A stretch of DNA of 64,000 nucleotides from a bacterium (GCA_024711295.1 JANJTB010000018.1:1-64000); one strand, 5' to 3'. Counted from the stretch's first letter, positions 1-64,000 are shown. Notes: generated by a model not told the origin, from the sequence alone. A program made the numbers and translations.

Positions 1-105
1 GAACAATATAAGGAAATTATTGAAATATTAAAAAGCAATAATGATTCACTAATGAAGAATACAATCGAAGAATTATTAAGAAAATATCCAGAAGTAGCTA
101 AGTAA
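1..105 (+). CDS. 3' end of an unidentified gene (partial)
   Basis: The first 34 codons in frame 1 are open from the window edge and stop at TAA 103-105. They encode a Lys/Glu-rich helical tail ending in RKYPEVAK. The start lies outside the window, so no function can be given. The next item is an Rhs-core fragment, so this could be the end of a cargo or immunity gene tied to an Rhs locus, but that is only context. Confidence 0.5.
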   Translation, partial: EQYKEIIEILKSNNDSLMKNTIEELLRKYPEVAK

Positions 106-121
106 TTAATTAGAAGATTAA

Positions 122-400
122 ATACATGATATGAAAAAATACGACTACAAACCCTTTGGCGAGCTATACTGGTCGAGTGATGGCTCTCACTTACGTGAAG
201 GATTGGAGGGCAGTATTTTAGACCCCGAGTCCGAACTTCAAATGATGGGCTTCCGTATGTACGATACCGAAACCGGCCGCTTCACCGCTCCCGACCTTCT
301 CTGGGCTGCCTTTCCGTCGCATACACCCTACCACTATGCGTATAACTCCCCATTGATATGGAGTGACCCAAGCGGCTTAGCACCGGAGAAAGATGCTTAA
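122..400 (+). pseudogene. Rhs/YD-repeat core C-terminal fragment
   Basis: The frame is open from codon 122 after an upstream stop; its first ATG is at 131. It encodes the hallmark C-terminal part of an RHS-associated core domain: YKPFGELYW, then YDTETGRF, then PDLL, then YAYNSPL and SDPSGL. Full Rhs proteins are more than 1000 residues and this piece is under 95, so the N-terminal shell and YD repeats are missing. It stops a few residues after the DPSGL boundary where a toxin domain normally begins, so no toxin tip is present. I read it as debris of an Rhs gene, not an independent gene. A similar fragment lies at 971-1069. Confidence 0.75.
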
Positions 401-465
401 TAAAATTTTTCGTTAACTTAGTTGTCAATTACATTAAAGTTATTAACTATATTTAAGGAAAAACT

Positions 466-681
466 ATGGTAATAGATGTTGAAAAAAACGATTTGATTCT
501 TTTAATTAAAGATACTATTCGAGAAACCATCAAAGAAGAAATACTTAGTTTGTATCTTTCATTAGTTCCGAAAGTTAGAAATGAAGAATATGATGATATC
601 AGAACAAACAGCTTTTCAAAAAGTGATGCTGAATATTTGGATATCACTGATTGGGTGAAGAATGAAAGTTTTAATAAGTAA
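466..681 (+). CDS. putative antitoxin of a RelE-type pair
   Basis: A 71-residue acidic, helical protein with no recognised DNA-binding motif. Its stop lies 20 bases inside the following RelE-like toxin gene, the usual antitoxin-first arrangement with translational coupling. An AAGGAAA ribosome binding site lies about 6 bases before the ATG. The antitoxin role is inferred from position and size; the sequence itself is not diagnostic. The pair sits between two Rhs-core fragments, so it may have arrived as cargo within a degrading Rhs locus. Confidence 0.6.
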   Translation: MVIDVEKNDLILLIKDTIRETIKEEILSLYLSLVPKVRNEEYDDIRTNSFSKSDAEYLDITDWVKNESFNK

Positions 682-931
682 AAAAGCTTTCAAATTTATA
701 AATAGTTTAAATGATCCATATCTAAAATTTATTCATTCAAAAATTCAATTCCTCATAAATAGTCTTGAGCATTCTGACATTTCTGCACTTAGTAATATTG
801 ATATAAAAGTTCTTCATGGTGAATTAAATGGCTTTTACCGAATAAGGTTTGGTAAATTTCGATTGATTTGTAGTATTAGCTTGAATAATCTTACAATTGA
901 AACAATTGATTTTAGAGGAAATATCTATTGA
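662..931 (+). CDS. RelE/ParE-superfamily toxin
   Basis: An 89-residue protein with the RelE/ParE fold signature: N-terminal beta strand and helices, then the central pattern KVLHGELNGFYRIRFGKFRLI, equivalent to the family's L-x-G-x-x-G-x-x-R-x-R-x-G-x-x-R-x-x-Y core, and a C-terminal strand. Family members are mRNA interferases or gyrase poisons; which one cannot be told here. The gene overlaps its putative antitoxin by 20 bases. Length is normal and the frame intact, so it looks functional. Confidence 0.8.
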   Translation: MKVLISKKAFKFINSLNDPYLKFIHSKIQFLINSLEHSDISALSNIDIKVLHGELNGFYRIRFGKFRLICSISLNNLTIETIDFRGNIY

Positions 932-970
932 GATATCAAATAATTTAATATTTGCACTATCCTAGAAAAT

Positions 971-1069
971 TTTTATGGCAGTATTTTCGACCCCGAATCC
1001 GAATTACAAATGAAAGGCGTTAGAATGTTCGACACAGAAACAAGCAGATTTACGACAGTATTATACTGA
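971..1069 (+). pseudogene. second Rhs-core fragment (remnant)
   Basis: Frame 971-1069 encodes GSIFDPESELQMKGVRMF followed by DTETSRF and stops at TGA 1067-1069. This nearly repeats the GSILDPESELQMMGFRMYDTETGRF stretch of the fragment at 122-400, so the TA pair at 466-931 is flanked by two partial copies of the same Rhs-core segment. It has no start codon and lacks the rest of the core. It may result from tandem Rhs C-terminal duplication followed by decay, or from insertion of the TA pair. Confidence 0.7.
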
Positions 1070-1125
1070 TAATACTAATTATCTGATTTGTCAGATACTA
1101 ATTTATTAATTTAACGGGAGCAAAT

Positions 1126-1914
1126 ATGAGATTACACAATAAAGTTATACTTATAACAGGTGCGGCAAGAGGTATAGGTAAAGCTGCTGCTGAATTATTA
1201 CACTCCGAAGGTGCGTTTGTTATAATATCTGATATAAATGATACAGAAGGCGTTAAGCTTACTGAAAAGTTAGGTGAGAATGCCCGGTATTTGCACCTTG
1301 ATGTGGGCTTAGAATCAGACTGGCAAAGTGCTTATGAATATATTTCCCGCAATTACGGCAAATTAGATGTTTTGGTAAATAATGCAGGTATCACAGGATT
1401 TCTCGAATCGACAGGCCCGTGGGATGCAGAGAACTGCGATTTAGATTCTTGGAACGAGGTATTCAGAGTTAATACCACAGGTGTAATGCTGGGTTGCAAA
1501 TATGCTATTAAACTGATGAAAGATGGTGGGGGAAGTATTGTTAATATATCGTCGAGGAGCGGTATGGTAGGTATATCCGGAGCCGTTGCTTATGCTGCCA
1601 GCAAAGCAGCAGTGAGGAATCACACCAAAAGTGTTGCTCTATATTGCGCAGAGAGAAATTACAAAATCAGGTGCAATAGTATCCACCCCGCAGCAATTAT
1701 GACTCCTATGTGGGATGCTATGCTCGGACATGGTGAGCAAAGGGAGAAAATTATCAAAGATATTGAATCAGGAATACCTTTAGGGCATTTTGGCGAGCCG
1801 CTTGATGTTGCTTACGGGATTTTATATTTAGCCGGTGATGAAAGTAAGTATGTTACCGGTATAGAGCTTACCATTGATGGTGGTATTTTGGCAGGTAGTA
1901 CCAACAAACAATAG
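1126..1914 (+). CDS. SDR-family NAD(P)-dependent oxidoreductase
   Basis: A 262-residue classical short-chain dehydrogenase. The cofactor motif TGAARGIG is at residues 11-18 and NNAG at 85-88. The catalytic tetrad is complete: N116, S143, Y156, K160 (YAASK). Asp36 at the end of the second strand favours NAD(H) over NADP(H). The tail VTGIELTIDGG is typical of the 3-hydroxysteroid/cyclopentanol dehydrogenase-like branch; the substrate cannot be assigned. A GGGAG ribosome binding site lies about 7 bases before the ATG. It is followed in the same direction by an outer-membrane protein gene 130 bases on, with no clear functional link. Confidence 0.9.
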   Translation: MRLHNKVILITGAARGIGKAAAELLHSEGAFVIISDINDTEGVKLTEKLGENARYLHLDVGLESDWQSAYEYISRNYGKLDVLVNNAGITGFLESTGPWDAENCDLDSWNEVFRVNTTGVMLGCKYAIKLMKDGGGSIVNISSRSGMVGISGAVAYAASKAAVRNHTKSVALYCAERNYKIRCNSIHPAAIMTPMWDAMLGHGEQREKIIKDIESGIPLGHFGEPLDVAYGILYLAGDESKYVTGIELTIDGGILAGSTNKQ

Positions 1915-2046
1915 CATAAAGTATTATTGCTTGATATCTATGCAAGTCATAAGTTATATTAAATTATTTTGGGAAAAGGAATTAATTTTATATTTTTGAA
2001 TTAATTGAAATCTTTTTTTATTTTTAATCTTAAACGGATTAGTATA

Positions 2047-3273
2047 ATGATGACATGTTACAGATGGACTTTGGTAATATTATTATTGGCGAATAGCCTA
2101 TATTCTCAGGATAAATGGGGCTATACTGTTTATGGGTATGTCAAAACAGATGTTATGATGGACACCCGTCAAACGGTCAGTGCACGCGAAGGTCATGTGT
2201 TATTGTACCCCAAAAAGAAGTTATTAACAGAAGAAATTAATTCACCAACTCTTGTAGATGCAAATGATGGGCTAAATTTTAACATTTTGTCTATTCAATC
2301 AAGATTTGGCTACAAGATTACAGCACCTGAGTTCCTGGGTGCAAAATCGACAGGTGTGCTCGAAGGTGAATATTTCGGGTCAACTAATACTGATGTAGGC
2401 AGCGTTAGGTTGCGACACGGCTTTCTTAATCTTGACTGGGGGCATCACAAACTGCTTATTGGGCAGTTTTGGCATCCACTGTTTATAGATGAAACCTATG
2501 CTAGGGTAATTTCTTTCAATACAGGGATTCCCTTTGTTGCCTTTGGCCGAAATCCTCAGGTAAAATACACTTTTCAGCAAGATGAACTGAGATTACATTT
2601 ATCGGCAGTAACAGAAAGGGACTTCCCCAGTACCGGACCTGACGGTGAGTCATCGTACTACATACGAAATGCCGGTTTGCCAATGATAAATTTTGGTGCA
2701 ATTTATAATGATAAAAATATATATCTGGCAGCAAATGCTTGTTACAAAGAGCTTAAGCCACGACTTGCCACCGAAAAGAATTATATCGAAACCACCAAAT
2801 CGCGTGGTATTATAGCAAATGCCCTTGCCAGATACAAAACAGATGATTTTTATGTTACAGCTTCTGCACTTTGGGGTCAAAATACTTATGATCTGCTTAT
2901 GATAGGCGGCTATGCTGTCAGTGCCATTGATTCTGTCAGTGGTGTATGGACTTATACTCCGGTTGATGTAAGTGCCTTGTGGCTAGATGCAGAGTATGGG
3001 AAAGATCTTTTGCTTGGTATATTTTTGGGATATTCAAAGAATCACGGTGCAGAATCTGAAGTCGTCGGCAAATACTTCTCGAGGGGTGACGATATTGATT
3101 ATATCTATCGCATATCTCCAAGAATTGTATATAATCAGGGCAAGACGCAGTTTGGGGCTGAATTTGAATATACTTCTGCGGCTTACGGTACAAAGGATAA
3201 ATCCGGAGTTGTCAATGCTGATTACGAAGTGGCAAATCTAAGAATTGTTCTGTCTGCTTCGATATTTTTCTGA
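2047..3273 (+). CDS. outer-membrane beta-barrel (porin-like) protein
   Basis: I place the start at ATG 2047, giving about 408 residues beginning MMTCYRWTLVILLLANSLYS, a Sec signal peptide. An in-frame TTG at 2005 would add an unlikely prefix. The mature part alternates short polar and aromatic strands (YTVYGYVKTDVMMD; HKLLIGQFWHPLF) and ends in Phe, the usual Bam recognition residue of outer-membrane barrels. It resembles DcaP-type or phosphate-selective porin-like proteins in general character, but I do not recognise a specific family. Cargo is unknown. It faces the convergent polysaccharide operon, with only 7 bases between the stops. Confidence 0.75.
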   Translation: MMTCYRWTLVILLLANSLYSQDKWGYTVYGYVKTDVMMDTRQTVSAREGHVLLYPKKKLLTEEINSPTLVDANDGLNFNILSIQSRFGYKITAPEFLGAKSTGVLEGEYFGSTNTDVGSVRLRHGFLNLDWGHHKLLIGQFWHPLFIDETYARVISFNTGIPFVAFGRNPQVKYTFQQDELRLHLSAVTERDFPSTGPDGESSYYIRNAGLPMINFGAIYNDKNIYLAANACYKELKPRLATEKNYIETTKSRGIIANALARYKTDDFYVTASALWGQNTYDLLMIGGYAVSAIDSVSGVWTYTPVDVSALWLDAEYGKDLLLGIFLGYSKNHGAESEVVGKYFSRGDDIDYIYRISPRIVYNQGKTQFGAEFEYTSAAYGTKDKSGVVNADYEVANLRIVLSASIFF

Positions 3274-3280
3274 TAAAATA

Positions 3281-5203
3281 CTATTTTGTGCTCAGGTATT
3301 TGATAATTATCTCGAAATCCAGTGATACGCTGTAGTTTTTGAGATAATATTCATTTATCTCGTTAATTGATTTATCCGGTAACGGCTTAATAGACGACAA
3401 ATCCGCAAGTGAAAGTAATCCCGGTTTGATACCCTCGTATCTTGCTTTGTCCTGTTTTACTCCTACAAATGTATTCTTACCCGAGAGTATTTTCGCAAGC
3501 GACCTAAAGCTGAATTTCTTCCTAAGCATTATCAGGGGGAGAATACCTGCAATAAGCATAAATGCAAGTGAGAAATCAAATACCCGTTTGATTATCCTGT
3601 AACGGAGTATGTTGATATTATATCTTGGCAGCATACTGCTTGTAAAAGTAATATTGTTGATTAGCTGAGACGCTACAAAATCCTCGTATCTGTGAGCTAA
3701 ATGGAATTTTGTGTTCCTAACAGAATTTCCCGACAAAATTTGCATGACCTTTTCGCTGCTCATTTCGGGGTCGGTGATAATAATATTGTTTATCTTGTTT
3801 TCACGAATAATTGAGTCCAGATGTCTCAATTTCCCCAACCAGTTAACGTCGGATTCACTATCCGAAGATTCTTCGCTGATATAACCGATAAGATTAATAT
3901 CCAGGGGATTCCCGGCTCTAAAATCATCAAGCATCTGAGAGAACGAGGACGGTCCGCCAAGGAATGCTGCCCTTACCTGCTGTGGTAATCCTGTTCTTAA
4001 AAATGAGTTGAGAAATATTCTGAACCCTGATGATATAAGAATAGAAACCGCAATTGTAGATAGTAGCGTACCGCGGCTGAAACGATATTCCGTAAAGAAG
4101 TAAGTAAGTGTAGAAAGTATCAAAAAGCTGAGAGTGTATCCAAAAACAGTATTTGTTATCGAGCCGGAGCTTTCGAAATATTCGCCCGCAAGTATCATAC
4201 TGATTATCAATACAAAGGAAGGGACTATAAATACAATAGGATAGGCATAATCCGGAAATCCCGTAAAATCACCGAATACTATGTATGTACCTATAAAAAG
4301 ACTGATAATGAGTGCTGCAACATCAAATGTTATAAGCATTAAATCCCGCTTATACTTGGATAAATATGCGAATAATGAACGAATTTTGATACCTGCTTTC
4401 ATAAATTGCAAGAATAATCCCGAGCCGGAGTAATGCTTGCGTATGAATATTTCCATAGCATCATAAAAATGCCGGATATCATTTTGGCTGCTTCTTTTCG
4501 AGCTCTCTCCCTTGTAGTGAATAATTGATGTAGTATGCACATAGGCATTTTTATAACCTGAATTATGTACTCTGTAGCATAGGTCGAGGTCTTCGCCATA
4601 CATGAAAAAATCTGAATCAAAACCGCCTACCGAGCGAATAATCTCTGCCTTAGAAAACATAAAGCAACCGCTTACCGCCTCGGTATAATATGTTTCGTCA
4701 ACAGGCATAAATGTCTGATTGTATTTTCCGAATATTTTAGACTTGGGGAATAATGCCTGAAGCCCGAACAACTTGCTGAATGACGCAAATGGAGTTGGGA
4801 AACCTCTTCGGCACGAGCTTTGAAAAGTGCCGTCCGCATTAAGCACCTTGCATATTGAAATACCCACTTCTGAGTGATTTTCCATATAGTCGTGCATTAC
4901 TTCGAGGGTATTCTCCTGCAAAATAGTATCAGGATTTAGTATCAGCAGGTATTTGCCACCAGCTTCGGCGATGCCGGCATTATTGGCTTTTCCGAATCCG
5001 ATATTTTCGCTCAGGGAGATAAATTTAACTACTGGGAATTTTGGCTTCAGGTAATCTACCGAATTATCCTGCGAATTATTATCAACGACAATTATCTCAA
5101 CACTGAGGTTTCTTTTTGCATCAATTATCGAGCGAAGACACTTGTAAAGGTAGTCCCGCACATTATAATTAACAATAATAATTGATATATCATATTGATG
5201 CAT
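3281..5203 (-). CDS. GT2 glycosyltransferase fused to a degenerate polyprenyl sugar-phosphate transferase
   Basis: 640 residues in three parts. Residues 1-260 are a rhamnosyltransferase-like GT2 domain: IIIVNYNVRDYL at the start, VDNNSQDNS, LILNPDT, then GGFDSDFFMYGEDLDLCYR with the catalytic ED. Residues about 285-395 form four membrane helices. Residues 400-640 follow the plan of WcaJ/PglC-type transferases (CoA-binding-like fold, KRVFDFSLAFML helix, IKPGLL, EYYLKNYSVSLDFEI). The KFRSM and LDEIPQ catalytic segments present in the neighbour at 5962-7446 are missing. The GT2 part is probably active and the second half structural. It is last in the operon, 15 bases after the Dpm1-like gene. 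Confidence 0.85.
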   Translation of the reverse strand: MHQYDISIIIVNYNVRDYLYKCLRSIIDAKRNLSVEIIVVDNNSQDNSVDYLKPKFPVVKFISLSENIGFGKANNAGIAEAGGKYLLILNPDTILQENTLEVMHDYMENHSEVGISICKVLNADGTFQSSCRRGFPTPFASFSKLFGLQALFPKSKIFGKYNQTFMPVDETYYTEAVSGCFMFSKAEIIRSVGGFDSDFFMYGEDLDLCYRVHNSGYKNAYVHTTSIIHYKGESSKRSSQNDIRHFYDAMEIFIRKHYSGSGLFLQFMKAGIKIRSLFAYLSKYKRDLMLITFDVAALIISLFIGTYIVFGDFTGFPDYAYPIVFIVPSFVLIISMILAGEYFESSGSITNTVFGYTLSFLILSTLTYFFTEYRFSRGTLLSTIAVSILISSGFRIFLNSFLRTGLPQQVRAAFLGGPSSFSQMLDDFRAGNPLDINLIGYISEESSDSESDVNWLGKLRHLDSIIRENKINNIIITDPEMSSEKVMQILSGNSVRNTKFHLAHRYEDFVASQLINNITFTSSMLPRYNINILRYRIIKRVFDFSLAFMLIAGILPLIMLRKKFSFRSLAKILSGKNTFVGVKQDKARYEGIKPGLLSLADLSSIKPLPDKSINEINEYYLKNYSVSLDFEIIIKYLSTK

Positions 5204-5218
5204 TCTATTTTGCCGGTA

Positions 5219-5941
5219 TTATTTCTTTTTGTTCTTAAAAGAACCTTTGAAAATCTTCAGTTTCCAAACCAAAAAAATTGCTTCATAGATAATACTTTTA
5301 TTCATTTTCGAAACGCCGGAGCGTCTGTCAACGAAAATTATAGGAATTTCCTTAATTCTGGCACCGTTAACCCACATTCTGAAATTCATTTCAATCTGGA
5401 ATCCATAGCCGTTGGTTTTTACAGATCTTAAGTCTATTTCACTTAGCTTCGAGGCTCTGAAGCATTTAAAACCTCCGGTAGCATCCATCAGCGGCATTCC
5501 TGTAATTACGCGTGTGTACATATTTGCACCATAGCTGAGTATAAGTCTGCTCAGGGGCCAGTTAATCACATTAACACCTTTGATGTATCTTGAACCGATA
5601 ACCAGGTCGTTGGTTTCGAGCTCTTTAAGCAGGTTAGGAAGTTCGTTGGGGTCGTGCGAAAAGTCGGCATCCATTTCAAAAATTGCTTCGAATCCTTTGT
5701 CGAGTGCATATCTGAAGCCATCACAATAAGCAGTTCCCAATCCCATTTTTCCTGGGCGTTCGATAAGGTGTATTCTGCTGTCGATTGCCATCATTTTTTT
5801 TACGGCAGCGGCAGTACCATCAGGAGAATTATCATCAACAATCAGAATATTCAAGCCATCAATTTTGCTGAGAACCTCATTGATGATTTGCTCTATATTT
5901 TCAATTTCGTTGTATGTAGGGATTACTACAATTGATTTCAT
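5219..5941 (-). CDS. polyprenol-phosphate mannosyltransferase (Dpm1-like GT2)
   Basis: 240 residues of GT2 fold. It starts VVIPTYNEIENIEQII, has the nucleotide-sugar motif VDDNSPDGT (about residues 35-43), a DAD metal site in EMDADFSHDPNELP (about 90), and SRYIKG and DATGGFKCF, all typical of dolichyl/polyprenyl-phosphate mannose synthases. There is no C-terminal membrane segment, so it is the soluble Dpm1 form, not the GtrB form. It likely makes a polyprenyl-phosphate hexose donor for surface glycan or protein glycosylation. It sits between the sugar-phosphate transferase and the GT2 fusion, 20 and 15 bases away. Confidence 0.9.
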   Translation of the reverse strand: MKSIVVIPTYNEIENIEQIINEVLSKIDGLNILIVDDNSPDGTAAAVKKMMAIDSRIHLIERPGKMGLGTAYCDGFRYALDKGFEAIFEMDADFSHDPNELPNLLKELETNDLVIGSRYIKGVNVINWPLSRLILSYGANMYTRVITGMPLMDATGGFKCFRASKLSEIDLRSVKTNGYGFQIEMNFRMWVNGARIKEIPIIFVDRRSGVSKMNKSIIYEAIFLVWKLKIFKGSFKNKKK

Positions 5942-5961
5942 ATTAATTCCTGATTTATGTA

Positions 5962-7446
5962 TTATGCTTGACCATGCCCGGTAATTACAAGGTAAACTGT
6001 ACGTATAACAATTTCGACATCAAGACGAAGACTCATATTCTCGATGTAATAAAAATCACCCTTAATTCTGTATTTAATTTCGTCGAGCGACAAAGTATAG
6101 CTTGATGATTGTACTTGCCACCATCCTGTAATTCCCGGTCGCACTTTGAGACGTCTTTTGTAGTGTGGAATTGCACGTGAAAATTCTTCCACAAACTTGG
6201 GCTGCTCGGGACGTGGTCCCACAACGCTCATATCACCAAGTAAAACATTAACAAACTGGGGAATTTCGTCGAGATGCGTTTTTCGGATAAATTTTCCGAA
6301 CTTAGTTACACGCGGATCGTTAACTACAGTCCATTTCTGCTCTTTTACCTCGGGCTCGAAAGTCATTGACCTGAATTTGTAAATATTAAATACTCTTCCA
6401 TCTTTTCCGACACGTGGCTGAATGTAAAGAAAAGGTCCTTTTGAATCCAATTTTACGAAGATAGCAACCAAAATCCAAATTGGTAATCCTCCAAGCAGTA
6501 CCAGCAAGCTGAATGTGATATCGAATATTCTTTTCATAGCTTCCTGCCATGGCTTCATAAGTTGGGTACTGATATCTATCAATGGAATACCATATAGATT
6601 ATGAGTTTTTGCCTGTCCTGTGAATATATCATACAAATCCGGCTCTATCCTTACGCGTAAGTTTCTGTCGGAGCATACAGATACGACAGAAAGCAGTAAA
6701 TCGTGGTTGGTTTTGTCAGAGCATATTATCACTTCTTCGGGGTGAATAGTATCTATTAGGTGTTCGAGGTCGTCGAGATGTCCTAATACCTGATTATTAA
6801 AGTCGTGTACGGGATAATTGGTATCAAAAATATCATCTGACTCAATCAATACAATCCCCAAAGATTTAAATCCCCACGAAGGACTTTGCTCTGTTTTCAG
6901 ATAAAATTCAAATGCACGGCGGGCTGTTCCGACAATTAATACCGGAATTGTCAGCTTACGCGATGTTCTTAATTTCTTCTCAAAATTCCGTGCAGCCATC
7001 CTGCCGAAAAGAACAGATACAGACATCAGAAGAACATAAATAAAGTAGAGCTGTCGTGGCGATGAAGCGCTGTCGTATATTACCAGGAATATTATAAAGG
7101 CACACCCGATCAGAGTGACCTTGAGTACTGCCCATATTTCATCGAAAGGTGATCGCTCGTACCAATTTTTGTACATCCCCGAAAAAAAGAAAACATTGAG
7201 CCAGTAAAAAAGGAAAAGCATTGTGCCCATTGCTACTTCGACTAAGCCGGGCTTGACTATAACAGAATAAATGCCGCTCTCAAACCTTATGTAATAGTAT
7301 GTAAGATAGCTGAATATTACTGCTATCGAATCTACTATTACCTGAATGAGTATCTGTGAATGCCTCGACCGGAATATCGGCTTTTTTGTTGCCAAAGATT
7401 CGAGTCTTGATTGAGCTTCACTGAGAACTTTGCTGTTTATTACCAT
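5962..7446 (-). CDS. undecaprenyl-phosphate glycosylphosphotransferase (WcaJ-like)
   Basis: 494 residues with the full architecture of polyprenyl glycosylphosphotransferases. There are four N-terminal membrane helices (about 30-155), a CoA-binding-like domain (165-280), a re-entrant helix, and a C-terminal catalytic domain with YKFRSM, LDEIPQ, VVGPRPEQ and VRPGITGWWQV all intact. It would transfer a hexose-1-phosphate onto undecaprenyl phosphate, the priming step of exopolysaccharide or O-antigen repeat synthesis. It is the second gene of the minus-strand operon, 119 bases after the GT2 at 7566. The sugar donor cannot be read from sequence. Confidence 0.92.
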   Translation of the reverse strand: MVINSKVLSEAQSRLESLATKKPIFRSRHSQILIQVIVDSIAVIFSYLTYYYIRFESGIYSVIVKPGLVEVAMGTMLFLFYWLNVFFFSGMYKNWYERSPFDEIWAVLKVTLIGCAFIIFLVIYDSASSPRQLYFIYVLLMSVSVLFGRMAARNFEKKLRTSRKLTIPVLIVGTARRAFEFYLKTEQSPSWGFKSLGIVLIESDDIFDTNYPVHDFNNQVLGHLDDLEHLIDTIHPEEVIICSDKTNHDLLLSVVSVCSDRNLRVRIEPDLYDIFTGQAKTHNLYGIPLIDISTQLMKPWQEAMKRIFDITFSLLVLLGGLPIWILVAIFVKLDSKGPFLYIQPRVGKDGRVFNIYKFRSMTFEPEVKEQKWTVVNDPRVTKFGKFIRKTHLDEIPQFVNVLLGDMSVVGPRPEQPKFVEEFSRAIPHYKRRLKVRPGITGWWQVQSSSYTLSLDEIKYRIKGDFYYIENMSLRLDVEIVIRTVYLVITGHGQA

Positions 7447-7565
7447 TAATTATTTAAATACACTTTTAGATAAATTCAAAAATAAGATTTTTTTCTTTAT
7501 AAATAAACTATTGATATATTTATGTTTCCGTCAATTTGTTGTGTTCGGAATTAATGTAAATCATC

Positions 7566-8729
7566 TCAGGAATTAAAGCCTTCACGATTCCAAATAGCAT
7601 TCTGACGCTTTGACAAAAACCTGAACAATCCTAAAAGTGAGCTGTAATTCATCGAAACAAAAAATAAAAATATTCGCAACTTTGTGAATGGTATGTTTAA
7701 TTTTTCGAATATCCAACCTATGATTGCAAACCCATAAAGCATTATCTGTGGAATCACAAAGAGATAAAATATCATCATCGAATAATTGCTGAATATGGAT
7801 GTAACTCCAAGCAAGATAAGAAATATCGGCGACAGCCATCTGAAAATTTTGTGTGACCAGATGAAGAAAGCGGTCATACCGTAGTCATGAGCACTCAGCA
7901 ATTTCTTGTGATAGGAAACGGTAGCCCATCCTCCGGCAACAGCACGGACTCGTCTGTGAAATTCATTGCTGAGACTTTTTGGTCTTACTTCGTAAGCTTT
8001 GGCATCTTTGGCAAAAAGCAGGCGATTTTTACTCTCCAGCACACAGTAAATGTTATGTAAGTCATCACATACCAGATTATTGGGAATATTTCTGAACAGA
8101 TCTTTTCTTATTCCGTAAAAATACCCTAGTGAGTTTACGTTAGAGCCGATTTCACCTTCGAGAATTCTTATTTTTTCTTCGTATCTGTGGTAAACAGAAT
8201 CACCCTGACTGCCTGCATTCTCGGTTTTTCCGTCACCCACAACTGTCTGTGATGCTATTACTCCACCAACTTTCGGGTTAGCAAAGTAAACAACGAGGTT
8301 TTTTATGGTATTGGTGTTTAGTCTTACATCTGCATCCATAAACAAAATAATGTCTGTCTGTGCCGAAGGTACTATATTATTAAGCAGGTTATTCTTTCCG
8401 CCTCTGGATACTTTAATCAGTTTTACATTACTGTTGTTATAAGAGAAAGACTCGACGATTTCATTTGTTTTGTCCTCCGAGCCATCCGAGCCGACGATGA
8501 TATTCAGTTTATCTTTGGGATAATCGGAATTCAGCACAGAATTCAATGCTCCAGCTATCAATTCCTCTTCGTTGTATGCTGCTATGATTACAGTTATTTC
8601 GGGATAATACTCTGCCGGTGGTACTATACGATGTGGTATCAGTTTCGACAAAAAAAGTAGTATTATAGGATAAAATATGTAAGAATAGATTGTCAGAAAT
8701 GCCAGTAATATTATTTCTGTACCGTTCAA
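7566..8729 (-). CDS. membrane GT2 glycosyltransferase (BcsA/HasA-like fold)
   Basis: 387 residues. One N-terminal membrane helix (about 8-32) precedes the GT2 domain: IIAAYNEEELIAGAL, VGSDGSEDKT, FMDADVRL (the DxD metal site) and RRVRAVAGGWATV in place of the processive QxxRW motif. At least three C-terminal membrane helices follow (about 290-387). This layout fits a membrane glycosyltransferase that extends a lipid-linked or exported glycan. It is the first gene of the minus-strand polysaccharide operon, transcribed divergently from the phage-like module starting at 9068. Confidence 0.88.
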   Translation of the reverse strand: MNGTEIILLAFLTIYSYIFYPIILLFLSKLIPHRIVPPAEYYPEITVIIAAYNEEELIAGALNSVLNSDYPKDKLNIIVGSDGSEDKTNEIVESFSYNNSNVKLIKVSRGGKNNLLNNIVPSAQTDIILFMDADVRLNTNTIKNLVVYFANPKVGGVIASQTVVGDGKTENAGSQGDSVYHRYEEKIRILEGEIGSNVNSLGYFYGIRKDLFRNIPNNLVCDDLHNIYCVLESKNRLLFAKDAKAYEVRPKSLSNEFHRRVRAVAGGWATVSYHKKLLSAHDYGMTAFFIWSHKIFRWLSPIFLILLGVTSIFSNYSMMIFYLFVIPQIMLYGFAIIGWIFEKLNIPFTKLRIFLFFVSMNYSSLLGLFRFLSKRQNAIWNREGFNS

Positions 8730-9067
8730 CTATTGCCCTGCTCTTTATTTATAATAGTAAGATTTTGATGAATATATTTAGTTAAATTTGATTTCTAAAT
8801 ATTACATAATGATTAATTAAAAGAATTATTGCATTTATCGGGCAATTTAAAGTACATAATTAAACGGGATAAATAATAATAATTTCATCACCACAACTAC
8901 CCGACGAGTATATTTAAATTATTAATATATATAGATATACATAATTTTATATAGTTTTAATATGATTTATAAATCCTTTTAAAATGATACAATTTATAAA
9001 ACATTCTGATACACTTACTTTCGCAACATAAAAATTGTTCTTTAAATTTTATAAGGGTACGAAACAG
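8730..9067. other. AT-rich divergent intergenic region
   Basis: 338 bases between the polysaccharide operon (leftward) and the Mu-like module (rightward). It is very AT-rich with runs of TTTAAT and ATATATA. An AAGGG ribosome binding site sits about 10 bases before ATG 9068. I looked for long direct or inverted repeats shared with the 3' edge of the phage-like module (15726-15799), which would mark attachment sites, and saw none. Promoters for both directions must lie here, but I could not identify a convincing TTG-N19-TAnnTTTG site. Confidence 0.5.
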
Positions 9068-9916
9068 ATGTATATCGAAATTTTTAAGACAGGCACGCAC
9101 AATGATTCCAAAGGTAATACAGGTACTTACTCACCTCAAGACATTGACACAATAGCACTCAACTACAAGCAACGACTTGACGACAATCCGACAAACTACT
9201 GTCCGGTAGTGAAGGGGCATCCCGAAACTGATGCACCTGCTATGGGCTGGGTCAGAAAATTGTTCAGAAGAGCTGATTCCCTTGTTGCTGATATTGATAT
9301 CACCAACAACGATTTTGCAAATTCAATCAGAGAGGGTGCCTTCAAAAATGTATCAATTGCTCTTGATAATGACCTGAATTTCATTCATTTGGGATTTTTG
9401 GGAGCAGTAAAGCCAGCAGTTGAAGGTCTGAACATTTATAAGTACAGCGATGTGAGTGAATTTGCCGCTTATGGTGATGATGAGGAATTCATCAACAAAA
9501 TATGCTATGAGTATTCAGGTAAGATAAATGAACTTGCTAAGCTAAATCAGGAATATCAGAGCAAAATCAATTCATATTCAGAGAGTATGATTGAAAAAGA
9601 TGCAAAAGAAATAATTTCACATTTCGAAAAGGATAATCCTACTCTTTCGGTTGAAATTTATGAAGATGTAAAGAAACTTCTGACCGAAGCTAGAAATGAT
9701 GCTAAAGACAGAAAAGAAGATTATTACCGCGAAATGCAACAAACATTGAGAAAAATTGCTGAAATCAGAGCTAATGATAATTCAGACAATCCCAAAAGGA
9801 GTTCATCACACAAATACAGTATCGAGAGAAGTAAACTGCACGACAAAGTAAACGAACTGATAAGTACCAACCCCGGCATGACCTACGAAGATGCACTTAA
9901 TTACAGACTTTTTTAA
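9068..9916 (+). CDS. Mu gpI-like prohead protease with scaffold C-terminus
   Basis: Start ATG 9068 (MYIEIFKTGT) is preferred over the in-frame TTG at 9035 because AAGGG precedes it. That gives 282 residues. Residues 1-130 match the Mu I-type prohead protease plan: CPVVKGHPETDAPAMGWV with His51, and AFKNVSIAL with candidate nucleophile Ser96. Residues 150-245 are a charged coiled coil typical of the fused scaffold part. The role would be to assemble the procapsid and then degrade the scaffold. The gene lies directly upstream of the capsid gene, as in Mu-like phages. Assignment rests on motifs and synteny. Confidence 0.78.
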   Translation: MYIEIFKTGTHNDSKGNTGTYSPQDIDTIALNYKQRLDDNPTNYCPVVKGHPETDAPAMGWVRKLFRRADSLVADIDITNNDFANSIREGAFKNVSIALDNDLNFIHLGFLGAVKPAVEGLNIYKYSDVSEFAAYGDDEEFINKICYEYSGKINELAKLNQEYQSKINSYSESMIEKDAKEIISHFEKDNPTLSVEIYEDVKKLLTEARNDAKDRKEDYYREMQQTLRKIAEIRANDNSDNPKRSSSHKYSIERSKLHDKVNELISTNPGMTYEDALNYRLF

Positions 9917-9946
9917 TATTTTCAACCAATCAAAAGGAAAGAATAA

Positions 9947-10888
9947 ATGTCCACATCAAGAATTGATGATTTAAGAATTGTTGACCCTGTACTTACTTCA
10001 ATAGCTCAGGGTTTCGAGAACAGCTCTTATATTGCAGAAAAGTTATTCCCAACAGTAAAAGTTAGCAAGCTAAAGGGCAAAATTCCCGTATTCGGCAAAG
10101 ATGCATTTGTCATCAGAGCCACCGAGAGAGCAATCAGAGCGAGCTCTAACAGGATAATGCCATCAGATTTTGAGATGATTACATTCAATACTCAAGAGCG
10201 CGATATCGAGACTGCCATAGACTATCTCGAGGAGGAAGAGTCGCCCGACTATTTCAGATACGAGCAGCGGGTAACCAAGAATCTCGTTGATATACTTAAA
10301 CTCGGCAAAGAAAAGGAAGCTGCCGACCTTGCACAGAACGAAAACAACTATTCTGTGGATATGTACGATACGCTGACCTCGGATACTGCATTCAGCAACT
10401 ACGAGTCAATTACCAATCCCCTTGATATTCTCAAAGATGCTATGAATACAGTGCGAAACAAGATTTCAAGATATCCCAACACAATGGTAATAGGTATTTC
10501 AGCATTTGATAAGCTGATGAATCATCCCATGCTGACAGAACTGGTTAAATATTCGGGATTGGCAAAGCTGAACAAGAATATTCTTGAGCAAATCCTGAAT
10601 ATTGATGAAATTCACGTAGGTACAGCAGTTTATTCCGCTGATGGAGAAGTATTCTCAGACGTATGGGCTGATAACGTTATCCTAGCATATGTTGATAAGA
10701 CACCCAAGCAAAAACGATCTGAATACAACCCAAGTTTCGGATATACACTTCAGAGAGATGGTAAGCCGGAGATTGATACATACTACGAAAATGGAGGTAA
10801 GCTGAAAGTAATCAGAAATACTGATAATTACGGTGTATTCATCACTTCGGGTGATGCTGCATATCTTATAAAAAATACTGTTCAATAA
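9947..10888 (+). CDS. phage major capsid protein (Mu-like/cap-E type)
   Basis: 313 residues, start ATG with a good AAAGGAAAG ribosome binding site. The N-terminus (DPVLTSIAQGFENSSYIAEK, then LFPTV) is characteristic of the HK97-fold capsid proteins found in Mu-like and related phages. The interior contains an E-loop-like segment and a P-domain helix (NPLDILKDAMNTVRNKI). A conserved C-terminal portion follows (VILAYVDKTPKQKRSEYNP, then SFGYTLQRDGKPEIDTYYE). Length is normal and the frame intact. It is followed 22 bases later by the decoration-like gene, in the head-module order. Confidence 0.85.
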   Translation: MSTSRIDDLRIVDPVLTSIAQGFENSSYIAEKLFPTVKVSKLKGKIPVFGKDAFVIRATERAIRASSNRIMPSDFEMITFNTQERDIETAIDYLEEEESPDYFRYEQRVTKNLVDILKLGKEKEAADLAQNENNYSVDMYDTLTSDTAFSNYESITNPLDILKDAMNTVRNKISRYPNTMVIGISAFDKLMNHPMLTELVKYSGLAKLNKNILEQILNIDEIHVGTAVYSADGEVFSDVWADNVILAYVDKTPKQKRSEYNPSFGYTLQRDGKPEIDTYYENGGKLKVIRNTDNYGVFITSGDAAYLIKNTVQ

Positions 10889-10910
10889 TTAAAAAGGAGT
10901 AAAAAACAAC

Positions 10911-11255
10911 ATGTCATTCAACGACAAAACATTTAACGCACTGGCATTTTTCAGTATCAAGGCGGCGGCCGACCTGCCTGCAAACAGGTTTGTCGGATTT
11001 GATGGAAATATCGCAGCTCTCGAATCAAAATCTCTGGGTGTAACTCAATACGACTGTAGTAGCGGAGATTATGCATCAGTTATTACCATAGGCACGGCTG
11101 TTGTCGAAACTTCCGTAGCTGTCAGCGCAGGCGACAAGCTGACTGCAGACGAAAACGGACTTGCTAAGAAAGCAATAGGTACGGCCCTGATAAATGGCAG
11201 ATCGCTGGATACTATTTCAGCGCCGGGCTTTGTGAGAATTCTGCTCACAACATAA
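10911..11255 (+). CDS. DUF2190-like capsid decoration protein
   Basis: 114 residues. It is beta-rich, with the pattern of phage DUF2190/decoration proteins: AAADLPANRFVGFDG, then LGVTQYDCSSGDYASVITIG, then VSAGDKLTADENGLAKKA and a C-terminal GFVRILLTT. Such proteins cap or stabilise the capsid lattice. The position right after the major capsid gene agrees. An AAAAAGGAGT ribosome binding site precedes the ATG. The gene is small but intact. Confidence 0.75.
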   Translation: MSFNDKTFNALAFFSIKAAADLPANRFVGFDGNIAALESKSLGVTQYDCSSGDYASVITIGTAVVETSVAVSAGDKLTADENGLAKKAIGTALINGRSLDTISAPGFVRILLTT

Positions 11256-11383
11256 ATTGATTTTTTGCTATGGTAATTTACAAATCTACCTGTACCATTA
11301 CTTACATGTAACACATCTTCAACAAGCCGGAGCTCTGTTTGCTTGCATCGTGCTCCGGCACATATTAATCAAAGGATAATAAT

Positions 11384-11764
11384 ATGGCTTATTCCAGTGA
11401 TTCCGATATCATAAATTATCTCAGCACGGAAGAATTGTCGTCACTGACAGGCAGCACAGAGATTGACTACGCAAAGATTGAGTTTGCAAGGGAGCGTTCC
11501 GATGCCTTTATTGACCTTTTTCTGCAAGGGAAAGTGAGTTTTGACAAAGAGAATGTTCCGGTGATAATCAACCGCATATCTGTAGAGCTTACGATAGTGT
11601 TTCTGTACGAAAACTATCATAATTCAGATGAAATACCAAATATGATTCAGCGAAGAAAACGTGATATTACAAGATTACTTCAGGATATTGCCGCCTCTAA
11701 GCTTGTCCTTGCTCCAAACACAACTTATGATACAATCTTATGTTTAACTAATTCAATAAAATAA
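11384..11764 (+). CDS. DUF1320 (Mu gp36-like) head-tail protein
   Basis: 126 residues starting MAYSSDSDIINYLSTEELSS, the typical opening of DUF1320 proteins (AYxTxxDLxxxxxxxELxxL). A helical body follows: ARERSDAFIDLFLQGK, then INRISVELTIVFLY, then RRKRDITRLLQDIA. In Mu the equivalent gp36 lies just after the capsid gene and is thought to act in head completion. The 128-base gap before it contains only an AAAGGA-type ribosome binding site and short palindromic sequence. It ends one base before the next gene. Confidence 0.75.
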   Translation: MAYSSDSDIINYLSTEELSSLTGSTEIDYAKIEFARERSDAFIDLFLQGKVSFDKENVPVIINRISVELTIVFLYENYHNSDEIPNMIQRRKRDITRLLQDIAASKLVLAPNTTYDTILCLTNSIK

Positions 11765-11765
11765 A

Positions 11766-12062
11766 ATGGAAAATAAACTAAAAGCAATCGCAGAGAAAAT
11801 CAAAAGGCATTCTTTATGGATTTTGCCTGCAATAGTTGCATTGATTATTCTCTCTCCGGCAAAAGCCGAAATAAGAACATTCCTTTTGGTGCTTAGCATA
11901 GAATGTACCGCAATTTTCATGTCTGCATTATCTGCACGGGTATATACAAAAATGGACTTTACAAAAGAAGCTGTGAGCAACCTCGGTTACATTTTTATAG
12001 GAGTTCATCTATGCGTCGGATTATCTGTACTTGGCGTATATATTGCACAATTTACACCTTGA
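11766..12062 (+). CDS. small membrane protein, candidate holin
   Basis: 98 residues with a basic amphipathic N-terminus (residues 1-18) and three hydrophobic segments (about 17-32, 38-58 and 72-94). Size, topology and location immediately before a CHAP-type hydrolase suggest a holin or other lysis-associated membrane protein, but there is no family-specific motif. It starts one base after the gp36-like stop, and its TGA overlaps the next ATG (TGATG at 12060-12064), so the genes are translationally coupled. Confidence 0.55.
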   Translation: MENKLKAIAEKIKRHSLWILPAIVALIILSPAKAEIRTFLLVLSIECTAIFMSALSARVYTKMDFTKEAVSNLGYIFIGVHLCVGLSVLGVYIAQFTP

Positions 12063-12616
12063 TGCTAATCATGAACAGCGAATCATTTTCAATCACAAAA
12101 TACATGCTTCCCTGCCCGGAGAAGCTACTTATCGGGTCAGAGAAAATCCTCTTCAATGAGCTTTATAATTCGCAGAATATACCTATTGATAATCTAAGGG
12201 CGAAATATCTGGCATCTGTTGGCTTGAAAGGTAATCATCATTATTGTGCAGCAGCCCAGTATTACTGCTTTGCCGAGGCATGCAGAAGAAATAATATTCC
12301 TTATTCCGATATTCCTTTGCCAAAAACCGGTTTAGCACGAAAGATGCTTTCATACGCCAGTTCGAAAGGTGTAAAAGTGCAATTCACACCTCACAGGAAT
12401 GATTTGCTGGTGTGGAGACTCGCAGGCAGCAGCTGGAGAGGCCATATCGAAAGAATAGTTGAGATTTATCCTGCGGGTTGGGTAAAAACTATAGGGTTTA
12501 ATGTGTCGCGAGGCACTAAAAAGGGAAGAATTTACTTTATGAAACGAAATATATATCATCCTGTGGGAAAGCTCATTGTAGCGGGTTTGATAGGTTTTGG
12601 TGAGGTGCGTGAATGA
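12062..12616 (+). CDS. CHAP/NlpC-like peptidoglycan hydrolase (endolysin candidate)
   Basis: The likely start is ATG 12062, overlapping the upstream stop (alternative ATG 12071); about 184 residues. The core matches the CHAP/NlpC-P60 papain fold: HYCAAAQYYC with a candidate catalytic Cys, then DLLVWRLAGSSWRGHIERIV, in which HIERIV supplies the His. These enzymes cut peptide stems or cross-bridges in peptidoglycan. Behind a putative holin and inside a capsid gene cluster, it is best read as an endolysin or virion-associated lysin. No signal peptide is visible, consistent with holin-dependent release. The C-terminus is basic and hydrophobic. Confidence 0.68.
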   Translation: MLIMNSESFSITKYMLPCPEKLLIGSEKILFNELYNSQNIPIDNLRAKYLASVGLKGNHHYCAAAQYYCFAEACRRNNIPYSDIPLPKTGLARKMLSYASSKGVKVQFTPHRNDLLVWRLAGSSWRGHIERIVEIYPAGWVKTIGFNVSRGTKKGRIYFMKRNIYHPVGKLIVAGLIGFGEVRE

Positions 12617-12966
12617 ATTTGTTTATGACAAAGAACAAAAATGCCGCATCAGGCTTCGTTACCAAATGGTATCCCATGCAACTTACAAATCTTGACAGCA
12701 GAGATAAATTTTATGTCGCTTCAAGTATTACTGTTGTCTGGAATGATATGCGGTTTACACTTAATCAGAAACCGATATTGAAAATTGAGTTTTCGCAAGA
12801 TAGCCGTAATCCAGTATCTGCAAGGGAATTTGCGATTGACTCAGAGAGTAACAGCAACGATATACTTTTGCTCTTGCTTGTAGAGCAGCTCAAATATGTA
12901 AGGGTTACCTACAATTCCGAAGCATGCACTGAAGGTATTTTAAACATTTTAATAAATTACAGGTAA
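12613..12966 (+). CDS. hypothetical protein of the Mu-like module
   Basis: 117 residues, predicted mostly beta with a helix (SNDILLLLLVEQLKYVRVTYN), with no motif I can name. It overlaps the hydrolase stop by 4 bases (ATGA at 12613), so it belongs to the same transcript. A small beta protein between a lysin and a fibre-like gene could be a tail or fibre accessory, but nothing in the sequence proves that. Confidence 0.6.
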   Translation: MNLFMTKNKNAASGFVTKWYPMQLTNLDSRDKFYVASSITVVWNDMRFTLNQKPILKIEFSQDSRNPVSAREFAIDSESNSNDILLLLLVEQLKYVRVTYNSEACTEGILNILINYR

Positions 12967-12970
12967 AAAT

Positions 12971-14140
12971 ATGCCGATAAAATATTTGCCACAGCTAAGT
13001 GGAAATCCCGAATGGGGTGAAATCTCAGGCGATATATCAAGTCAGAATGATTTAAATGAGGTACTCTCAGGATTTAGTCCTACGAATCATAATCACAGCT
13101 TATCTTCATTGATCGAAAAGAGTTACAGCTCACTCAGTGATAAGCCTGATTTGAGTAAATTTTTGAAATATACAGATATAGTCTTGACTCCTGCTATCAT
13201 AACAGATGGTATTGATGACTATTTAACTATTGCTGATTTCCCGGTTGCACTGCCGGGAAAAAGCTTTTCACTTATCATGAGAGCCGGTCTTGTAAATTAT
13301 TACGAAGATGCTCTATTATTCGACAACCTTAATCTAGTCAATAAATCCGGTTTCTGCCTTTCGTGCAATTATGGAATTGTCAAATTCTCAATCGGAAACG
13401 GTACGGATATCTATACTGCAAATCATTCATTTACTATCGAGGAGGGCAGGATATATCAGTTTGCTGTCAGCTTCGACGCCTTATCCAATAAGTTGATATT
13501 CTCGATAGATAAACTTGCAGAGGAACATTTCTTTCCGGATTTAGGAGATTATGAAGTAAATTTGTCTTACCCGACAATCGGAAAAAGAGGAGCCTCATAT
13601 TTTGCCTTACTGATCCATTCAATTTCATTTATTAGAGGCGCCATAGAAATCGCCGAAATAATTGAACTATTCGACAATTATAATTTTTCGGTAAATAAGT
13701 TCCTGAAGTATAAAGACGAGATGGATTTTCTGCTTTATCCCGAGAATTGCAGTTATCATAATTGGACAGATATTTCACCAAACTTAACAGACGCAGCAAT
13801 GCATGGTGGAATTTCTCCGGTATATCGCCCGAATAAAATTGTACTTTACAAAAGGGGAATTGACGAAGACATTACGATCGAAAATGCGATTGCGTCGGGC
13901 TACTCCGCAGATTATCTTATAATAATTAATCAGTCATCATCAGTGTGCGAGTTAGATGTTTTGATAGATTCGCAATACTTCAAATCAGGGATTACGATAC
14001 CGGGGTACGGGGAAGAAATTATTACCATAAACAGAATGTACAAATTACAGCAAGCTACTCCGCTTTCATTTGAATTCGAAAGTACTACATTTGAAATAGA
14101 TATTGTATTGCTTATGAGTAAACAACTATTGGAGTTCTAA
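12971..14140 (+). CDS. phage tail-fibre-like protein with LamG-like domain
   Basis: 389 residues. The first 65 resemble fibre N-termini: EWGEISGDISSQNDLNEVLS, then NHNHSLSSLI and SSLSDKPDLS, the common collagen-free phage fibre pattern with HNH-type turns. Residues about 75-225 look like a concanavalin/LamG-like jelly roll (DGIDDYLTIADFPVALPGKS and later GRIYQFAVSFDALSNKLIFS). The C-terminal third is unassigned beta structure. It is probably a receptor-binding or surface-adhesion component. It starts 4 bases after the previous gene. A cell-surface lectin is an alternative, but there is no signal peptide. Confidence 0.65.
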   Translation: MPIKYLPQLSGNPEWGEISGDISSQNDLNEVLSGFSPTNHNHSLSSLIEKSYSSLSDKPDLSKFLKYTDIVLTPAIITDGIDDYLTIADFPVALPGKSFSLIMRAGLVNYYEDALLFDNLNLVNKSGFCLSCNYGIVKFSIGNGTDIYTANHSFTIEEGRIYQFAVSFDALSNKLIFSIDKLAEEHFFPDLGDYEVNLSYPTIGKRGASYFALLIHSISFIRGAIEIAEIIELFDNYNFSVNKFLKYKDEMDFLLYPENCSYHNWTDISPNLTDAAMHGGISPVYRPNKIVLYKRGIDEDITIENAIASGYSADYLIIINQSSSVCELDVLIDSQYFKSGITIPGYGEEIITINRMYKLQQATPLSFEFESTTFEIDIVLLMSKQLLEF

Positions 14141-14145
14141 AAAAA

Positions 14146-14580
14146 ATGAAAATCACATTTACCGAAATGCTGATAATGATAATATTAATTATCACAGCTT
14201 TAAATTCATACTTTCTGATACGCTCGGGCAACAAGGATAATAATATTGGGAATATCGTAATTGACACAATCTACAAGGAGAGGGTTATCGAACCTATTGT
14301 AGCTAAAAAGATAAGCGCCCGCAGAATAAAATCATCGCAGGTGGATTCTTCATTCAGAGCTGTTGCAGATACCGTAATAAACAAAGATACTATCAGCATC
14401 AGTTATGCTTATCCTGAGGATTATTTTGATTTTGAGATGCGACATGCACCTGATTCCCTGATGCAACGAGTGATAACAATCAACAGGGATATTGTAATCC
14501 CTGAACCATGGTGGGAGAATCCACTGTATTTTGCGGCAGGCCTGATAGCTGGTCTGATAAGTTATATTATTATTATTTAA
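14146..14580 (+). CDS. bitopic membrane protein, possible spanin-type lysis accessory
   Basis: 144 residues with one N-terminal membrane helix (about 7-26), a periplasmic-looking polar stretch with Ser/Asp/Arg repeats, and a second hydrophobic helix at the very C-terminus (about 125-144). It lies 5 bases after the fibre-like gene and 11 bases before the portal gene. Small proteins of this layout occur near lysis genes in Bacteroidota phages, so a spanin-like role is possible. There is no lipobox or named domain, so this is a guess from topology. Confidence 0.5.
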   Translation: MKITFTEMLIMIILIITALNSYFLIRSGNKDNNIGNIVIDTIYKERVIEPIVAKKISARRIKSSQVDSSFRAVADTVINKDTISISYAYPEDYFDFEMRHAPDSLMQRVITINRDIVIPEPWWENPLYFAAGLIAGLISYIIII

Positions 14581-14591
14581 GTGGAGTAACT

Positions 14592-15725
14592 ATGAATTAT
14601 CTTACTGACGAGTTAATCAAACCTAACAGTAATTATCGAAATATCAGTCAATTAGGTATTTTGCCGCAGATAAGCAAAACATTGCTTAGCAGAGGTAATC
14701 CTTATAGTAAAATACGAGAACTAAAAAATGACTCTCATGTATGGAGTTGCATTCAATCCCGAAAAAGCGGAACTCTTACGCTTGACAGTTTTTTAGATGC
14801 CAATGAATGTAGCACCGAGACAGTTGAATTCATCAAAAATATTCTTAACTCTATTGATATGAATAAGTTCGTTGATGAACTGCTGGATGCTCCATTGATG
14901 GGATTTCAGGTGCATGATATAATCTGGAAATATTCAGGTGAAAATAATCAGTACCTTGTTCCCGGAAAGCTGGTATCCCGACCTCAGGAGTATTTCGGAG
15001 TAGATGAACATGGCGACATTATGTACAAAGCATCACTTGATGATGAATACAGGAAGATTCCGGAATATAAATTCCTTATTACAGGCAGTCTGAATTATAA
15101 CGAAAATCCATTGTCAAACTCATTGCTTGCCAAGTGCTACTGGAATGTAATTTTCAAGAATACTGCTGTAAAATTCTGGGTAAACTATACCGAGAAGTAT
15201 GGTTTCCCGCTGATAATCGGTCAGTATAACCGTGGTGCCTCGCAGCACGAAATCCAGAGTCTTGGCGAAGCTTTGCAAAAAATGACCGATGATACTGTGC
15301 TTGTAACGCCAATGGATATTGACCTCGAACTCAAGGAAGCAAAACGAAGCTCTTCGGCAGAACTTTACAAAGAATTGATACATTTTTGCAATAGCGAAAT
15401 ATCCAAAACTCTTCTTTCGGAGACTCTTACAACCGAAATGAGGAGTGGCTCGTATGCCGCCGCACAGACACATTACAGAATCAGGCGGGAAGTTGCCGCA
15501 GCAGACTCATCTTTGGTTGAGTCGAGTATTAACAGGTTGATAGCATATACCATTAAGCTAAATTTCGATAGCGACAAATATCCAAAATTTAAGTTTGTTA
15601 TAAATGACTCTGACAACTTGAATAAAATTGACAGGGATATACAGCTCAACAAAGCGGGTGTCAAGTTCAGCAAATCTTATATCATGCGAACTTACGGGCT
15701 ATCCGAAAGCGACTTCGATATTTAA
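14592..15725 (+). CDS. DUF935 (Mu gp29-like) portal protein
   Basis: Start ATG 14592, preceded by GTGGAG; the in-frame GTG at 14508 would run through the upstream gene. 377 residues, shorter than the roughly 510 of Mu gp29. Diagnostic stretches include IRELKNDSHVWSCIQSRKSG, AVKFWVNYTEKYGFPLIIGQ, and LSETLTTEMRSGSYAAAQTH, followed by RIRREVAAAD, all strongly DUF935-like. The portal would be the capsid vertex through which DNA passes. In Mu-like phages it precedes the protease and capsid genes, with terminase before it; here it is last and no terminase is present. The shortfall is mainly at the C-terminus. Confidence 0.85.
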   Translation: MNYLTDELIKPNSNYRNISQLGILPQISKTLLSRGNPYSKIRELKNDSHVWSCIQSRKSGTLTLDSFLDANECSTETVEFIKNILNSIDMNKFVDELLDAPLMGFQVHDIIWKYSGENNQYLVPGKLVSRPQEYFGVDEHGDIMYKASLDDEYRKIPEYKFLITGSLNYNENPLSNSLLAKCYWNVIFKNTAVKFWVNYTEKYGFPLIIGQYNRGASQHEIQSLGEALQKMTDDTVLVTPMDIDLELKEAKRSSSAELYKELIHFCNSEISKTLLSETLTTEMRSGSYAAAQTHYRIRREVAAADSSLVESSINRLIAYTIKLNFDSDKYPKFKFVINDSDNLNKIDRDIQLNKAGVKFSKSYIMRTYGLSESDFDI

Positions 15726-15799
15726 TCCAAAATTATTATTGCGAATTGATGCTAATTTAATACTTTTGAAATCATTAATTTCACTATTCGGGCATTGTT

Positions 15800-16315
15800 A
15801 TGAAAATTCTTACAGCTTTGGCGATAATAGCACTCATTGTATCATGCAATTTGGCACCGGCATCAAGGGAGTACACCCGGAATTCACAGGATTACGATAC
15901 AACTGCAAGAGTTACGGGAATTGGCGGCATATTCTTCTTTTCGGATAATCCTCAGGCTGCAAGGCGCTGGTATGGTGCTAATTTGGGACTTGAGATTGAT
16001 AACTATGGCTCTGTGTTTGAATTCAGGAATGCACAGAATCCCGATGAGATAAACTATTTTAGGTGGAGCCCTTTCGATAGAAAAAGCGACTATCTCGAGC
16101 CATCAAAAAAAGAATTCATGATAAACTACAGAGTGAATAATCTGGTAAAATTGCATGAAAAACTCATAAACAACGGTGTTACAATCATTGATACAATTAC
16201 CACTTATGAATATGGTAAATTCCTGCATATTCTCGACAACGAGGGCAATAAAATTGAATTATGGGAGCCGGTAGATAGTGTTTTGACAAAAATCGGCGGC
16301 AAAACTACCAAATAA
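15800..16315 (+). CDS. glyoxalase/VOC-like lipoprotein
   Basis: 171 residues with a lipoprotein signal peptide (MKILTALAIIALIVSC; Cys16 as lipid site), then a vicinal-oxygen-chelate-like domain: GIGGIFFFSDNPQAARRWYG, then LGLEIDNYGSVFEF, and a C-terminal GKFLHILDNEGNKIELWEP whose final Glu is the usual metal ligand. The fold suggests a small-molecule-binding or isomerase/dioxygenase relative; the reaction is unknown. An exported VOC protein is uncommon. It begins 74 bases after the portal gene but is not phage-like, so I count it as the first host gene on that side. Confidence 0.8.
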   Translation: MKILTALAIIALIVSCNLAPASREYTRNSQDYDTTARVTGIGGIFFFSDNPQAARRWYGANLGLEIDNYGSVFEFRNAQNPDEINYFRWSPFDRKSDYLEPSKKEFMINYRVNNLVKLHEKLINNGVTIIDTITTYEYGKFLHILDNEGNKIELWEPVDSVLTKIGGKTTK

Positions 16316-16385
16316 TCGAAGGTAATCATACTATTATCTTTAGTGATACGTTTTTGTAATTTATTATTTTTCTTATTGGTTATTA

Positions 16386-16973
16386 GTGAAAGAAGAACTC
16401 GAAAATACTTTCCCGTTGAGCAAAAACAACGTTATCAAAGGTAGCCGGCGGCTTATAAGAGAGAAGATTATGCAAATTATCTTTGCTCACAAAATGTCGG
16501 AAACAGACTTTGAACTGCTATACAACAACATTTTCAACAGAGATTTTAACTTTGGTGACGAAGAAGAACAAACCATTCCTGATAAATTGCTCAAGCCCGA
16601 CGAAGTATTTGAGCTGGAAGCAGATGTTCCGATAGCATGGACAAAAAGAGAGTCCGAATATGCACACACTCTTCTGAGCCTCACCATGAAAGATTACGAA
16701 GAAGTTGATGCCAGAATAAAAAGTGCTGCTAATAATTGGGAAATAGAAAGAATTTCGCCAATAGACAGTATTTTGATACATCTTGGTGTTGCTGAATTTA
16801 TGCACTTCCCTGATATACCATCAAAAGTGACTATGAACGAAATGCTCGAAATCGCAAAGAAATTCTCTACACCAAAAAGCAATATATTCATAAATGGTGT
16901 GCTCAATTCAATTCTGCTCGAACTGACTGAAGAAGGTAAGGTTGTAAAAACCGGCAGGGGACTTAGGCAGTAA
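16386..16973 (+). CDS. nusB: transcription antitermination factor NusB
   Basis: 195 residues from GTG 16386. The C-terminal 120 residues carry the NusB RNA-binding fold: WEIERISPIDSILIHLGVAE, then FPDIPSKVTMNEMLEIAKKF, and FINGVLNSIL, all diagnostic. The N-terminus has the matching REKIMQIIFAHKMS helix. The protein is longer than the typical 135-145 residues because of an insertion with acidic stretches between the two halves, as often seen in Bacteroidota. NusB with NusE acts in rRNA antitermination. The start codon is not certain: no ATG lies upstream in frame before the stop, and GTG gives the full helix. Confidence 0.92.
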   Translation: MKEELENTFPLSKNNVIKGSRRLIREKIMQIIFAHKMSETDFELLYNNIFNRDFNFGDEEEQTIPDKLLKPDEVFELEADVPIAWTKRESEYAHTLLSLTMKDYEEVDARIKSAANNWEIERISPIDSILIHLGVAEFMHFPDIPSKVTMNEMLEIAKKFSTPKSNIFINGVLNSILLELTEEGKVVKTGRGLRQ

Positions 16974-17017
16974 ACCGGCTATCTCAGAAGTATAATATCC
17001 AATTTTGGATATTATAC

Positions 17018-19327
17018 TTACTTATTCACAATCACCTTAACTGCTCTGCTTTCGGTGCCGTGCTTGATGGTAATTAGATAAATACCTGATTGTACATCGG
17101 AGCAATCCCAAACCAGAATACCGCTGTAACTTGTTAGTTTGTCAATTCGTAATTTCTCTTTTCCGGCTACTTTTGTACCATAAATGCTATAAACCGCCAT
17201 ATCGCCGTTTTCAATATCTGTGCTTGTATCCCAATAAATCAAAGAGTGTACTTCGTTAGTTGCAGGTAATGGATATGGCGGATAAGTATAAAGATAGTTT
17301 TGGGTTTCGGTGTGTGATTCAGTTACAGAAGTTGGATTACCAATTGGCTTTAACCAAAATAAATTCATATTTCGATTATCATCTTTATATAAAGCCACAA
17401 ATCTATCATTGATTTTTTTGAGATTTTTCATTATTAAACCATTATTAGGCAATAGATAATACTCCCATTTGCTTTTATCGAAAAGGTCCGTTGTTTGAAA
17501 TAGTGTATCTTCTATAGCTATATAATATTTTTCATTATCGTAAGTAATGGCATTAAAATTACTGGGATATGTTTTGCCTGAAGCTAAAAGTAATTTGGAA
17601 TGATAAATACGACGAATACTACCATCATCAATATTCATTAGATCAATCATTAGTGTTGAATCTTTGCTATTGGTCATAAAGAAAGCAACTTGTTTAGAAT
17701 TAATCGAATACAATTCTTTATAATGAAGTAATGATACAGTTGAATCATATTTTTTAATTATATCCCAATTCTTGCCTTTATCCGAAGTAAATTTTATTTC
17801 ATAGTTCTTATCTATTGTATTAAAACAACTTATCATAAATGTATTTGTATCTGAGCTGTGAAAATAATATACTATCAAATTTAATATATTGAAAGAGCTC
17901 AAATAATCAAATTCTTTAGTAAAGAATGAAATGTAAGTCACGTTATTGTTGTTATAATAGAAATTATTTGCAAAAATTAAATTCTGATTTGTTATTTGCA
18001 TATTTGGTAATCTATAATATAATCTATTTACAACTCCGAATCCATCCTTTTCTATTTTATTATCACCAACAGAATTAATTGAGATAATAGCTTTTTTAGC
18101 ATCATTTTCATTATTCTTTGCGAATAAATATAACTTATCTCCATTTGTTTCTATGTATTTATAAATAATTCTGTTATATTCATTGTATTTGCTATAATCA
18201 TATTTATAAAATGGTTGAAATGTTATACCCATATTGTCTGTTTTATAAATTTGACCTAAATACTCACCATAAAAACCTTCAGAGTAAAATAATAACTTTG
18301 AATCTGTAAATTGATCAGGAGAAGATGATGCTGATAAGTAAGACTTAAAGTCAATATCATTACTTTCCAACTTTATTGAAACTATTAATTTATTACTCCC
18401 AACTATCATAATTTTGTTTTTGTGGATGATAAAACTATTAGGGTCAATAGTATATATAGCAGCATTAAGATTATCCGCTCCAGAAATAATTATTAATGAA
18501 TCTTTGTTTATTATCTCATATATATTGAGACCAGAATTGTATGCACCATCAATATGCAAGTTGGAGAAAGTCAAATAGTAGAATTTACCTTGAATAGATT
18601 TTAAAAAACCTACATATTTAATATTATAAACAACATCAATATTGCCAAAATCTTGTGTTTTATAAATTGTATTACCTATTCTGAATACAAAGTTGCTTTC
18701 AACAATATCAATTTCGTACATTGAATTTATTGTTGTACCAAATACTTGGGGCATATCTATAGTATCTGTTACTGCAAGCTGCTTATCATGCTTAATAAAC
18801 CTTGCAGAATCAATTGCCACATAGTAATAGTCTTTGAAGTATGCTATTGACCTACGGTATTGAAATTTGAAGGTTAGAGGCAATGGTGGTGAAATTAATT
18901 TTGATTCACTTATTTTATTGAAATTGCTATCCAACAATAAAACTTTATCAGGAGTTCTTACAAAATAGCCATCTTTGCTTTCGCTAATTGCTTCAATTTG
19001 TTCGTTTATATCATAAATTAAATTCCATTTCTTGAATTTATCATAAGATTCTGCAACTTGACCTTTATTATTAACAGCAACAATTTTATCATTATTCCAA
19101 TATATTTTCAAAATCAGATGGTTTTCAAAGACTTTTATTTGCTCCCATGTTTCTGCATTGTCATAACTAATGAGCATCGAACCATAATCACCATAAGTAA
19201 TTACAGTATCACCCTTTGCTTCGATACCAATAAAATTTATTTGTAATGGAGTAATTTCAAATTGGTTAGAATATAATAAAATACAAGCAAAAAGTTGATA
19301 TATAAATATGCTCAATACTAATTTCAT
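17018..19327 (-). CDS. secreted T9SS-sorted beta-propeller-like protein
   Basis: 769 residues with a Sec signal peptide (about residues 1-20). A long BNR/sialidase-like region has repeated stretches such as GDYGSMLISYDNAETWEQIK and FTSDKGKNWDIIKKYD (Asp-box type). A type IX secretion sorting tail follows: PYPLPATNEVHSLIYW, VYSIYGTKVAG, SGIYLITIKHGTESRAVKVI. It is presumably exported through the outer membrane by T9SS and attached to the surface or released. The function of the propeller is unknown. A decayed copy of its last 20 codons lies at 20344-20403. Confidence 0.85.
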   Translation of the reverse strand: MKLVLSIFIYQLFACILLYSNQFEITPLQINFIGIEAKGDTVITYGDYGSMLISYDNAETWEQIKVFENHLILKIYWNNDKIVAVNNKGQVAESYDKFKKWNLIYDINEQIEAISESKDGYFVRTPDKVLLLDSNFNKISESKLISPPLPLTFKFQYRRSIAYFKDYYYVAIDSARFIKHDKQLAVTDTIDMPQVFGTTINSMYEIDIVESNFVFRIGNTIYKTQDFGNIDVVYNIKYVGFLKSIQGKFYYLTFSNLHIDGAYNSGLNIYEIINKDSLIIISGADNLNAAIYTIDPNSFIIHKNKIMIVGSNKLIVSIKLESNDIDFKSYLSASSSPDQFTDSKLLFYSEGFYGEYLGQIYKTDNMGITFQPFYKYDYSKYNEYNRIIYKYIETNGDKLYLFAKNNENDAKKAIISINSVGDNKIEKDGFGVVNRLYYRLPNMQITNQNLIFANNFYYNNNNVTYISFFTKEFDYLSSFNILNLIVYYFHSSDTNTFMISCFNTIDKNYEIKFTSDKGKNWDIIKKYDSTVSLLHYKELYSINSKQVAFFMTNSKDSTLMIDLMNIDDGSIRRIYHSKLLLASGKTYPSNFNAITYDNEKYYIAIEDTLFQTTDLFDKSKWEYYLLPNNGLIMKNLKKINDRFVALYKDDNRNMNLFWLKPIGNPTSVTESHTETQNYLYTYPPYPLPATNEVHSLIYWDTSTDIENGDMAVYSIYGTKVAGKEKLRIDKLTSYSGILVWDCSDVQSGIYLITIKHGTESRAVKVIVNK

Positions 19328-19405
19328 GTTTAGTACAATTTTTGAGTTACAAAATTCAGGAATTTCAGGTCAATCGCTGATTAATACCCTGTAATGCTGT
19401 TTTTT

Positions 19406-20014
19406 CTATTCATCGCATTTTGTTGTGCTTAACCGAAAACAATCGCTTATTTCTAATTCATTGATTGGATCAGGTGGTATATTTATTGGTGTTGGACATT
19501 CTCCAATTTCACCTTCACTCCCTATAAAAGTTCGAGTAGGCCCTATAGGGGGCAAGTTGCTGTAACAGTACCTCCAAGTCTCAATACAAGTACTTTGATT
19601 TTCAATACAAGGTTGGAAATATATTAAGTCATCCCTTTTTTGTTTTTGCCAACAAATTGTTCTTGATATTTTAAATTCAATAACACCAATCTGTTTTTCG
19701 CAAGGCTCTAAATCTGCATCAAGGCAAATATACTGTTTTAAGAAATCCCAATTATAAATTTGCTCTTCAATTTCTTCATGAACTTTCTGATAAGGCCATG
19801 TTTGATTACACCACCAAGGCTTTTTGTTATACTCGCTAATGAAAATAGAATTCTCATTTGGATGAGTAAATGCGCAATCAAAGCAAATTTTAACATCATA
19901 TTCGCATCCATTTACCATGATTGTTACCGTTGTAGATGACATATAACCACATGGTTTGCTATTCAAATTGATATAGCTATTTAATATTAGCAATAAAATA
20001 ATAAATGGTAGCAT
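19406..20014 (-). CDS. Cys-rich secreted protein of unknown function
   Basis: The best start is ATG 20014 (MLPFIILLLILNSYINLNSK), which gives a clean signal peptide; an in-frame ATG at 20083 adds a second hydrophobic stretch and is less likely. The mature part of about 180 residues has many paired Cys (VNGCEYDVKICFDCAF, YICLDADLEPCEK, QPCIENQSTCIETWRYC), suggesting disulfides and an extracytoplasmic location. I recognise no family. It lies 79 bases upstream of the T9SS gene in the same direction and may be co-transcribed with it. Confidence 0.7.
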   Translation of the reverse strand: MLPFIILLLILNSYINLNSKPCGYMSSTTVTIMVNGCEYDVKICFDCAFTHPNENSIFISEYNKKPWWCNQTWPYQKVHEEIEEQIYNWDFLKQYICLDADLEPCEKQIGVIEFKISRTICWQKQKRDDLIYFQPCIENQSTCIETWRYCYSNLPPIGPTRTFIGSEGEIGECPTPINIPPDPINELEISDCFRLSTTKCDE

Positions 20015-20083
20015 CTTAATATATTTGTAATTAGTTAATAGGCTTTTAATAAGTAAATAAATGATAGCAAACAAATTAGTCAT

Positions 20084-20527
20084 ATATGAATCCCTTATAA
20101 ATATTAATTAAACATTATACCCAAAATAGGCAATTATCATAATAAATATCAAAAACACATCCAAAATCAAATGCAAGTTACATAAATTAATTTTATTAAA
20201 CAAATATTTATTTTTGTTTATCAATAATTTATTCTTTCAATAAACTATTTGATAAATGAACATAATTTATATATGTATGAAAGATGAAAATTCATTTTGC
20301 CACATAAAAGTAAAAAATAATTTATTTTATGCTATATAAACTTCTACTTATTCACTACCGTTTTTACTGCTCTGCTTTCGGTGCCGTGCTTGATGAAAAT
20401 ACAAGCAAATTCATTGTCGAATTAAGCGATAATTAATAAAACTTATACTGTTGCGTTTATAAATTGTCTATAATATAATTAATTTTTGAAATTGATGCAT
20501 CTAAATTGAATTTTATTTTGGAGTACA
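20084..20527. other. AT-rich intergenic region holding only a gene remnant
   Basis: 444 bases between the Cys-rich protein (leftward) and the small antitoxin-like gene (rightward). Apart from the T9SS-tail remnant at 20344-20403 it is AT-rich with no open frame of note. A TTTTGGAG ribosome binding site sits just before ATG 20528. Confidence 0.5.
20344..20403 (-). pseudogene. remnant of a T9SS sorting tail
   Basis: Read on the minus strand, this stretch encodes IKHGTESRAVKTVVNK and a stop, nearly identical to the last residues of the T9SS protein at 17018-19327. Nothing upstream is open. It is the 3' end of a deleted paralogue, left by recombination or gene loss. Confidence 0.75.
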
Positions 20528-20761
20528 ATGAACTCACAAGCAATTGATAATAAAATTGAGCTTATCCAGTGGTTGTCTACTTTAGAGGATTCGATAATCA
20601 TTGAAAAACTAATGAAGTTTAAGAAAGAAGAAACTACAGAATGGTGGCATAAAATTTCGGGTGAAGAGAGAGAATCAATTGAAAGCGGGATTCGAGATGC
20701 TGATAACGGTAATTTAACACCCCATTCAATCGCAAGAAAAGTTTATGAAAAATGGTTATAA
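20528..20761 (+). CDS. antitoxin-like protein (partner of a broken ParE toxin)
   Basis: 77 residues, helical and acidic: IELIQWLSTLEDSIIIEKLM, then WWHKISGEERESIESGIRDA, a pattern common in small antitoxins paired with ParE/RelE toxins. A GGAG ribosome binding site precedes the ATG. The stop overlaps the start of a toxin frame at 20745 by 17 bases, and that toxin carries a premature stop, so the antitoxin appears orphaned. Confidence 0.7.
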   Translation: MNSQAIDNKIELIQWLSTLEDSIIIEKLMKFKKEETTEWWHKISGEERESIESGIRDADNGNLTPHSIARKVYEKWL

Positions 20762-21044
20762 AATTCTTTGGACAGATTACGCTCTGAATGAATTTTATAA
20801 GACGATTACTTATCTTGAAGAAAATTTTTCGGATAAAGAAATCAGATAACTTTCATCAAAAATTGAGAATATTATTGAATTAAAATCAATTAATCCGTAT
20901 ATATTCCCGAGATCAGATATTATGGGTGTTTATAAAGTTAATAATTTAAGATACAATACTTTATATTACAGAATAAATACAAATAATGTTGAAATATTAT
21001 CATTTTTTTCAAACAGACAAAGTCCAGATAATCTCAGAATTTAG
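20745..21044 (+). pseudogene. ParE/RelE toxin with in-frame stop
   Basis: From ATG 20745 one continuous frame runs for 99 codons to TAG 21042-21044, interrupted only by TAA at 20847-20849 (codon 35). The two halves together form a ParE-like toxin: YKILWTDYALNEFYKTITYL before the stop, then KIENIIELKSINPYIFPRS, YKVNNLRYNTLYYRI and VEILSFFSNRQSP after it. A single substitution restores the full gene, so inactivation is recent or reversible. It overlaps the antitoxin at 20528-20761. Confidence 0.85.
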
Positions 21045-21111
21045 AATTACGATGAAATTGAGTAAAAGAATTTAAATCATAAATATAAGTACCGCTTATT
21101 GATGATTGTTT

Positions 21112-21729
21112 TTATTTAGAAATCTTTGATACATAGAGATTTCCATCCAGGTAAAACCTTAGGGGCAACTCTGCAGATTTAGTAATTCCTATCCTTGTGC
21201 CTATTGCGATTGCTGAGTCTGTGTAAAGATTAAGGTCGCACACAAAGAGATCATCAGATAGTAAAGAGTTTTTATTATTACTTAAATCGAATCCGAAACT
21301 TTTTGCAAGATTTCCCGGTCCTTTACAAAGTTCCGGAATATTATTATTTCTTCTATTCGCAATCATAACCTCGATACCGGCTATGGGCTCAACAGCACGA
21401 ATCAATACTGCTGAGCCATATCCCTGCTTTTGTGTAACAATATTTACGCAATGATGAACTCCATATATTAAATAAACATAGAATGTACCACCTCTCATAA
21501 ACATTGCTTCATTTCTACTGTTCAACCCCTTGAATGAATGGCTCGATTCGTCACCTGAATGAAGATATGCCTCAGTTTCGACAATGATTCCTGCAATTAT
21601 ATCATCAGATTTTTTATATACAAGAACTTTTCCTAATAGTTCTTTTGCAACTATTTCAGGCGTCTGCTCATAAAAATCCACCCGTAAACGCTGAGACAGC
21701 ATATCCTCGAAACTGTAATTCATTCTCAA
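21112..21729 (-). CDS. DNA-3-methyladenine glycosylase (AAG/MPG family)
   Basis: 205 residues matching the AAG family: LGKVLVYK, then GIIVETEAYL with the catalytic Glu, HSFKGLNSRNEAMFMRGGTF, YVYLIYGVHHCVNIV, AVLIRAVEP and CKGPGNLAKSFG. It excises alkylated purines (3-methyladenine, hypoxanthine) in base excision repair. Length is normal. It ends beside the TA debris and starts 2 bases after the AbgT gene stop, so the two are probably co-transcribed. Confidence 0.93.
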   Translation of the reverse strand: MRMNYSFEDMLSQRLRVDFYEQTPEIVAKELLGKVLVYKKSDDIIAGIIVETEAYLHSGDESSHSFKGLNSRNEAMFMRGGTFYVYLIYGVHHCVNIVTQKQGYGSAVLIRAVEPIAGIEVMIANRRNNNIPELCKGPGNLAKSFGFDLSNNKNSLLSDDLFVCDLNLYTDSAIAIGTRIGITKSAELPLRFYLDGNLYVSKISK

Positions 21730-21731
21730 TT

Positions 21732-23276
21732 TTATTCTACATTTAAGTACAAAGGACCATCAGGACCTAAAGGTATCCCGATCAGCATCCAGATAATCAA
21801 AAGCAGAGTCCAAATCAAAGTAAGTATAAATGTATATGGAATCATTGTTGAAATGATTGTACCGATACCATATTTATCATCATATTTTTGAGCAAAAGTA
21901 ACAATCAGAGCAAAATAACTCATCATAGGTGTGATTAGATTAGTAACTGAGTCGCCGATACGGAAAGCAGCTTGTGTAAGTGCCGGATGATAGCCAAGAA
22001 TCATGAACATAGGTATAAATACGGGTGCCATTATTGCCCATTTTGCAGAGGCAGAGCCCATAAACAGATTGATAAATGCCGACAACAGAACAAATGCAAT
22101 TATCAGGGATACACCTGTCAGCGAGATGTCTCTGAGTAGTTCAGCTCCGTTGATTGCGAGTATTAATCCTAAATTTGAATAGCTGAAAAAATATACGAAC
22201 TGAGCTGCAAAGAATACCAGCACTATATAGCTTGCCAGGCCGCTCATTGAGTGAGTGATATGGCGAACTGTATCTTTGTCATTTTTGATGGTTTTAGTTA
22301 TTACACCATATACTAAGCCGGGAATAAAGAAAAATATTAATATACCGATGATTATCCCATCAAAAAATGGCGAGTGTAAAACCGAAGCATCTTTAGGATT
22401 TCTGAAAATGCCCCACTCCGGAACTATAGTCATTGCAAGAGCAATTATTACCAACAGCAAACTAAGACCTGCATATTTAAGCCCCTTTCGCTCGGTGGGA
22501 TTGAGCTGCTCAATAGATAATTTTTTAGCATCACCTTTGTACTCGCCCAGCCTTGGCTCAACAATTTTCTCTGTAACCCAAGTACCAATTATTACCACAA
22601 AAATTCCCGATGTAAACATGAAATAAAAATTTACGGCAGGATTAATTACCAAATCAGGATTCAGAATTTGTGCAGCAGAGGTTGACAAGCCTGCCAAAAT
22701 CGGATCTACCGATCCAATCAGGAAATTTGCTCCAAATCCCCCGCTGACTCCACTGAATGCCGCTGCCAAACCAGCCATCGGGTGACGCCCCAAAGCATGA
22801 AACATCATAGCACCAAGAGGTATCAGGATTACATATCCTGCCTCGGAAGCCAGGTGAGAGATTATTCCCGCAAATACCAATGCGGCAGTGATCAACCTTG
22901 GTGGTGCCGATAACACAAGAGCCCTTATCATCACTGAAAAAAGTCCTGAGCCCTCTGCTACACCTATCCCCACCATCACTACCAATACATAGCCCAATGG
23001 TGGAAAATTAACGAAGTTTTTTGTTATATTGGTGTATATCCATCTAAAACCGTCAGCACTCAATAAGTTATTCACTGTAATTGCTTCTTTGCTTACAGGA
23101 TGTATGGCTGAGAAACCGGCATAATCTGCTACCAGTGAAAATATTGCTACAATTAGTGCTAGGAGTGCAAACAGCGTAGCAGGGTGAGGCAATTTGTTGC
23201 CTACTATTTCAATATAATCGAGTGATTTGAGAAATATCTTCTGAAATTTCCCTTTTTTTAATGTTGATTCAGTCAT
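21732..23276 (-). CDS. AbgT-family transporter
   Basis: 514 residues with about 11 hydrophobic helices and AbgT-family signatures: LDYIEIVGNKLPHPATLFAL at the start, GVAEGSGLFSVMIRAL, and FINLFMGSASAKWAIMAPVF near the C-terminal end, which is the conserved selectivity segment. E. coli AbgT imports p-aminobenzoyl-glutamate, and homologues export sulfonamides; the substrate here is open. Length matches the family. It precedes the 3-methyladenine glycosylase by 2 bases. Confidence 0.9.
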   Translation of the reverse strand: MTESTLKKGKFQKIFLKSLDYIEIVGNKLPHPATLFALLALIVAIFSLVADYAGFSAIHPVSKEAITVNNLLSADGFRWIYTNITKNFVNFPPLGYVLVVMVGIGVAEGSGLFSVMIRALVLSAPPRLITAALVFAGIISHLASEAGYVILIPLGAMMFHALGRHPMAGLAAAFSGVSGGFGANFLIGSVDPILAGLSTSAAQILNPDLVINPAVNFYFMFTSGIFVVIIGTWVTEKIVEPRLGEYKGDAKKLSIEQLNPTERKGLKYAGLSLLLVIIALAMTIVPEWGIFRNPKDASVLHSPFFDGIIIGILIFFFIPGLVYGVITKTIKNDKDTVRHITHSMSGLASYIVLVFFAAQFVYFFSYSNLGLILAINGAELLRDISLTGVSLIIAFVLLSAFINLFMGSASAKWAIMAPVFIPMFMILGYHPALTQAAFRIGDSVTNLITPMMSYFALIVTFAQKYDDKYGIGTIISTMIPYTFILTLIWTLLLIIWMLIGIPLGPDGPLYLNVE

Positions 23277-23442
23277 GGGAATATTGGTTAGTTAGTATTA
23301 TTACAAAAATAATAAAAATGATATAATTAATAAGAGAAAAATGAATGACAAACTATTGATAAACTAATTATTAACTGTTTGCGTGATTATATGTGTATCC
23401 TTATTTTTTATAATGTTATCAGTATCGCAGTTTAGAAAACAT

Positions 23443-23450
23443 TATCTTTG
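23443..23450 (+). promoter_or_regulatory. possible Bacteroidota -7 element (TATCTTTG)
   Basis: TATCTTTG matches the TAnnTTTG consensus about 107 bases before the dioxygenase gene at 23557. No TTG lies 19 bases upstream, so the match is only half a promoter. Confidence 0.35.
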
Positions 23451-23556
23451 TAAGTACTAATTAAATAAAGAATACCGGTATTTACCCGAGTCTGTGATCT
23501 AAACCTGATTTGCGCAGTTCTTTTTTAAAAGTGAATACTTCAAAAAAATTCTAAAT

Positions 23557-24447
23557 ATGGACAGAAAACAATTTTTAAAAATTATGGCATTATTGCCACT
23601 GGTACCGATCACCATGAACTCAAATGCTCTTAGCAAAATTTCTTCGGAATTGAAGAAAACAGAAAGAATGCCATCGCTTTTTTTGGGTCATGGCAGCCCA
23701 ATGAATGCTATCGAAGAGAATGAATTTGTAGCAACATTCAGAAAAGTAGGCAGAGAAATACCCAAGCCAAAAGCTATTTTATGTATTTCAGCTCATTGGG
23801 AAACATCGGGAACCTTCGTAACGGCAATGGAGAAGCCACGAACAATACATGATTTCGGAGGATTCCCGAAAGAACTTTTCGAAGTGCAGTATCCAGCAAA
23901 AGGTGATCCAAAATTGGCAGAGCAGACAAAAAATATTATCAAAAAAACGGAAGTTGCTCTTGACCATAAATGGGGGCTCGACCATGGCGCATGGAGCGTA
24001 ATTAAGCATTTGTATCCAAAAGCAGATATTCCTGTAATTCAAATGAGCATTGATTATACCAAACCACCTCAGTACCATTATGAGCTGGCTAAAGAGATTA
24101 CAGTATTACGGGACAAGGGTGTAATGATCATCGGAAGCGGAAATATAGTACACAACCTTCGGCTAGTAGCATGGAACAAATTAAACGATACTTTTGCTTT
24201 CGACTGGGCAGCCGAAGCAAGACAAAAAATTAACGATTATATAATTGATGGCAACCACAAAAGCTTGATTAACTACAAATCAAACGGGAAATCTTTCGAG
24301 ATGGCAATACCTACGCCCGAGCACTATCTTCCGCTTTTGTATATTTTGGCTCTCAAAGATAAAAAAGATAACATTTCGCTATTTAATGATAAGCCCGTTG
24401 CAGGGGCTTTGACGATGACTTCAGTAAAAATTGATTCTGACAATTAG
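23557..24447 (+). CDS. LigB-type extradiol ring-cleavage dioxygenase (4,5-DOPA dioxygenase, YgiD-like)
   Basis: 296 residues. After a hydrophobic leader (residues 6-27, LKIMALLPLVPITM) comes the DODA domain: LFLGHGSPMNAIEEN (metal His), CISAHWET (second His), HDFGGFPKELFEVQYPAKG, LDHGAWSVIKHLYPKADIP and PTPEHYLPLLYILAL. These are the Zn/Fe ligands and catalytic His of the YgiD/LigB family. The leader suggests export or membrane anchoring, unlike E. coli YgiD. The reaction in vivo is unknown; the family cleaves catechols such as L-DOPA. Confidence 0.9.
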   Translation: MDRKQFLKIMALLPLVPITMNSNALSKISSELKKTERMPSLFLGHGSPMNAIEENEFVATFRKVGREIPKPKAILCISAHWETSGTFVTAMEKPRTIHDFGGFPKELFEVQYPAKGDPKLAEQTKNIIKKTEVALDHKWGLDHGAWSVIKHLYPKADIPVIQMSIDYTKPPQYHYELAKEITVLRDKGVMIIGSGNIVHNLRLVAWNKLNDTFAFDWAAEARQKINDYIIDGNHKSLINYKSNGKSFEMAIPTPEHYLPLLYILALKDKKDNISLFNDKPVAGALTMTSVKIDSDN

Positions 24448-24459
24448 AATTGCTGATAA

Positions 24460-24612
24460 CAGCTTCGATAATTTATGAGTTTGAAGCGATGGATGAAAAA
24501 TATCTTCCTCCATAAGTCTTAGTGTTTTGTCTATTGATAACTTAGCTTTATGATTGAAAATTCACAACTTGCTATACTTCTTCTCAAAAGCATTTGTTCA
24601 AACCAGTTTCAT
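24460..24612 (-). pseudogene. broken RelE-like toxin
   Basis: Starting at ATG 24612 (minus), two bases after the antitoxin-like stop, the frame reads MKLV-stop-TNAFEKKYSKL-stop-IFNHKAKLSIDKTL and then LRLMEEDIFHPSLQTHKLSK, after which similarity fades near 24460. The last stretch is the LxxDxFHPxLxTHKL motif of a common RelE-family toxin, but two in-frame stops and a lost C-terminus make it inactive. The first stop replaces the Trp codon expected in 'LVW'. Confidence 0.75.
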
Positions 24613-24614
24613 TG

Positions 24615-24830
24615 TTAGTTGCCTGAAAGTAGAGCAATTAAATCTTCAGCTGACTCTTCATTTAACAAGCCTGAATTATATTCCTCAATTGGAGATTCTG
24701 CTGATTTTAAAATTAATTCTCTTTTCTTTTGAATAATCCTCTTTTTAATGACATCAACAAGTTGAATCTGAATCTTTAGTGGCAAATTGTCCACATTTTC
24801 TAAAATCATATTGTATTGCATTTTGCTCAA
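24615..24830 (-). CDS. antitoxin-like protein (partner of broken RelE)
   Basis: 71 residues, helical: VDNLPLKIQIQLVDVIKKRI, then KKRELILKSAESPIEEYNSG. The pattern fits the small antitoxins found before toxins of the FHPxLxTHKL type. The coding frame is intact although its toxin (24460-24612) is destroyed, so it is an orphan antitoxin that might still protect against a related toxin. Two bases separate the genes. Confidence 0.65.
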   Translation of the reverse strand: MSKMQYNMILENVDNLPLKIQIQLVDVIKKRIIQKKRELILKSAESPIEEYNSGLLNEESAEDLIALLSGN

Positions 24831-24950
24831 GCCATTAATTTAGCAAGTAATTGAAAGATCCGATTTGCCTATATTATTATTTTCTTTTATAGTATTAATG
24901 TTGTTATCACCCTAAATACTTCTCCCATAGCGGATTACACGAAATAAAGT

Positions 24951-25067
24951 GCCCTGATTGGTAGAAGTCTTTACATACTCAGCCTGCACTGAGTATAGTC
25001 GAATTGTGGCCGCCCAAAGTATCGGGAGTTTAGTAGATTTTGTAGCTTATCAGCGGCTCGGTATGAT
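24951..25067. repeat. ~117-bp interspersed repeat, copy A
   Basis: First of three near-identical copies (A here, B 25732-25850, C 26437-26554) lying between toxin-antitoxin units. Each starts GCCCTGATTGG, contains the perfect hairpin TACTCAG-N6-CTGAGTA (degraded in C), continues through GTCGAATTGTGGCCGCCC and ends ATCAGCGGCTCGG. The ends are related as inverted repeats (CCGC-CC-TGAT against ATCAGCGG). No open reading frame is conserved. The CTGAGTATAGTCGAA part resembles a short motif repeated in many Bacteroidota genomes. Confidence 0.85.
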
Positions 25068-25073
25068 TTAATA

Positions 25074-25451
25074 TTATATTGATTTTTCATAATAATCAAC
25101 ATTATCCAAACCTTTGAAATCAGAATCTAAAGTTATGATTCTTGCCTGATAAATCTGCCCGGTTGCATAAATAAGACTATCAGCCATAGGTAATTTCAAT
25201 TTATAGCTTATATGGGCAGCGTTTTTAGCAATTTCTGTATTTAAGTCAATTATTTTACCATTTTGCATAAAATCAATTGCTATATTAGCTGAGTACACAT
25301 CTCTTTGAATTAATATTTTTTTATATACTTCATAAATAGTAATTGATGGTATTATCAAGTTATCAAAATCTTCAGCAAAAACTGTAAATATATCCGCATA
25401 TTTAGTACCGGCAAAATATTCAAGCCAAGCAGATGAATCTAAAATTATCAT
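25074..25451 (-). CDS. VapC-type PIN-domain toxin
   Basis: 125 residues with the PIN-domain acidic residues in order: D5 in MIILDSSAWLEYF, Glu in ITIYEVYKKI (about 41), Asp in KLPMADSLIYATG (about 96) and Asp in IITLDSDFKGL (about 115). PIN toxins are Mg-dependent RNases that cleave tRNA or rRNA. The start overlaps the upstream antitoxin stop by 4 bases (ATGA), the normal vapBC coupling. Length is typical and no damage is seen. Confidence 0.88.
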   Translation of the reverse strand: MIILDSSAWLEYFAGTKYADIFTVFAEDFDNLIIPSITIYEVYKKILIQRDVYSANIAIDFMQNGKIIDLNTEIAKNAAHISYKLKLPMADSLIYATGQIYQARIITLDSDFKGLDNVDYYEKSI

Positions 25452-25654
25452 ATTCTATCTTTCTCGCGTGAGACATCAGTTTCGATACCTTTAAGAAAGC
25501 CTTTCAGGGATTTTCCACCTTTTTTCGAGCTCAATTCTAAGGTATTTTCCCTTAAATTTATTTTTATTTCCTGTCCGGGTAAGAATCCTGCTTTTTCAAG
25601 AATATCTTTATTAAGAACAAGTTTAAAGTCATTCGAAACACAATATGTTTCCAT
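25448..25654 (-). CDS. VapB-like AbrB/SpoVT-fold antitoxin
   Basis: 68 residues with a swapped-hairpin AbrB-type N-terminal half (FKLVLNKDILEKAGFLPGQE, then IKINLRENTLEL) and a charged C-terminal tail (KSLKGFLKGIETDVSREKDR) that would wrap the PIN toxin. It lies directly upstream of and overlaps the toxin. As a DNA-binding antitoxin it should autoregulate the pair. Confidence 0.85.
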   Translation of the reverse strand: METYCVSNDFKLVLNKDILEKAGFLPGQEIKINLRENTLELSSKKGGKSLKGFLKGIETDVSREKDRI

Positions 25655-25731
25655 AGGTAACTCACTAATTGAAAAATCAATATATTTGACAATTACATAA
25701 CAATTTTATTTTATGCCCACTATACCAAATC

Positions 25732-25850
25732 CGCCCTGATTGGTAGAAGTCTTTACATACTCAGCCTGCACTGAGTATAGTCGAATTGTGGCCGCCCAAA
25801 GTATCGGGAGTTTAGTAGATTTTGTAGCTTATCAGCGGCTCGGTATGATT
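25732..25850. repeat. ~117-bp interspersed repeat, copy B
   Basis: Almost identical to copy A over its full length, including the TACTCAG/CTGAGTA hairpin. The flank just upstream (TATGCCCACTATACCAAATC, 25712-25731) reappears at 27177-27196 in front of another unit, so copy B and the 27.18 kb site share a longer original element. It separates the VapBC and HicAB units. Confidence 0.85.
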
Positions 25851-25873
25851 AAATATGAATTTCGATATACAAA

Positions 25874-26116
25874 TTAAATGTGATAAAAATGTTTAAATAA
25901 TTCATTTTCGCTTATAAATCTTGAAGCTTGATTTATTATTGCTTTGAGAGTGCCTTTATCTAACTCATCGTGATTGGGAACTGTAATAACTTGTTTGCCA
26001 AAATTAGTTTTTCTTGATAATTTTACATGACTACCTTTTTGTGATGTAATATCAAATCCAAACAGAAAAAAGATTCTTATAACCTCAGTCCCTGACAACA
26101 CTTTCAGCTTAGGCAT
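25874..26116 (-). CDS. HicA-type mRNA interferase toxin
   Basis: 80 residues of the HicA/YcfA double-stranded RNA-binding-like fold. The active-site His lies in SQKGSHVKLSR, followed by FGKQVITVPNHDELDKGTLK, the conserved VPxHxELxxGTLxxI segment. HicA cleaves mRNA. Here the antitoxin gene is upstream (HicB first) and overlaps by 8 bases, a common arrangement for this subtype. The frame is intact. Confidence 0.88.
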   Translation of the reverse strand: MPKLKVLSGTEVIRIFFLFGFDITSQKGSHVKLSRKTNFGKQVITVPNHDELDKGTLKAIINQASRFISENELFKHFYHI

Positions 26117-26336
26117 AAACTAATTCACCTAAATCAAAGTTGACTGATACAACAGGATTATTCATAATATTCAGTGCGTTTAAATCTTCCTCTTCCAGAT
26201 GCAATGACAGTGCTTCTTTTATGTTTGCCATAGTTTCGTCAAGAGTCAAACCTTGCGTTACTATCGGTAAATCTAAACATTCAGCGACATAATATTTCTC
26301 ACCCTGAAATATCTTGAAATTTATTATTTTTTTCAT
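26109..26336 (-). CDS. HicB-type antitoxin
   Basis: 75 residues with the partial RNase H-like HicB fold: IINFKIFQGEKYYVAECLDL, then PIVTQGLTLDETMANIKEAL and HLEEEDLNAL. The GLTLDExxxNIKEA motif is diagnostic. It has no C-terminal DNA-binding domain, so regulation of the promoter would need HicA or another factor. It is upstream of and overlaps hicA by 8 bases. Confidence 0.88.
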   Translation of the reverse strand: MKKIINFKIFQGEKYYVAECLDLPIVTQGLTLDETMANIKEALSLHLEEEDLNALNIMNNPVVSVNFDLGELVYA

Positions 26337-26436
26337 TTACAGTTCAAAATAATTACTATACTTGATAAATAAATTGACAATAACAAAGTCAAAATATTTT
26401 AATGAGTCATACAAACTGCACAACTATGCAATTAAA

Positions 26437-26554
26437 CCGCCCTGACTGGTAGAAGTCTTTACGTACACAGCCTACACTGAGTATAGTCGAATTGTGGCCG
26501 CCCAAAGTATCGGGAGTTTAGTAGATTTTGTAGCTTATCAGCGGTCCGGTATGG
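26437..26554. repeat. ~117-bp interspersed repeat, copy C
   Basis: Third copy, with more substitutions than A and B: the left hairpin arm reads TACACAG, no longer a perfect partner of CTGAGTA. It separates the HicAB unit from the RelE-type unit. Copies B and C share the right flank AAATATGAAT. Confidence 0.82.
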
Positions 26555-26647
26555 TTAAATATGAATTATGAAGAGCCGAGATAATAGTATAATTATATTG
26601 CTTTTATCTAATTGCCAGAAACTATTAAACAAATATTGTTGGACTAT

Positions 26648-26917
26648 TTATATCTCTAAAGATTTGTAAATTTCTTTTCGATGTGCAATTCTAAGTAAAG
26701 TAAGCGAGGTTTCATCATAAGTATAAATCAGTCTAAAATCTGATAAAACAACTACCCTATATACTTTTTTAAAGCCGGTCAAGTGTTTAATGTTAAGGGT
26801 TCTATCTAATGGATTTTCAATTAGTTTCAATGATATTTCATAAGATTTCTGTTGAATTTCAACTGGCAACTTCTTAATGTCTCTCGAGAATCTAACCGTT
26901 TTAAAAAGTTCGAGCAT
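26648..26917 (-). CDS. RelE/ParE-superfamily toxin
   Basis: 89 residues. RelE-type core: VRFSRDIKKLPVEIQQKSYE, then IKHLTGFKKVYRVVVLSDFR, then LIYTYDETSLTLLRIAHRKE with the terminal H-R-KEIYK. The pattern HLTGFKKVYRVVVxxDFRLIY is standard for the family. The gene starts one base after the antitoxin stop. It lies at the end of the TA series, and the frame is intact. Confidence 0.85.
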   Translation of the reverse strand: MLELFKTVRFSRDIKKLPVEIQQKSYEISLKLIENPLDRTLNIKHLTGFKKVYRVVVLSDFRLIYTYDETSLTLLRIAHRKEIYKSLEI

Positions 26918-26918
26918 A

Positions 26919-27119
26919 TTAATTTATGAAATCTTCAAATGTATTTATTCTAATTCTTTCTGAATTATTTTCAGAATTGATATCCATAGACTCTAAGAAG
27001 TCACCTGTATAGATGTCGGCAGCTTTGTAATGTTTTTCAATGAAATCTGTTAAAATTTTTGATGCTCTAACCACTTCAAACATCTCGTCCTTCGTTAAAG
27101 TTATTGTATCTGAATTCAT
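26919..27119 (-). CDS. antitoxin of the RelE-type pair
   Basis: The likely start is ATG 27119 (MNSDTITLTKDEMFEVVRAS), giving 66 residues; the frame is open upstream to an ATG at 27161. It is helical, acidic, and ends one base before the toxin gene. Its opening TxTLTKDEMFEVV resembles small antitoxins that precede RelE-like toxins. No DNA-binding motif is certain. Confidence 0.72.
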   Translation of the reverse strand: MNSDTITLTKDEMFEVVRASKILTDFIEKHYKAADIYTGDFLESMDINSENNSERIRINTFEDFIN

Positions 27120-27168
27120 ATTTAACCTATTATTAATTGAAGCTTTTAAATAGACATTCAAAAATTCA

Positions 27169-27201
27169 TTTTATTGTATGCCCACTATACCAAATCCGCC
27201 C
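27169..27201. repeat. partial fourth copy of the TA-island repeat flank
   Basis: TATGCCCACTATACCAAATC followed by CGCCC matches the left flank and first bases of copy B (from 25704), then diverges. It marks the upstream edge of the last TA unit, so each unit had a repeat on both sides. Confidence 0.7.
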
Positions 27202-27310
27202 GGTTTCGTAGTAGTGATTGAAGTTAAGGTGATTTTAAGCAATATTTTAGATGAGTATTCCAAAAACTGAGCAAATTAAATTCTAAAAAGTCATAGCAAA
27301 CAATTGAAAA

Positions 27311-27868
27311 CTACCTTTTCGGTGGTATCAGCTTCTCTGAAGTTAGCTCTGTTATTCCTGAAACCAGTAAGGCAATAATAACACCCAAAATGCTGCCAGC
27401 AATAATATCAATAGGGTAATGGACGCCCACATATACCCTCGACAAAGCTACAAGTGCAGCTATAGCAAAGAATGGCAAATAGTTTTTCTTAAAAAAATAG
27501 GTGACAACAGTAGCAGCAGCAAAATTATTAACTGCATGAGATGATGGAAAAGACTTTCCGCCACCGCAACCAACCAGTAAATTGACATCACCCAAAACAT
27601 GGCAAGGTCTTATTCTCCCGAATATTTCTTTCAGAAAACTGCTGCTGAACTGGTCGGCGATGATTATTGTCAGGATTAATGTAACAGCAGTGATTTTACC
27701 TGTTCTGCCGGATTTGAAAAATAGGAAGTAAAAGCCAAACAGATAAATCATAATCCAGCTTTCTACTTCAGTGATGAAGGGAAAAATCTTGTCGAAAAGA
27801 CTATTACTCCATCCGTTATTTATGGCATAAAACAACCATGTGTCAATATTCTGGATTATTTCAGGCAT
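27311..27868 (-). CDS. PAP2-family membrane phosphatase
   Basis: 185 residues with about five membrane helices and all three PAP2 motifs: KEIFGRIRP, PSSHAVN and SRVYVGVHYPIDIIAG (the SR-x5-H-x3-D catalytic triad). Substrates of the family include undecaprenyl pyrophosphate and phosphatidic acid, so a role in recycling the lipid carrier of cell-wall or glycan synthesis is likely but not proven. It overlaps the PP2C gene by 8 bases. Confidence 0.9.
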   Translation of the reverse strand: MPEIIQNIDTWLFYAINNGWSNSLFDKIFPFITEVESWIMIYLFGFYFLFFKSGRTGKITAVTLILTIIIADQFSSSFLKEIFGRIRPCHVLGDVNLLVGCGGGKSFPSSHAVNNFAAATVVTYFFKKNYLPFFAIAALVALSRVYVGVHYPIDIIAGSILGVIIALLVSGITELTSEKLIPPKR

Positions 27869-29549
27869 TTCTGTGCTTCTTTATTACCAATATTGTAATG
27901 TCATCATTTTGGGGCAAATTTCCAAGATGTAATTTTACAGACTCTATCAGGTCCTCGATTACATGCTCCGAAGATTTGCCATAGCTTCTTCTTGTAAAGT
28001 CTTCAAGTCTTAGTTCGCCATAGTCAGCTTTTGAATTATCTTCGGCTTCGGTTACGCCGTCTGTATAGCAAATAATAAACTCATTTTCTGAGAGATGAAT
28101 TTCGCCTTCCTCGTAGTTGAAAGGATTTTCCATAAATCCCAGTATCAATCCACCCAGAGTTAATTGCTCAACATAGTCGTTTTTTCTGAATACAAAGGGT
28201 GGATTATGACCTGCATTGATATAATTGATTTTACCTGTCAGGTCGTCAATTATTGCAAAGAATGAGGTAACAAACTTATCGGCAGAGGTATTGTGATAAA
28301 GCAAGTTATTGATTTTTAGCACAATTTCCTTAAGTGTGAGACCACTCATTGCCAAAACACGAAGCGCTGCCTGAAAGTTTGCCATAATCAGCGATGCCGG
28401 TATTCCTTTGCCCGAAACATCTGCAATTGCAATCAACCAGCGATGGTTATCCAACTTAATAAAGTCGAATAAATCACCGCCTACATGTCTGGATGGTATG
28501 CTGGTACCTGAGATATCGAAGTTCTGAAGCGCAGGGTTGCGTTTAGGCAATAAGTTCCTTTGAATTTCGAGTGCTATTTCGAGTTCGCTCTCCAGCTTCT
28601 TTTTTTCGAGCTCTTCTTTGAATAGCCTTTCATTTTCGATTGCTGCCATTGCTGAATTACCCAGTGCTTCGATAAACAGAAGGTTCTCATCAGAGAAGTC
28701 TTCGCCGTTCATTTTTCTGCCAATAATCAGCAATCCACGGCGCTCGCCCTGTACAAGCATAGGCGATACAACTCTGATTTCGTTATCTGTGATGAACTCA
28801 GCAATGCTATTCTCGTAAAGTGAAGGGTCCACTTTGTAAGCAAAATCAATATCCTTGAAATAATCAAGAAAATGCTCGTGAATACCGGTACCAAACCGGT
28901 TAACTATCAGGCAACAATCATTATTGTTCATAATGCCGAACATGGCAAATCTTGTTACGGTAAGCTGACCCATCAGGTTAAATGCCAAAGTCTTGAGAAT
29001 TTGCTCGTAACTAAGGTGTTTGCTAAAATCCTTTGATATTTCGAATAAGGTAGATAATAACTGGTTTTGCTTTTCAGCTTTACTCTTTTCGTTTTTGTAT
29101 GATTTCAGGTTTCGTGCATTGCTGATAGCATTTGCAGTAATGTTTGATATAAGACTGATGTAGTTGTGCTCATCATCTGACAAGCTTTTTACAGAAATGC
29201 TTTTACCTAAAATTATTACTGCAAATAGCTGATTAGAGCTTTTTTTGATGGGTATTACAAACTCAATTTCCGAATCATCATAATCGGGAATCAGAAAGGA
29301 TTTTTCATTTATTTCGCTGATGAATTTGCCTGTAAGCTCTTCGTTGTACTCAAAATTACCTTTGATAATAAATGGAATATGTTTGCCATTATTTCCCGAG
29401 ATTATTACCATTCCGCGTAATATTCGTAATTTTCCCATCAGACTGAGCAAAGTGGAGTTGAGAATGAAATGCTCATCATCCGACTCGTAAAGCCTTGCAG
29501 TAAGGTCGAGTAGCGAGTTTAGATTGATTATTGAGTTTAAGTTACTCAT
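27861..29549 (-). CDS. GAF-domain PP2C (SpoIIE/RsbU-type) serine phosphatase
   Basis: 562 residues. Two GAF-like regions (about 10-150 and 165-310) are joined by a helix (ENERLFKEELEKKKLESELE) to a SpoIIE-type phosphatase domain (about 320-560). That domain has RHVGGDLFDF, IADVSGKGIPASLIMANFQA, INAGHNPPFVF and ICYTDGVTEA, with all the metal-binding Asp residues. It would dephosphorylate an anti-anti-sigma or other STAS partner on a GAF-sensed signal. No partner gene is adjacent. It is followed by the PAP2 gene and preceded by a propeller lipoprotein and a chemoreceptor in the same direction. Confidence 0.92.
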   Translation of the reverse strand: MSNLNSIINLNSLLDLTARLYESDDEHFILNSTLLSLMGKLRILRGMVIISGNNGKHIPFIIKGNFEYNEELTGKFISEINEKSFLIPDYDDSEIEFVIPIKKSSNQLFAVIILGKSISVKSLSDDEHNYISLISNITANAISNARNLKSYKNEKSKAEKQNQLLSTLFEISKDFSKHLSYEQILKTLAFNLMGQLTVTRFAMFGIMNNNDCCLIVNRFGTGIHEHFLDYFKDIDFAYKVDPSLYENSIAEFITDNEIRVVSPMLVQGERRGLLIIGRKMNGEDFSDENLLFIEALGNSAMAAIENERLFKEELEKKKLESELEIALEIQRNLLPKRNPALQNFDISGTSIPSRHVGGDLFDFIKLDNHRWLIAIADVSGKGIPASLIMANFQAALRVLAMSGLTLKEIVLKINNLLYHNTSADKFVTSFFAIIDDLTGKINYINAGHNPPFVFRKNDYVEQLTLGGLILGFMENPFNYEEGEIHLSENEFIICYTDGVTEAEDNSKADYGELRLEDFTRRSYGKSSEHVIEDLIESVKLHLGNLPQNDDITILVIKKHRNA

Positions 29550-29553
29550 AATA

Positions 29554-30594
29554 TTAATATTTGCTTACAAAAACAATTTTTTCCTGAAAACTGTAAAAGT
29601 CTGCTATGTCGCCTGATTTATCATCGGCAAGCATTACGTCATATCGGTTTTCGTTCTGCCTGAGCAGAATAAGTTTCGCATTAATGGCATCATGATTAAT
29701 GAAATAGAAATATCGTCTTGTGATTAGATTGATTTTGTCCTTGGTTCGAATATCCAGACGGAAGAAATTTTCGTTTGTCGGAACAAATCCCCAATCTCTG
29801 CTGGTTACTACTAATCCCAGTGGTAATTGATCTGTAGCAGGTATTGACGCCAATCCCAACTCAATACTGCTGACATTTTCACGGCTTTCGGTGTCGAAGT
29901 ACTGAACAAATGCAGGAGTTTTGCCGCTGTTATTATCCAATTTACCCATACCTGCACACAGGCAAATAAGATTCTTGCCGTCAACCGAAACGCCCAGCTT
30001 TACGGGATTGGGCTCTGTTGTTAGCTTGGCAACTTCTCTTTTGTCGCGTGAATCAATCACTGAGATAGTATTATCTGTCTGGTTACTGACATATATTTGA
30101 TTGCCTTTCGAAGCTATTGCATGAGGAGGATTACCGGCAGAAATTTTCCTAGCCCTGACAAAATTTGTAATATCGAGCAAAGTAACATATACGGAGTTGG
30201 AGTGTGATACATAGGCATCAGTAGCATTTGCAAAGACTATATCGTCAGGCATCAGCTGCTCATCGGAGAAATCAACAGTCGAGAGTAACTTTGAGTCGCT
30301 TTTGCGAACTACATAAATCTTGTAGCCGCCAGACACAATCAGGTAATAGTTTCCGCCAAATTCACGAATATTTGTGACAGGAAAACTCTCTTCAACATTA
30401 AGAATTTCTTTGAAATAATCAGAAATATGCACTTCCTTGCTTGGCAACTCGATTACTTTGAGTGTAGGATTATCGCCATCGAATGACATGAAGAATTTCT
30501 CTGAAGTATCAACAGGGTTGATTACCTTCTCGGTTTGTGTACACGCAACAAAACCCAATAGCATCACTAAAGCGAATATTTTGATATAGTTCAT
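29554..30594 (-). CDS. beta-propeller (YVTN-like) lipoprotein
   Basis: I choose ATG 30594 (MNYIKIFALVMLLGFVAC) because it gives a lipoprotein signal peptide with lipobox LGFVAC; the longer frame would start at TTG 30633. The mature part of about 330 residues has YVTN/NHL-like repeats: GNQIYVSNQTDNTISVIDSR, then EVAKLTTEPNPVKLGVSVDG. It is probably a periplasmic or outer-membrane propeller that binds a partner. It sits between the chemoreceptor and the PP2C phosphatase and may be part of the same sensing chain. Confidence 0.78.
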   Translation of the reverse strand: MNYIKIFALVMLLGFVACTQTEKVINPVDTSEKFFMSFDGDNPTLKVIELPSKEVHISDYFKEILNVEESFPVTNIREFGGNYYLIVSGGYKIYVVRKSDSKLLSTVDFSDEQLMPDDIVFANATDAYVSHSNSVYVTLLDITNFVRARKISAGNPPHAIASKGNQIYVSNQTDNTISVIDSRDKREVAKLTTEPNPVKLGVSVDGKNLICLCAGMGKLDNNSGKTPAFVQYFDTESRENVSSIELGLASIPATDQLPLGLVVTSRDWGFVPTNENFFRLDIRTKDKINLITRRYFYFINHDAINAKLILLRQNENRYDVMLADDKSGDIADFYSFQEKIVFVSKY

Positions 30595-30662
30595 TGTATT
30601 TCTCAAATTCTTAATAAATTTTCTGATAACCAATAAAAACTAAAGACGTCTTAAAGTTACAA

Positions 30663-32714
30663 TCATATTTTAAATTTTGTTATTTCGGACTGCAAACCCA
30701 TAACAGCATCATTCAATTGGAGTGTAGCTCTTCTGAACTCACCCAATGCTTCTTTAGACTGTTCCGAAGCTTTGGCAAGCTGAGTCATTGCTTCGCTGAT
30801 TTGTGATGCCGCTTCGTTTTGTTCGTCCATACCGGATGCAAAATGCCCGAAACTTGGAGCAAAATCATTGACCTCTTCGATAACCATAGAAATTTGGTTT
30901 GAGAATGAATAAATCTGGTCGGCTCCTTTACGCACCTGGTCACTGAATTTATCCATCTCCATAACTCCCGAAGAAACAGATGACTGCATCTCGCGAACCA
31001 TTTTTTCGATATCATCTGTTGCTACAGCGGTCTGGTCGGCTAATCTGCTTATTTCTCTCGCAACTACTGCAAATCCTTTTCCGTACTCACCGGCTTTTTC
31101 AGCTTCTATTGCAGCATTGAACGACAGCAGGTTGGTTTGCTCGGATATTTTATTAATTGCTGTAACGACGCTGCTGATTTTGTTTGCTTTTTCGTTGATG
31201 ACCGACAGTTTTGAAGTTATAGAGCGTGTAGAATCATTCAGACTACGGAGTGCATTATCAAGCAGTTGAAGACTTTCCTTGCTGGTGTGTGCCAGATTCA
31301 GTGCATTTTCGGACTTTTTGTTAATCTCATGTATTGACTCTGTCAGACTCTCCGATGTAGCAGAAATGTTTTTGCTGGTAGCACTGACTTCTTTTGTTGA
31401 AGCCGCCTGCTCAGTAGCATTGGCTTCTAATTCTCTCGATGATGCGGCTATCTCGTTTGAGGAACTTGCAACCTGGATACTTGTTTTTTGTACCTGCATG
31501 ATTAAAGAGTATAAATCCTGCACCATCTTTTCGACAGATACATATAATCTGATTACTTCATTTTTCAGCTGCTTTTTACCCTTGTTGGCGTTGAGTATTT
31601 GCTTATAATTATCCCACTGGCTCGACTCCAGTTGCAAAGCAACAGCCTGAAGGTCTCCTTCAGCTATCATTTCGGATAATGATGTAATTGCTTTAAGCGG
31701 CTTGGAGATTCTTCGTGCTACCCAAACAAGAACAAAAAACAATACAAGAAATCCCAGAATGCCGAAAACTACTATTTCGATTACCAGACGGTCGCGGTCG
31801 CGATATATCTCTTCGTGAGGAAAAACTATTGCTACCGACCAGCCATTTTTACGTATGGGATAAAAACGCACCAGTGATACTTTCTGCGAAATAACAGATT
31901 TGGTGGTGATTTCACCTTCCTCTCCTGCCATCATACGCTTGCCAAGTTCGTTCAGTACCGGTATTCCGCGCTCGACAGCGACATCAAAAACTGTTTTCTT
32001 CATTATGAGTGAAGTATCCGGATGAGCCAAAAAGCGTCCATCTTTTGATAATATCAGACCGTAACCGGTTTCGTAAACCTGAAGATGAGCAATATCGCTC
32101 TGCAAACGTGATAATTCAACATCACAGGTAATTACTCCGCTGAATACCTTGCCGCTGTTGGTATTTTTATAAAAAGGTATAGAAAAAGTTGACATCAAAA
32201 CGTTACCGCCGCCTTCATCGTAATACGGTTCGCTCCATACAGGTCCTTCATTATCTCTGGCACCGGTGTACCAAGGCTGTGACGGATAATTATATTCATC
32301 GGCACTCAAATCCGAGAACTTAACTACTCCACCGTCTTTGTAGTAATACCATGATGCCAATTTAGATGCAGAATCAAACATAAATGGTTCGAAACATATA
32401 CTTGAACCGTAAATTTCTTCATTCTTTTCGACTGTTCTTTTGAGATACTTTTCGATTTCTTCCTTCGAAAAGTCCGTATTTTCGAGAAATGTACGCGTGT
32501 TGTAAGTTACTTTCTCTACCGTTGATACAAGTGTTTCTAATCTGTGGGCTGTGCTTTCGACAGTTGATTTGGCATTTTTGTTGACTTCTTTGTAAATTAT
32601 TTGACTGGTATGAATAAAGTTGTATCCGTACAACAAAATTGAAATCATACCCGCCGATGCAAGAATCAGAATTGATAGCTGAAATGTAAGCCCTCTTAGT
32701 CTGATGTTAAACAT
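30663..32714 (-). CDS. methyl-accepting chemotaxis protein with dCache sensor
   Basis: 683 residues. Membrane helices are at about 13-33 and 308-332. Between them is a periplasmic dCache-type sensor ([20 protein letters not shown], then [20 protein letters not shown]). HAMP-like [20 protein letters not shown] follows, then the signalling domain with [20 protein letters not shown] and [20 protein letters not shown], the conserved hairpin tip. It would sense a small molecule outside the membrane and control CheA or a similar kinase; no che genes are in the window. It is the first gene of the four-gene minus-strand series. Confidence 0.93.
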
Positions 32715-32934
32715 TTTATATCACTTAATTATATCAAAATAAACAGCAAAAATACTTTTATTTCTTTGCTTTTACAATTCTTTTGTTGCTTGTTTTATAA
32801 TTATTTAATTTTTTCTGACTAATTCGTCTAAGATTATGAAAAAGTAATTAATTTAAGTTAATATTTATTTGATTTATCTTAAATAATATTTTTATCTTAT
32901 TTTTGTAGTATTATCATTAAATCATAAGCAAAAA

Positions 32935-34065
32935 ATGAAATATTCATCATTATTATTGAGTTTTGTAGTTTACCTGTTATGTAATTCCTGCAGTAATACC
33001 AGCAATCCTACCGACATTGACAAAAACACGGCGGTAATTGAGCGTCTCGATAAGCTCGGCGATTCACTTACTTCAATGATTATGGTTGCCGGCAAGAACA
33101 AATCTATACCTGGCGCTATAATTGGTGTATATAACCCATCAAGCAATCTGAAGTATCTGAAGAGTTTTGGCAAAGCTGATATTTCGCGAGATTTTGCAAT
33201 GAGCCGCAATGATGAATTCAGAATAGGTACTTTAACTCACACATTTATTGCTACTCTTGCATTTGACCTGATTGATGATAATATTATTTCACTTGATGAT
33301 GCTGTTTCTAAGTATATTAATGTTCCGCACAGCGGCAACGAAATCAAAATATCTCATCTTCTGGCTCATAAATCAGGGATTCCTGATTTTATGGATTCTG
33401 TAAAATTCTACCAACTGAGTGAGCCAAAGAGGAAATTCAGTGATAGCGAGTTGATTGGGTTTGCTTTTGCCCAAGCTGAATCATTCCGCCCACCATCGAA
33501 TATAAATATTTCGAATACCAACTACTTGCTTCTGGGTAAAATTTTGGAAAGTGCAGGCGGCAAAAATTTGCAAAATTTGGTCCAAAGCAGAATTTTGACA
33601 CCATTATTCCTAACTCATACAAATTTTGATATTAATTCCTCGTTCAAAAGCTCATTATTCTCGAAAGGATATTTAGCAAACGAAAGCGGTAATTATGTAG
33701 ATGTAACCAATTTATATGATTTCTCGTGGACGTGGGCAAGTGCCAACATGACATCAAATTCCACAGATATGATTTACTGGCTCGAGAAACTTGTGCTTGG
33801 CGGTATTATCAGCGGCTCTTCGACCAACAAAATGCTTAATTTCGAAAAGCTATATACCAAAAACGGATTAGAATATTACTACGGTATGGGAGTAATGAAA
33901 ATCGGCTCATTTGTTGGATATTCCGGAGAAATTGCCGGCTATAGTACAAGTATGTATATGCTTCCTGATAATAAGACTAAGATTTTCATATTCACCAATA
34001 CTGAAAATAATAACGACACTCTGTTGATTAAAATAGCACAGATTCTATTCCCCGGGCTTAGGTAA
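32935..34065 (+). CDS. beta-lactamase-fold (serine hydrolase) lipoprotein, catalytic motifs lost
   Basis: 376 residues with a lipoprotein leader ending LLCNSC. The fold matches class C beta-lactamase/D-Ala-D-Ala peptidase relatives: DEFRIGTLTHTFIATLAFDL, ISLDDAVSKYINVP, ISHLLAHKSGIPDF and ISNTNYLLLGKILESAGGKN. The SxxK motif is TLTH (residues 99-102), the YxN motif is ISN, and the C-terminal HxG-like site reads GYSGEIAGYS. All three catalytic elements have changed, so it is likely a peptidoglycan- or ligand-binding pseudoenzyme. A TATTTTTG -7-like box lies about 30 bases upstream. Confidence 0.85.
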   Translation: MKYSSLLLSFVVYLLCNSCSNTSNPTDIDKNTAVIERLDKLGDSLTSMIMVAGKNKSIPGAIIGVYNPSSNLKYLKSFGKADISRDFAMSRNDEFRIGTLTHTFIATLAFDLIDDNIISLDDAVSKYINVPHSGNEIKISHLLAHKSGIPDFMDSVKFYQLSEPKRKFSDSELIGFAFAQAESFRPPSNINISNTNYLLLGKILESAGGKNLQNLVQSRILTPLFLTHTNFDINSSFKSSLFSKGYLANESGNYVDVTNLYDFSWTWASANMTSNSTDMIYWLEKLVLGGIISGSSTNKMLNFEKLYTKNGLEYYYGMGVMKIGSFVGYSGEIAGYSTSMYMLPDNKTKIFIFTNTENNNDTLLIKIAQILFPGLR

Positions 34066-34098
34066 GAAGGAATTTCTGAAAATAATTTGCTTATATTT

Positions 34099-35058
34099 TT
34101 ACTTTGTAATCATAAACAGATAATACATATATGAGGTGTAAATAAGCAGCAAAAAAGCACCACTGTATCTGTTGATTACATTTTTTCGGTATGATAATGG
34201 AACAATAATAACACTTAGAAGTATCATCAATACAACATCAACTACCTTGATGCCGGTTGAATTAATTGGAAAGAAGATTGAGGTTGCTCCTAATATCATA
34301 AGTAAATTAAAAATATTCGAACCAAGCACATTCCCAAGTGAAATATCGGAATGTTTTTTGTATGATGCTACAGCTGATGTAGCAAGCTCGGGAAGGCTGG
34401 TGCCCAATGCCACGATAGTCAATCCTATAACTGCATCCGACAGATTAAACATTTTAGCCATTCTTACAGCACCTTCGAGGAATAAGTTTGCTCCCATCAT
34501 CAATATAACTAATCCTGCAATTACCATTAAAATATGCAAAATGTTCTTATTCATGTACTTTGTTTCTGTAAGTTCGTCAACTGAAACATCAGCGCTGTCT
34601 TTCTTTGATTTATGAATATTAAACATAACATAAGAGATTATTCCAACTAACAATATTGCCCCATCAATAGTTGTAAGCTCGCCGTCAAAAGCCAAAAGCA
34701 GAGTAATAACACTTACAGCAACCATGATAAAAATATCTTTACCTGCTGTTTTGTAATTTACATCCAGGGGCCTTATCAATGCTGATAAACCCAATATCAG
34801 AGCAATGTTGCAAATATTCGAGCCAATTACATTACCCAAAGCGATATCCGCTTTTCCTCTCATGCCGGCAGACAAACTGACGACAAGCTCAGGCGCACTT
34901 GTACCGAATGCAACAACGGTAAGCCCAATAATCATTGGTGTTATGCCAAGTCTGATGGCTAATCTTGATGCACCTTTTACCAAGGCATCAGCGCCGAAAT
35001 ACAGTAATAAACTTCCAACAATTATAAATGCCGAACTAAATAAAACTGAATTTTCCAT
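34099..35058 (-). CDS. K+-dependent or independent Na+/Ca2+ exchanger (YrbG/CaxA family)
   Basis: 319 residues, about ten membrane helices in two alpha-repeats. GTSAPELVVSLSA in the first half and GTSLPELATSAVA in the second are the ion-binding motifs of the family, each followed by GNVIGSN or GNVLGSN. It would exchange Ca2+ for Na+ across the inner membrane. No neighbour in the same direction; it converges with the pseudo-beta-lactamase and diverges from ftsH. Confidence 0.92.
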   Translation of the reverse strand: MENSVLFSSAFIIVGSLLLYFGADALVKGASRLAIRLGITPMIIGLTVVAFGTSAPELVVSLSAGMRGKADIALGNVIGSNICNIALILGLSALIRPLDVNYKTAGKDIFIMVAVSVITLLLAFDGELTTIDGAILLVGIISYVMFNIHKSKKDSADVSVDELTETKYMNKNILHILMVIAGLVILMMGANLFLEGAVRMAKMFNLSDAVIGLTIVALGTSLPELATSAVASYKKHSDISLGNVLGSNIFNLLMILGATSIFFPINSTGIKVVDVVLMILLSVIIVPLSYRKNVINRYSGAFLLLIYTSYMYYLFMITK

Positions 35059-35275
35059 TTATGTTATTATTTTCATTTTCAGTGTAAAAAAACCGATAAC
35101 CTAATTACTGATATCCTTCCAAATTATTTGATAACAGACAACAACAATTATATTCAATTATCATAGAAAAATTTATAAATGTTAATTTAATAACAACTTG
35201 CAAAAATTATGCCCTCTTTGATTCGTCAATGCCGAAAAGATTTTAAGCAACAGATTCCAATATGGAGGATTTTGA

Positions 35276-37294
35276 ATGGCGGAATCGCAAAATAGCGACA
35301 ATAATAATAAGAAAAAAGACCCATTTGATGAGTTTAGGAAAATAGGAGACGGAAAAATGCCACCGGCAAATTTTATGAGAAATATGATGTTATGGTTTGT
35401 GCTGGCAGCCGGTATATTCATAGTATATGTTTTTATGCAGGGTAATCAAAAGCAGGAATGGCCTGTTTCATATACCGAATACCAGAGATTTTTGAATGAA
35501 GGGTTGATAAAAGATGCAATAATAGTCAAGAGTCAGTATAATAAGTATGAATTCAGAGGTACACTGAAGCAGCCAATAAATGTTACTACCGAAGGTCGCG
35601 AACGTTCAATAACCAGATTTTCGACCCAGATAGGCGTTCTTGACAGTCAAACAGAACAGTTATGGGCAGAAAAAGGCATTACCTGGGCTTACGACGATGG
35701 TGATGGTGCATTTTGGAGTTATATACTGCCATTGATACCATGGGTTTTACTTATCGGATTATACATATTCTTTATGCGTAGGATGCAGGGTGGCGGCTCG
35801 AAGGGAATATTCTCATTTGGGAAGTCACGTGCTAAGCTATTGCACGAAGGTTCGCAAAAAATTACATTCAATGATGTAGCCGGAGCAGACGAAGCTAAAT
35901 ATGAATTACAGGAAGTAATAGAATTTTTGAAGGAGCCTGCCAAATTTCAGAAGCTTGGCGGCAAGATACCTAAAGGCGTTTTATTGCTTGGACCTCCGGG
36001 TACCGGCAAAACCTTGCTTGCAAGAGCTGTAGCAGGCGAAGCAAATGTGCCGTTTTACTCAATATCAGGCGCTGACTTTGTTGAGATGTTCGTTGGTGTA
36101 GGTGCCAGCAGAGTAAGAGATTTATTTGAGCAGGCAAAGAAAAGTTCGCCATGTATAGTATTTATAGATGAAATAGATGCCGTGGGGCGTCACAGAGGTG
36201 CAGGTCTTGGCGGTGGTCATGATGAAAGAGAGCAAACTTTGAATCAGTTGCTTGTTGAGATGGATGGATTTGAGCAAAATAGCGGTGTAATCATTATTGC
36301 TGCTACCAACCGTCCTGACGTGCTCGACCCGGCATTGCTCCGCCCGGGCAGATTCGACAGGCAGGTTGTTGTTGACCGTCCTGATGTGAAGGGCAGGGAA
36401 GGAATTTTCAAGGTTCATACCTCCAAAATTCCACTTGGTACTGATGTAGATATTACCACACTTGCAAAAGGTACTCCCGGATTTTCGGGTGCCGATATTG
36501 CCAACATTGTTAACGAAGCAGCACTATTGGCTGCTCGCCGCAACAGCGAAAAAGTTACCATGTATGATTTTGAGAATGCAAAAGACAAAGTAATCATGGG
36601 TGTTGAGCGCAAGAGCATGGTAATATCCGAAAGAGAGAAAGAAATGACTGCCTATCACGAGATGGGGCATGCTCTAGCAGGGAAATTACTGCTACACTCC
36701 GATCCTGTGCACAAGGTAACAATTATTCCAAGAGGTAGAGCTCTCGGGCTAACATGGAGTCTGCCAAATGAAGAATTCCACTCTAAGTCTAAAGAATATT
36801 TTGATGACCAGCTTGTGGTACTGATGGCAGGAAGAGCCGCGGAGAAACTTGTGTTTAATGTACTTTCGACAGGTGCTTCGAACGATTTGATGCGAGCTAC
36901 GCAAATTGCTCGCAAAATGGTTTGCGAATGGGGTATGAGCGAGTTAATAGGTCCGGTAACTTTTCATAATGATAATGATGAAGTATTCCTTGGCAGAGAT
37001 TTCTCCAAAACCCGTGACCATAGCGAAGAAACGGCTCAGGCAATTGACTCGGAAGTTAGGCGTGTGCTTACGAATGCTCAAAAAAGAGCTGAGGAGCTGC
37101 TTGCCGAAAATATGGATTCATTGCACTTGACCTCAAAAGTATTACTTGAAAGAGAAATTCTGGATGGTGAAGAGCTTGATGTTCTGCTCAGGGGTGATGA
37201 TTTACCTCCTATCAGCAGACAAACTTTACTGGCAATTAAGTCAACAAATTTCGATTCAGGCACTAATGAGCAAATCGAAAATATAAATAATTAA
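35276..37294 (+). CDS. ftsH: ATP-dependent zinc metalloprotease FtsH
   Basis: 672 residues with a TATGGAGGA ribosome binding site. Two membrane helices (about 38-58 and 152-172) flank a periplasmic domain. The AAA module contains [20 protein letters not shown] (Walker A, about 238), [14 protein letters not shown] (Walker B) and the second region of homology [17 protein letters not shown]. The protease motif is YHEMGHAL (HExGH, about 461). It degrades misfolded membrane proteins and regulators. It is complete and of normal length, followed 46 bases later by the DUF349-like gene. Confidence 0.97.
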
Positions 37295-37340
37295 TTTTTA
37301 ACTTTGAAACATTTATTTTACATTTTACAAAGGTGTAAGT

Positions 37341-38819
37341 GTGAGTACTGAAGAAATTATGAGCAACGAAAGTCCTGATACCAATCAGAACAATATGAAC
37401 AATGAAATTAATCCTGAATTTGTTAATTTTAAGGAAGAACTTGATAAATTATTTACTTTATCAGGCCAAACTAACGATTGGAAGGATTTAAAGAAAAACC
37501 TTAGTGAGCAAAAAGATAAAATTAAGAATCAAAATTTCAATAGTGACGAAATTTCAAGTCTGAACGAAATTATATCTCAAATTTTTGATAATATAACAAG
37601 AATTCAGAACGAAGAATTTCAGAAACTCGAAGAAGAATTTCAAAGAAATTATGACTCAGTAATAAATATTGTCAGCGAAGCTTGTAATTTTGCCGATACC
37701 AGCGATGATTACAAACAATCAAGAGATAAGCTGTTGCAGGCTCAGGAGTCGTTCAAGAATCTGACACTTAAACGCTCACACAAAGATGAATTATACAAGA
37801 AAATTCAGACTGCTTTTGATAATGTAGCCCGCAAACAAAATGAAGAGCGCGAAAACTACGAAATGGAATGTATCGAGAACTTCCACAACCTGAAGAATAA
37901 AATCGAGGCAGCAATATCATTTGCCCAGAAAAGCGAGATATTCGCCGAAGCCCGCAAAGCATTGATAAATGTTCAGAATCAGATAAAAGGTCTCAAGCTG
38001 ATAAGAGAGCAACGCGACTCACTTTATCAGATAATACGCGATGCTTTTGATGATGTAAATAAACGTCAGGAAGAAGAGCGCAGCAGTTACGATAGCGTTA
38101 CTGCCGCCAACTTCGAGACTTTATCTAAAGTGGTAAATGATGCTGTCGAATTTGCAAAAACATCCGAAGAATTCAGCTTGTCGAGAGAAAGATTGATTGA
38201 TGCTCAGAATCAGATTAAGTCTGCTAAGCTAAAGAAGGAACATCGCGATAAGCTTTATGGAGATATCAGGGTGGTATTCGAAGTCATAAATCAGAAGCAA
38301 TCCGAAGAGCGCACAGAATATGATGCTGAATGTAATACAAATTACGAAAAGCTTACAGAAAAAGTCAACGATGCATTTGCATTGGTGCATGGATTGACTG
38401 AGTTCAACCTTATCCGTGAATCTTTGATTACGGTACAGGGCGAAGTAAAAATTGCCAAGCTCAAAAAAGAGCAACGCAACGAACTCTTCTCAAGAATTCG
38501 CGAAGCATTTACAATTTTCGACAAAAAGAAAAATGAATACTTTGAGCAGAGAAAAGAAGATAAATCTAAGAAGCTCAAAGATATACAGGACAATCTGAAA
38601 GAGAAAATTCAAAGATTACAAGATGTGCTCGACAAAGATATCGAATCCTTGAATATACAAAAACAGAAACTGGAAGAACCGGGTATTGATGAGTTTATGG
38701 TTAGTGAGATAAACTCTAAGATTGAAAATATTCAATCCCGTATCAATGAAAAACAAACTACTATTGACCAGTCTAACGTTAGAATTGCCGAGATAGACCT
38801 CGAAATATCCAAACTCTGA
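37341..38819 (+). CDS. DUF349-like tandem-repeat coiled-coil protein
   Basis: 492 residues from GTG 37341 (an ATG at 37359 is possible). Five related segments of about 75-80 residues (starting near 30, 110, 185, 262 and 340) each carry an LxxAQxxxKxLKLxxExRDxLYxxIRxAFD pattern with NxRQxEER. This resembles DUF349 repeats, with a C-terminal coiled coil (405-492). No signal peptide or membrane segment. DUF349 proteins are found in cytoplasmic scaffolds of several phyla; the function here is unknown. Co-oriented with ftsH, 46 bases downstream. Confidence 0.75.
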   Translation: MSTEEIMSNESPDTNQNNMNNEINPEFVNFKEELDKLFTLSGQTNDWKDLKKNLSEQKDKIKNQNFNSDEISSLNEIISQIFDNITRIQNEEFQKLEEEFQRNYDSVINIVSEACNFADTSDDYKQSRDKLLQAQESFKNLTLKRSHKDELYKKIQTAFDNVARKQNEERENYEMECIENFHNLKNKIEAAISFAQKSEIFAEARKALINVQNQIKGLKLIREQRDSLYQIIRDAFDDVNKRQEEERSSYDSVTAANFETLSKVVNDAVEFAKTSEEFSLSRERLIDAQNQIKSAKLKKEHRDKLYGDIRVVFEVINQKQSEERTEYDAECNTNYEKLTEKVNDAFALVHGLTEFNLIRESLITVQGEVKIAKLKKEQRNELFSRIREAFTIFDKKKNEYFEQRKEDKSKKLKDIQDNLKEKIQRLQDVLDKDIESLNIQKQKLEEPGIDEFMVSEINSKIENIQSRINEKQTTIDQSNVRIAEIDLEISKL

Positions 38820-38830
38820 TAATTATACAA

Positions 38831-38866
38831 AGGATCGGCTCCACAAAAAAAATGCCGGTCCTTTTT
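38831..38866 (+). terminator. rho-independent terminator
   Basis: AGGATCGGC pairs with GCCGGTCCT (one G-U wobble) and is followed by TTTTT. It ends the ftsH and DUF349-like transcript 12 bases after the stop. Confidence 0.8.
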
Positions 38867-38984
38867 GCTTTAATTTACCTTCTCTTAGTAAAATACCCAT
38901 TTACCAAGAAATCAATTTTCCCTTGTAACTAATAATGAAAATATTCGTTTTTATTTAATTATTAAAAGTAATCGGGATAAATGT

Positions 38985-40577
38985 ATGAAGAAGTTGATTT
39001 TTTTGATTGCGTTTTTAGGTATTTACAACCTTACTTTCAGCCAGAATGAATATCATGTTAAAGGTATTCCCGACAAAATTACCGTATTTCAGAGCGGTGC
39101 AAATCTTACTATGAGTCTCAAAGCAAATGTCAAAAAAGGCACAAACATTATCTACATTGATTCTCTGCCCGAAAATATTGACCACAACTCCATCAGATTG
39201 TATACCGGCTCTACTGCCACAGTTATGTCAACTGATTTCAGAATGGAAACCATCAAATCAGATAACCTGCCCGATCCGCCAAATATAATTGCATTAAGGG
39301 ACAGTATAAAGAAAATTAATTTTCAGATAAAGGAAATAAATAACAGAATTTCTGTACTTCAGGGTGAAGAAAATATTATATCATCATATAAATTGCATCC
39401 CGAAACGGAAAAAGGTTCATCTATACATGAATTAACTACTCTGGCTAATTACTATAACAAAAGAATTGGCGAAATTAAGAGTGAAGTATTAAACCAACAG
39501 GATAAATCGGCTGCATTGAATACCGTTATTGCCAGACTCAACAAAGAAATAAATGAATATGAGCTGAGCAAAAAACCGGTTCAAAACTACCAGATTATCG
39601 CCATCCTGAGCAGTGAGAGCGACAACAACATCAACATGGAGCTTAATGTATTTACTCCGCATGCCGGGTGGACTCCAAATTATGAAATTAAAGTGAAGGA
39701 TGTTGAGTCGCCTGTTACATTGGCATACAAATCACTGGTGTGGCAGAATACCGGTAAGGACTGGAATGAGGTTAAGCTTACCCTATCTACCAGAAACCCT
39801 AATATGAGCAGTATAATGCCAATACTTACACCTTGGTATTTGAGATTGCTACAGCACCAAATCACCTATGATTCTGAAGATCAATCGTCACCGCTAAGCC
39901 CGACCAGCGCTAACTCTGTAAGAAGCAACAGAGCAAAAGATGCCGCTATGGTGGTTGACGGAGTAGAGGTAGGAACTGTTGATAATAAATACCTTACTGT
40001 CGAGTTTTCTCCAAATAATAAGTATTCCATAAAATCAGATAACAGAAAGCAAAGCATTACACTTAACAATGTTGAGATAGCTGCTGCTTATGAATATTTC
40101 TGTGTACCAAAGCTCGATCCTGATGCATTCCTGACTGCTAAAATATCCGATTGGGGCAAACTGAACCTATTGCCGGGCGAAGCATACATTTATTTCGAAA
40201 ATACATATATCGGTAAATCTGTTATTAACCCTCAGTCTGTCAATGACTCACTTACAATATCATTAGGTAGAGATAAAAGTATTGTTCTGAAGCGTGAAAC
40301 AATTAAGGAGCTTACTGAAACCAAGTTTTTCAGCAGCAATGTTGTCAAGCAGTATGCTTATCTGATTAGCGCTAAGAACAATCGTAAAACTGATATAAAT
40401 ATTACCATACAAGATCAATTCCCGGTATCTACGCATGAGAAGATTGAAGTAGAATTGCTTGAATCATCCGATGCAAAAATTGACAAGGAGATGGGGTTTT
40501 TGAAATGGCAATTGAAGATACCTGCAGGTAAATCAGTCGAAAAGAAATTTGCATATAAAATTGACACCCCTAATTGA
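38985..40577 (+). CDS. DUF4139/MuiA-family secreted protein
   Basis: 530 residues with a Sec signal peptide (about 1-20). The N-terminal DUF4140 part (ITVFQSGANLTMSLKANVKK) leads to a coiled coil (residues 95-205). The C-terminal DUF4139 part has ELNVFTPHAGWTPNYEIKVK, then SPVTLAYKSLVWQNTGKDWN and VKLTLSTRNP, the conserved W-x-P-x-Y and GxDW elements. It is related to the 'mucoidy inhibitor' family; biochemical role unknown, location periplasm or surface. Slightly shorter than many family members because the central insertion is small. Confidence 0.85.
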   Translation: MKKLIFLIAFLGIYNLTFSQNEYHVKGIPDKITVFQSGANLTMSLKANVKKGTNIIYIDSLPENIDHNSIRLYTGSTATVMSTDFRMETIKSDNLPDPPNIIALRDSIKKINFQIKEINNRISVLQGEENIISSYKLHPETEKGSSIHELTTLANYYNKRIGEIKSEVLNQQDKSAALNTVIARLNKEINEYELSKKPVQNYQIIAILSSESDNNINMELNVFTPHAGWTPNYEIKVKDVESPVTLAYKSLVWQNTGKDWNEVKLTLSTRNPNMSSIMPILTPWYLRLLQHQITYDSEDQSSPLSPTSANSVRSNRAKDAAMVVDGVEVGTVDNKYLTVEFSPNNKYSIKSDNRKQSITLNNVEIAAAYEYFCVPKLDPDAFLTAKISDWGKLNLLPGEAYIYFENTYIGKSVINPQSVNDSLTISLGRDKSIVLKRETIKELTETKFFSSNVVKQYAYLISAKNNRKTDINITIQDQFPVSTHEKIEVELLESSDAKIDKEMGFLKWQLKIPAGKSVEKKFAYKIDTPN

Positions 40578-40729
40578 TGTTAAGATTTATGAAAATGAGC
40601 ATCAGAAAAGTCTGGAAAGTATAAATTTTACTTCCGGATTAGGATTTCAACAGAGTAATTCTGTGTTGTGTTAATTGCTTAAATGAATTTTAAATCAACA
40701 TATTAGCTGATTAAACGTTTAATATTATT

Positions 40730-41368
40730 ATGAAAATATGGTTGATTATATTATCGTTGATATTTGTTAATGCTGTCAGCAGTTGCAGAGGCAGTAACGA
40801 AAAGGAGTCAGAAGTGATGGAAAGCCCGGAAAAAGTATCATATATAGTTCTTGGTGGCGGATGTTTTTGGTGCGTAGAGGCAGTATTTCTGAATGTAGAT
40901 GGAGTATTGTCGGCAGAGTCAGGATACACCGGAGGAAAGACAAAAAATCCTAATTACAAGGATATCTGCACAGGAAGCACAGGGCATGCAGAAGTTGTGA
41001 AAATTGGTTACGACAGCACAAAAATCAGTCTCGTTGAGATACTGGAGATATTTTTTGCAACACACGACCCTACTACTCTTAACAGACAAGGGGCAGATGT
41101 TGGCACTCAATACCGTTCGGCAATATTCTACAATAACGAATCTCAGAGAAATACAGCATTGGAGTATATAAGTTTTCTCGAAAATGAAAAAGCTTTCGAC
41201 AGCAAAATTGTGACTGAAGTGACTGCTCTGCCTGAGTTTTACAAAGCTGAGGATTATCATCAAAACTATTACAACAATAATCCGTATCAAGGATATTGTC
41301 AGTTTGTGATTAATCCCAAATTGCAAAAACTAAAGAGTAAATTCGGCAATAAGTTGAAAAAGAATTAG
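40730..41368 (+). CDS. msrA: peptide-methionine (S)-S-oxide reductase MsrA, lipoprotein form
   Basis: 212 residues. A lipoprotein leader (MKIWLIILSLIFVNAVSSC) precedes the MsrA domain: VLGGGCFWCVEAVF with the catalytic Cys, VDGVLSAESGYTGG, STGHAEVVKIGYD, FFATHDPTTLNRQGADVGTQ and AEDYHQNYYNNNPYQGYC, all diagnostic. It reduces methionine-S-sulfoxide in proteins, here outside the cytoplasm. The C-terminal YC-x10 region offers a resolving Cys. Stands alone between the MuiA-like gene and the sigma gene. Confidence 0.94.
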   Translation: MKIWLIILSLIFVNAVSSCRGSNEKESEVMESPEKVSYIVLGGGCFWCVEAVFLNVDGVLSAESGYTGGKTKNPNYKDICTGSTGHAEVVKIGYDSTKISLVEILEIFFATHDPTTLNRQGADVGTQYRSAIFYNNESQRNTALEYISFLENEKAFDSKIVTEVTALPEFYKAEDYHQNYYNNNPYQGYCQFVINPKLQKLKSKFGNKLKKN

Positions 41369-41453
41369 AAAAGAAAATTTTTTTTGAAATCTCCTGCGAC
41401 TTTTTTAATTCATCTGACTCATACTTATTGTGTGGAAATAATTAATATCGAAA

Positions 41454-42038
41454 ATGACGGATACAGAAAAGAAACAGGAGTTTATGAAGCTTTACGATGA
41501 AGTGCACACTTCGCTGGTAAAGTATTGCAGAGCGGTTTCGAAAACACGCGAAGACGCAAAGGATCTGGTATCTGACACAATTCTGGCAGCATACGAAAAA
41601 TTCCACACAGTTCGCAACAGGCAGGCTTTCCTTTCATACCTGTTCACTATAGCAGACAGAATCCACAAACGGCGCCGTTGGAGGATGCGACTATTTGGTG
41701 AATATGACAGTGAAAAAGCAGAACTAATCCCGGGTTATTTCTCATCACCGGATACAGGTGCTGATGTTGAAATCCTTTACAATGCCCTTGCTAAGCTACC
41801 CGACAAAACCAAGAATACACTAATTTTATTCGAAATATCCGGGCTGAGTCTTGAAGAAATAAAAGAAATTCAAGGTGGCAGCTTGTCGGGAGTAAAGTCA
41901 AGGTTAGTAAGAGGCAGAGAGATGCTCAAAGATCTCCTGAAAGATAAAGGCGATTTGCAATATCAGCATAATAATCATAGTTCGGCTAAGGAAAGCAGCA
42001 TTTTTGATAATGAAGAAATTGAAGCAGGTGTGTTATGA
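41454..42038 (+). CDS. ECF-type RNA polymerase sigma factor
   Basis: 194 residues. Region 2 appears as HTSLVKYCRAVSKTREDAKD, then LVSDTILAAYEKFHTVRNRQ and AFLSYLFTIADRIHKRRRWR. Region 4 is ALAKLPDKTKNTLILFEISG followed by LSLEEIKEIQGGSLSGVKSR, the helix-turn-helix that reads the -35 box. Size is usual. It overlaps the following membrane protein gene by 4 bases (ATGA), the typical sigma/anti-sigma arrangement. Confidence 0.92.
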   Translation: MTDTEKKQEFMKLYDEVHTSLVKYCRAVSKTREDAKDLVSDTILAAYEKFHTVRNRQAFLSYLFTIADRIHKRRRWRMRLFGEYDSEKAELIPGYFSSPDTGADVEILYNALAKLPDKTKNTLILFEISGLSLEEIKEIQGGSLSGVKSRLVRGREMLKDLLKDKGDLQYQHNNHSSAKESSIFDNEEIEAGVL

Positions 42039-43834
42039 ATAAAAATGATATAAATCTTGACAAACTATTTGCTGCGGCAAAGAGCGAGGAACCGGTCGTT
42101 ACTAAATCTGAAATAGAAAATCTTTTATCAGGAAGCATAACTCCACCTGCAGGTAATCCATATTTAAAATATTTCAGAGGAGATTTCAAAATGGCAGTTT
42201 TACTTGCATCAACAGCCGCATCTATTGGTATTTTGTTTATGTATTTAGTTGAAATGAGCAACGTAAATACCAACAATACACAGATTAAAAACCACAATCA
42301 AAATTATACAGTTACGGAATCCGACGACAGCAGACAGATTCTTGCCGACAACAGCAAAGAGAATAAGCCCGATAATAAAAGTAAATGGGATAACGACAAT
42401 GTCAGAATTGCCAAACTTGAAGATATTAAGCAGAAAGACAAAGCTAATACTAATTTGTTGGACCTAAACGAAGATATCAAAGGTATCACCGCAATCAAAC
42501 TTGATCCGGATGAAATCGAGCAGCTTGGAATTAATGTTGACAACAACGGTAGATATATTGAAATTCTGCTGAGCAGGAACAAACCTACTCTAAGCAAGAT
42601 TTTTGTTGACTGGGGACTGCAGGTGGATAACAGAAACAAGTTGGTAAGTAATCCCGAAAAGTATATGGTTCCGAAAATGATTACAGATAATCGCGGTAAT
42701 CGCAGAATTCAAATTTTCAATTCAGATAATACAGATATACGTCTGGATACTTATACTTCGAATGAGGACTCAAAGCAACTCTCTGTTATGTTTGACAAAA
42801 CATCATCAAACAGCGATTTGCAAAATATTGACATCAAAATGGACTTTAATTTCAACTTCGACTCCACACATGATGCTTCGAAGTATCCTAACAGTGCTTT
42901 AATGTTCAATAATAAGTACAAAGTACCTTTCGATGTAATGGATGACTTGACAGTTAACACTAATGTGGATTCTCTTATTAATCTTTATATGTCGAAAATT
43001 AAAGTTGATAGTCTTGTTATGAATAGCAATAGCTTTAACCTTCTCACAGATACAACACACACGCGACGAAGCTTTAACCTCGACTCCGAAAGACTAAAGC
43101 AAATGTTTAAAGACCATCAGAATTTGAGGCATTTGATTGACTCAGTAAAGGTACTCTCGTCGAATAGTGTTGTGATTTTGCAGAATCAAAACAGCATAAG
43201 TGATACTGCGTTAAATAAGATTAGAACAATCAATAAAACGATAAGATGGAACGACTCACTCGGAAGTAATACGTTCAAAATGGACATTAATCCTCTAAAA
43301 ATAAAACAGTTTGATATTAACAAACTTTTACCTGTCGAAGTTCCTGTTCCGAATGCTGTTGATATCAAGGGCAACAGAATGAAAAACTTTTCATTCGTAA
43401 TTTGGTTAGATCTTGATGAAGAGACATACTCTAAACTGCCTGAGAGAATTCGCAAGCAGGTCAAGCCCGAATATGATGCTCTTCGAAACACCGAAACTGC
43501 TGTCTGCGGCTCATCACCAAATGAGAGTGGAGATAATTATTTGGATATTTGGCGTACATGCTCGGGTGCAATAGAGAATCTGGCTGTTTCTCCTAATCCA
43601 ACAAGCGGTAATACTACTATTTCATTCAATCTGAAGGAAGATAGAAATGTAAGCATCAGCATTAACGACCTCGCTGGCAGAAAAATTCAAGATGTTTGTA
43701 ATAATAAGAGATACTCAAAGGGAAATATTATCGAGAACTTCGATATCAATGCTACTGAGTCAGGAATGTATCTGATTGTGATTACTACCAATGCCGGTGA
43801 GCAGGCGGTACACAGAGTAATACTCAACAAATAA
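42035..43834 (+). CDS. membrane protein with T9SS tail, putative anti-sigma partner
   Basis: 599 residues. The first 50 are polar and cytoplasmic-looking, followed by one membrane helix (about 50-72), a long Asn/Asp/Ser-rich extracytoplasmic part, and a T9SS-type sorting domain at the C-terminus: LAVSPNPTSGNTTISFNL, SISINDLAGRKIQD, ATESGMYLIVITTNAGEQAV. Overlap with the ECF sigma gene suggests it holds the sigma factor at its N-terminus. The T9SS tail on a protein with no cleavable signal peptide is unexpected. No zinc-binding HxxxCxxC motif of ZAS anti-sigma factors is present, so the anti-sigma role is inferred from position. Confidence 0.7.
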   Translation: MNKNDINLDKLFAAAKSEEPVVTKSEIENLLSGSITPPAGNPYLKYFRGDFKMAVLLASTAASIGILFMYLVEMSNVNTNNTQIKNHNQNYTVTESDDSRQILADNSKENKPDNKSKWDNDNVRIAKLEDIKQKDKANTNLLDLNEDIKGITAIKLDPDEIEQLGINVDNNGRYIEILLSRNKPTLSKIFVDWGLQVDNRNKLVSNPEKYMVPKMITDNRGNRRIQIFNSDNTDIRLDTYTSNEDSKQLSVMFDKTSSNSDLQNIDIKMDFNFNFDSTHDASKYPNSALMFNNKYKVPFDVMDDLTVNTNVDSLINLYMSKIKVDSLVMNSNSFNLLTDTTHTRRSFNLDSERLKQMFKDHQNLRHLIDSVKVLSSNSVVILQNQNSISDTALNKIRTINKTIRWNDSLGSNTFKMDINPLKIKQFDINKLLPVEVPVPNAVDIKGNRMKNFSFVIWLDLDEETYSKLPERIRKQVKPEYDALRNTETAVCGSSPNESGDNYLDIWRTCSGAIENLAVSPNPTSGNTTISFNLKEDRNVSISINDLAGRKIQDVCNNKRYSKGNIIENFDINATESGMYLIVITTNAGEQAVHRVILNK

Positions 43835-43859
43835 AAATATTCTTTCAACTCATGTCGTA

Positions 43860-43890
43860 GGGATAATTCTTAGTGAGTTATCCCTTTTTT
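43860..43890 (+). terminator. rho-independent terminator
   Basis: GGGATAA pairs with TTATCCC across an 11-base loop, followed by six T. It closes the sigma/T9SS membrane protein transcript 26 bases after the stop. Confidence 0.8.
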
Positions 43891-43990
43891 GTATCGAATA
43901 ATTTTGTGTGTATCTGAATGTTCAGCTGTGGAAATGTTTTTAGAATTATAGCGTAGAAGTGAAGAAATCCATCCAACCATCCCAATAATA

Positions 43991-44034
43991 ATGTCTGAAC
44001 TATGATTTTCATGATTGATTTGATTGCCATGATT
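43991..44034. repeat. ATGATT-rich interspersed motif
   Basis: GTCTGAACTATGATTTTCAT is followed by GATTGATTTGATTGCCATGA, with TATGATT/CATGATT steps. The wording matches a short intergenic repeat I know from Bacteroidota and other genomes. No second copy is seen in this window, so the call rests on memory of the motif. Confidence 0.4.
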
Positions 44035-44082
44035 CTAAAAATGAGGGTTCTGACAATTTAAGGGAGTAAGAAGATACCGAGA

Positions 44083-44256
44083 TTATGATAGTTTTTTGAT
44101 TATACTTTTTGCTAGATTTTCATTTATTTCATTATGTCGCGGAATTGGTTGCTGTACTCCGGTCATCCCATTTTTATACCAATCGTGCTTACCCCCATGC
44201 CTGACTAATTCGCAACCAATTTTCTTTAAAATTGAAATTAAATCTTTTCTTTTTAT
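44083..44256 (-). pseudogene. hicA-like toxin lacking a normal start codon
   Basis: On the minus strand, directly after hicB, a 57-codon frame encodes KRKDLISILKKIGCELVRHG, then GKHDWYKNGMTGVQQPIPRH and NEINENLAKSIIKKL, a textbook HicA with the catalytic His and VxxPxHxEIxxxLAxxI segment. The codon where ATG is expected is ATA (44256-44254), one mutation away. No ATG, GTG or TTG occurs upstream in the frame before TAA. The toxin is either silenced by loss of its start or uses a rare AUA start. Confidence 0.75.
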
Positions 44257-44444
44257 GCAAAAACCAATTCCATTTCCATTCTTTTACCTTGAATCAAACC
44301 TGACTGAATATCATTGCTTATATCTTTTAAATTCTCAATAAGCTCATCTAAGGTTAAGCCCTGAGTAATGTATTCAGGATAATCATTGATATATCCTAAC
44401 CAAAAATCATTATCCTGCCAATAAGTTATTTTGATTTTTTTCAT
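44253..44444 (-). CDS. HicB-like antitoxin
   Basis: 63 residues: IKITYWQDNDFWLGYINDYP, then EYITQGLTLDELIENLKDIS, the HicB GLTLDELxENLKD motif, and a short C-terminus. A GGAG ribosome binding site lies just upstream. The stop overlaps the first codon of the damaged hicA frame. The frame is intact, so the antitoxin outlived its toxin's start codon. Confidence 0.8.
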   Translation of the reverse strand: MKKIKITYWQDNDFWLGYINDYPEYITQGLTLDELIENLKDISNDIQSGLIQGKRMEMELVFA

Positions 44445-44570
44445 AAAATTCTCCTTTTTAGTAATTGAGACGATATTTGATTTTGCAAATTTTGCTGTAT
44501 TCTAGGATTTATATTACAAATGTATAATTTCTATTTGATAAATGCCAATAAATTAGTCCTACAACCTTTT

Positions 44571-44675
44571 TATAATAATGTATCGCATCTGCCGGCAAGT
44601 GTGTATTATGTTAGATTAATTGGAAGCAATGTAGCTTGCTCCATTGTAGAGATTTTTGAGAGGGTATTAAATTAA
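44571..44675 (+). pseudogene. remnant of a T9SS sorting tail
   Basis: Codons 44580-44675 read VSHLPASVYYVRLIGSNVAC then SIVEIFERVLN and a stop. This is a divergent copy of the tail of the T9SS protein at 45949-47229 (VSHLPAGVYHVRIIGSNGVW, then SIVEKF). Upstream the frame is not conserved. It is what is left of a deleted paralogue, and the similarity continues into the downstream hairpin and C-rich repeat, so the 3' flank was duplicated with it. Confidence 0.75.
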
Positions 44676-44706
44676 GATGTCCGACACTTCGGAAGTGTCG
44701 GACATC
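44676..44706 (+). terminator. perfect hairpin after a T9SS-tail remnant
   Basis: GATGTCCGACACTTC pairs perfectly with GAAGTGTCGGACATC across one base. It occupies the place of the hairpin at 47238-47268 behind the related intact gene, but with different stem bases, so structure and not sequence is conserved. Few T follow, so it may act as an RNA-stabilising or bidirectional element. Confidence 0.6.
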
Positions 44707-44731
44707 TGTTTATCAATATGCATGTTTTGGA

Positions 44732-44786
44732 AAACCATCCACCCCGCCTGCTAAGGCAGGCACCCCTCAAGAGGGGAATTGAGAGT
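44732..44786. repeat. GC-rich double-hairpin repeat, copy 1
   Basis: AAAACCATCCACCCCGCCTG, a GCCTGC/GCAGGC hairpin, then CCCCTC/GAGGGG hairpin and GGGAATT. A second copy at 47300-47354 begins with the same bases but has CTGCGGCAG and a shortened second hairpin. Both lie about 50 bases behind T9SS tails. Confidence 0.75.
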
Positions 44787-44943
44787 TGTAGGTCATATTC
44801 TGAAATAAGTTGTAAGATATATAAAATATATTTTGCTGATTTGAATTATTTTATTAATTTGGTAATAGTGAATATAACAAATCTAAAAAATGTTTGACAA
44901 AATAAATATATATATAGAACTTTTGACTTACATGCTTAATGCC

Positions 44944-45031
44944 GGTACTCTGGTACTCTGGTACTCTGGTACTCTGGTACTCTGGTACTCTGGTACTCTG
45001 GTACTCTGGTACTCTGGTACTCTGGTACTCT
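44944..45031. repeat. 8-bp x 11 perfect tandem repeat
   Basis: The unit GGTACTCT occurs eleven times without a single mismatch. An ATG at 44939 opens a 61-codon frame through the array encoding an 8-residue period, but nothing else supports translation. Since 8 is not a multiple of 3, changes in copy number would shift any frame crossing it. It is 174 bases upstream of the lipoprotein gene at 45205. Confidence 0.97.
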
Positions 45032-45204
45032 GAAAACGAAATCAGCTCTTTTTATTGTGGAGAGCACAGACACAAATTAAAATTCCCAAGGAGGGCTCGC
45101 GGACCTGCAATATTATACTTCTAAATCATAACTTTTCTGTTTGATTGCTTAGAGTTTTATATGTGTATATTGTTTTTGAATAATAATTTATTTAAAGGTG
45201 TGTT

Positions 45205-45783
45205 ATGTTCAAATTTCCTGTAATATTGATTAATTTAGCGATTATTCTATTGATGAACTCATGCTCAGAAAGTAACACGGACAAAATTCAGAATAGTGAA
45301 ATTAATTCAATATTAGTACCTGCAAATCATGAATTACTTGTTGCTGCAATTGGTTTTGTGGAGTCAAATTATGGTCCGATTATGGCAATAACTGAAAGAA
45401 CTCTGATTTATTTTCAGAATGGTAAGGTAGATTACTGTCTAACAGTTATGAAACCAGATAGTTCAGTTTATGGCATTTCATTTAGTGTTGCAGAACTGAT
45501 TAACGGGATTTACAGCTACAATTCAAGCCCTGGATATTATTTATGTAATCAGGAGCTGAGTACATGCTACAACTGTGAGCTTGAAAAACCTACATCCCAA
45601 GACCCACACTATTATTGCTCTTGTAGTCTGGAAAGTCATAGTGGTGGTGGCAATGGAGCATGTAGTCTTATACATGCGCCAGGTCCAAACCCATCAGGTG
45701 GGTTTGTAAATACTTACTTTACGTTAGGTAATGAAGTAATTGCGAATGTAACAGTAGCAACATTGAGTTCTATTCATCTTTGA
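45205..45783 (+). CDS. Cys-rich lipoprotein of unknown function
   Basis: 192 residues with lipobox LLMNSC. A beta-rich middle (ITERTLIYFQNGKVDYCLTV) leads to a Cys-rich segment with CNQELSTCYNC and YYCSCSLESHSGGGNGACSL, suggesting disulfides or metal binding outside the cytoplasm. No family recognised. A GGTGTG ribosome binding site precedes the ATG. The tandem repeat array sits just upstream. Confidence 0.7.
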   Translation: MFKFPVILINLAIILLMNSCSESNTDKIQNSEINSILVPANHELLVAAIGFVESNYGPIMAITERTLIYFQNGKVDYCLTVMKPDSSVYGISFSVAELINGIYSYNSSPGYYLCNQELSTCYNCELEKPTSQDPHYYCSCSLESHSGGGNGACSLIHAPGPNPSGGFVNTYFTLGNEVIANVTVATLSSIHL

Positions 45784-45948
45784 TAACTTAGCTAATTCAT
45801 AATATTAGTATCAAGTATCTTAATGATTTAAGTAGATCATTATTGTTTCTGGAATTTTCAAATGGGTAATTAAACTTAAAATTGGTACAGCTAACATTTT
45901 TGAGGCATCAATCATTTAAAATGGAATTTTTATTCAGGAGTAATAGAT

Positions 45949-47229
45949 ATGAAATATTTCATTATTTTTTTAGTTTTATTCTCTAATAATTATTTATCAG
46001 CTGAATGGAAACAAGTTGAAATTGGAGAGTTAGGAATTGTGTATAATTTAGAATTTGCCGATCCAAATTATGCATTTTTAACTAATTATAGAGGCAAAGG
46101 GATTTACAAAAGTACAGATAATGGAGATAATTGGAATCTCATAAATTTAAATTTATCTAACGAGCCTGTCTCTTTGACCTTTTACAAGAATTATGGATGG
46201 TTAGGTATATCACCGCTTTCAGGCTCCATTAATAGTGAAATCATGTTTTCATCTAATTATGGTGAAAACTGGGAGAAAATTAATAGTTTTCAAGGCGAGA
46301 TACCTATACAAATGAAAGCTATAGATTCTAACAAGCTGTTTCTGTTGGCTATTAAACCTAATGCTTACTCAATAAAATATAGTATAGACCGAGGTCTTAC
46401 TTGGGAATCGATTGAAAATGGAAATTCTCAAGTATTAGGTTCATTTCACTACGGTAATAAATTTTATTGGTGTGGTTATTCCGGTAATTTAAAGTACTTT
46501 GAAAACGGAGAAATAAAAGCGATAAGTAGTGGTATTTTGCTTGAACATAACATTTATGAAGTTCGATTTTTAAATGACAATCTGGGTTTTGTTTCCTGTA
46601 ATAAGGGTAAGATTTTCAAAACTAATAATAGCGGAATTTTGTGGGAAGACATTTCCAATGGAATACCATCTAGTTTTCGAATTAATGGATTATATTTTAA
46701 AGATGAAAGAAATGGTTGGATTTCTGGTTATGACACAATTCAAAACTATTCTTTTGTTTACTCTACAATAGATGGCGGTTTATCATGGGTTGAAGATTTA
46801 AAGTTCAATAATTCAAAATTTTACGACTTTGCATTATCAAGTAATAATAAACTTTGGATTAGAGGAAATAATTCTTTACTTTTTTATAAGGATATTGAAA
46901 CAAGTATTGAAAAAAATAATGAATTTAAAGATGATCTTTATGTTTATCCCAATCCGGCAAGTGATTATATTGAAATTTCATTACCTGAAAATATGTCCTC
47001 TAACCCCACGCTGAAGCATGGGGTTGATGTGGCTTCTTTGAATGTGCAGATATACAATATGCTTGGGCTTGAGGTAGCACAGACGCCCTCGTTTGTGAAT
47101 ACTGTCCAGTCGGGAGCGTCTGACCTACTAATAGTAGATGTGTCGCACCTGCCTGCAGGAGTGTATCATGTTAGAATAATTGGAAGCAATGGAGTTTGGT
47201 CCATAGTTGAGAAGTTTGTAAAGATGTAG
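45949..47229 (+). CDS. T9SS-sorted propeller-like protein
   Basis: 426 residues with a signal peptide (about 1-18). It has BNR/VPS10-like repeats (STDNGDNWNLINLNLS, SSNYGENWEKINS, TNNSGILWEDISNGIP, STIDGGLSWVEDLKFN), each with an S/T-x-D/N-x-G-x-x-W Asp box. A T9SS tail follows: LYVYPNPASDYIEISLPEN, then NVQIYNMLGLEVAQTPSF and HLPAGVYHVRIIGSNG. It resembles photosynthesis-system assembly (Ycf48-like) propellers by repeat type, but is an extracellular cargo. The tail contains two palindromic insertions (46997-47024 and 47080-47122) that stay in frame. Confidence 0.82.
   Translation: MKYFIIFLVLFSNNYLSAEWKQVEIGELGIVYNLEFADPNYAFLTNYRGKGIYKSTDNGDNWNLINLNLSNEPVSLTFYKNYGWLGISPLSGSINSEIMFSSNYGENWEKINSFQGEIPIQMKAIDSNKLFLLAIKPNAYSIKYSIDRGLTWESIENGNSQVLGSFHYGNKFYWCGYSGNLKYFENGEIKAISSGILLEHNIYEVRFLNDNLGFVSCNKGKIFKTNNSGILWEDISNGIPSSFRINGLYFKDERNGWISGYDTIQNYSFVYSTIDGGLSWVEDLKFNNSKFYDFALSSNNKLWIRGNNSLLFYKDIETSIEKNNEFKDDLYVYPNPASDYIEISLPENMSSNPTLKHGVDVASLNVQIYNMLGLEVAQTPSFVNTVQSGASDLLIVDVSHLPAGVYHVRIIGSNGVWSIVEKFVKM
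46997..47024. repeat. REP-like palindrome inside a coding sequence
   Basis: AACCCCACGCT pairs with AGCATGGGGTT (one mismatch) across two bases. It is translated as NPTLKHGV within the T9SS tail, between the end of 'PEN' and the next conserved strand, where related tails have no extra residues. Confidence 0.75.
47080..47122. repeat. second intragenic inverted repeat
   Basis: CAGACGCCCTCG faces CGGGAGCGTCTG with two mismatches and a 19-base loop. It is translated as QTPSFVNTVQSGAS, another unusual loop in the sorting tail of the protein at 45949-47229. Confidence 0.65.
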
Positions 47230-47237
47230 TTAGTTAC

Positions 47238-47268
47238 AACATCCGATGACTTCAAGTCATCGGATGTT
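47238..47268 (+). terminator. hairpin terminator of the T9SS gene
   Basis: AACATCCGATGACTT pairs perfectly with AAGTCATCGGATGTT around one base, 9 bases after the stop. Only a short T run follows. Confidence 0.7.
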
Positions 47269-47299
47269 TCAATAGTGCAGATATTCAATATTCTTGTTT

Positions 47300-47354
47300 T
47301 CGAAAACCATCCACCCCGCCTGCTGCGGCAGGCAGAAATCAGGAGGGGAATTTA
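47300..47354. repeat. GC-rich double-hairpin repeat, copy 2
   Basis: AAAACCATCCACCCCGCCTG, then GCCTGC-TGCG-GCAGGC, then AGGAGGGGAATT. It matches copy 1 at 44732-44786, in the same position relative to a T9SS tail. It ends just before the 3' end of the converging response-regulator gene. Confidence 0.75.
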
Positions 47355-47376
47355 AAGATTTACTATTGGTTTAATG

Positions 47377-48609
47377 TCAGGCAACACTTACAGGTATGGT
47401 TTCAATCTTAACATAAACATGGCCTATGTAGGCTTCTGCAGCTTTAGCATCCTGTATTTTAGCAATTGAATTATCATCAAGTTTGGTACCTGCATTAAGA
47501 AGTTTTAAGCCGGATACAGTAATAATATTTCGCGATAGCACCATATTTTTTGCCAGAGCGTAAGGATTTACCTGAGCTTCGGTGGGTTTGCGAAGCGGTG
47601 AATTTACAGAGTTCAGGTGAGCAAGATATTGGTCGTAAAATGCAAGAACTCTGAAATCATAAATCTTATTTATTTCGCTCCACATTAGCGGTATGATCGA
47701 ATCGACTTTCTTGGGATTACGTGCAAAATTATACTCAAAATCAATAGCGGCACGCAATATTCTCGAACCCAATGGAATTGCCCATGACTTTAACTTGTTC
47801 GGAATGCCCGATCCGTCAAAATTTTCATATATGCCATTAAGAATATCCATTGTGTTTTGGAATCCCTTCAATCCCTCGAAAAGAGCTTTTACATAATCGT
47901 TATATACAGCCATATTCGGATTGTGAACTATACCGTTTATCATAATAGGAAGCTCAGCAAGTCTGTCCTTGAAAAGAGTTTTGGGTATATAGCACATTTT
48001 TGCGGCTATTTCGATTTCCATCAACTCTGCAGGCTCCTTTGTCAATTGGGAAGCTATATAGCTTGTGGCAGCAACGATACGGTCAATTTCTTCCTTTTTC
48101 TCGGGGAAACGCATATTTTGGATATTATAGAAAAGCTCTCTGGTTTTTTCGGCAAGTGGTGCATACTCTGCACGTACCTGCTCCAAATCTACCTGAGTAC
48201 TTTCTACGCGGTTGCTGAGTGATAGTATTTTTGAAGTAAGCTTAAGTCTGAGAAAAATCTGGTCCATGCCAAATGGTTTGGTGATATAGTCATCAACACC
48301 CATCTGCATTGATTTAATCATTACTTCGCGGTCGGGATTGGACGACATCATCAGGAAATATGTATCTTTTCTCTCTTCGTCGGAGCGAATTTTCCTTAAT
48401 ACCTGCAAACCGTTATAGTTTTGCATATCATATTCGCAAATGACAACAATATCCATTTTTTCCTTTTCGATAGACTTGACAGCACCTATCGAGTCGTGAA
48501 ATTTCTTCACATACATCGAAGGAAATATCTTAAGAATGAGCTTTTGCAAAATCTCGAGATTCTGCTCATCTTCGTCTATCAAATAAAAAACGTACCTTTT
48601 GTCCATCAA
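47377..48609 (-). CDS. response regulator with Glu phosphosite and degenerate HD-GYP domain
   Basis: 410 residues. The receiver domain (about 1-125) has the acidic pair (LIDEDE) and KPF, but the phosphoacceptor strand reads DIVVICEYDMQNYNG, placing Glu59 where Asp is expected. After a coiled linker, residues 170-330 align with HD-GYP: AAKMCYIPKTLF stands for the HDIGK segment and YENFDGSGIPNKLKSWAIPL for H-x-E-x-x-D-G-S-G-Y-P. The metal-binding His and Asp residues are absent, so c-di-GMP hydrolysis is unlikely. It may be a constitutively 'on' scaffold or ligand-binding regulator. No kinase is adjacent. Confidence 0.82.
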   Translation of the reverse strand: MMDKRYVFYLIDEDEQNLEILQKLILKIFPSMYVKKFHDSIGAVKSIEKEKMDIVVICEYDMQNYNGLQVLRKIRSDEERKDTYFLMMSSNPDREVMIKSMQMGVDDYITKPFGMDQIFLRLKLTSKILSLSNRVESTQVDLEQVRAEYAPLAEKTRELFYNIQNMRFPEKKEEIDRIVAATSYIASQLTKEPAELMEIEIAAKMCYIPKTLFKDRLAELPIMINGIVHNPNMAVYNDYVKALFEGLKGFQNTMDILNGIYENFDGSGIPNKLKSWAIPLGSRILRAAIDFEYNFARNPKKVDSIIPLMWSEINKIYDFRVLAFYDQYLAHLNSVNSPLRKPTEAQVNPYALAKNMVLSRNIITVSGLKLLNAGTKLDDNSIAKIQDAKAAEAYIGHVYVKIETIPVSVA

Positions 48610-48734
48610 TAAAAACCGCTTTATTTTTTTTTTTGAGTATTTTAATCAAAAGTTTGATTACAAAATTAACTATAAAAAATGAATAAATGAAATAATTATA
48701 ACTTCACCTGTGATTTTCATAAACTTTTTAGAGG

Positions 48735-48764
48735 TTGATAAACGTTATAAGTTAAATATTTTTG
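48735..48764 (+). promoter_or_regulatory. Bacteroidota-type promoter of pgk
   Basis: TTG (48735-48737), 19 bases, then TATTTTTG (48757-48764), a perfect TAnnTTTG. Transcription would start near 48770, about 24 bases before the pgk ATG at 48794. Confidence 0.72.
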
Positions 48765-48793
48765 ACAATTTTACCAATAATTCAGGAAATGTA

Positions 48794-49984
48794 ATGATTC
48801 ATTCTATTCACGACGGATATTTTTCGGGAAAACATGTTTTGTTGAGGGTTGATTTGAATGTTCCACTCGATAAAAATGGGAACATTACAGACGATACCCG
48901 AATCGTAGAAACACTTCCAACGATTGATGAAGTAATTGACAAAGGTGGCATTCCAATTTTGATGGCACACTTAGGACGCCCCAAAGGAAAAAGAAATCCT
49001 GAATTCTCCCTTGCACCTGTCGCCGAAGCACTGTCAGAGCATTTTGGTTACAAAGTTACTTTTGTTGATGACTGTATAGGTGAATCTGCAAAGAAAGCAG
49101 TTGCAGATGCCGAATTAGGTGAGGTAATTCTGCTCGAAAATCTTAGATTCTATGCTGAGGAAGAAGCCAACGACAAGGATTTTGCCGGTAAATTGGCAGA
49201 GCTGGGTGAAGTATATGTTAATGATGCATTCGGTGCCGCCCATCGCGCGCATGCAAGTATCGAAGCAATAACTCATTTTTTCTCAGAGAAATATGCAGGC
49301 AACCTGCTGCAAAAAGAATTGCAATACCTCGGCAGAGCTGTTGACGAGCCAAGAAGACCATTCACAGCTGTGATTGGTGGTGCTAAAATTTCAGGTAAAA
49401 TTGATGTTATTCAAAGCTTGCTAGATAAATGTGAAAATGTTATTATCGGCGGCGGTATGATGTTCACATTCTACAAGGCAATGGGGTACGAGGTTGGTAA
49501 TTCATTGCTCGAAGCCGACAAAGTGGATCTGGCTAAGGAAGTAATTGAGACTGCAAAGGCAAAAGGTAAAAACCTGATATTGCCTGTTGATGTGGTTGTA
49601 GCAGATAAGTTTGATAATGATGCCGCTTTCAGAACTGTGAATGCAGACTCGATTGGTGCTACAGATATTGGAATGGATATCGGATCAGCAAGTATTACCA
49701 AATTCGCAGAGGTAATCAGGGGCTCAAAAACAGTAGTTTGGAACGGTCCGATGGGCGTTTTCGAAATGCCAAACTTTGCAAAAGGTACTTTTGCTATTGC
49801 CGAAGCTCTTGCAGTATGCACCCTGAATGGTGGTATTACTATTGTTGGCGGCGGCGATTCTGTTGCTGCTGTCAAGCAAATGAAATTTGAAAAGAAAGTC
49901 AATCACGTATCAACCGGGGGCGGTGCATCGCTCGAATTCCTCGAAGGGAAAGTACTACCGGGTGTAAAAGCTCTGGAAGTATAA
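48794..49984 (+). CDS. pgk: phosphoglycerate kinase
   Basis: 396 residues from ATG 48794, which follows AGGAAA at 48784; the in-frame upstream codons at 48710 lie before the promoter and are not used. Signatures: VLLRVDLNVPLDKNG, MAHLGRPKGKRN, LLENLRFYAEEEANDKDFAG, VNDAFGAAHRAHAS, AVIGGAKISGKIDVIQSLLD and the ATP site TIVGGGDSVAAVKQM. It converts 1,3-bisphosphoglycerate and ADP to 3-phosphoglycerate and ATP in glycolysis. Complete, normal length, single-gene transcript with promoter and terminator. Confidence 0.97.
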   Translation: MIHSIHDGYFSGKHVLLRVDLNVPLDKNGNITDDTRIVETLPTIDEVIDKGGIPILMAHLGRPKGKRNPEFSLAPVAEALSEHFGYKVTFVDDCIGESAKKAVADAELGEVILLENLRFYAEEEANDKDFAGKLAELGEVYVNDAFGAAHRAHASIEAITHFFSEKYAGNLLQKELQYLGRAVDEPRRPFTAVIGGAKISGKIDVIQSLLDKCENVIIGGGMMFTFYKAMGYEVGNSLLEADKVDLAKEVIETAKAKGKNLILPVDVVVADKFDNDAAFRTVNADSIGATDIGMDIGSASITKFAEVIRGSKTVVWNGPMGVFEMPNFAKGTFAIAEALAVCTLNGGITIVGGGDSVAAVKQMKFEKKVNHVSTGGGASLEFLEGKVLPGVKALEV

Positions 49985-50013
49985 TTCTGCTCAAATTCAA
50001 ATCAGTAAATTTC

Positions 50014-50054
50014 ATCCCCTTCTCTCTCAGCAGAAAAGGGGATTATTTTTTTTT
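50014..50054 (+). terminator. rho-independent terminator of pgk
   Basis: ATCCCCTT pairs with AAGGGGAT over a 14-base loop and is followed by a run of nine T. Confidence 0.85.
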
Positions 50055-50107
50055 ATTTGTGCCGCCAGTCGTAGCTTAGGTATGCTGATGAGGCGAAAGT
50101 GTAGGCA

Positions 50108-51187
50108 TTACTTCAAAAATCTAATTTGCAAATTCAACTTAAAATACTGTTTACTGTCTTCCTTGTAAACAGTTCCAAAATCGTGTCTTGTGCTACTTGC
50201 TGTTTCAAATTTCGTGTTGTTTAGCAAATAGTCTTCAAATTCATTTCGGTTGTATATGTGGTAACACACAATTTCTCCGTCTTCTTTTGCAACCAAATAA
50301 CCACCTGTCGCGTCAAGTTCTCCTGTCCAAACCTTAGAAGGCATCATACCTAAAGCAATGTCTGTAAGAAAACGTTTGATTTTGTATGAATAAAAAGGAT
50401 GATTTGTTTCCAGATTATATTTAAGTGGGTTTTTAACAGTTATTTCGTTGACCAAATCCATTGTTTTTGAAAAACCTGAAGTGAAAAATAAATAAACTAT
50501 TTCTGCTATAATGTTGGGTAATGCACTATCAATTAAAGTAAGGTTATTGCCAAAAATTGAGCTTTCCGTTTGTATGAAATTCAATCTTCCTGAAAAGTCT
50601 TTTATTTTCTCAATCCTGTCTTTGATTTTACTTCTAGAATCAATTTCGTTGACTTCTTCAATTTGATCATCGGATAAAATAGTATCCTCAATTTTGAAAA
50701 TAAAATTTGTGGTTTTACCAGCGTTTAATAGCGTTGAAGCACCGCCAAGTTGAGATTTTATACTAAAACCGAGTTCAGGGGTTGTTCCTGTTCGTTGGTC
50801 GTGTATTACAATTCTAATATCACTTTTTACGGACGACTTGGCTTTAAGTGAAACGCAGTTAAAGGAATTAATGAAACTTTCAATTTCGGGAATTGAAAAA
50901 GTTGCTGATGTTGTTTCTTTTAGTTTTGAAAGTAACAAAACTGCTTTTTCTTGAAATTGTGAAATAGGAATTCTAAATTCTTCTTCATTTCCTTTAATTA
51001 TCACTAAATCACTGTCGTAAGCGTACTCGTATGTTCCATTTGATTCGTCTCTCAGTATTTTAATAATGGGAAAAATTAAACTTTCAATTTTATTTAAGTC
51101 GCTATCACCTGCAAATAAATTTTTGTCTGATATTATTTTAAGTAGAGTATATATTTCACTCCATTCACCTTTATTTCCCTTCAACAT
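50108..51187 (-). CDS. HpaII-like type II restriction endonuclease
   Basis: 359 residues. It opens LKGNKGEWSEIYTLLKIISD and contains ELGFSIKSQLGGASTLLNAG, then TNFIFKI, and a C-terminal HPFYSYKIKRFLTDIALGMM and VWTGELDATGGYLVAKEDGE. These are stretches I associate with the HpaII family that cuts CCGG. The gene overlaps the cytosine methylase by 17 bases. Length fits HpaII (358 residues). The specificity CCGG is inferred from family likeness, not shown. Confidence 0.85.
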   Translation of the reverse strand: MLKGNKGEWSEIYTLLKIISDKNLFAGDSDLNKIESLIFPIIKILRDESNGTYEYAYDSDLVIIKGNEEEFRIPISQFQEKAVLLLSKLKETTSATFSIPEIESFINSFNCVSLKAKSSVKSDIRIVIHDQRTGTTPELGFSIKSQLGGASTLLNAGKTTNFIFKIEDTILSDDQIEEVNEIDSRSKIKDRIEKIKDFSGRLNFIQTESSIFGNNLTLIDSALPNIIAEIVYLFFTSGFSKTMDLVNEITVKNPLKYNLETNHPFYSYKIKRFLTDIALGMMPSKVWTGELDATGGYLVAKEDGEIVCYHIYNRNEFEDYLLNNTKFETASSTRHDFGTVYKEDSKQYFKLNLQIRFLK

Positions 51188-52451
51188 AAGCTAAAATCCT
51201 TTTAATTATTTCTTTTCCTGTTGCATGTATTGCTGGAACTGCAACAGAATTACCAAATTGTTTATATGCAGATGCATCTGCAACAGGAATAATAAAATTA
51301 TCAGGGAAGCCTTGTAATCGTGCCCATTCCCTCGGAGTCATTTTTCTAATCCCTTCTTTATTTACCTCGCCTTTTATATGAGTTACAGGAGTAAAATCTT
51401 CTAATCTATGGTCATAGACTAAATTTCTTTCTCTACCCATACCACCACAAACAACTGCGTTTGCTGTTCCGTCATCAGAAATGATTTCATAACCAAAACC
51501 GTTTCCTTTGCTTTCGTGTCGTTTTTTGTGATTTACTAGCGTGTTTAAATAAGTGTTTGAAAGATAGTATTTTACTGAAACCGGATTTTCTTCTTTAACA
51601 TCTTCAAAAGTTGCATTTTGATTTGTTGGTTTCGGATATTCAAAACTGTTAATCCCCAAGTCTGTTCTAAAACCAACAATGAAAATTCTTTCACGATTTT
51701 GAGGAACTCCAAAGTCTTTCGCATTTAAAACTTGTGGGTCAGGTACGAAATAACCAAGGTCTTCACGCAAAACATTTAAAATGGTTTTTAGTGTTTTGCC
51801 TTTATCGTGATTAAAAAGTCCTTTTACGTTTTCTAAGAAAATTGCCTTTGGTTGTTTTCTCTTTATGATTTCTGCCACGTCAAAAAACAGAGTTCCTCTT
51901 GTATCTTCAAAACCACCTCTTTTTCCGGCTATTGAAAATGCTTGACAAGGAAAACCAGCGCATAAAACGTCAAATCCATCAGGGATAAATTTCTTTGTTT
52001 CCTCTATGGTTATATCGCCAAACGGAACTTCTCCAAAATTGGCTTCATAAGTTTTCTTGGCTTGTTCGTCCCATTCGCTTGTAAAAACGCATTTGCCACC
52101 AAGGCTTTGCATTGCAATTCTGAATCCTCCAATTCCTGCAAATAAGTCAATAAACTTAAATTTTGGTTTTGCTGGTTCGGGAAATGGAACGTCTTTCTTA
52201 AGGTCGAAAAGCATATATTGTAATGCTTCTTCTGCAACCTTAGAGGTAATATTCTCCTCAGGGAATTTATATTCTAATGCTCTCTTAATATGATGAACAG
52301 CTTCTTTTTTGTAGAATTGAGAAACCCCATTATTATAATTGTGTAAATAATGAGTTAATGCGGCTTTTCCATAGTCATTAGCTTCAACAACTCTTATTTT
52401 AAAGATTTGTCCGCAAACCTCTTCAAGTGTTATTTTTTCCTTTAGCTTCAT
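51171..52451 (-). CDS. DNA (cytosine-5) methyltransferase, HpaII-like
   Basis: 426 residues with an N-terminal extension of about 100 residues, then C5-methylase motifs in order: FIDLFAGIGGFRIAMQ (I, cofactor), CAGFPCQAFSIAG (IV, catalytic Cys), IFLENVKGL (VI), QNRERIFIVGF (VIII), a target-recognition region, and AYKQFGNSVAVPAI (X). It would methylate the inner or outer C of the restriction site. It overlaps the restriction gene on one side and the Vsr gene by 29 bases on the other. Confidence 0.94.
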   Translation of the reverse strand: MKLKEKITLEEVCGQIFKIRVVEANDYGKAALTHYLHNYNNGVSQFYKKEAVHHIKRALEYKFPEENITSKVAEEALQYMLFDLKKDVPFPEPAKPKFKFIDLFAGIGGFRIAMQSLGGKCVFTSEWDEQAKKTYEANFGEVPFGDITIEETKKFIPDGFDVLCAGFPCQAFSIAGKRGGFEDTRGTLFFDVAEIIKRKQPKAIFLENVKGLFNHDKGKTLKTILNVLREDLGYFVPDPQVLNAKDFGVPQNRERIFIVGFRTDLGINSFEYPKPTNQNATFEDVKEENPVSVKYYLSNTYLNTLVNHKKRHESKGNGFGYEIISDDGTANAVVCGGMGRERNLVYDHRLEDFTPVTHIKGEVNKEGIRKMTPREWARLQGFPDNFIIPVADASAYKQFGNSVAVPAIHATGKEIIKRILAYVEGK

Positions 52452-52854
52452 CTATTTTATCTTCAATTTTAATCAAGCAATTTACTAAATCCTTTTCGAT
52501 ATCCTTACCCCATAATCTGATTACTTGCCAACCGTTTTTTAACAATTCATCATTTACTTCTATATCTCTCTGAATATTACGTTCTATCTTTTGGTGCCAG
52601 AATTTAATATTGGTTTTATGTTCAATTTTCTTTTTATCCCAATCCTTACCATGCCAAAATTCACTATCACAAAAAACTGCGATTTTATATTTTCTAAAAG
52701 TGAAATCAGGTTTTCCAATTACTGATCTATCATTTTTTCTATATCTTAAACCTTTCTTCCACATTTCTTTTGCAAGCATAATTTCGATCTTAGAACCTTT
52801 AGATTTAACTGCTTGCATATTTTTTCGTCTTTGCTCTTTAGTCAACTTATCCAT
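52423..52854 (-). CDS. vsr: very-short-patch-repair endonuclease (Vsr)
   Basis: Start at ATG 52854 (MDKLTKEQRRKNMQAVKSKG) is preferred to the ATG at 52875. About 143 residues: KSKGSKIEIMLAKEMWKKGL, then YRKNDRSVIGKPDFTFRKYK with the catalytic Asp, IAVFCDSEFWHGKDWDKKKI and NGWQVIRLWGKDIEKD. In this variant the zinc-site Cys of the CFWHxH motif is Ser (DSEFWHGKDW). It repairs T:G mismatches left when methylated C deaminates, so it belongs with the methylase it overlaps. Confidence 0.92.
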   Translation of the reverse strand: MDKLTKEQRRKNMQAVKSKGSKIEIMLAKEMWKKGLRYRKNDRSVIGKPDFTFRKYKIAVFCDSEFWHGKDWDKKKIEHKTNIKFWHQKIERNIQRDIEVNDELLKNGWQVIRLWGKDIEKDLVNCLIKIEDKIDEAKGKNNT

Positions 52855-52875
52855 AGTAAAAAGTAAGTTTATCAA

Positions 52876-53205
52876 AGTTTGGTAGCAAAAGTAACTTACA
52901 TGGTCAGATATATCATAACTATATAATTAAAATCAATTTATTACATATTTGTACAACTGACTTCTCGTATCTAAACAATGCTCCATGTTAATTTTTATCC
53001 TACAGGATTTTCGATTACCAACTTGTACTGCGACGGTTCGCAGGGCTTTTTATTATTGCATCATGACTCTCTGTTCAGCATCTTGTGTGAAGTGAATACG
53101 CCTGTTAATAGAGTATTTTTTTCAGCCGATTACTACTCCACTAAACACTTTCAGACGTAAAAAATGTGAAACATTGGCTAGGCAATTTTAGAAGATGGTA
53201 ATTGA
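52876..53205. other. intergenic region with an unsupported small frame
   Basis: 330 bases between the Vsr gene start and the 3' end of the peptidase gene. A 60-codon plus-strand frame (52978-53160) is richer in GC than its surroundings and ends SADYYSTKHFQT. It lacks a ribosome binding site and shows no family pattern. It could be the trace of a lost gene. No repeat shared with other parts of the window was seen. Confidence 0.4.
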
Positions 53206-54144
53206 TTATTTGCAGTTCAAAAATTCCCTTATTATATAAAGGTCGAAATCTGTGTTATCCTGCATAGTCAGGTGTGCTGCACCTGGATTAATTCTGATAA
53301 CAGCTTCTGCTACTTTACTGCGATATATACTCAGAGTTTCCTGAGTTACTTCGTCGTTCTCGCCGGCAATAAACAGTACAGGTACAGATATTTTGGATAA
53401 ATCCTCCAGTTTGCTGTAATTCTTCAGAAATCCTGTAGCATTGAACTCGCTGGGACCCCACATATAGTTATACAATTCAGTGCCGAGTCCGGCGAAAGTT
53501 TCGTTGATGTCATCGCTCCAAGGCAATTTTGACGATACATATCTTTCGTAGAAAAAAGTGACGGCATTTTGGTAATCAGAGCTCGAGAAATCGCCTGATT
53601 GGGTGGCATTATTTATCGTAATCTGATGTTCCTGCGGCAGTTTAGATATCAAATATTCAGCATCTTTGGTCCAAAGCTCTGTACTGATAAGCGGACTGCT
53701 GAGAATCAATTTTGAAATATGCTCGGGATATTTCAAATAATATTCTACAGCGAGAAGGGCTCCCCACGACTGACCATACAGAATGATTTTATCGGCATTA
53801 ATTTCCTTCCTTACGGATTCCACCTGATTAACGAAGAAATCTATATCCAGCTTTTGCAAATCTAAATTTGCCTGAGATTTACCGCAACCAATCTGGTCGA
53901 AGAACACTAATTTTCGATCTTTGCACATCTGTTCGAATGGTCTAAGATAGGCAGATGGGGCACCTGGACCGCCATGCAGAAAAACTATCGGCTCTTTTGC
54001 TCCGCTTCCAACAATTTTCATAAACATATCGTAGCCGTTAACTTTAATATAAGATTCTTTAGTCTGTGACTGCATAGCTGTTCCTTTGCGTGTAAGTAAA
54101 TTCATTAGTAAAATTGCAATTACAAATGTATAAAATATCTTCAT
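53206..54144 (-). CDS. proline-iminopeptidase-like alpha/beta hydrolase
   Basis: 312 residues. A hydrophobic leader (about 1-15) is followed by the peptidase S33 pattern: PIVFLHGGPGAPSAYL, VFFDQIGCGKS, ILYGQSWGALLAVEYYLKYP (nucleophile Ser in GQSWG), LFIAGENDEVT (Asp) and PGAAHLTMQD (His). All catalytic residues are present. Family members remove N-terminal proline from peptides; some cleave other small substrates. The leader suggests periplasmic location. Confidence 0.88.
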   Translation of the reverse strand: MKIFYTFVIAILLMNLLTRKGTAMQSQTKESYIKVNGYDMFMKIVGSGAKEPIVFLHGGPGAPSAYLRPFEQMCKDRKLVFFDQIGCGKSQANLDLQKLDIDFFVNQVESVRKEINADKIILYGQSWGALLAVEYYLKYPEHISKLILSSPLISTELWTKDAEYLISKLPQEHQITINNATQSGDFSSSDYQNAVTFFYERYVSSKLPWSDDINETFAGLGTELYNYMWGPSEFNATGFLKNYSKLEDLSKISVPVLFIAGENDEVTQETLSIYRSKVAEAVIRINPGAAHLTMQDNTDFDLYIIREFLNCK

Positions 54145-54170
54145 AAATTTATCATGAAATTATAAAAAAA

Positions 54171-54204
54171 AATCCCTGTATCTGAATATTCAAATACAGG
54201 GATT
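54171..54204 (-). terminator. terminator of the T9SS gene at 54232-56295
   Basis: AATCCCTGTAT pairs perfectly with ATACAGGGATT over a 12-base loop. On the minus strand a run of T follows, so it ends the leftward transcript before the peptidase gene. Confidence 0.85.
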
Positions 54205-54231
54205 TGTAGTTTTAAAAAAAACTAAATCTGA

Positions 54232-56295
54232 TTAACGAACAACGTTCAATAATTTGGTTTGAGTTTTGCCGTTAACGTTGATTGAATAGTAGTAAGCGCC
54301 TGCAGGTAAATCATTAGTCAATACATTGTGAGTATTAAGACCTTGGTTTGAGCTACCTTCGAAAATAGTTTTAACCATCTGACCCATAGCATTATGTAAG
54401 TTTACAGTTACATAAGCATCATTGTCGAGGTTGTAAGTAACTACAGCGAATTCTGAAGCAGGGTTTGGAGCGATATCGTTAAGAGAGAAAGGTAAGTTTT
54501 CGAGAACTGAAGCACCTTTCAAGCCCTTAGGACGTTGAATAACTTCGTTATTAACAACTGTAGGGTTGCCTAAGTCTAATACAGCAACAAGAGCTGTAGT
54601 AAGAATACGGTCGCCTACAAGATTTTGTAAGAAATAAGGATATCCAAGTCTTAAGTTGCCTTCAGCAGTAAATTCCTGAGTGATATACTCAACGATAGGA
54701 ACGTGGTTGATAGAAGGAACCATAGGAGGTATGTAAGTACCTTTGTTGTACCATTTATCTTGTGTAGCATTGAAAACAGGTTTCCAGTCAGTTTCTGCAA
54801 TATTGCGGTATCCAACAAAAATGTCAGTACATGCAATAGAGTCAATAACTGTAGAAGGGTTGTTCACAAGCATAGTTGGATTTTCTAAAACGCCAAGATT
54901 ATCATCTGCATCAAAGCTTAAATATTTACAAACAACTGATTTACCATCTTTAGTAACAGCCGCTTGTAATTCTTGGTAACGTAAGTTTTCGTCCAAAGAG
55001 TCAACTGAAGTACCAGTAGGACCTAAGTAAGCTATTCTGAGTGGAGTGCCTCTAAACTCGCCAACTCTGCGGATAGGCAACCAGCTACCGTTTTTGTAAC
55101 GTAATTCTGCAATGTGGCCTGTACCTACTGCATCTTGAGTAGAAGTACCAACATAAGAATACATACGGATGAACATCGAAAATTCGTCAGGACCGTAAGC
55201 TACAGCATCCCAATCGGTATAAGGATATGCAAAGATGTATGGGTCGAGTGCTGCTGCATGATTCCAGTCAGCTAAGAAATCCTGGAATACTGAAAATGGC
55301 ATTCTTGAAAAATCTGACCATGTTTTGCCATTGTCAGTAGATTTTGAGAATGCAGGTGTTCTTCTTTCAGGATCATCAGGGAACATATTGAATACAAATG
55401 CATAAAGATTACCATCGCTGTCTGCACTCATTCTCAAAGGTGCATTCCATGATGATGTTAGTGAACCAGGATTACGGAATACACTTGGATCCCATTGTCT
55501 TGGAAGTTGTGATGAAGGATTTGGGAAATCATCAGTAAAGTCAATATATGCAAAACCATACGCACCATACTGGTAACCTTCATTTAATGGTGAAAGTGAA
55601 CCATAAGTATAGAAATGAGTTCCTTTTGAGCTTTCAACAGCAAACATTCTTTTGTTTGTTGTTCCCCATTGCTGAACGCCACCGGGGTTGTTTTCTGTAG
55701 GAGCTTTTTCTTCGTATTCTTCGAAGTTATTCCAGCCAGTACCGTTATAGTACAAATAAGCATTACCTTCTGAATAATATAAAGTATCATTTGGTGTAGG
55801 TCTTGGCTTGAACGGAGTGTAAGTGATTACAATTTTGAATTGTTCAGGGTCAGTAGCATTCTTAGGATTTAAAACAGCTACTGATGGGAAGAATGCCATT
55901 TGCTGTTTCTTGCCGTAAACTTTAGTTTTAGTCCAGTTTTGGCCATTATCGTTAGAAAAATGCAAATAAACATTACAGTCTGCCCAACCATCTACTGATT
56001 CGCGGTCTGTAGTAACATAAACCAATGTGTTGCTCTTTGCTTCGTAAGCAAAAGGAGTAACTGTAGGCCATAAAGTGCTCCAGTAATATTCGAGGTCCGT
56101 ATCCAATACCTTGAATGACATCTGAGGAGCAGGTGCATCATTGACTTTCACAGGAACAACGTCAGTCATTTTGATACCAACGTTACGAAGGTCGAAATGC
56201 TGGTGTGGCTGCTCTGAGTATAATCCCTGTGTTCTGGCAAATATGCTCAAGGGAATCATCACTGCCAAAGCTACCATTAAGTAAAACTTCTTCAT
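54232..56295 (-). CDS. large T9SS-sorted secreted protein with Asp-box repeats
   Basis: 687 residues from ATG 56295 (MKKFYLMVALAVMIPLSIFA), chosen for its signal peptide and GGAG; an in-frame ATG at 56340 adds a prefix. The body has sialidase-type Asp boxes (HFSNDNGQNWTKTKVYG, FSKSTDNGKTWSDFSR) and an aromatic-rich propeller, then a T9SS tail: LNDIAPNPASEFAVVTYNLD, then VNLHNAMGQMVKTIFEGSSN and PAGAYYYSINVNGKTQTKLL. No sialidase catalytic FRIP motif is visible, so enzymatic activity is doubtful. A TAACTTTG -7-like box (56376-56383, minus) lies upstream. Confidence 0.85.
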   Translation of the reverse strand: MKKFYLMVALAVMIPLSIFARTQGLYSEQPHQHFDLRNVGIKMTDVVPVKVNDAPAPQMSFKVLDTDLEYYWSTLWPTVTPFAYEAKSNTLVYVTTDRESVDGWADCNVYLHFSNDNGQNWTKTKVYGKKQQMAFFPSVAVLNPKNATDPEQFKIVITYTPFKPRPTPNDTLYYSEGNAYLYYNGTGWNNFEEYEEKAPTENNPGGVQQWGTTNKRMFAVESSKGTHFYTYGSLSPLNEGYQYGAYGFAYIDFTDDFPNPSSQLPRQWDPSVFRNPGSLTSSWNAPLRMSADSDGNLYAFVFNMFPDDPERRTPAFSKSTDNGKTWSDFSRMPFSVFQDFLADWNHAAALDPYIFAYPYTDWDAVAYGPDEFSMFIRMYSYVGTSTQDAVGTGHIAELRYKNGSWLPIRRVGEFRGTPLRIAYLGPTGTSVDSLDENLRYQELQAAVTKDGKSVVCKYLSFDADDNLGVLENPTMLVNNPSTVIDSIACTDIFVGYRNIAETDWKPVFNATQDKWYNKGTYIPPMVPSINHVPIVEYITQEFTAEGNLRLGYPYFLQNLVGDRILTTALVAVLDLGNPTVVNNEVIQRPKGLKGASVLENLPFSLNDIAPNPASEFAVVTYNLDNDAYVTVNLHNAMGQMVKTIFEGSSNQGLNTHNVLTNDLPAGAYYYSINVNGKTQTKLLNVVR

Positions 56296-56534
56296 TTGAA
56301 ATTCTCCAAATTTTGAAAAAAAAATATAAATTAACAACAAATTAACTTTTTACAAATCTGTCAATTTTAGAATAACAAAGTTAATGCGTTTTTCAGTAAT
56401 AAAAAAAATATTTTTCAATTTTTCTTACTACATATAGACAAATCAAACTACAAAAAAGTTACAAATATATTTTTTTAATAATTGATTTAACTCCAATTCG
56501 TAAATATAAATGATTTTGTGCAATTTACAAATTT

Positions 56535-57638
56535 GTGGAGAAAATTTTGCAAACAGATAAAAATCAAATAATTAGCGAATTAAATAAAATTTCCGACAAA
56601 GACCTTGGGCTTACCTTTGGTGAGCTCGAAGCCGTCAAAAGTGTTATTGTTACTGACTCAGCAGTGCAGGTGGCGGTCGAGCTTATCCAACCAATACAAT
56701 GGATTTATTCTGATATCAAATCTCAGATTAAAAATAAACTAAATGAATTGGCACCCGACCACATCCACGAAATTTTTATTGATGAGAAAAATACTCCTAA
56801 TACCGGCAGAAATGAACTTGCAGGCGTTAAGAATATTATCGCCGTAGCATCAGGCAAAGGTGGCGTAGGCAAATCATCAATCACCTCTAACCTTGCCGCA
56901 GGACTATCTCTCAGCGGTGCAAAGGTTGGTATAATTGACGGCGATGTTTACGGACCAAGCCAACCAACCATGTACGGTGTTACCGACGAAAGACTACAGG
57001 TGACATCACTCCCCGATGGCAGCCAGATGGCTGTACCTGTTGAGCAGTACGGAATCAAGATTGCTTCGATGGGATTTGTTATCAATCGCGACGAAGCAGC
57101 TATCGTAAGAGGTCCAATGCTTGCAGGTTACTTCTCAATGCTGTTTGAACAGGTAGCATGGGGCGATCTTGACTTCCTAGTGTTTGACCTGCCCCCCGGC
57201 ACAGGCGACATTCAGCTGACTCTGACACAGAAAATTCCGCTTACCGGAGCAGTGGTAGTTACTACACCTCAGGAAATTTCTCTCGCTGATGTAAGAAGAA
57301 GCATCACGATGTTTAACCGCGTGAAAGTTGATGTTATCGGCATAGTCGAAAATATGAGCTATTTCACACCAGATGATATGCCTGATAAGAAATATTATAT
57401 ATTCGGCGAAGGAGGTGGAAAAGCCATTGCAAAAGAATTTGGAGTTGACCTGCTGGGGCAGGTGCCGCTAAATATCGCAATGCGAGAGGGCAATGATGGC
57501 GGTATGCCTGTTGTGCTCTCGAAAGATGGCGGTAATCAGAAAGAAATTCTCAAAGATATTACTTTGAAAGTAGTTTCAGGTATCCGAAAAATTAATTACG
57601 AAAAAAGCAAGATTGCTGCACCTACAATAGAGTTATAA
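56535..57638 (+). CDS. Mrp/NBP35-family Fe-S cluster carrier ATPase
   Basis: 367 residues from GTG 56535. A GGAG lies inside those first codons and 7 bases before an in-frame TTG at 56547, so the TTG may be the true start. Domains: an N-terminal MIP18/DUF59 domain (about 1-85), then the deviant Walker A VASGKGGVGKSSITSNLAAG, DGDVYGPSQPTMYG and DFLVFDLPPGTGDIQLTLTQ. The CxxC pair that bridges clusters in E. coli-type Mrp is absent (NMSYFTPDDMPDKKYYIFG), as in Bacteroidota homologues. It likely loads Fe-S clusters on target proteins. The stop overlaps the NifU-like ATG by one base. Confidence 0.92.
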   Translation: MEKILQTDKNQIISELNKISDKDLGLTFGELEAVKSVIVTDSAVQVAVELIQPIQWIYSDIKSQIKNKLNELAPDHIHEIFIDEKNTPNTGRNELAGVKNIIAVASGKGGVGKSSITSNLAAGLSLSGAKVGIIDGDVYGPSQPTMYGVTDERLQVTSLPDGSQMAVPVEQYGIKIASMGFVINRDEAAIVRGPMLAGYFSMLFEQVAWGDLDFLVFDLPPGTGDIQLTLTQKIPLTGAVVVTTPQEISLADVRRSITMFNRVKVDVIGIVENMSYFTPDDMPDKKYYIFGEGGGKAIAKEFGVDLLGQVPLNIAMREGNDGGMPVVLSKDGGNQKEILKDITLKVVSGIRKINYEKSKIAAPTIEL

Positions 57639-57874
57639 TGAGCTTATCAATCGAGCACAGAGTAAATGAAATACTTGACAATCTGCGTCCCTATCTTCAG
57701 GAAGATGATGGGGACGTGGAGTATGTCCGATTCGAAGAAGATACACGAACTCTGGTGCTGAGATTTTTGGGTAACTGCGACGGCTGCCCCCTATCGATGA
57801 TGACACTCCGAGGCGGTATAGAGCGATTCATACTCAAAGATATACCCGAAGTAAGAAGAGTAGAAAAAGAATAA
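57638..57874 (+). CDS. NifU-like C-terminal-domain Fe-S scaffold
   Basis: 78 residues, a stand-alone NifU domain: RVNEILDNLRPYLQEDDGDV, then LRFLGNCDGCPLSMMTLRGG with the CxxC cluster ligands, and IERFILKDIPEVRRV. It assembles or passes Fe-S clusters. TAATG overlap couples it to mrp, a sensible Fe-S maturation pair. Confidence 0.94.
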   Translation: MSLSIEHRVNEILDNLRPYLQEDDGDVEYVRFEEDTRTLVLRFLGNCDGCPLSMMTLRGGIERFILKDIPEVRRVEKE

Positions 57875-57898
57875 TTTTTATTATTTAAAAAAAATGTT

Positions 57899-57928
57899 TT
57901 GCCATTTCACAAAATAGTATTACTTTTG
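57899..57928 (+). promoter_or_regulatory. Bacteroidota-type promoter of tRNA-Val
   Basis: TTG (57899-57901), 19 bases, then TACTTTTG (57921-57928), a perfect TAnnTTTG, ending 12 bases before the tRNA. Same spacing as the pgk promoter. Confidence 0.75.
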
Positions 57929-57940
57929 TAATCTCTAAAA

Positions 57941-58018
57941 GGGGATGTAGCTCAGTTGGTCTAGAGCACCTGCCTTACAAGCAGGGGGTCGGGGGTTCGA
58001 CTCCCTCCGTCCCCACCA
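57941..58018 (+). tRNA. tRNA-Val (anticodon TAC)
   Basis: Cloverleaf read by eye: acceptor GGGGATG pairs with CGTCCCC, D-arm GCTC...GAGC, anticodon stem CCTGC/GCAGG around CTTACAA (anticodon TAC at 57975-57977), T-arm with GGTTCGACTCC, and an encoded CCA at 58016-58018. It reads GTA-type valine codons. Confidence 0.95.
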
Positions 58019-58027
58019 AGAAAAGCG

Positions 58028-58058
58028 AAAGGCTGTGATTGATTTCACAGCCTTTTTT
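58028..58058 (+). terminator. rho-independent terminator after tRNA-Val
   Basis: AAAGGCTGTGA pairs perfectly with TCACAGCCTTT over a 6-base loop, followed by T's. Confidence 0.9.
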
Positions 58059-58142
58059 CGTTAGTATTGATGACAAACTTAGCTGCAAGATGGTTTTTCA
58101 ATTTCATACAAAAAAATAATTGGTTGCAACAAAGCAAAGGTG

Positions 58143-58898
58143 TTATTTCTTTTTTAATTCAATCGTTCCCTTATCCGAACTGGAGTCAGACCATGTTCCA
58201 GAAATCTTATTATCACTTAATGTGGTTGTATATTGGCAGTTTAGGTTAGCACTTCCTTTCTTGATATACTCAACTTCTTTAAAGGTAAAATGCGTATCTG
58301 TAAATTTTCCTACGATTTTATGCACTGAGTTTAAAGATGGCCAATTAATTTCTCCTTCCACTCTTCCTGAAGATTGATTATAGGAAACAATTTTCACAGT
58401 TGCAGGCCATGTCTTGCCAGACTTTGAAGATATAGCTTTACCGGTAAAAACGGAACCGGTAAAAGCATTTTGAGGTTCAGCTGTTTCATCATCATTTTTC
58501 TTGTTAAATTCAATTGTTCCAATATCAGAATTTGGGTCAGACCAAGTGCCTGATACTTTGTTACCGCTGATTATTGTTGAATATTGGCAGTTTAGGTTAG
58601 CTTTCCCTTTTTTAATATAATCTACTTCTTTAAAAGTAAATAGTGAATCTGTCAATTTTCCTACTATTTTATGAACCGATTTCAAGGAAGGCCACTCTAT
58701 TTCTCCTTCCACTTTACCTGAAGAATGGTTATAAGAATTAATTTTCACAATGACAGGCCAGGACTTTCCGGATTTTGATGATATTGCTTTACCGGAAAAT
58801 ACAGAACCTGTAAAATCATTAGCACATCCGATGCTAAAACTAAAAAAAATTACTAATGCTATTACTAAACAATTAATGTAAAATGACTTCTTTCCCAT
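58143..58898 (-). CDS. lipoprotein with two tandem ~110-residue repeats
   Basis: 251 residues. The leader ends FSIGC (lipobox). Two copies (about 28-135 and 140-251) of a beta-rich unit start FTGSVFSGKAISSKSGKSWP or FTGSVFTGKAISSKSGKTWP and share GEIEWPSLKSVHKIVGKLTD, then ANLNCQYSTIISGNKVSGTW. DNA of the two halves is also alike, so the duplication is recent. The fold may be a calycin-like or lipocalin-like barrel, but no family is certain. It faces the tRNA gene tail to tail. Confidence 0.8.
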   Translation of the reverse strand: MGKKSFYINCLVIALVIFFSFSIGCANDFTGSVFSGKAISSKSGKSWPVIVKINSYNHSSGKVEGEIEWPSLKSVHKIVGKLTDSLFTFKEVDYIKKGKANLNCQYSTIISGNKVSGTWSDPNSDIGTIEFNKKNDDETAEPQNAFTGSVFTGKAISSKSGKTWPATVKIVSYNQSSGRVEGEINWPSLNSVHKIVGKFTDTHFTFKEVEYIKKGSANLNCQYTTTLSDNKISGTWSDSSSDKGTIELKKK

Positions 58899-59050
58899 TT
58901 AGTGTCCTCCAAATAATTATTTAACCAACAAGATTATTTATGATTTTTTTCTACAAATCTATAATGAATATTAAATTTTTACATATTTATTCCATCAGCC
59001 TATTTAGCAGAAAAATGTATCTTCTTGTTTTTTTTACATGTTACACAACT

Positions 59051-59094
59051 TATCTCCAAATTCTCGATAAATGGATTTACAAAAATAAGAAAAA
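59051..59094. repeat. ~44-bp direct repeat, left copy
   Basis: TATCTCCAAATTCTCGATAA, then ATGGATTTACAAAAATAAG. A diverged copy lies at 63520-63565 (TATCTACGAATTCTCGATTA, ATAGATTTACAAAATTAGTG). The left copy ends just where a truncated antiporter gene begins, so the pair may bound an inserted segment. Confidence 0.55.
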
Positions 59095-59667
59095 ATTATC
59101 CTGATTGCAAAGAGAAAATCTAAGCTGATTTTTGTAAGCAGACCTATAACTGTATTTATAACTCTGTTACCTTTCAGAAAAATGTCATTCAGAGATAAAA
59201 CATTTATTTCATGGGTAGGATTAAGAGGAGCGGTACCGATTATTTTCGCTATTTTACCATTAGCCGAAAATATTCCTAATGCCAAGCTGATATTCAACAT
59301 CGTATTTTTTTGCACCCTGATATCACTACTGCTACAGGGTACTACGTTGCCACTTATGGCTAAATGGCTGAAGTTATCAGAGGATAGTCTAAAAATTAAT
59401 AAGTTAAAAGAATTTGATGTTGATTTTTCAAATGATATCAAATCTATAACCTCCGAAATCGAAATATGCTCCAAAATTCTTTCTAAAGGTAATAGATTAA
59501 TGGATTTGAGTTTGCCCGACAAAACTCTGGCTGTAATGGTGAAAAGAAACAACAGCTACTTTGTTCCAACAGGCAAAACCGAGTTGCTCGAAAAAGATAT
59601 CCTGCTGATTATTACAGACAATCAAGAAGCTCTGATCGAAACTTATCAAAATTTAGGCTTAAATTGA
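59089..59667 (+). pseudogene. 5'-truncated K+/H+ antiporter (NhaP2/CvrA-like)
   Basis: The frame is open from 59089 and matches the C-terminal third of NhaP2-type antiporters: KLIFVSRPITVFITLLPFRK, then MSFRDKTFISWVGLRGAVPI with the conserved WxGLRGAVPI, and a TrkA-C-like regulatory end (NRLMDLSLPDKTLAVMVKRN). A stop at 59086-59088 and the lack of about ten helices upstream show the gene was cut, not frameshifted. An internal ATG (59182) could give a 161-residue soluble-plus-helices protein. The cut lies in the direct repeat at 59051-59094. Confidence 0.85.
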
Positions 59668-59676
59668 GAAGATTAA

Positions 59677-60141
59677 TTAATTGTTAATTTTTTCGTGTAA
59701 TCGAAAATGAATTAGTAGTTTACTCAACTGCTCCTTGCTTGTATTATATGTGCCTATTCTAAGATGTTCTATTCCTTTTGGGTGCTCATAAGTAAGATAG
59801 TAAACTGATGCTCTGCTACTACCCAAACTTCCGACCGCTATAACTTTTTCATTTTGGATTTCTGTCCATTTATAAAATGGTGTCGAGATAGTCTGAATAC
59901 CCGTCTTATTTATTATTATTTGTGGCACTTCCATTATTGCATTTAGGAACTCTCTCAGTTGCCAGTAGCTATAATATGCTCCTAATGACAAAATTACAAC
60001 ACCAACAAAACTAAATCCCAAAAATTTAACAATCAGTCCCAGCATGAATACCAAAGTCAGTGTTAATAATGCTGTTTTCCACTTAGAGTAGTAAATTATT
60101 ATCTCGTTTTGAATTGTTGATTTATCATGCAGACTGTTCAT
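59677..60141 (-). CDS. two-helix membrane protein of unknown function
   Basis: 154 residues: two close membrane helices (about 25-58), then a beta-rich cytoplasmic domain (IIINKTGIQTISTPFYKWTE) that resembles a PH-like bYdbT fold. Such small proteins often serve as immunity partners or unknown cassette cargo. It is the first of three minus-strand genes in the palindrome-separated region. Confidence 0.65.
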   Translation of the reverse strand: MNSLHDKSTIQNEIIIYYSKWKTALLTLTLVFMLGLIVKFLGFSFVGVVILSLGAYYSYWQLREFLNAIMEVPQIIINKTGIQTISTPFYKWTEIQNEKVIAVGSLGSSRASVYYLTYEHPKGIEHLRIGTYNTSKEQLSKLLIHFRLHEKINN

Positions 60142-60289
60142 TACTACCTTATAAAAATTAATAGTATCATCTGAAAACTAAAAAGACCTATTAATGAAAT
60201 TAATATTGATTTTAACAAGCCAAAACGTTGAGTATTCTTAATACTAAATTGCAATGGCAGACTGAACTGCTTAGAGTAAGTAAAAAGAG

Positions 60290-60382
60290 TAGTTACCTGT
60301 CCACCGACACGAAAGTTTGAGCTTGAGAAATGTTCAATTAACCACTTCACCCACCATTGAGCCAAACGCCTGTTACAAGCTG
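60290..60382. repeat. cassette-boundary-like structured element 1
   Basis: GTTACCTGTCCACCGACACG at the left, GCCAAACGCCTGTTACAAGC at the right, with GTTAC at both ends and internal GAGCTTGAG/TTCAA pairing. It lies between the membrane protein unit and the DUF262 gene. The type is familiar from sequences flanking accessory genes in Bacteroidota. The 83-codon frame (60144-60395) runs through it and is probably not a gene. Confidence 0.5.
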
Positions 60383-60409
60383 CCCTTCTTTCCATTGTTT
60401 GTTTAGTCT

Positions 60410-62080
60410 CTAGTTTTTAATAATTATACTGTCAAATTTTGCTTCGATTAATTTTTTTCTTTCTTTAACAAACTTTTCAAAATTTTCTAATTTCCACAAC
60501 TCTTTGTCTTGCGGAATTAAGTGAAGTTCTAAATAGTCTTTTGATTTGTCTGCAAACCAAACTTCTGGTAATATATCAGTTTTACCACCTGAACCATTTT
60601 CTTGAGCTGTCAACAACATACAATTTGCGATTTGGTCTCGGTCATCCCATTTGTATTTCAAAATATCCATTCTACCTGTCTCAGGGTTTGCAACTTTAAT
60701 TTTCTTTAGTTGACTTTGAGGAAAAATATGGTCAACCTGTGGTTTGTTTTGATTGTATGTTGGTTGGTAATTGAAGTTATACCACAGATTGAAAAGTAAA
60801 TGAATTTGCTTTGAACCATAATAGGTATTTAAAACGGTGTCTCTTGAAATTTCTAAGTTTCTTCCGTCAGCTTTTATTACACCAAATATTTCGGTTATGT
60901 CGAAGGATTTTGTCTCATCAATTTTCTTAGTGCATTTATCAATCAAAGCATCTGGACTTCCACTAAAGGCACTTGCCAAAAGTGTTCTCAATAAATAGTT
61001 CGGAATATTTAAAGTAGAATTCCATTTGTCTTTATGGTGGTAACGAAAATAAATCAAAGGAATAAGAACTAAATATGACGGCAGAGTTGCATCAGTTTTG
61101 ACAAAGGTTTTGCCATAAATAAAGTCTTTTACGTCTTTGATTGCTTCAGAAATTAGTGTCCAATTATCAATTATACTTTGTCTTGTTTTTATGTCTCTGA
61201 ATTTTTCAACATTATATGCAGCACCTTTTCCAAAAATTGATAAGCAAGTTTTTAAGACAAAATCACGATTGAAATTGTATCCTGTTTTATTTAATGTTTC
61301 AAGCAGGTCTTCCATTTGTTCGTCTGCTTCATCCCAAGAAGAAGTAAGTAATGAAAACAACAAGTCTGATTTTCCTAGTGGTGTTCCGCCTGAATTTGCA
61401 CGAATAAAAATTTCTACAATGTCATCTTCTGTGTATAATTCAGAGTTATCAACGCTATCTACAACTTGATAAACTAGGTTTTCTTCCGTTCCAAAAATTC
61501 GGGTCAGCTTGGCAACAATTCTTGTTATTTTTTTCTTGTCAACGTCACTTAAATCTGTATCAAATTTTGCTTTAATTAAGTCAGCTGTTTCGTCATATTC
61601 TTTGTTACTAAAAACAATGTCTTTGAGTTTAAACCAAGGAGCTTTAATTTCAGAATTAGCTATGAATTTAAATTTATATCTAATATCTTCCGGTGCAACT
61701 AAGTCACCGCTTAAAACATTAAGACAAAGTTCTTTTTTCTCATAACTGCCAAGTAGTCCAATGAATAAAGATTGAAGTCTTTGTTGTCCATCAAGAACCA
61801 ACATTTTTTGTTTGTCGTCTTCGGGAACATAAAAATCCGTTAGTTTAATATCTAACTTATAGTTGTCAATAAACTTTCTCCTTCTGATTTTACTTTTTGT
61901 TTTCCAAACAAGCAATGTTCCAATTGGATATTCTCTAAGTATGCTGTCAAATAGCCGTTCAATTTGTTCTTCTTTCCAAACAAATGGTCTTTGAATATTA
62001 GGAAGCCAATAGCCACCTTCTTGGTCTGAGTTGTTTAAATAACTTACAAATTTTCTAAAGCTGTCTTTTGAGTTCTTCAT
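60410..62080 (-). CDS. DUF262/DUF1524 (GmrSD-like) nuclease
   Basis: 556 residues. N-terminal DUF262 ParB-like NTPase: LPNIQRPFVWKEEQIERLFD, YPIGTLLVWK and KMLVLDGQQRLQSLFIGL (DGQQR motif, about 96). C-terminal HNH (DUF1524): KPQVDHIFPQSQLKK, then RDQIANCMLLTAQENGSGGK with the catalytic DH and the Asn. Relatives GmrSD and SspE restrict modified or unmodified phage DNA, so this is a likely anti-phage nuclease. It stands alone between two palindromic elements. Confidence 0.88.
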   Translation of the reverse strand: MKNSKDSFRKFVSYLNNSDQEGGYWLPNIQRPFVWKEEQIERLFDSILREYPIGTLLVWKTKSKIRRRKFIDNYKLDIKLTDFYVPEDDKQKMLVLDGQQRLQSLFIGLLGSYEKKELCLNVLSGDLVAPEDIRYKFKFIANSEIKAPWFKLKDIVFSNKEYDETADLIKAKFDTDLSDVDKKKITRIVAKLTRIFGTEENLVYQVVDSVDNSELYTEDDIVEIFIRANSGGTPLGKSDLLFSLLTSSWDEADEQMEDLLETLNKTGYNFNRDFVLKTCLSIFGKGAAYNVEKFRDIKTRQSIIDNWTLISEAIKDVKDFIYGKTFVKTDATLPSYLVLIPLIYFRYHHKDKWNSTLNIPNYLLRTLLASAFSGSPDALIDKCTKKIDETKSFDITEIFGVIKADGRNLEISRDTVLNTYYGSKQIHLLFNLWYNFNYQPTYNQNKPQVDHIFPQSQLKKIKVANPETGRMDILKYKWDDRDQIANCMLLTAQENGSGGKTDILPEVWFADKSKDYLELHLIPQDKELWKLENFEKFVKERKKLIEAKFDSIIIKN

Positions 62081-62410
62081 TGGACTATTTTAAATTTTAA
62101 TTGTCGTTTATTGTGTTTGCACTGTTGGTCAGTTAGGGTTGCTTGTAACGTTCACGCATATCTGATGTTTTTTGCCGTCTTTATTGCACTTCCGACCATT
62201 TTAGCACAATAGTTTTATTCGAGTAGGGGCGTTGTATTGTCACTATTCGAAGGCAAAAAATATGGGCGGAAGAAAAAAGACGTTCCTCTAAAATCTCTTT
62301 GTGTCTTTTTTCTGTAGCCAGATATGCGTTGTTATACCTGCTGTTTTTTGGAGGCAAATTTCCACCCAAACGTCATAAAAATTTTCTTTATACGTCCGTA
62401 TATTTTGAGG
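62081..62410. other. intergenic region made of nested palindromes
   Basis: 330 bases between the DUF262 gene start and the erm stop. It is filled by the large imperfect palindrome at 62145-62338 and the left inverted repeat of the erm unit, listed separately. I see no gene. The 62-codon minus-strand frame (62181-62369) lies within the palindrome and is not credible. Confidence 0.6.
62145..62338. repeat. ~194-bp imperfect palindrome (cassette-boundary-like element 2)
   Basis: Outer arms TAACGTTCACGCATATCTG (62146-62164) and CAGATATGCGTTGTTATA (62320-62337) are inverted. Inner arms GTTTTTTGCC/GGCAAAAAAT (about 62167-62176 and 62252-62261) and AGAAAAAAGAC/GTCTTTTTTCT (62271-62281 and 62303-62313) are also inverted. 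The layout resembles the attC sites of integron cassettes in size and folding, though the canonical GTTRRRY core is not present. Confidence 0.75.
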
Positions 62411-62417
62411 CTATTTC
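62331..62417. repeat. inverted repeat, left end of the erm unit
   Basis: Starts GTTATACCTGCTGTTTTTTG, then GAGGCAAATTT, and ends TATTTTGAGGCTATTTC. The reverse complement of 63301-63376 reads GTTATACGCCATTTTTTGGA, GACAAATTT and TATTTTGAGGCTATTTC. It contains the erm stop codon (62411-62413). Confidence 0.8.
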
Positions 62418-63289
62418 GTCCTCCAATCTTTATCTGACCTTGTTCTATGAATCTTGCTCAAAGAATTTTGTTGCTTCAATAATTGAGCATAAGAATCTCT
62501 AATCAAGTTTTTCTTCCGAGCTTCAATATTGTCTCTAAAAAAATTGTACAATGACATCCACTGATCTATCGAAAGGTGAGTAGGCTTTGCTTTTAAGTTA
62601 AACTTTGAATCTTTGGCTAACCGTCGAAATTGCTTATCCGTAAAAATCTTAGAAAAACTCTCTTTTAAAGTGGATTTGAATTGGCTAAAACCGTAAACTA
62701 CAAAATTTTTCCATTCTGCTAGATTTTTTTCATCAATTAATGGTTCATCCAATAGTTTCAAACGTAATAATACCACTTCTACTCTCGGTGATGGTTTAAA
62801 ATCATTACGCTTAAAATGATGAACAATTGCAGGCTCGAAGTAAACCTTGGTAAAAAGCGACTTCATGGTTTCAGCAGGTTTACCCAAATATTTTAAAATT
62901 GCCTGTTTTTGAGCAAAAAGATAAATATCTTCAGCAAGTCGCTTTTGCTCACTCAACTTACGAATAATGTCAGCAGTGTAATTAAACGGAATATTGGAAA
63001 AAATTTTGTAGTTTTTATCAGCAGGAAAGTTGTAATTCAGAATATCTTGGTTTACTACTCGAACGTTCGAAGCCAATTCAAATCTTTCCCGCAAGTCATT
63101 GTACAATTTTTTGTCCTTTTCTATCGCAATAACTTCTTTACAAAACTTACGTAAAATATCCGTAATTTCGCCAGTGCCTGCACCAATGTCAAAGACTAAA
63201 TCATCCCTAGAAATACTTGAAGCCTTGATTAGAGATTCTATCAATCCTTGATTTTTAACAAAATTCTGTGAAAACTTAATATTCCTCAT
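62411..63289 (-). CDS. Erm-family 23S rRNA adenine N6-methyltransferase
   Basis: 292 residues of the Erm/KsgA fold: IKFSQNFVKNQGLIESLIKA, then VFDIGAGTGEITDIL (SAM-binding), DILNYNFP, and the catalytic NIPFNYTADII. The C-terminal half has FVVYGFSQFKSTLKESFSKI and a basic tail ending HRTRSDKDWRTK. NIPF and the tail distinguish it from KsgA, which methylates 16S rRNA. Methylation of A2058 gives macrolide-lincosamide-streptogramin B resistance; activity here is not shown. No leader peptide of the inducible type is evident upstream. It is enclosed by ~80-bp inverted repeats. Confidence 0.87.
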   Translation of the reverse strand: MRNIKFSQNFVKNQGLIESLIKASSISRDDLVFDIGAGTGEITDILRKFCKEVIAIEKDKKLYNDLRERFELASNVRVVNQDILNYNFPADKNYKIFSNIPFNYTADIIRKLSEQKRLAEDIYLFAQKQAILKYLGKPAETMKSLFTKVYFEPAIVHHFKRNDFKPSPRVEVVLLRLKLLDEPLIDEKNLAEWKNFVVYGFSQFKSTLKESFSKIFTDKQFRRLAKDSKFNLKAKPTHLSIDQWMSLYNFFRDNIEARKKNLIRDSYAQLLKQQNSLSKIHRTRSDKDWRTK

Positions 63290-63300
63290 AATGATTCATA

Positions 63301-63376
63301 GAAATAGCCTCAAAATATTTTAGAAAATTTTTCCACCATACCTCCACAAATTTGTCTCCAAAAAATGGCGTATAAC
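63301..63376. repeat. inverted repeat, right end of the erm unit
   Basis: GAAATAGCCTCAAAATATTT, then AAATTTGTCTCCAAAAAATG and GGCGTATAAC. It is the inverted partner of 62331-62417 with some insertions, and lies 11 bases before the erm start codon on the minus strand. Confidence 0.8.
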
Positions 63377-63519
63377 TCCCGTATACACGTAATTGCTATA
63401 CTATTAGTCTTTTTATTCGTAATAAACAGCTAATTTGCGGGATTTACGTATGTTTCCTTATAGTTTCGTAAAACAACATAAATTATACAATTTTACGCAA
63501 TTACCGGCTCAGAACCATT

Positions 63520-63565
63520 TATCTACGAATTCTCGATTAATAGATTTACAAAATTAGTGAAAAAA
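63520..63565. repeat. ~44-bp direct repeat, right copy
   Basis: TATCTACGAATTCTCGATTA, then ATAGATTTACAAAATTAGTG. About 80% alike by eye to the left copy at 59051-59094. Between them lie the antiporter fragment and the cassette-like genes. Confidence 0.55.
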
Positions 63566-63652
63566 AGCTTCAAAACAAAAATTGAATTGTAATGTATTGA
63601 TTTACAGATTAGATTGATGATTGTAAAATTTGCGAATAGCACAAAACAAAAA

Positions 63653-63680
63653 GCCCTGCCGCAAATATATGCAACAGGGC
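63653..63680 (-). terminator. terminator of the Spy-like gene
   Basis: GCCCTG pairs with CAGGGC, extended by GCA/TGC pairs; on the minus strand TTTTTGTTTTG follows. It lies 54 bases after the stop of the gene at 63734. Confidence 0.75.
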
Positions 63681-63733
63681 ATCGTACATTATACCATAAA
63701 TCACTTGTTTGTCCGGAGTTTCACCGGTGATGA

Positions 63734-63994
63734 TTATCCTCTTTTGATATTTTGAACAAAATTGTCCCAAATTACCTTTTGTTCGTCTGTGAGCAGATCG
63801 CGGATAGCAGCCAGGAATTCTTCATTGCATAGAATAATACCTTCGCGTACTTCTTCGTTCACTTCAAGATTTTTGAGCTGTTCGCGTGTATTCATATTAA
63901 TTTCTTTCATAGCGGCATTAGCTTCTTCGCGAGTAATTTCGCCGTTTCTGAATTTAGCAATAACAGCTTCCCTGGCAGCTTTGGCATCAGCCAT
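63734..63994 (-). CDS. Spy/CpxP-like LTxxQ-motif protein (possibly partial)
   Basis: At least 86 residues: helical, charged, with AAREAVIAKFRNGEITREEA, then NAAMKEINMNTREQLKNLEV and FLAAIRDLLTDEQKVIWDNF; LTDEQ fits the LTxxQ motif of Spy/CpxP-type periplasmic proteins. The frame stays open upstream of ATG 63994 to the window edge, so the true start, with a signal peptide, may lie outside. The function would be metal- or stress-related chaperoning. Confidence 0.65.
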   Translation of the reverse strand: MADAKAAREAVIAKFRNGEITREEANAAMKEINMNTREQLKNLEVNEEVREGIILCNEEFLAAIRDLLTDEQKVIWDNFVQNIKRG

Positions 63995-64000
63995 AATTTC

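Follow-up and report, generated by a model that had tools for sequence, protein, structure and literature searches.

Few gene transfer agents (GTAs) have identified genes, and most of these are alphaproteobacterial. One of them, RcGTA, carries a siphovirus-type tail. In Faecalibacterium, FpGTA is encoded by a ten-ORF head operon and an unlinked operon with genes for a tail fibre, a receptor-binding protein, a holin, and an endolysin (PMC12946183). It is nearly ubiquitous in the genus, and its particles have no identifiable tail and carry 8.4-8.9 kb of host DNA (PMC12946183). The gene clusters behind GTA-like packaging in other phyla are yet to be identified (PMC12946183). Here, we analyzed a module of phage-like genes in a 64,000-nucleotide stretch of bacterial DNA (GCA_024711295.1 JANJTB010000018.1:1-64000; the window) together with related genomes. 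We consider the module to be a domesticated, vertically inherited Mu-like head system that probably serves a Candidatus Kapabacteria family as a GTA, a reading to which we give a probability of roughly two in three. The literature that we searched contained no earlier description of a comparable system from Kapabacteria.

The module consists of ten intact, co-directional frames (9068-15725, plus strand), all with ATG starts (Table 1). The tight packing described in the initial annotation of the window was confirmed, adjacent frames being either separated by 1-128 nt or overlapping by 1 or 4 nt. A family 2 glycosyltransferase gene adjoins the module on the left; on the right come a gene for a small unnamed protein and then NusB. 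Neither inside the module nor next to it did we find terminase or tail genes. As the annotation had stated, the flanks contain no att-like direct repeats; the best pair (24 nt, 88%) falls within the flanking genes. HMM matches leave no doubt about the identities of the protease/scaffold, major head protein, cement protein, Mu gp36, and Mu portal, in agreement with the annotation except for the portal start, which we corrected to 14592; this is probably the true start, since relatives open with MNYLTDEL. The remaining five proteins had no direct family match by HMM.

Table 1. Genes of the module in the window and the evidence for their assignment
Product	Position	Strand	Evidence
gpI-like head maturation protease/scaffold	9068..9916	+	phrog_976 E 4e-35; 44/45 module loci
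Major capsid protein (MCP), HK97/Mu type	9947..10888	+	phrog_1005 E 1e-88, PF03864 2.6e-6; 47/54 family genomes
Capsid cement/decoration protein	10911..11255	+	PF09956 6e-8, phrog_673 2.5e-21
Mu gp36-like head completion/adaptor	11384..11764	+	PF07030 8e-14
Holin-like small membrane protein	11766..12062	+	hydrophobic segments; orthologues in 38 module loci and in prophages
CHAP-like cysteine endolysin	12062..12616	+	conserved residues, AF2 model, prophage orthologue
g7, small beta-sandwich protein	12613..12966	+	AF2 model; orthologue adjoins g9 in prophage L175
Fibre-like protein	12971..14140	+	N-terminal motif; G020 orthologue with tail fibre match
g9, membrane segments at N- and C-terminus	14146..14580	+	orthologues in 34 module loci
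DUF935/Mu-type portal	14592..15725	+	PF06074 1.5e-83; terminal gene of module

Orthologues supported the earlier calls of a holin, a CHAP hydrolase, and a fibre, and the second of these was also supported by an AF2 model. Holin orthologues in prophages lie immediately 5' of the endolysin. In the CHAP-like hydrolase, residues C62, H128, E130, and N147 are invariant in an alignment of relatives, most of which have a signal-like N-terminal segment on this protein. Its AF2 model (pLDDT 94) has phage PlyPy and CHAP domains as top PDB matches, with E 2e-3 and a low TM score; a prophage orthologue matches the endolysin family phrog_21825 (2e-9). Orthologues of g9 also adjoin the endolysin in prophages, and from its position g9 may be spanin-like. 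The fibre has an N-terminal anchor (WGEI.G.I..Q.DL) common to 18 genomes, with variable, genus-specific C-termini; the orthologue in genome G020 matches tail-fibre families (3e-9). For g7, the best viral-library match of the AF2 model (pLDDT 93) is a 116-aa viral protein (E 1e-5, TM 0.67), and a fold search against the PDB gave no clear functional match. This protein is probably virion associated.

The hosts of the module belong to one family of Candidatus Kapabacteria/Kapaibacterium that includes 'Ignavibacteria' metagenome-assembled genomes and the complete chromosome CP058732.1. In an MCP profile search, 47 of the 54 family genomes (39 of the 42 high-quality ones) had a match, with one strong copy each; a few family genomes additionally carry weaker prophage copies. 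A class-wide sample of 245 genomes listed 14 from the family, of which 13 had an MCP match, compared with four of roughly 230 others. We inspected three of these four (G059, G180, and G271), and the matches were in runs of phage genes, i.e., prophages. A search of 2.9 million viral contigs yielded only four MCP-matching fragments of 5-8 kb, all with the module layout.

The initial annotation had proposed searching relatives for the same genes in the same order at the same host locus. The order (prot-MCP-cem-gp36-holin-CHAP-g7-fib-g9-portal) was seen in about 40 loci, but the host locus differs between genera. The terminal position of the portal, also pointed out earlier, recurs at every module locus with an assembled 3' end. 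Apart from a terminase in genome G033, no terminase or tail genes lie beside the relatives' modules, and the linked tail genes that, according to the annotation, would indicate an ordinary prophage remnant were found in no relative. The gene content varies somewhat: genus g18 yielded neither gp36 nor g7, and just 18 of 45 module loci had a recognizable fibre gene. In genus g24, the module is divided without gene loss between two unlinked loci (protease-MCP-cement and gp36-holin-CHAP-g7-fibre-g9-portal), which makes three loci in all when the unlinked large terminase (TerL) described below is counted. In genus g3 (G004 and G028), both the module and TerL have been lost, the sole MCP match in G028 being a prophage; this joint loss is suggestive, yet it represents one phylogenetic event.

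The reported lack of a terminase holds locally but not genome-wide, as an unlinked solo TerL accompanies the module in nearly all genomes. In the window genome, this gene is located outside the window (G000:C4:35819-37246), unlinked to the module, and is flanked by a gene for a T9SS sorting-domain protein and a histidine kinase gene. It matches phrog_38 at 3e-103, and its motifs are intact (Walker A PPRHGKS, IIDDP, and HDDQVDA). The terminase ATPase domain was detected in 22 of 22 family genomes versus 3 of 14 from other families of the order. When strong solo-type matches were separated from weaker prophage-type matches in a profile search, at least 45 of the 54 family genomes had a complete solo TerL, unlinked among host genes. 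The first 15 solo copies that we examined group in one clade (100/100) apart from prophage TerL. In G033 and contig L093, TerL is immediately 5' of the protease; in L095, a compact and divergent contig, the order is TerL ... protease-MCP-cement-gp36 ... g7-portal. The solo TerL is therefore tied to the module. No small terminase was identified, and no promoter or regulatory motif shared by the protease gene and TerL was established across the family; the sequence TTTTAAAATNNTACA occurs exactly upstream of both in the window genome, and family-wide its occurrence is not clearly above chance.

We then compared the module genes with the host phylogeny. The MCP, portal, TerL, and protease trees had 15-16 of 27 splits in common with the rpoB tree (3 or fewer after label shuffling), and distances were correlated with rpoB distances (Mantel r, 0.39-0.68; 0 of 2,000 permutations as high). 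The seven multispecies genera were all recovered as monophyletic with MCP, portal, and TerL, whereas the protease tree did not recover genus g18 as such. Well-supported conflicts with the rpoB tree numbered five for MCP, one for portal, three for TerL, and three for protease. Genera with internally conserved flanks were g19, g20, and g25 in the case of the module and g9, g20, g24, and g25 in that of TerL. Flank agreement was found only within genera, with no common insertion site between them, and in the window's own genus the module position differs among the three species. Pairwise dN/dS values (Nei-Gojobori; dS was saturated in some pairs) were 0.016-0.069 for MCP, 0.037-0.13 for TerL, and 0.038-0.075 for portal. 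Overall, they ranged from 0.016 to 0.29 and were mostly below 0.15. The module is thus inherited vertically with its host under purifying selection, and the relaxed selection across strains that the annotation had named as a sign of a remnant was not seen.

These results bear directly on a decaying or rearranged prophage, the latter having been one of the readings offered initially. The Mu-like phage ancestry would fit such an origin, as would the apparently frameshifted portal of G026 and the interrupted module of G011, where the portal is incomplete. Against this, no module gene exceeds the dN/dS maximum given above, the module is intact in most of the 27 genera, and the gene set has been kept even where it is split (g24). 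Selection and distribution already contradict a remnant or rearrangement, and we regard it as highly improbable. The initial suggestion of a domesticated capsid device, on the other hand, is strongly supported by the family-wide distribution, vertical inheritance, and purifying selection.

To look for tail genes, we searched whole genomes for sheath, MuF, and tape measure, whereas transposase was judged from the flanking genes only. All of the tail negatives depend on HMM sensitivity. Sheath matched 2 of 31 family genomes, which rejects a contractile tail, and MuF matched 13 of 31, with 0 at a module locus. Tape measure was detected in 7 of 25 genomes and tail terminator in 6 of 25, and the checked matches of both fell in prophages. 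We also considered a complete Mu-like prophage and rejected it, as MuF, sheath/tape measure, and transposase are not linked to the head genes. A separate Mu-like prophage is present in the window genome at G000:C25.

Complete Mu-like siphoprophages of the same family (G067 L147/L148, G077 L172, and G001 L174-L176) contain genes homologous to most of those in the module and ordered in the same way. They share the MCP, portal, protease, cement, gp36, holin, CHAP, and g9 families with the module and keep the order prot-MCP-cem-gp36 ... holin-CHAP-g9. Unlike the module, they have TerL-portal-MuF on the other strand, a tail terminator, fibres, and a tape measure downstream, and replication-type genes. 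The module MCP and portal clades contain none of these prophages (moderate support). From the shared order and the separate clades, the module looks like the half of such a phage that encodes head, lysis, and fibre proteins, with the portal shifted to the end and the terminase moved away. Unlike the module, the prophages move horizontally, as near-identical copies of their TerL genes occur in different genera. In phage collections, the nearest MCP is 39% identical (Pseudomonas phage Komp_PAO1_1, the best isolated phage) and the nearest TerL is 40-41% identical, so there is no close phage donor.

A capsid without a tail, in genomes some of which also contain Mu-like prophages, could in principle belong to a PICI-like satellite that takes tail genes from a helper phage, as the initial annotation had also proposed. 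The ten module genes include no integrase, however, and the vertical inheritance, the loci fixed within genera, and the unlinked TerL are at odds with a satellite. Furthermore, 18 of the 25 genomes tested have no tape-measure match from which a tail could be supplied. A satellite is therefore very unlikely.

The domesticated system has several properties of a GTA. Its head and packaging genes are homologous to those of a tailed phage, from which it descends; it is vertically inherited at fixed chromosomal loci, with purifying selection on structural and packaging genes; its terminase and portal are both intact; and it lacks self-replication and integration genes, its genes being dispersed over loci. 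To our knowledge, TerL and portal have no established use besides DNA packaging. The host-kept HK97-fold shell with its cement protein would also suit an encapsulin-like protein compartment, but portal, TerL, the maturation protease, and lysis genes have all been kept and none of them is required for a compartment, making this explanation extremely improbable. A domesticated particle with another job, i.e., PBSX-like killing or signalling or the storage or release of DNA without delivery, fits every domestication result equally well, and no tail genes for injection were found. There is also a precedent, as PBSX particles are filled with DNA and kill rather than transfer (PMC12946183). Killing of the PBSX type nevertheless needs a tail, and none was detected. 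In addition, TerL and portal are under strong purifying selection, which ranks DNA packaging among the most strongly conserved steps. We find another job unlikely.

If the system does work as a GTA, some cue would trigger assembly of a small HK97-type procapsid from the protease/scaffold, capsid, and cement proteins, with the portal and usually the gp36 adaptor. The solo TerL would then pump host DNA into the procapsid in a headful manner; no particle can hold the full gene set, whose members lie at dispersed loci, so the packaged DNA would be that of the host. The lysis genes imply release, in which the holin, CHAP endolysin, and spanin-like protein would lyse the producer cell. Where present, the rapidly varying fibre may bind the cell surface, as implied by its conserved anchor and variable C terminus. 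As searches detected no tail gene, the particle would have a very short tail or none, and DNA entry would depend on the recipient. Tentatively, and with less confidence than in domestication and GTA function as such, we propose an ancient new GTA lineage in Candidatus Kapabacteria with a Mu-type head, TerL at its own locus, tailless particles, and tail-independent DNA delivery. As a family-wide candidate on the Bacteroidota side that is inherited vertically, the system would extend the range over which DNA exchange under host control is known, and it raises the question of whether a tailless phage head can serve as a gene carrier.

Compared with phage Mu, the module has the gpI-like protease, gp36, and DUF935 portal families in common, but its portal is last instead of first, and MuF, sheath, and transposase are missing from it. 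RcGTA and the other alphaproteobacterial GTAs (Rhodogtaviriformidae) are likewise phage derived, vertically inherited, and encoded at several loci, and they are released by lysis (PMC9953437), as predicted for the Kapabacteria particles. Compared by description, the Kapabacteria system differs from them in having no tape measure, tail terminator, or sheath outside prophages. FpGTA, with unlinked operons and no visible tail, is the nearest parallel to the predicted Kapabacteria particle system. FpGTA belongs to Firmicutes, is podovirus-like, and has TerL within the head operon and the lysis and fibre genes in the second operon, whereas the Kapabacteria system combines a Mu-type head and portal with TerL elsewhere and with lysis and fibre genes inside the head operon.

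On its left, the module directly adjoins a polysaccharide synthesis cluster. An exact TTTTAAAATNNTACA lies upstream of the protease gene (window 8965-9010) and upstream of the solo TerL gene (locus L116:9780-9820), both in the window's own genome (G000). Across the family, TTTTAAAATNNTACA showed no clear enrichment. In several genera (g9, g13, g19, and g24), a gene for a TPR-repeat glycosyltransferase of family 2 lies near the solo TerL and was divergently transcribed at the loci checked. This recurrence suggests that the neighborhood is the ancestral TerL locus.

The layout of the module is also present in four IMG/VR "viral" contigs (L093 to L096). These are probably pieces of bacterial chromosomes that were wrongly classed as viral. 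One of them, L095, carries a compact, divergent version with TerL in front. Public records label some module-bearing genomes of the family Desulfobulbaceae or Chloroherpeton thalassium (L065 [JAGXRP010000060.1], L079, and L080); these are probably mislabelled assemblies. Two copies are damaged: the portal of G026 (L046, G026:C30:4908-6037) consists of two overlapping frames, and in G011 (L036/L185, G011:C61) the module is interrupted and the portal incomplete. Both cases are local decay or assembly error.

Features near the module and the solo TerL, and separate Mu-like prophages
Feature	Location	Remarks
Polysaccharide synthesis cluster (glycosyltransferase run, bacterial sugar transferase)	window 3281-8729	strand opposite to module
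Glycosyltransferase family 2 with TPR repeats	L121:7692-8780	near solo TerL
Same	L125:7740-8720	near solo TerL
Same	L128:10958-11926	near solo TerL
Mu-like prophage, separate from module	G000:C25:152000-183000 (L001, L135)	terminase, portal, MuF, tape measure
Mu-like prophage	G001:C1:1393000-1412999 (L118)	near-identical to copies in other genera
Mu-like prophage	G020:C58:70000-89999 (L120)	near-identical to copies in other genera
Mu-like prophage	G017:C59 (L132)	near-identical to copies in other genera

TerL branch lengths among the prophages L118, L120, and L132, which come from different genera of the family, were 0.002-0.08. Such near-identical prophages show that recent spread between genera has taken place, unlike the behavior of the module.
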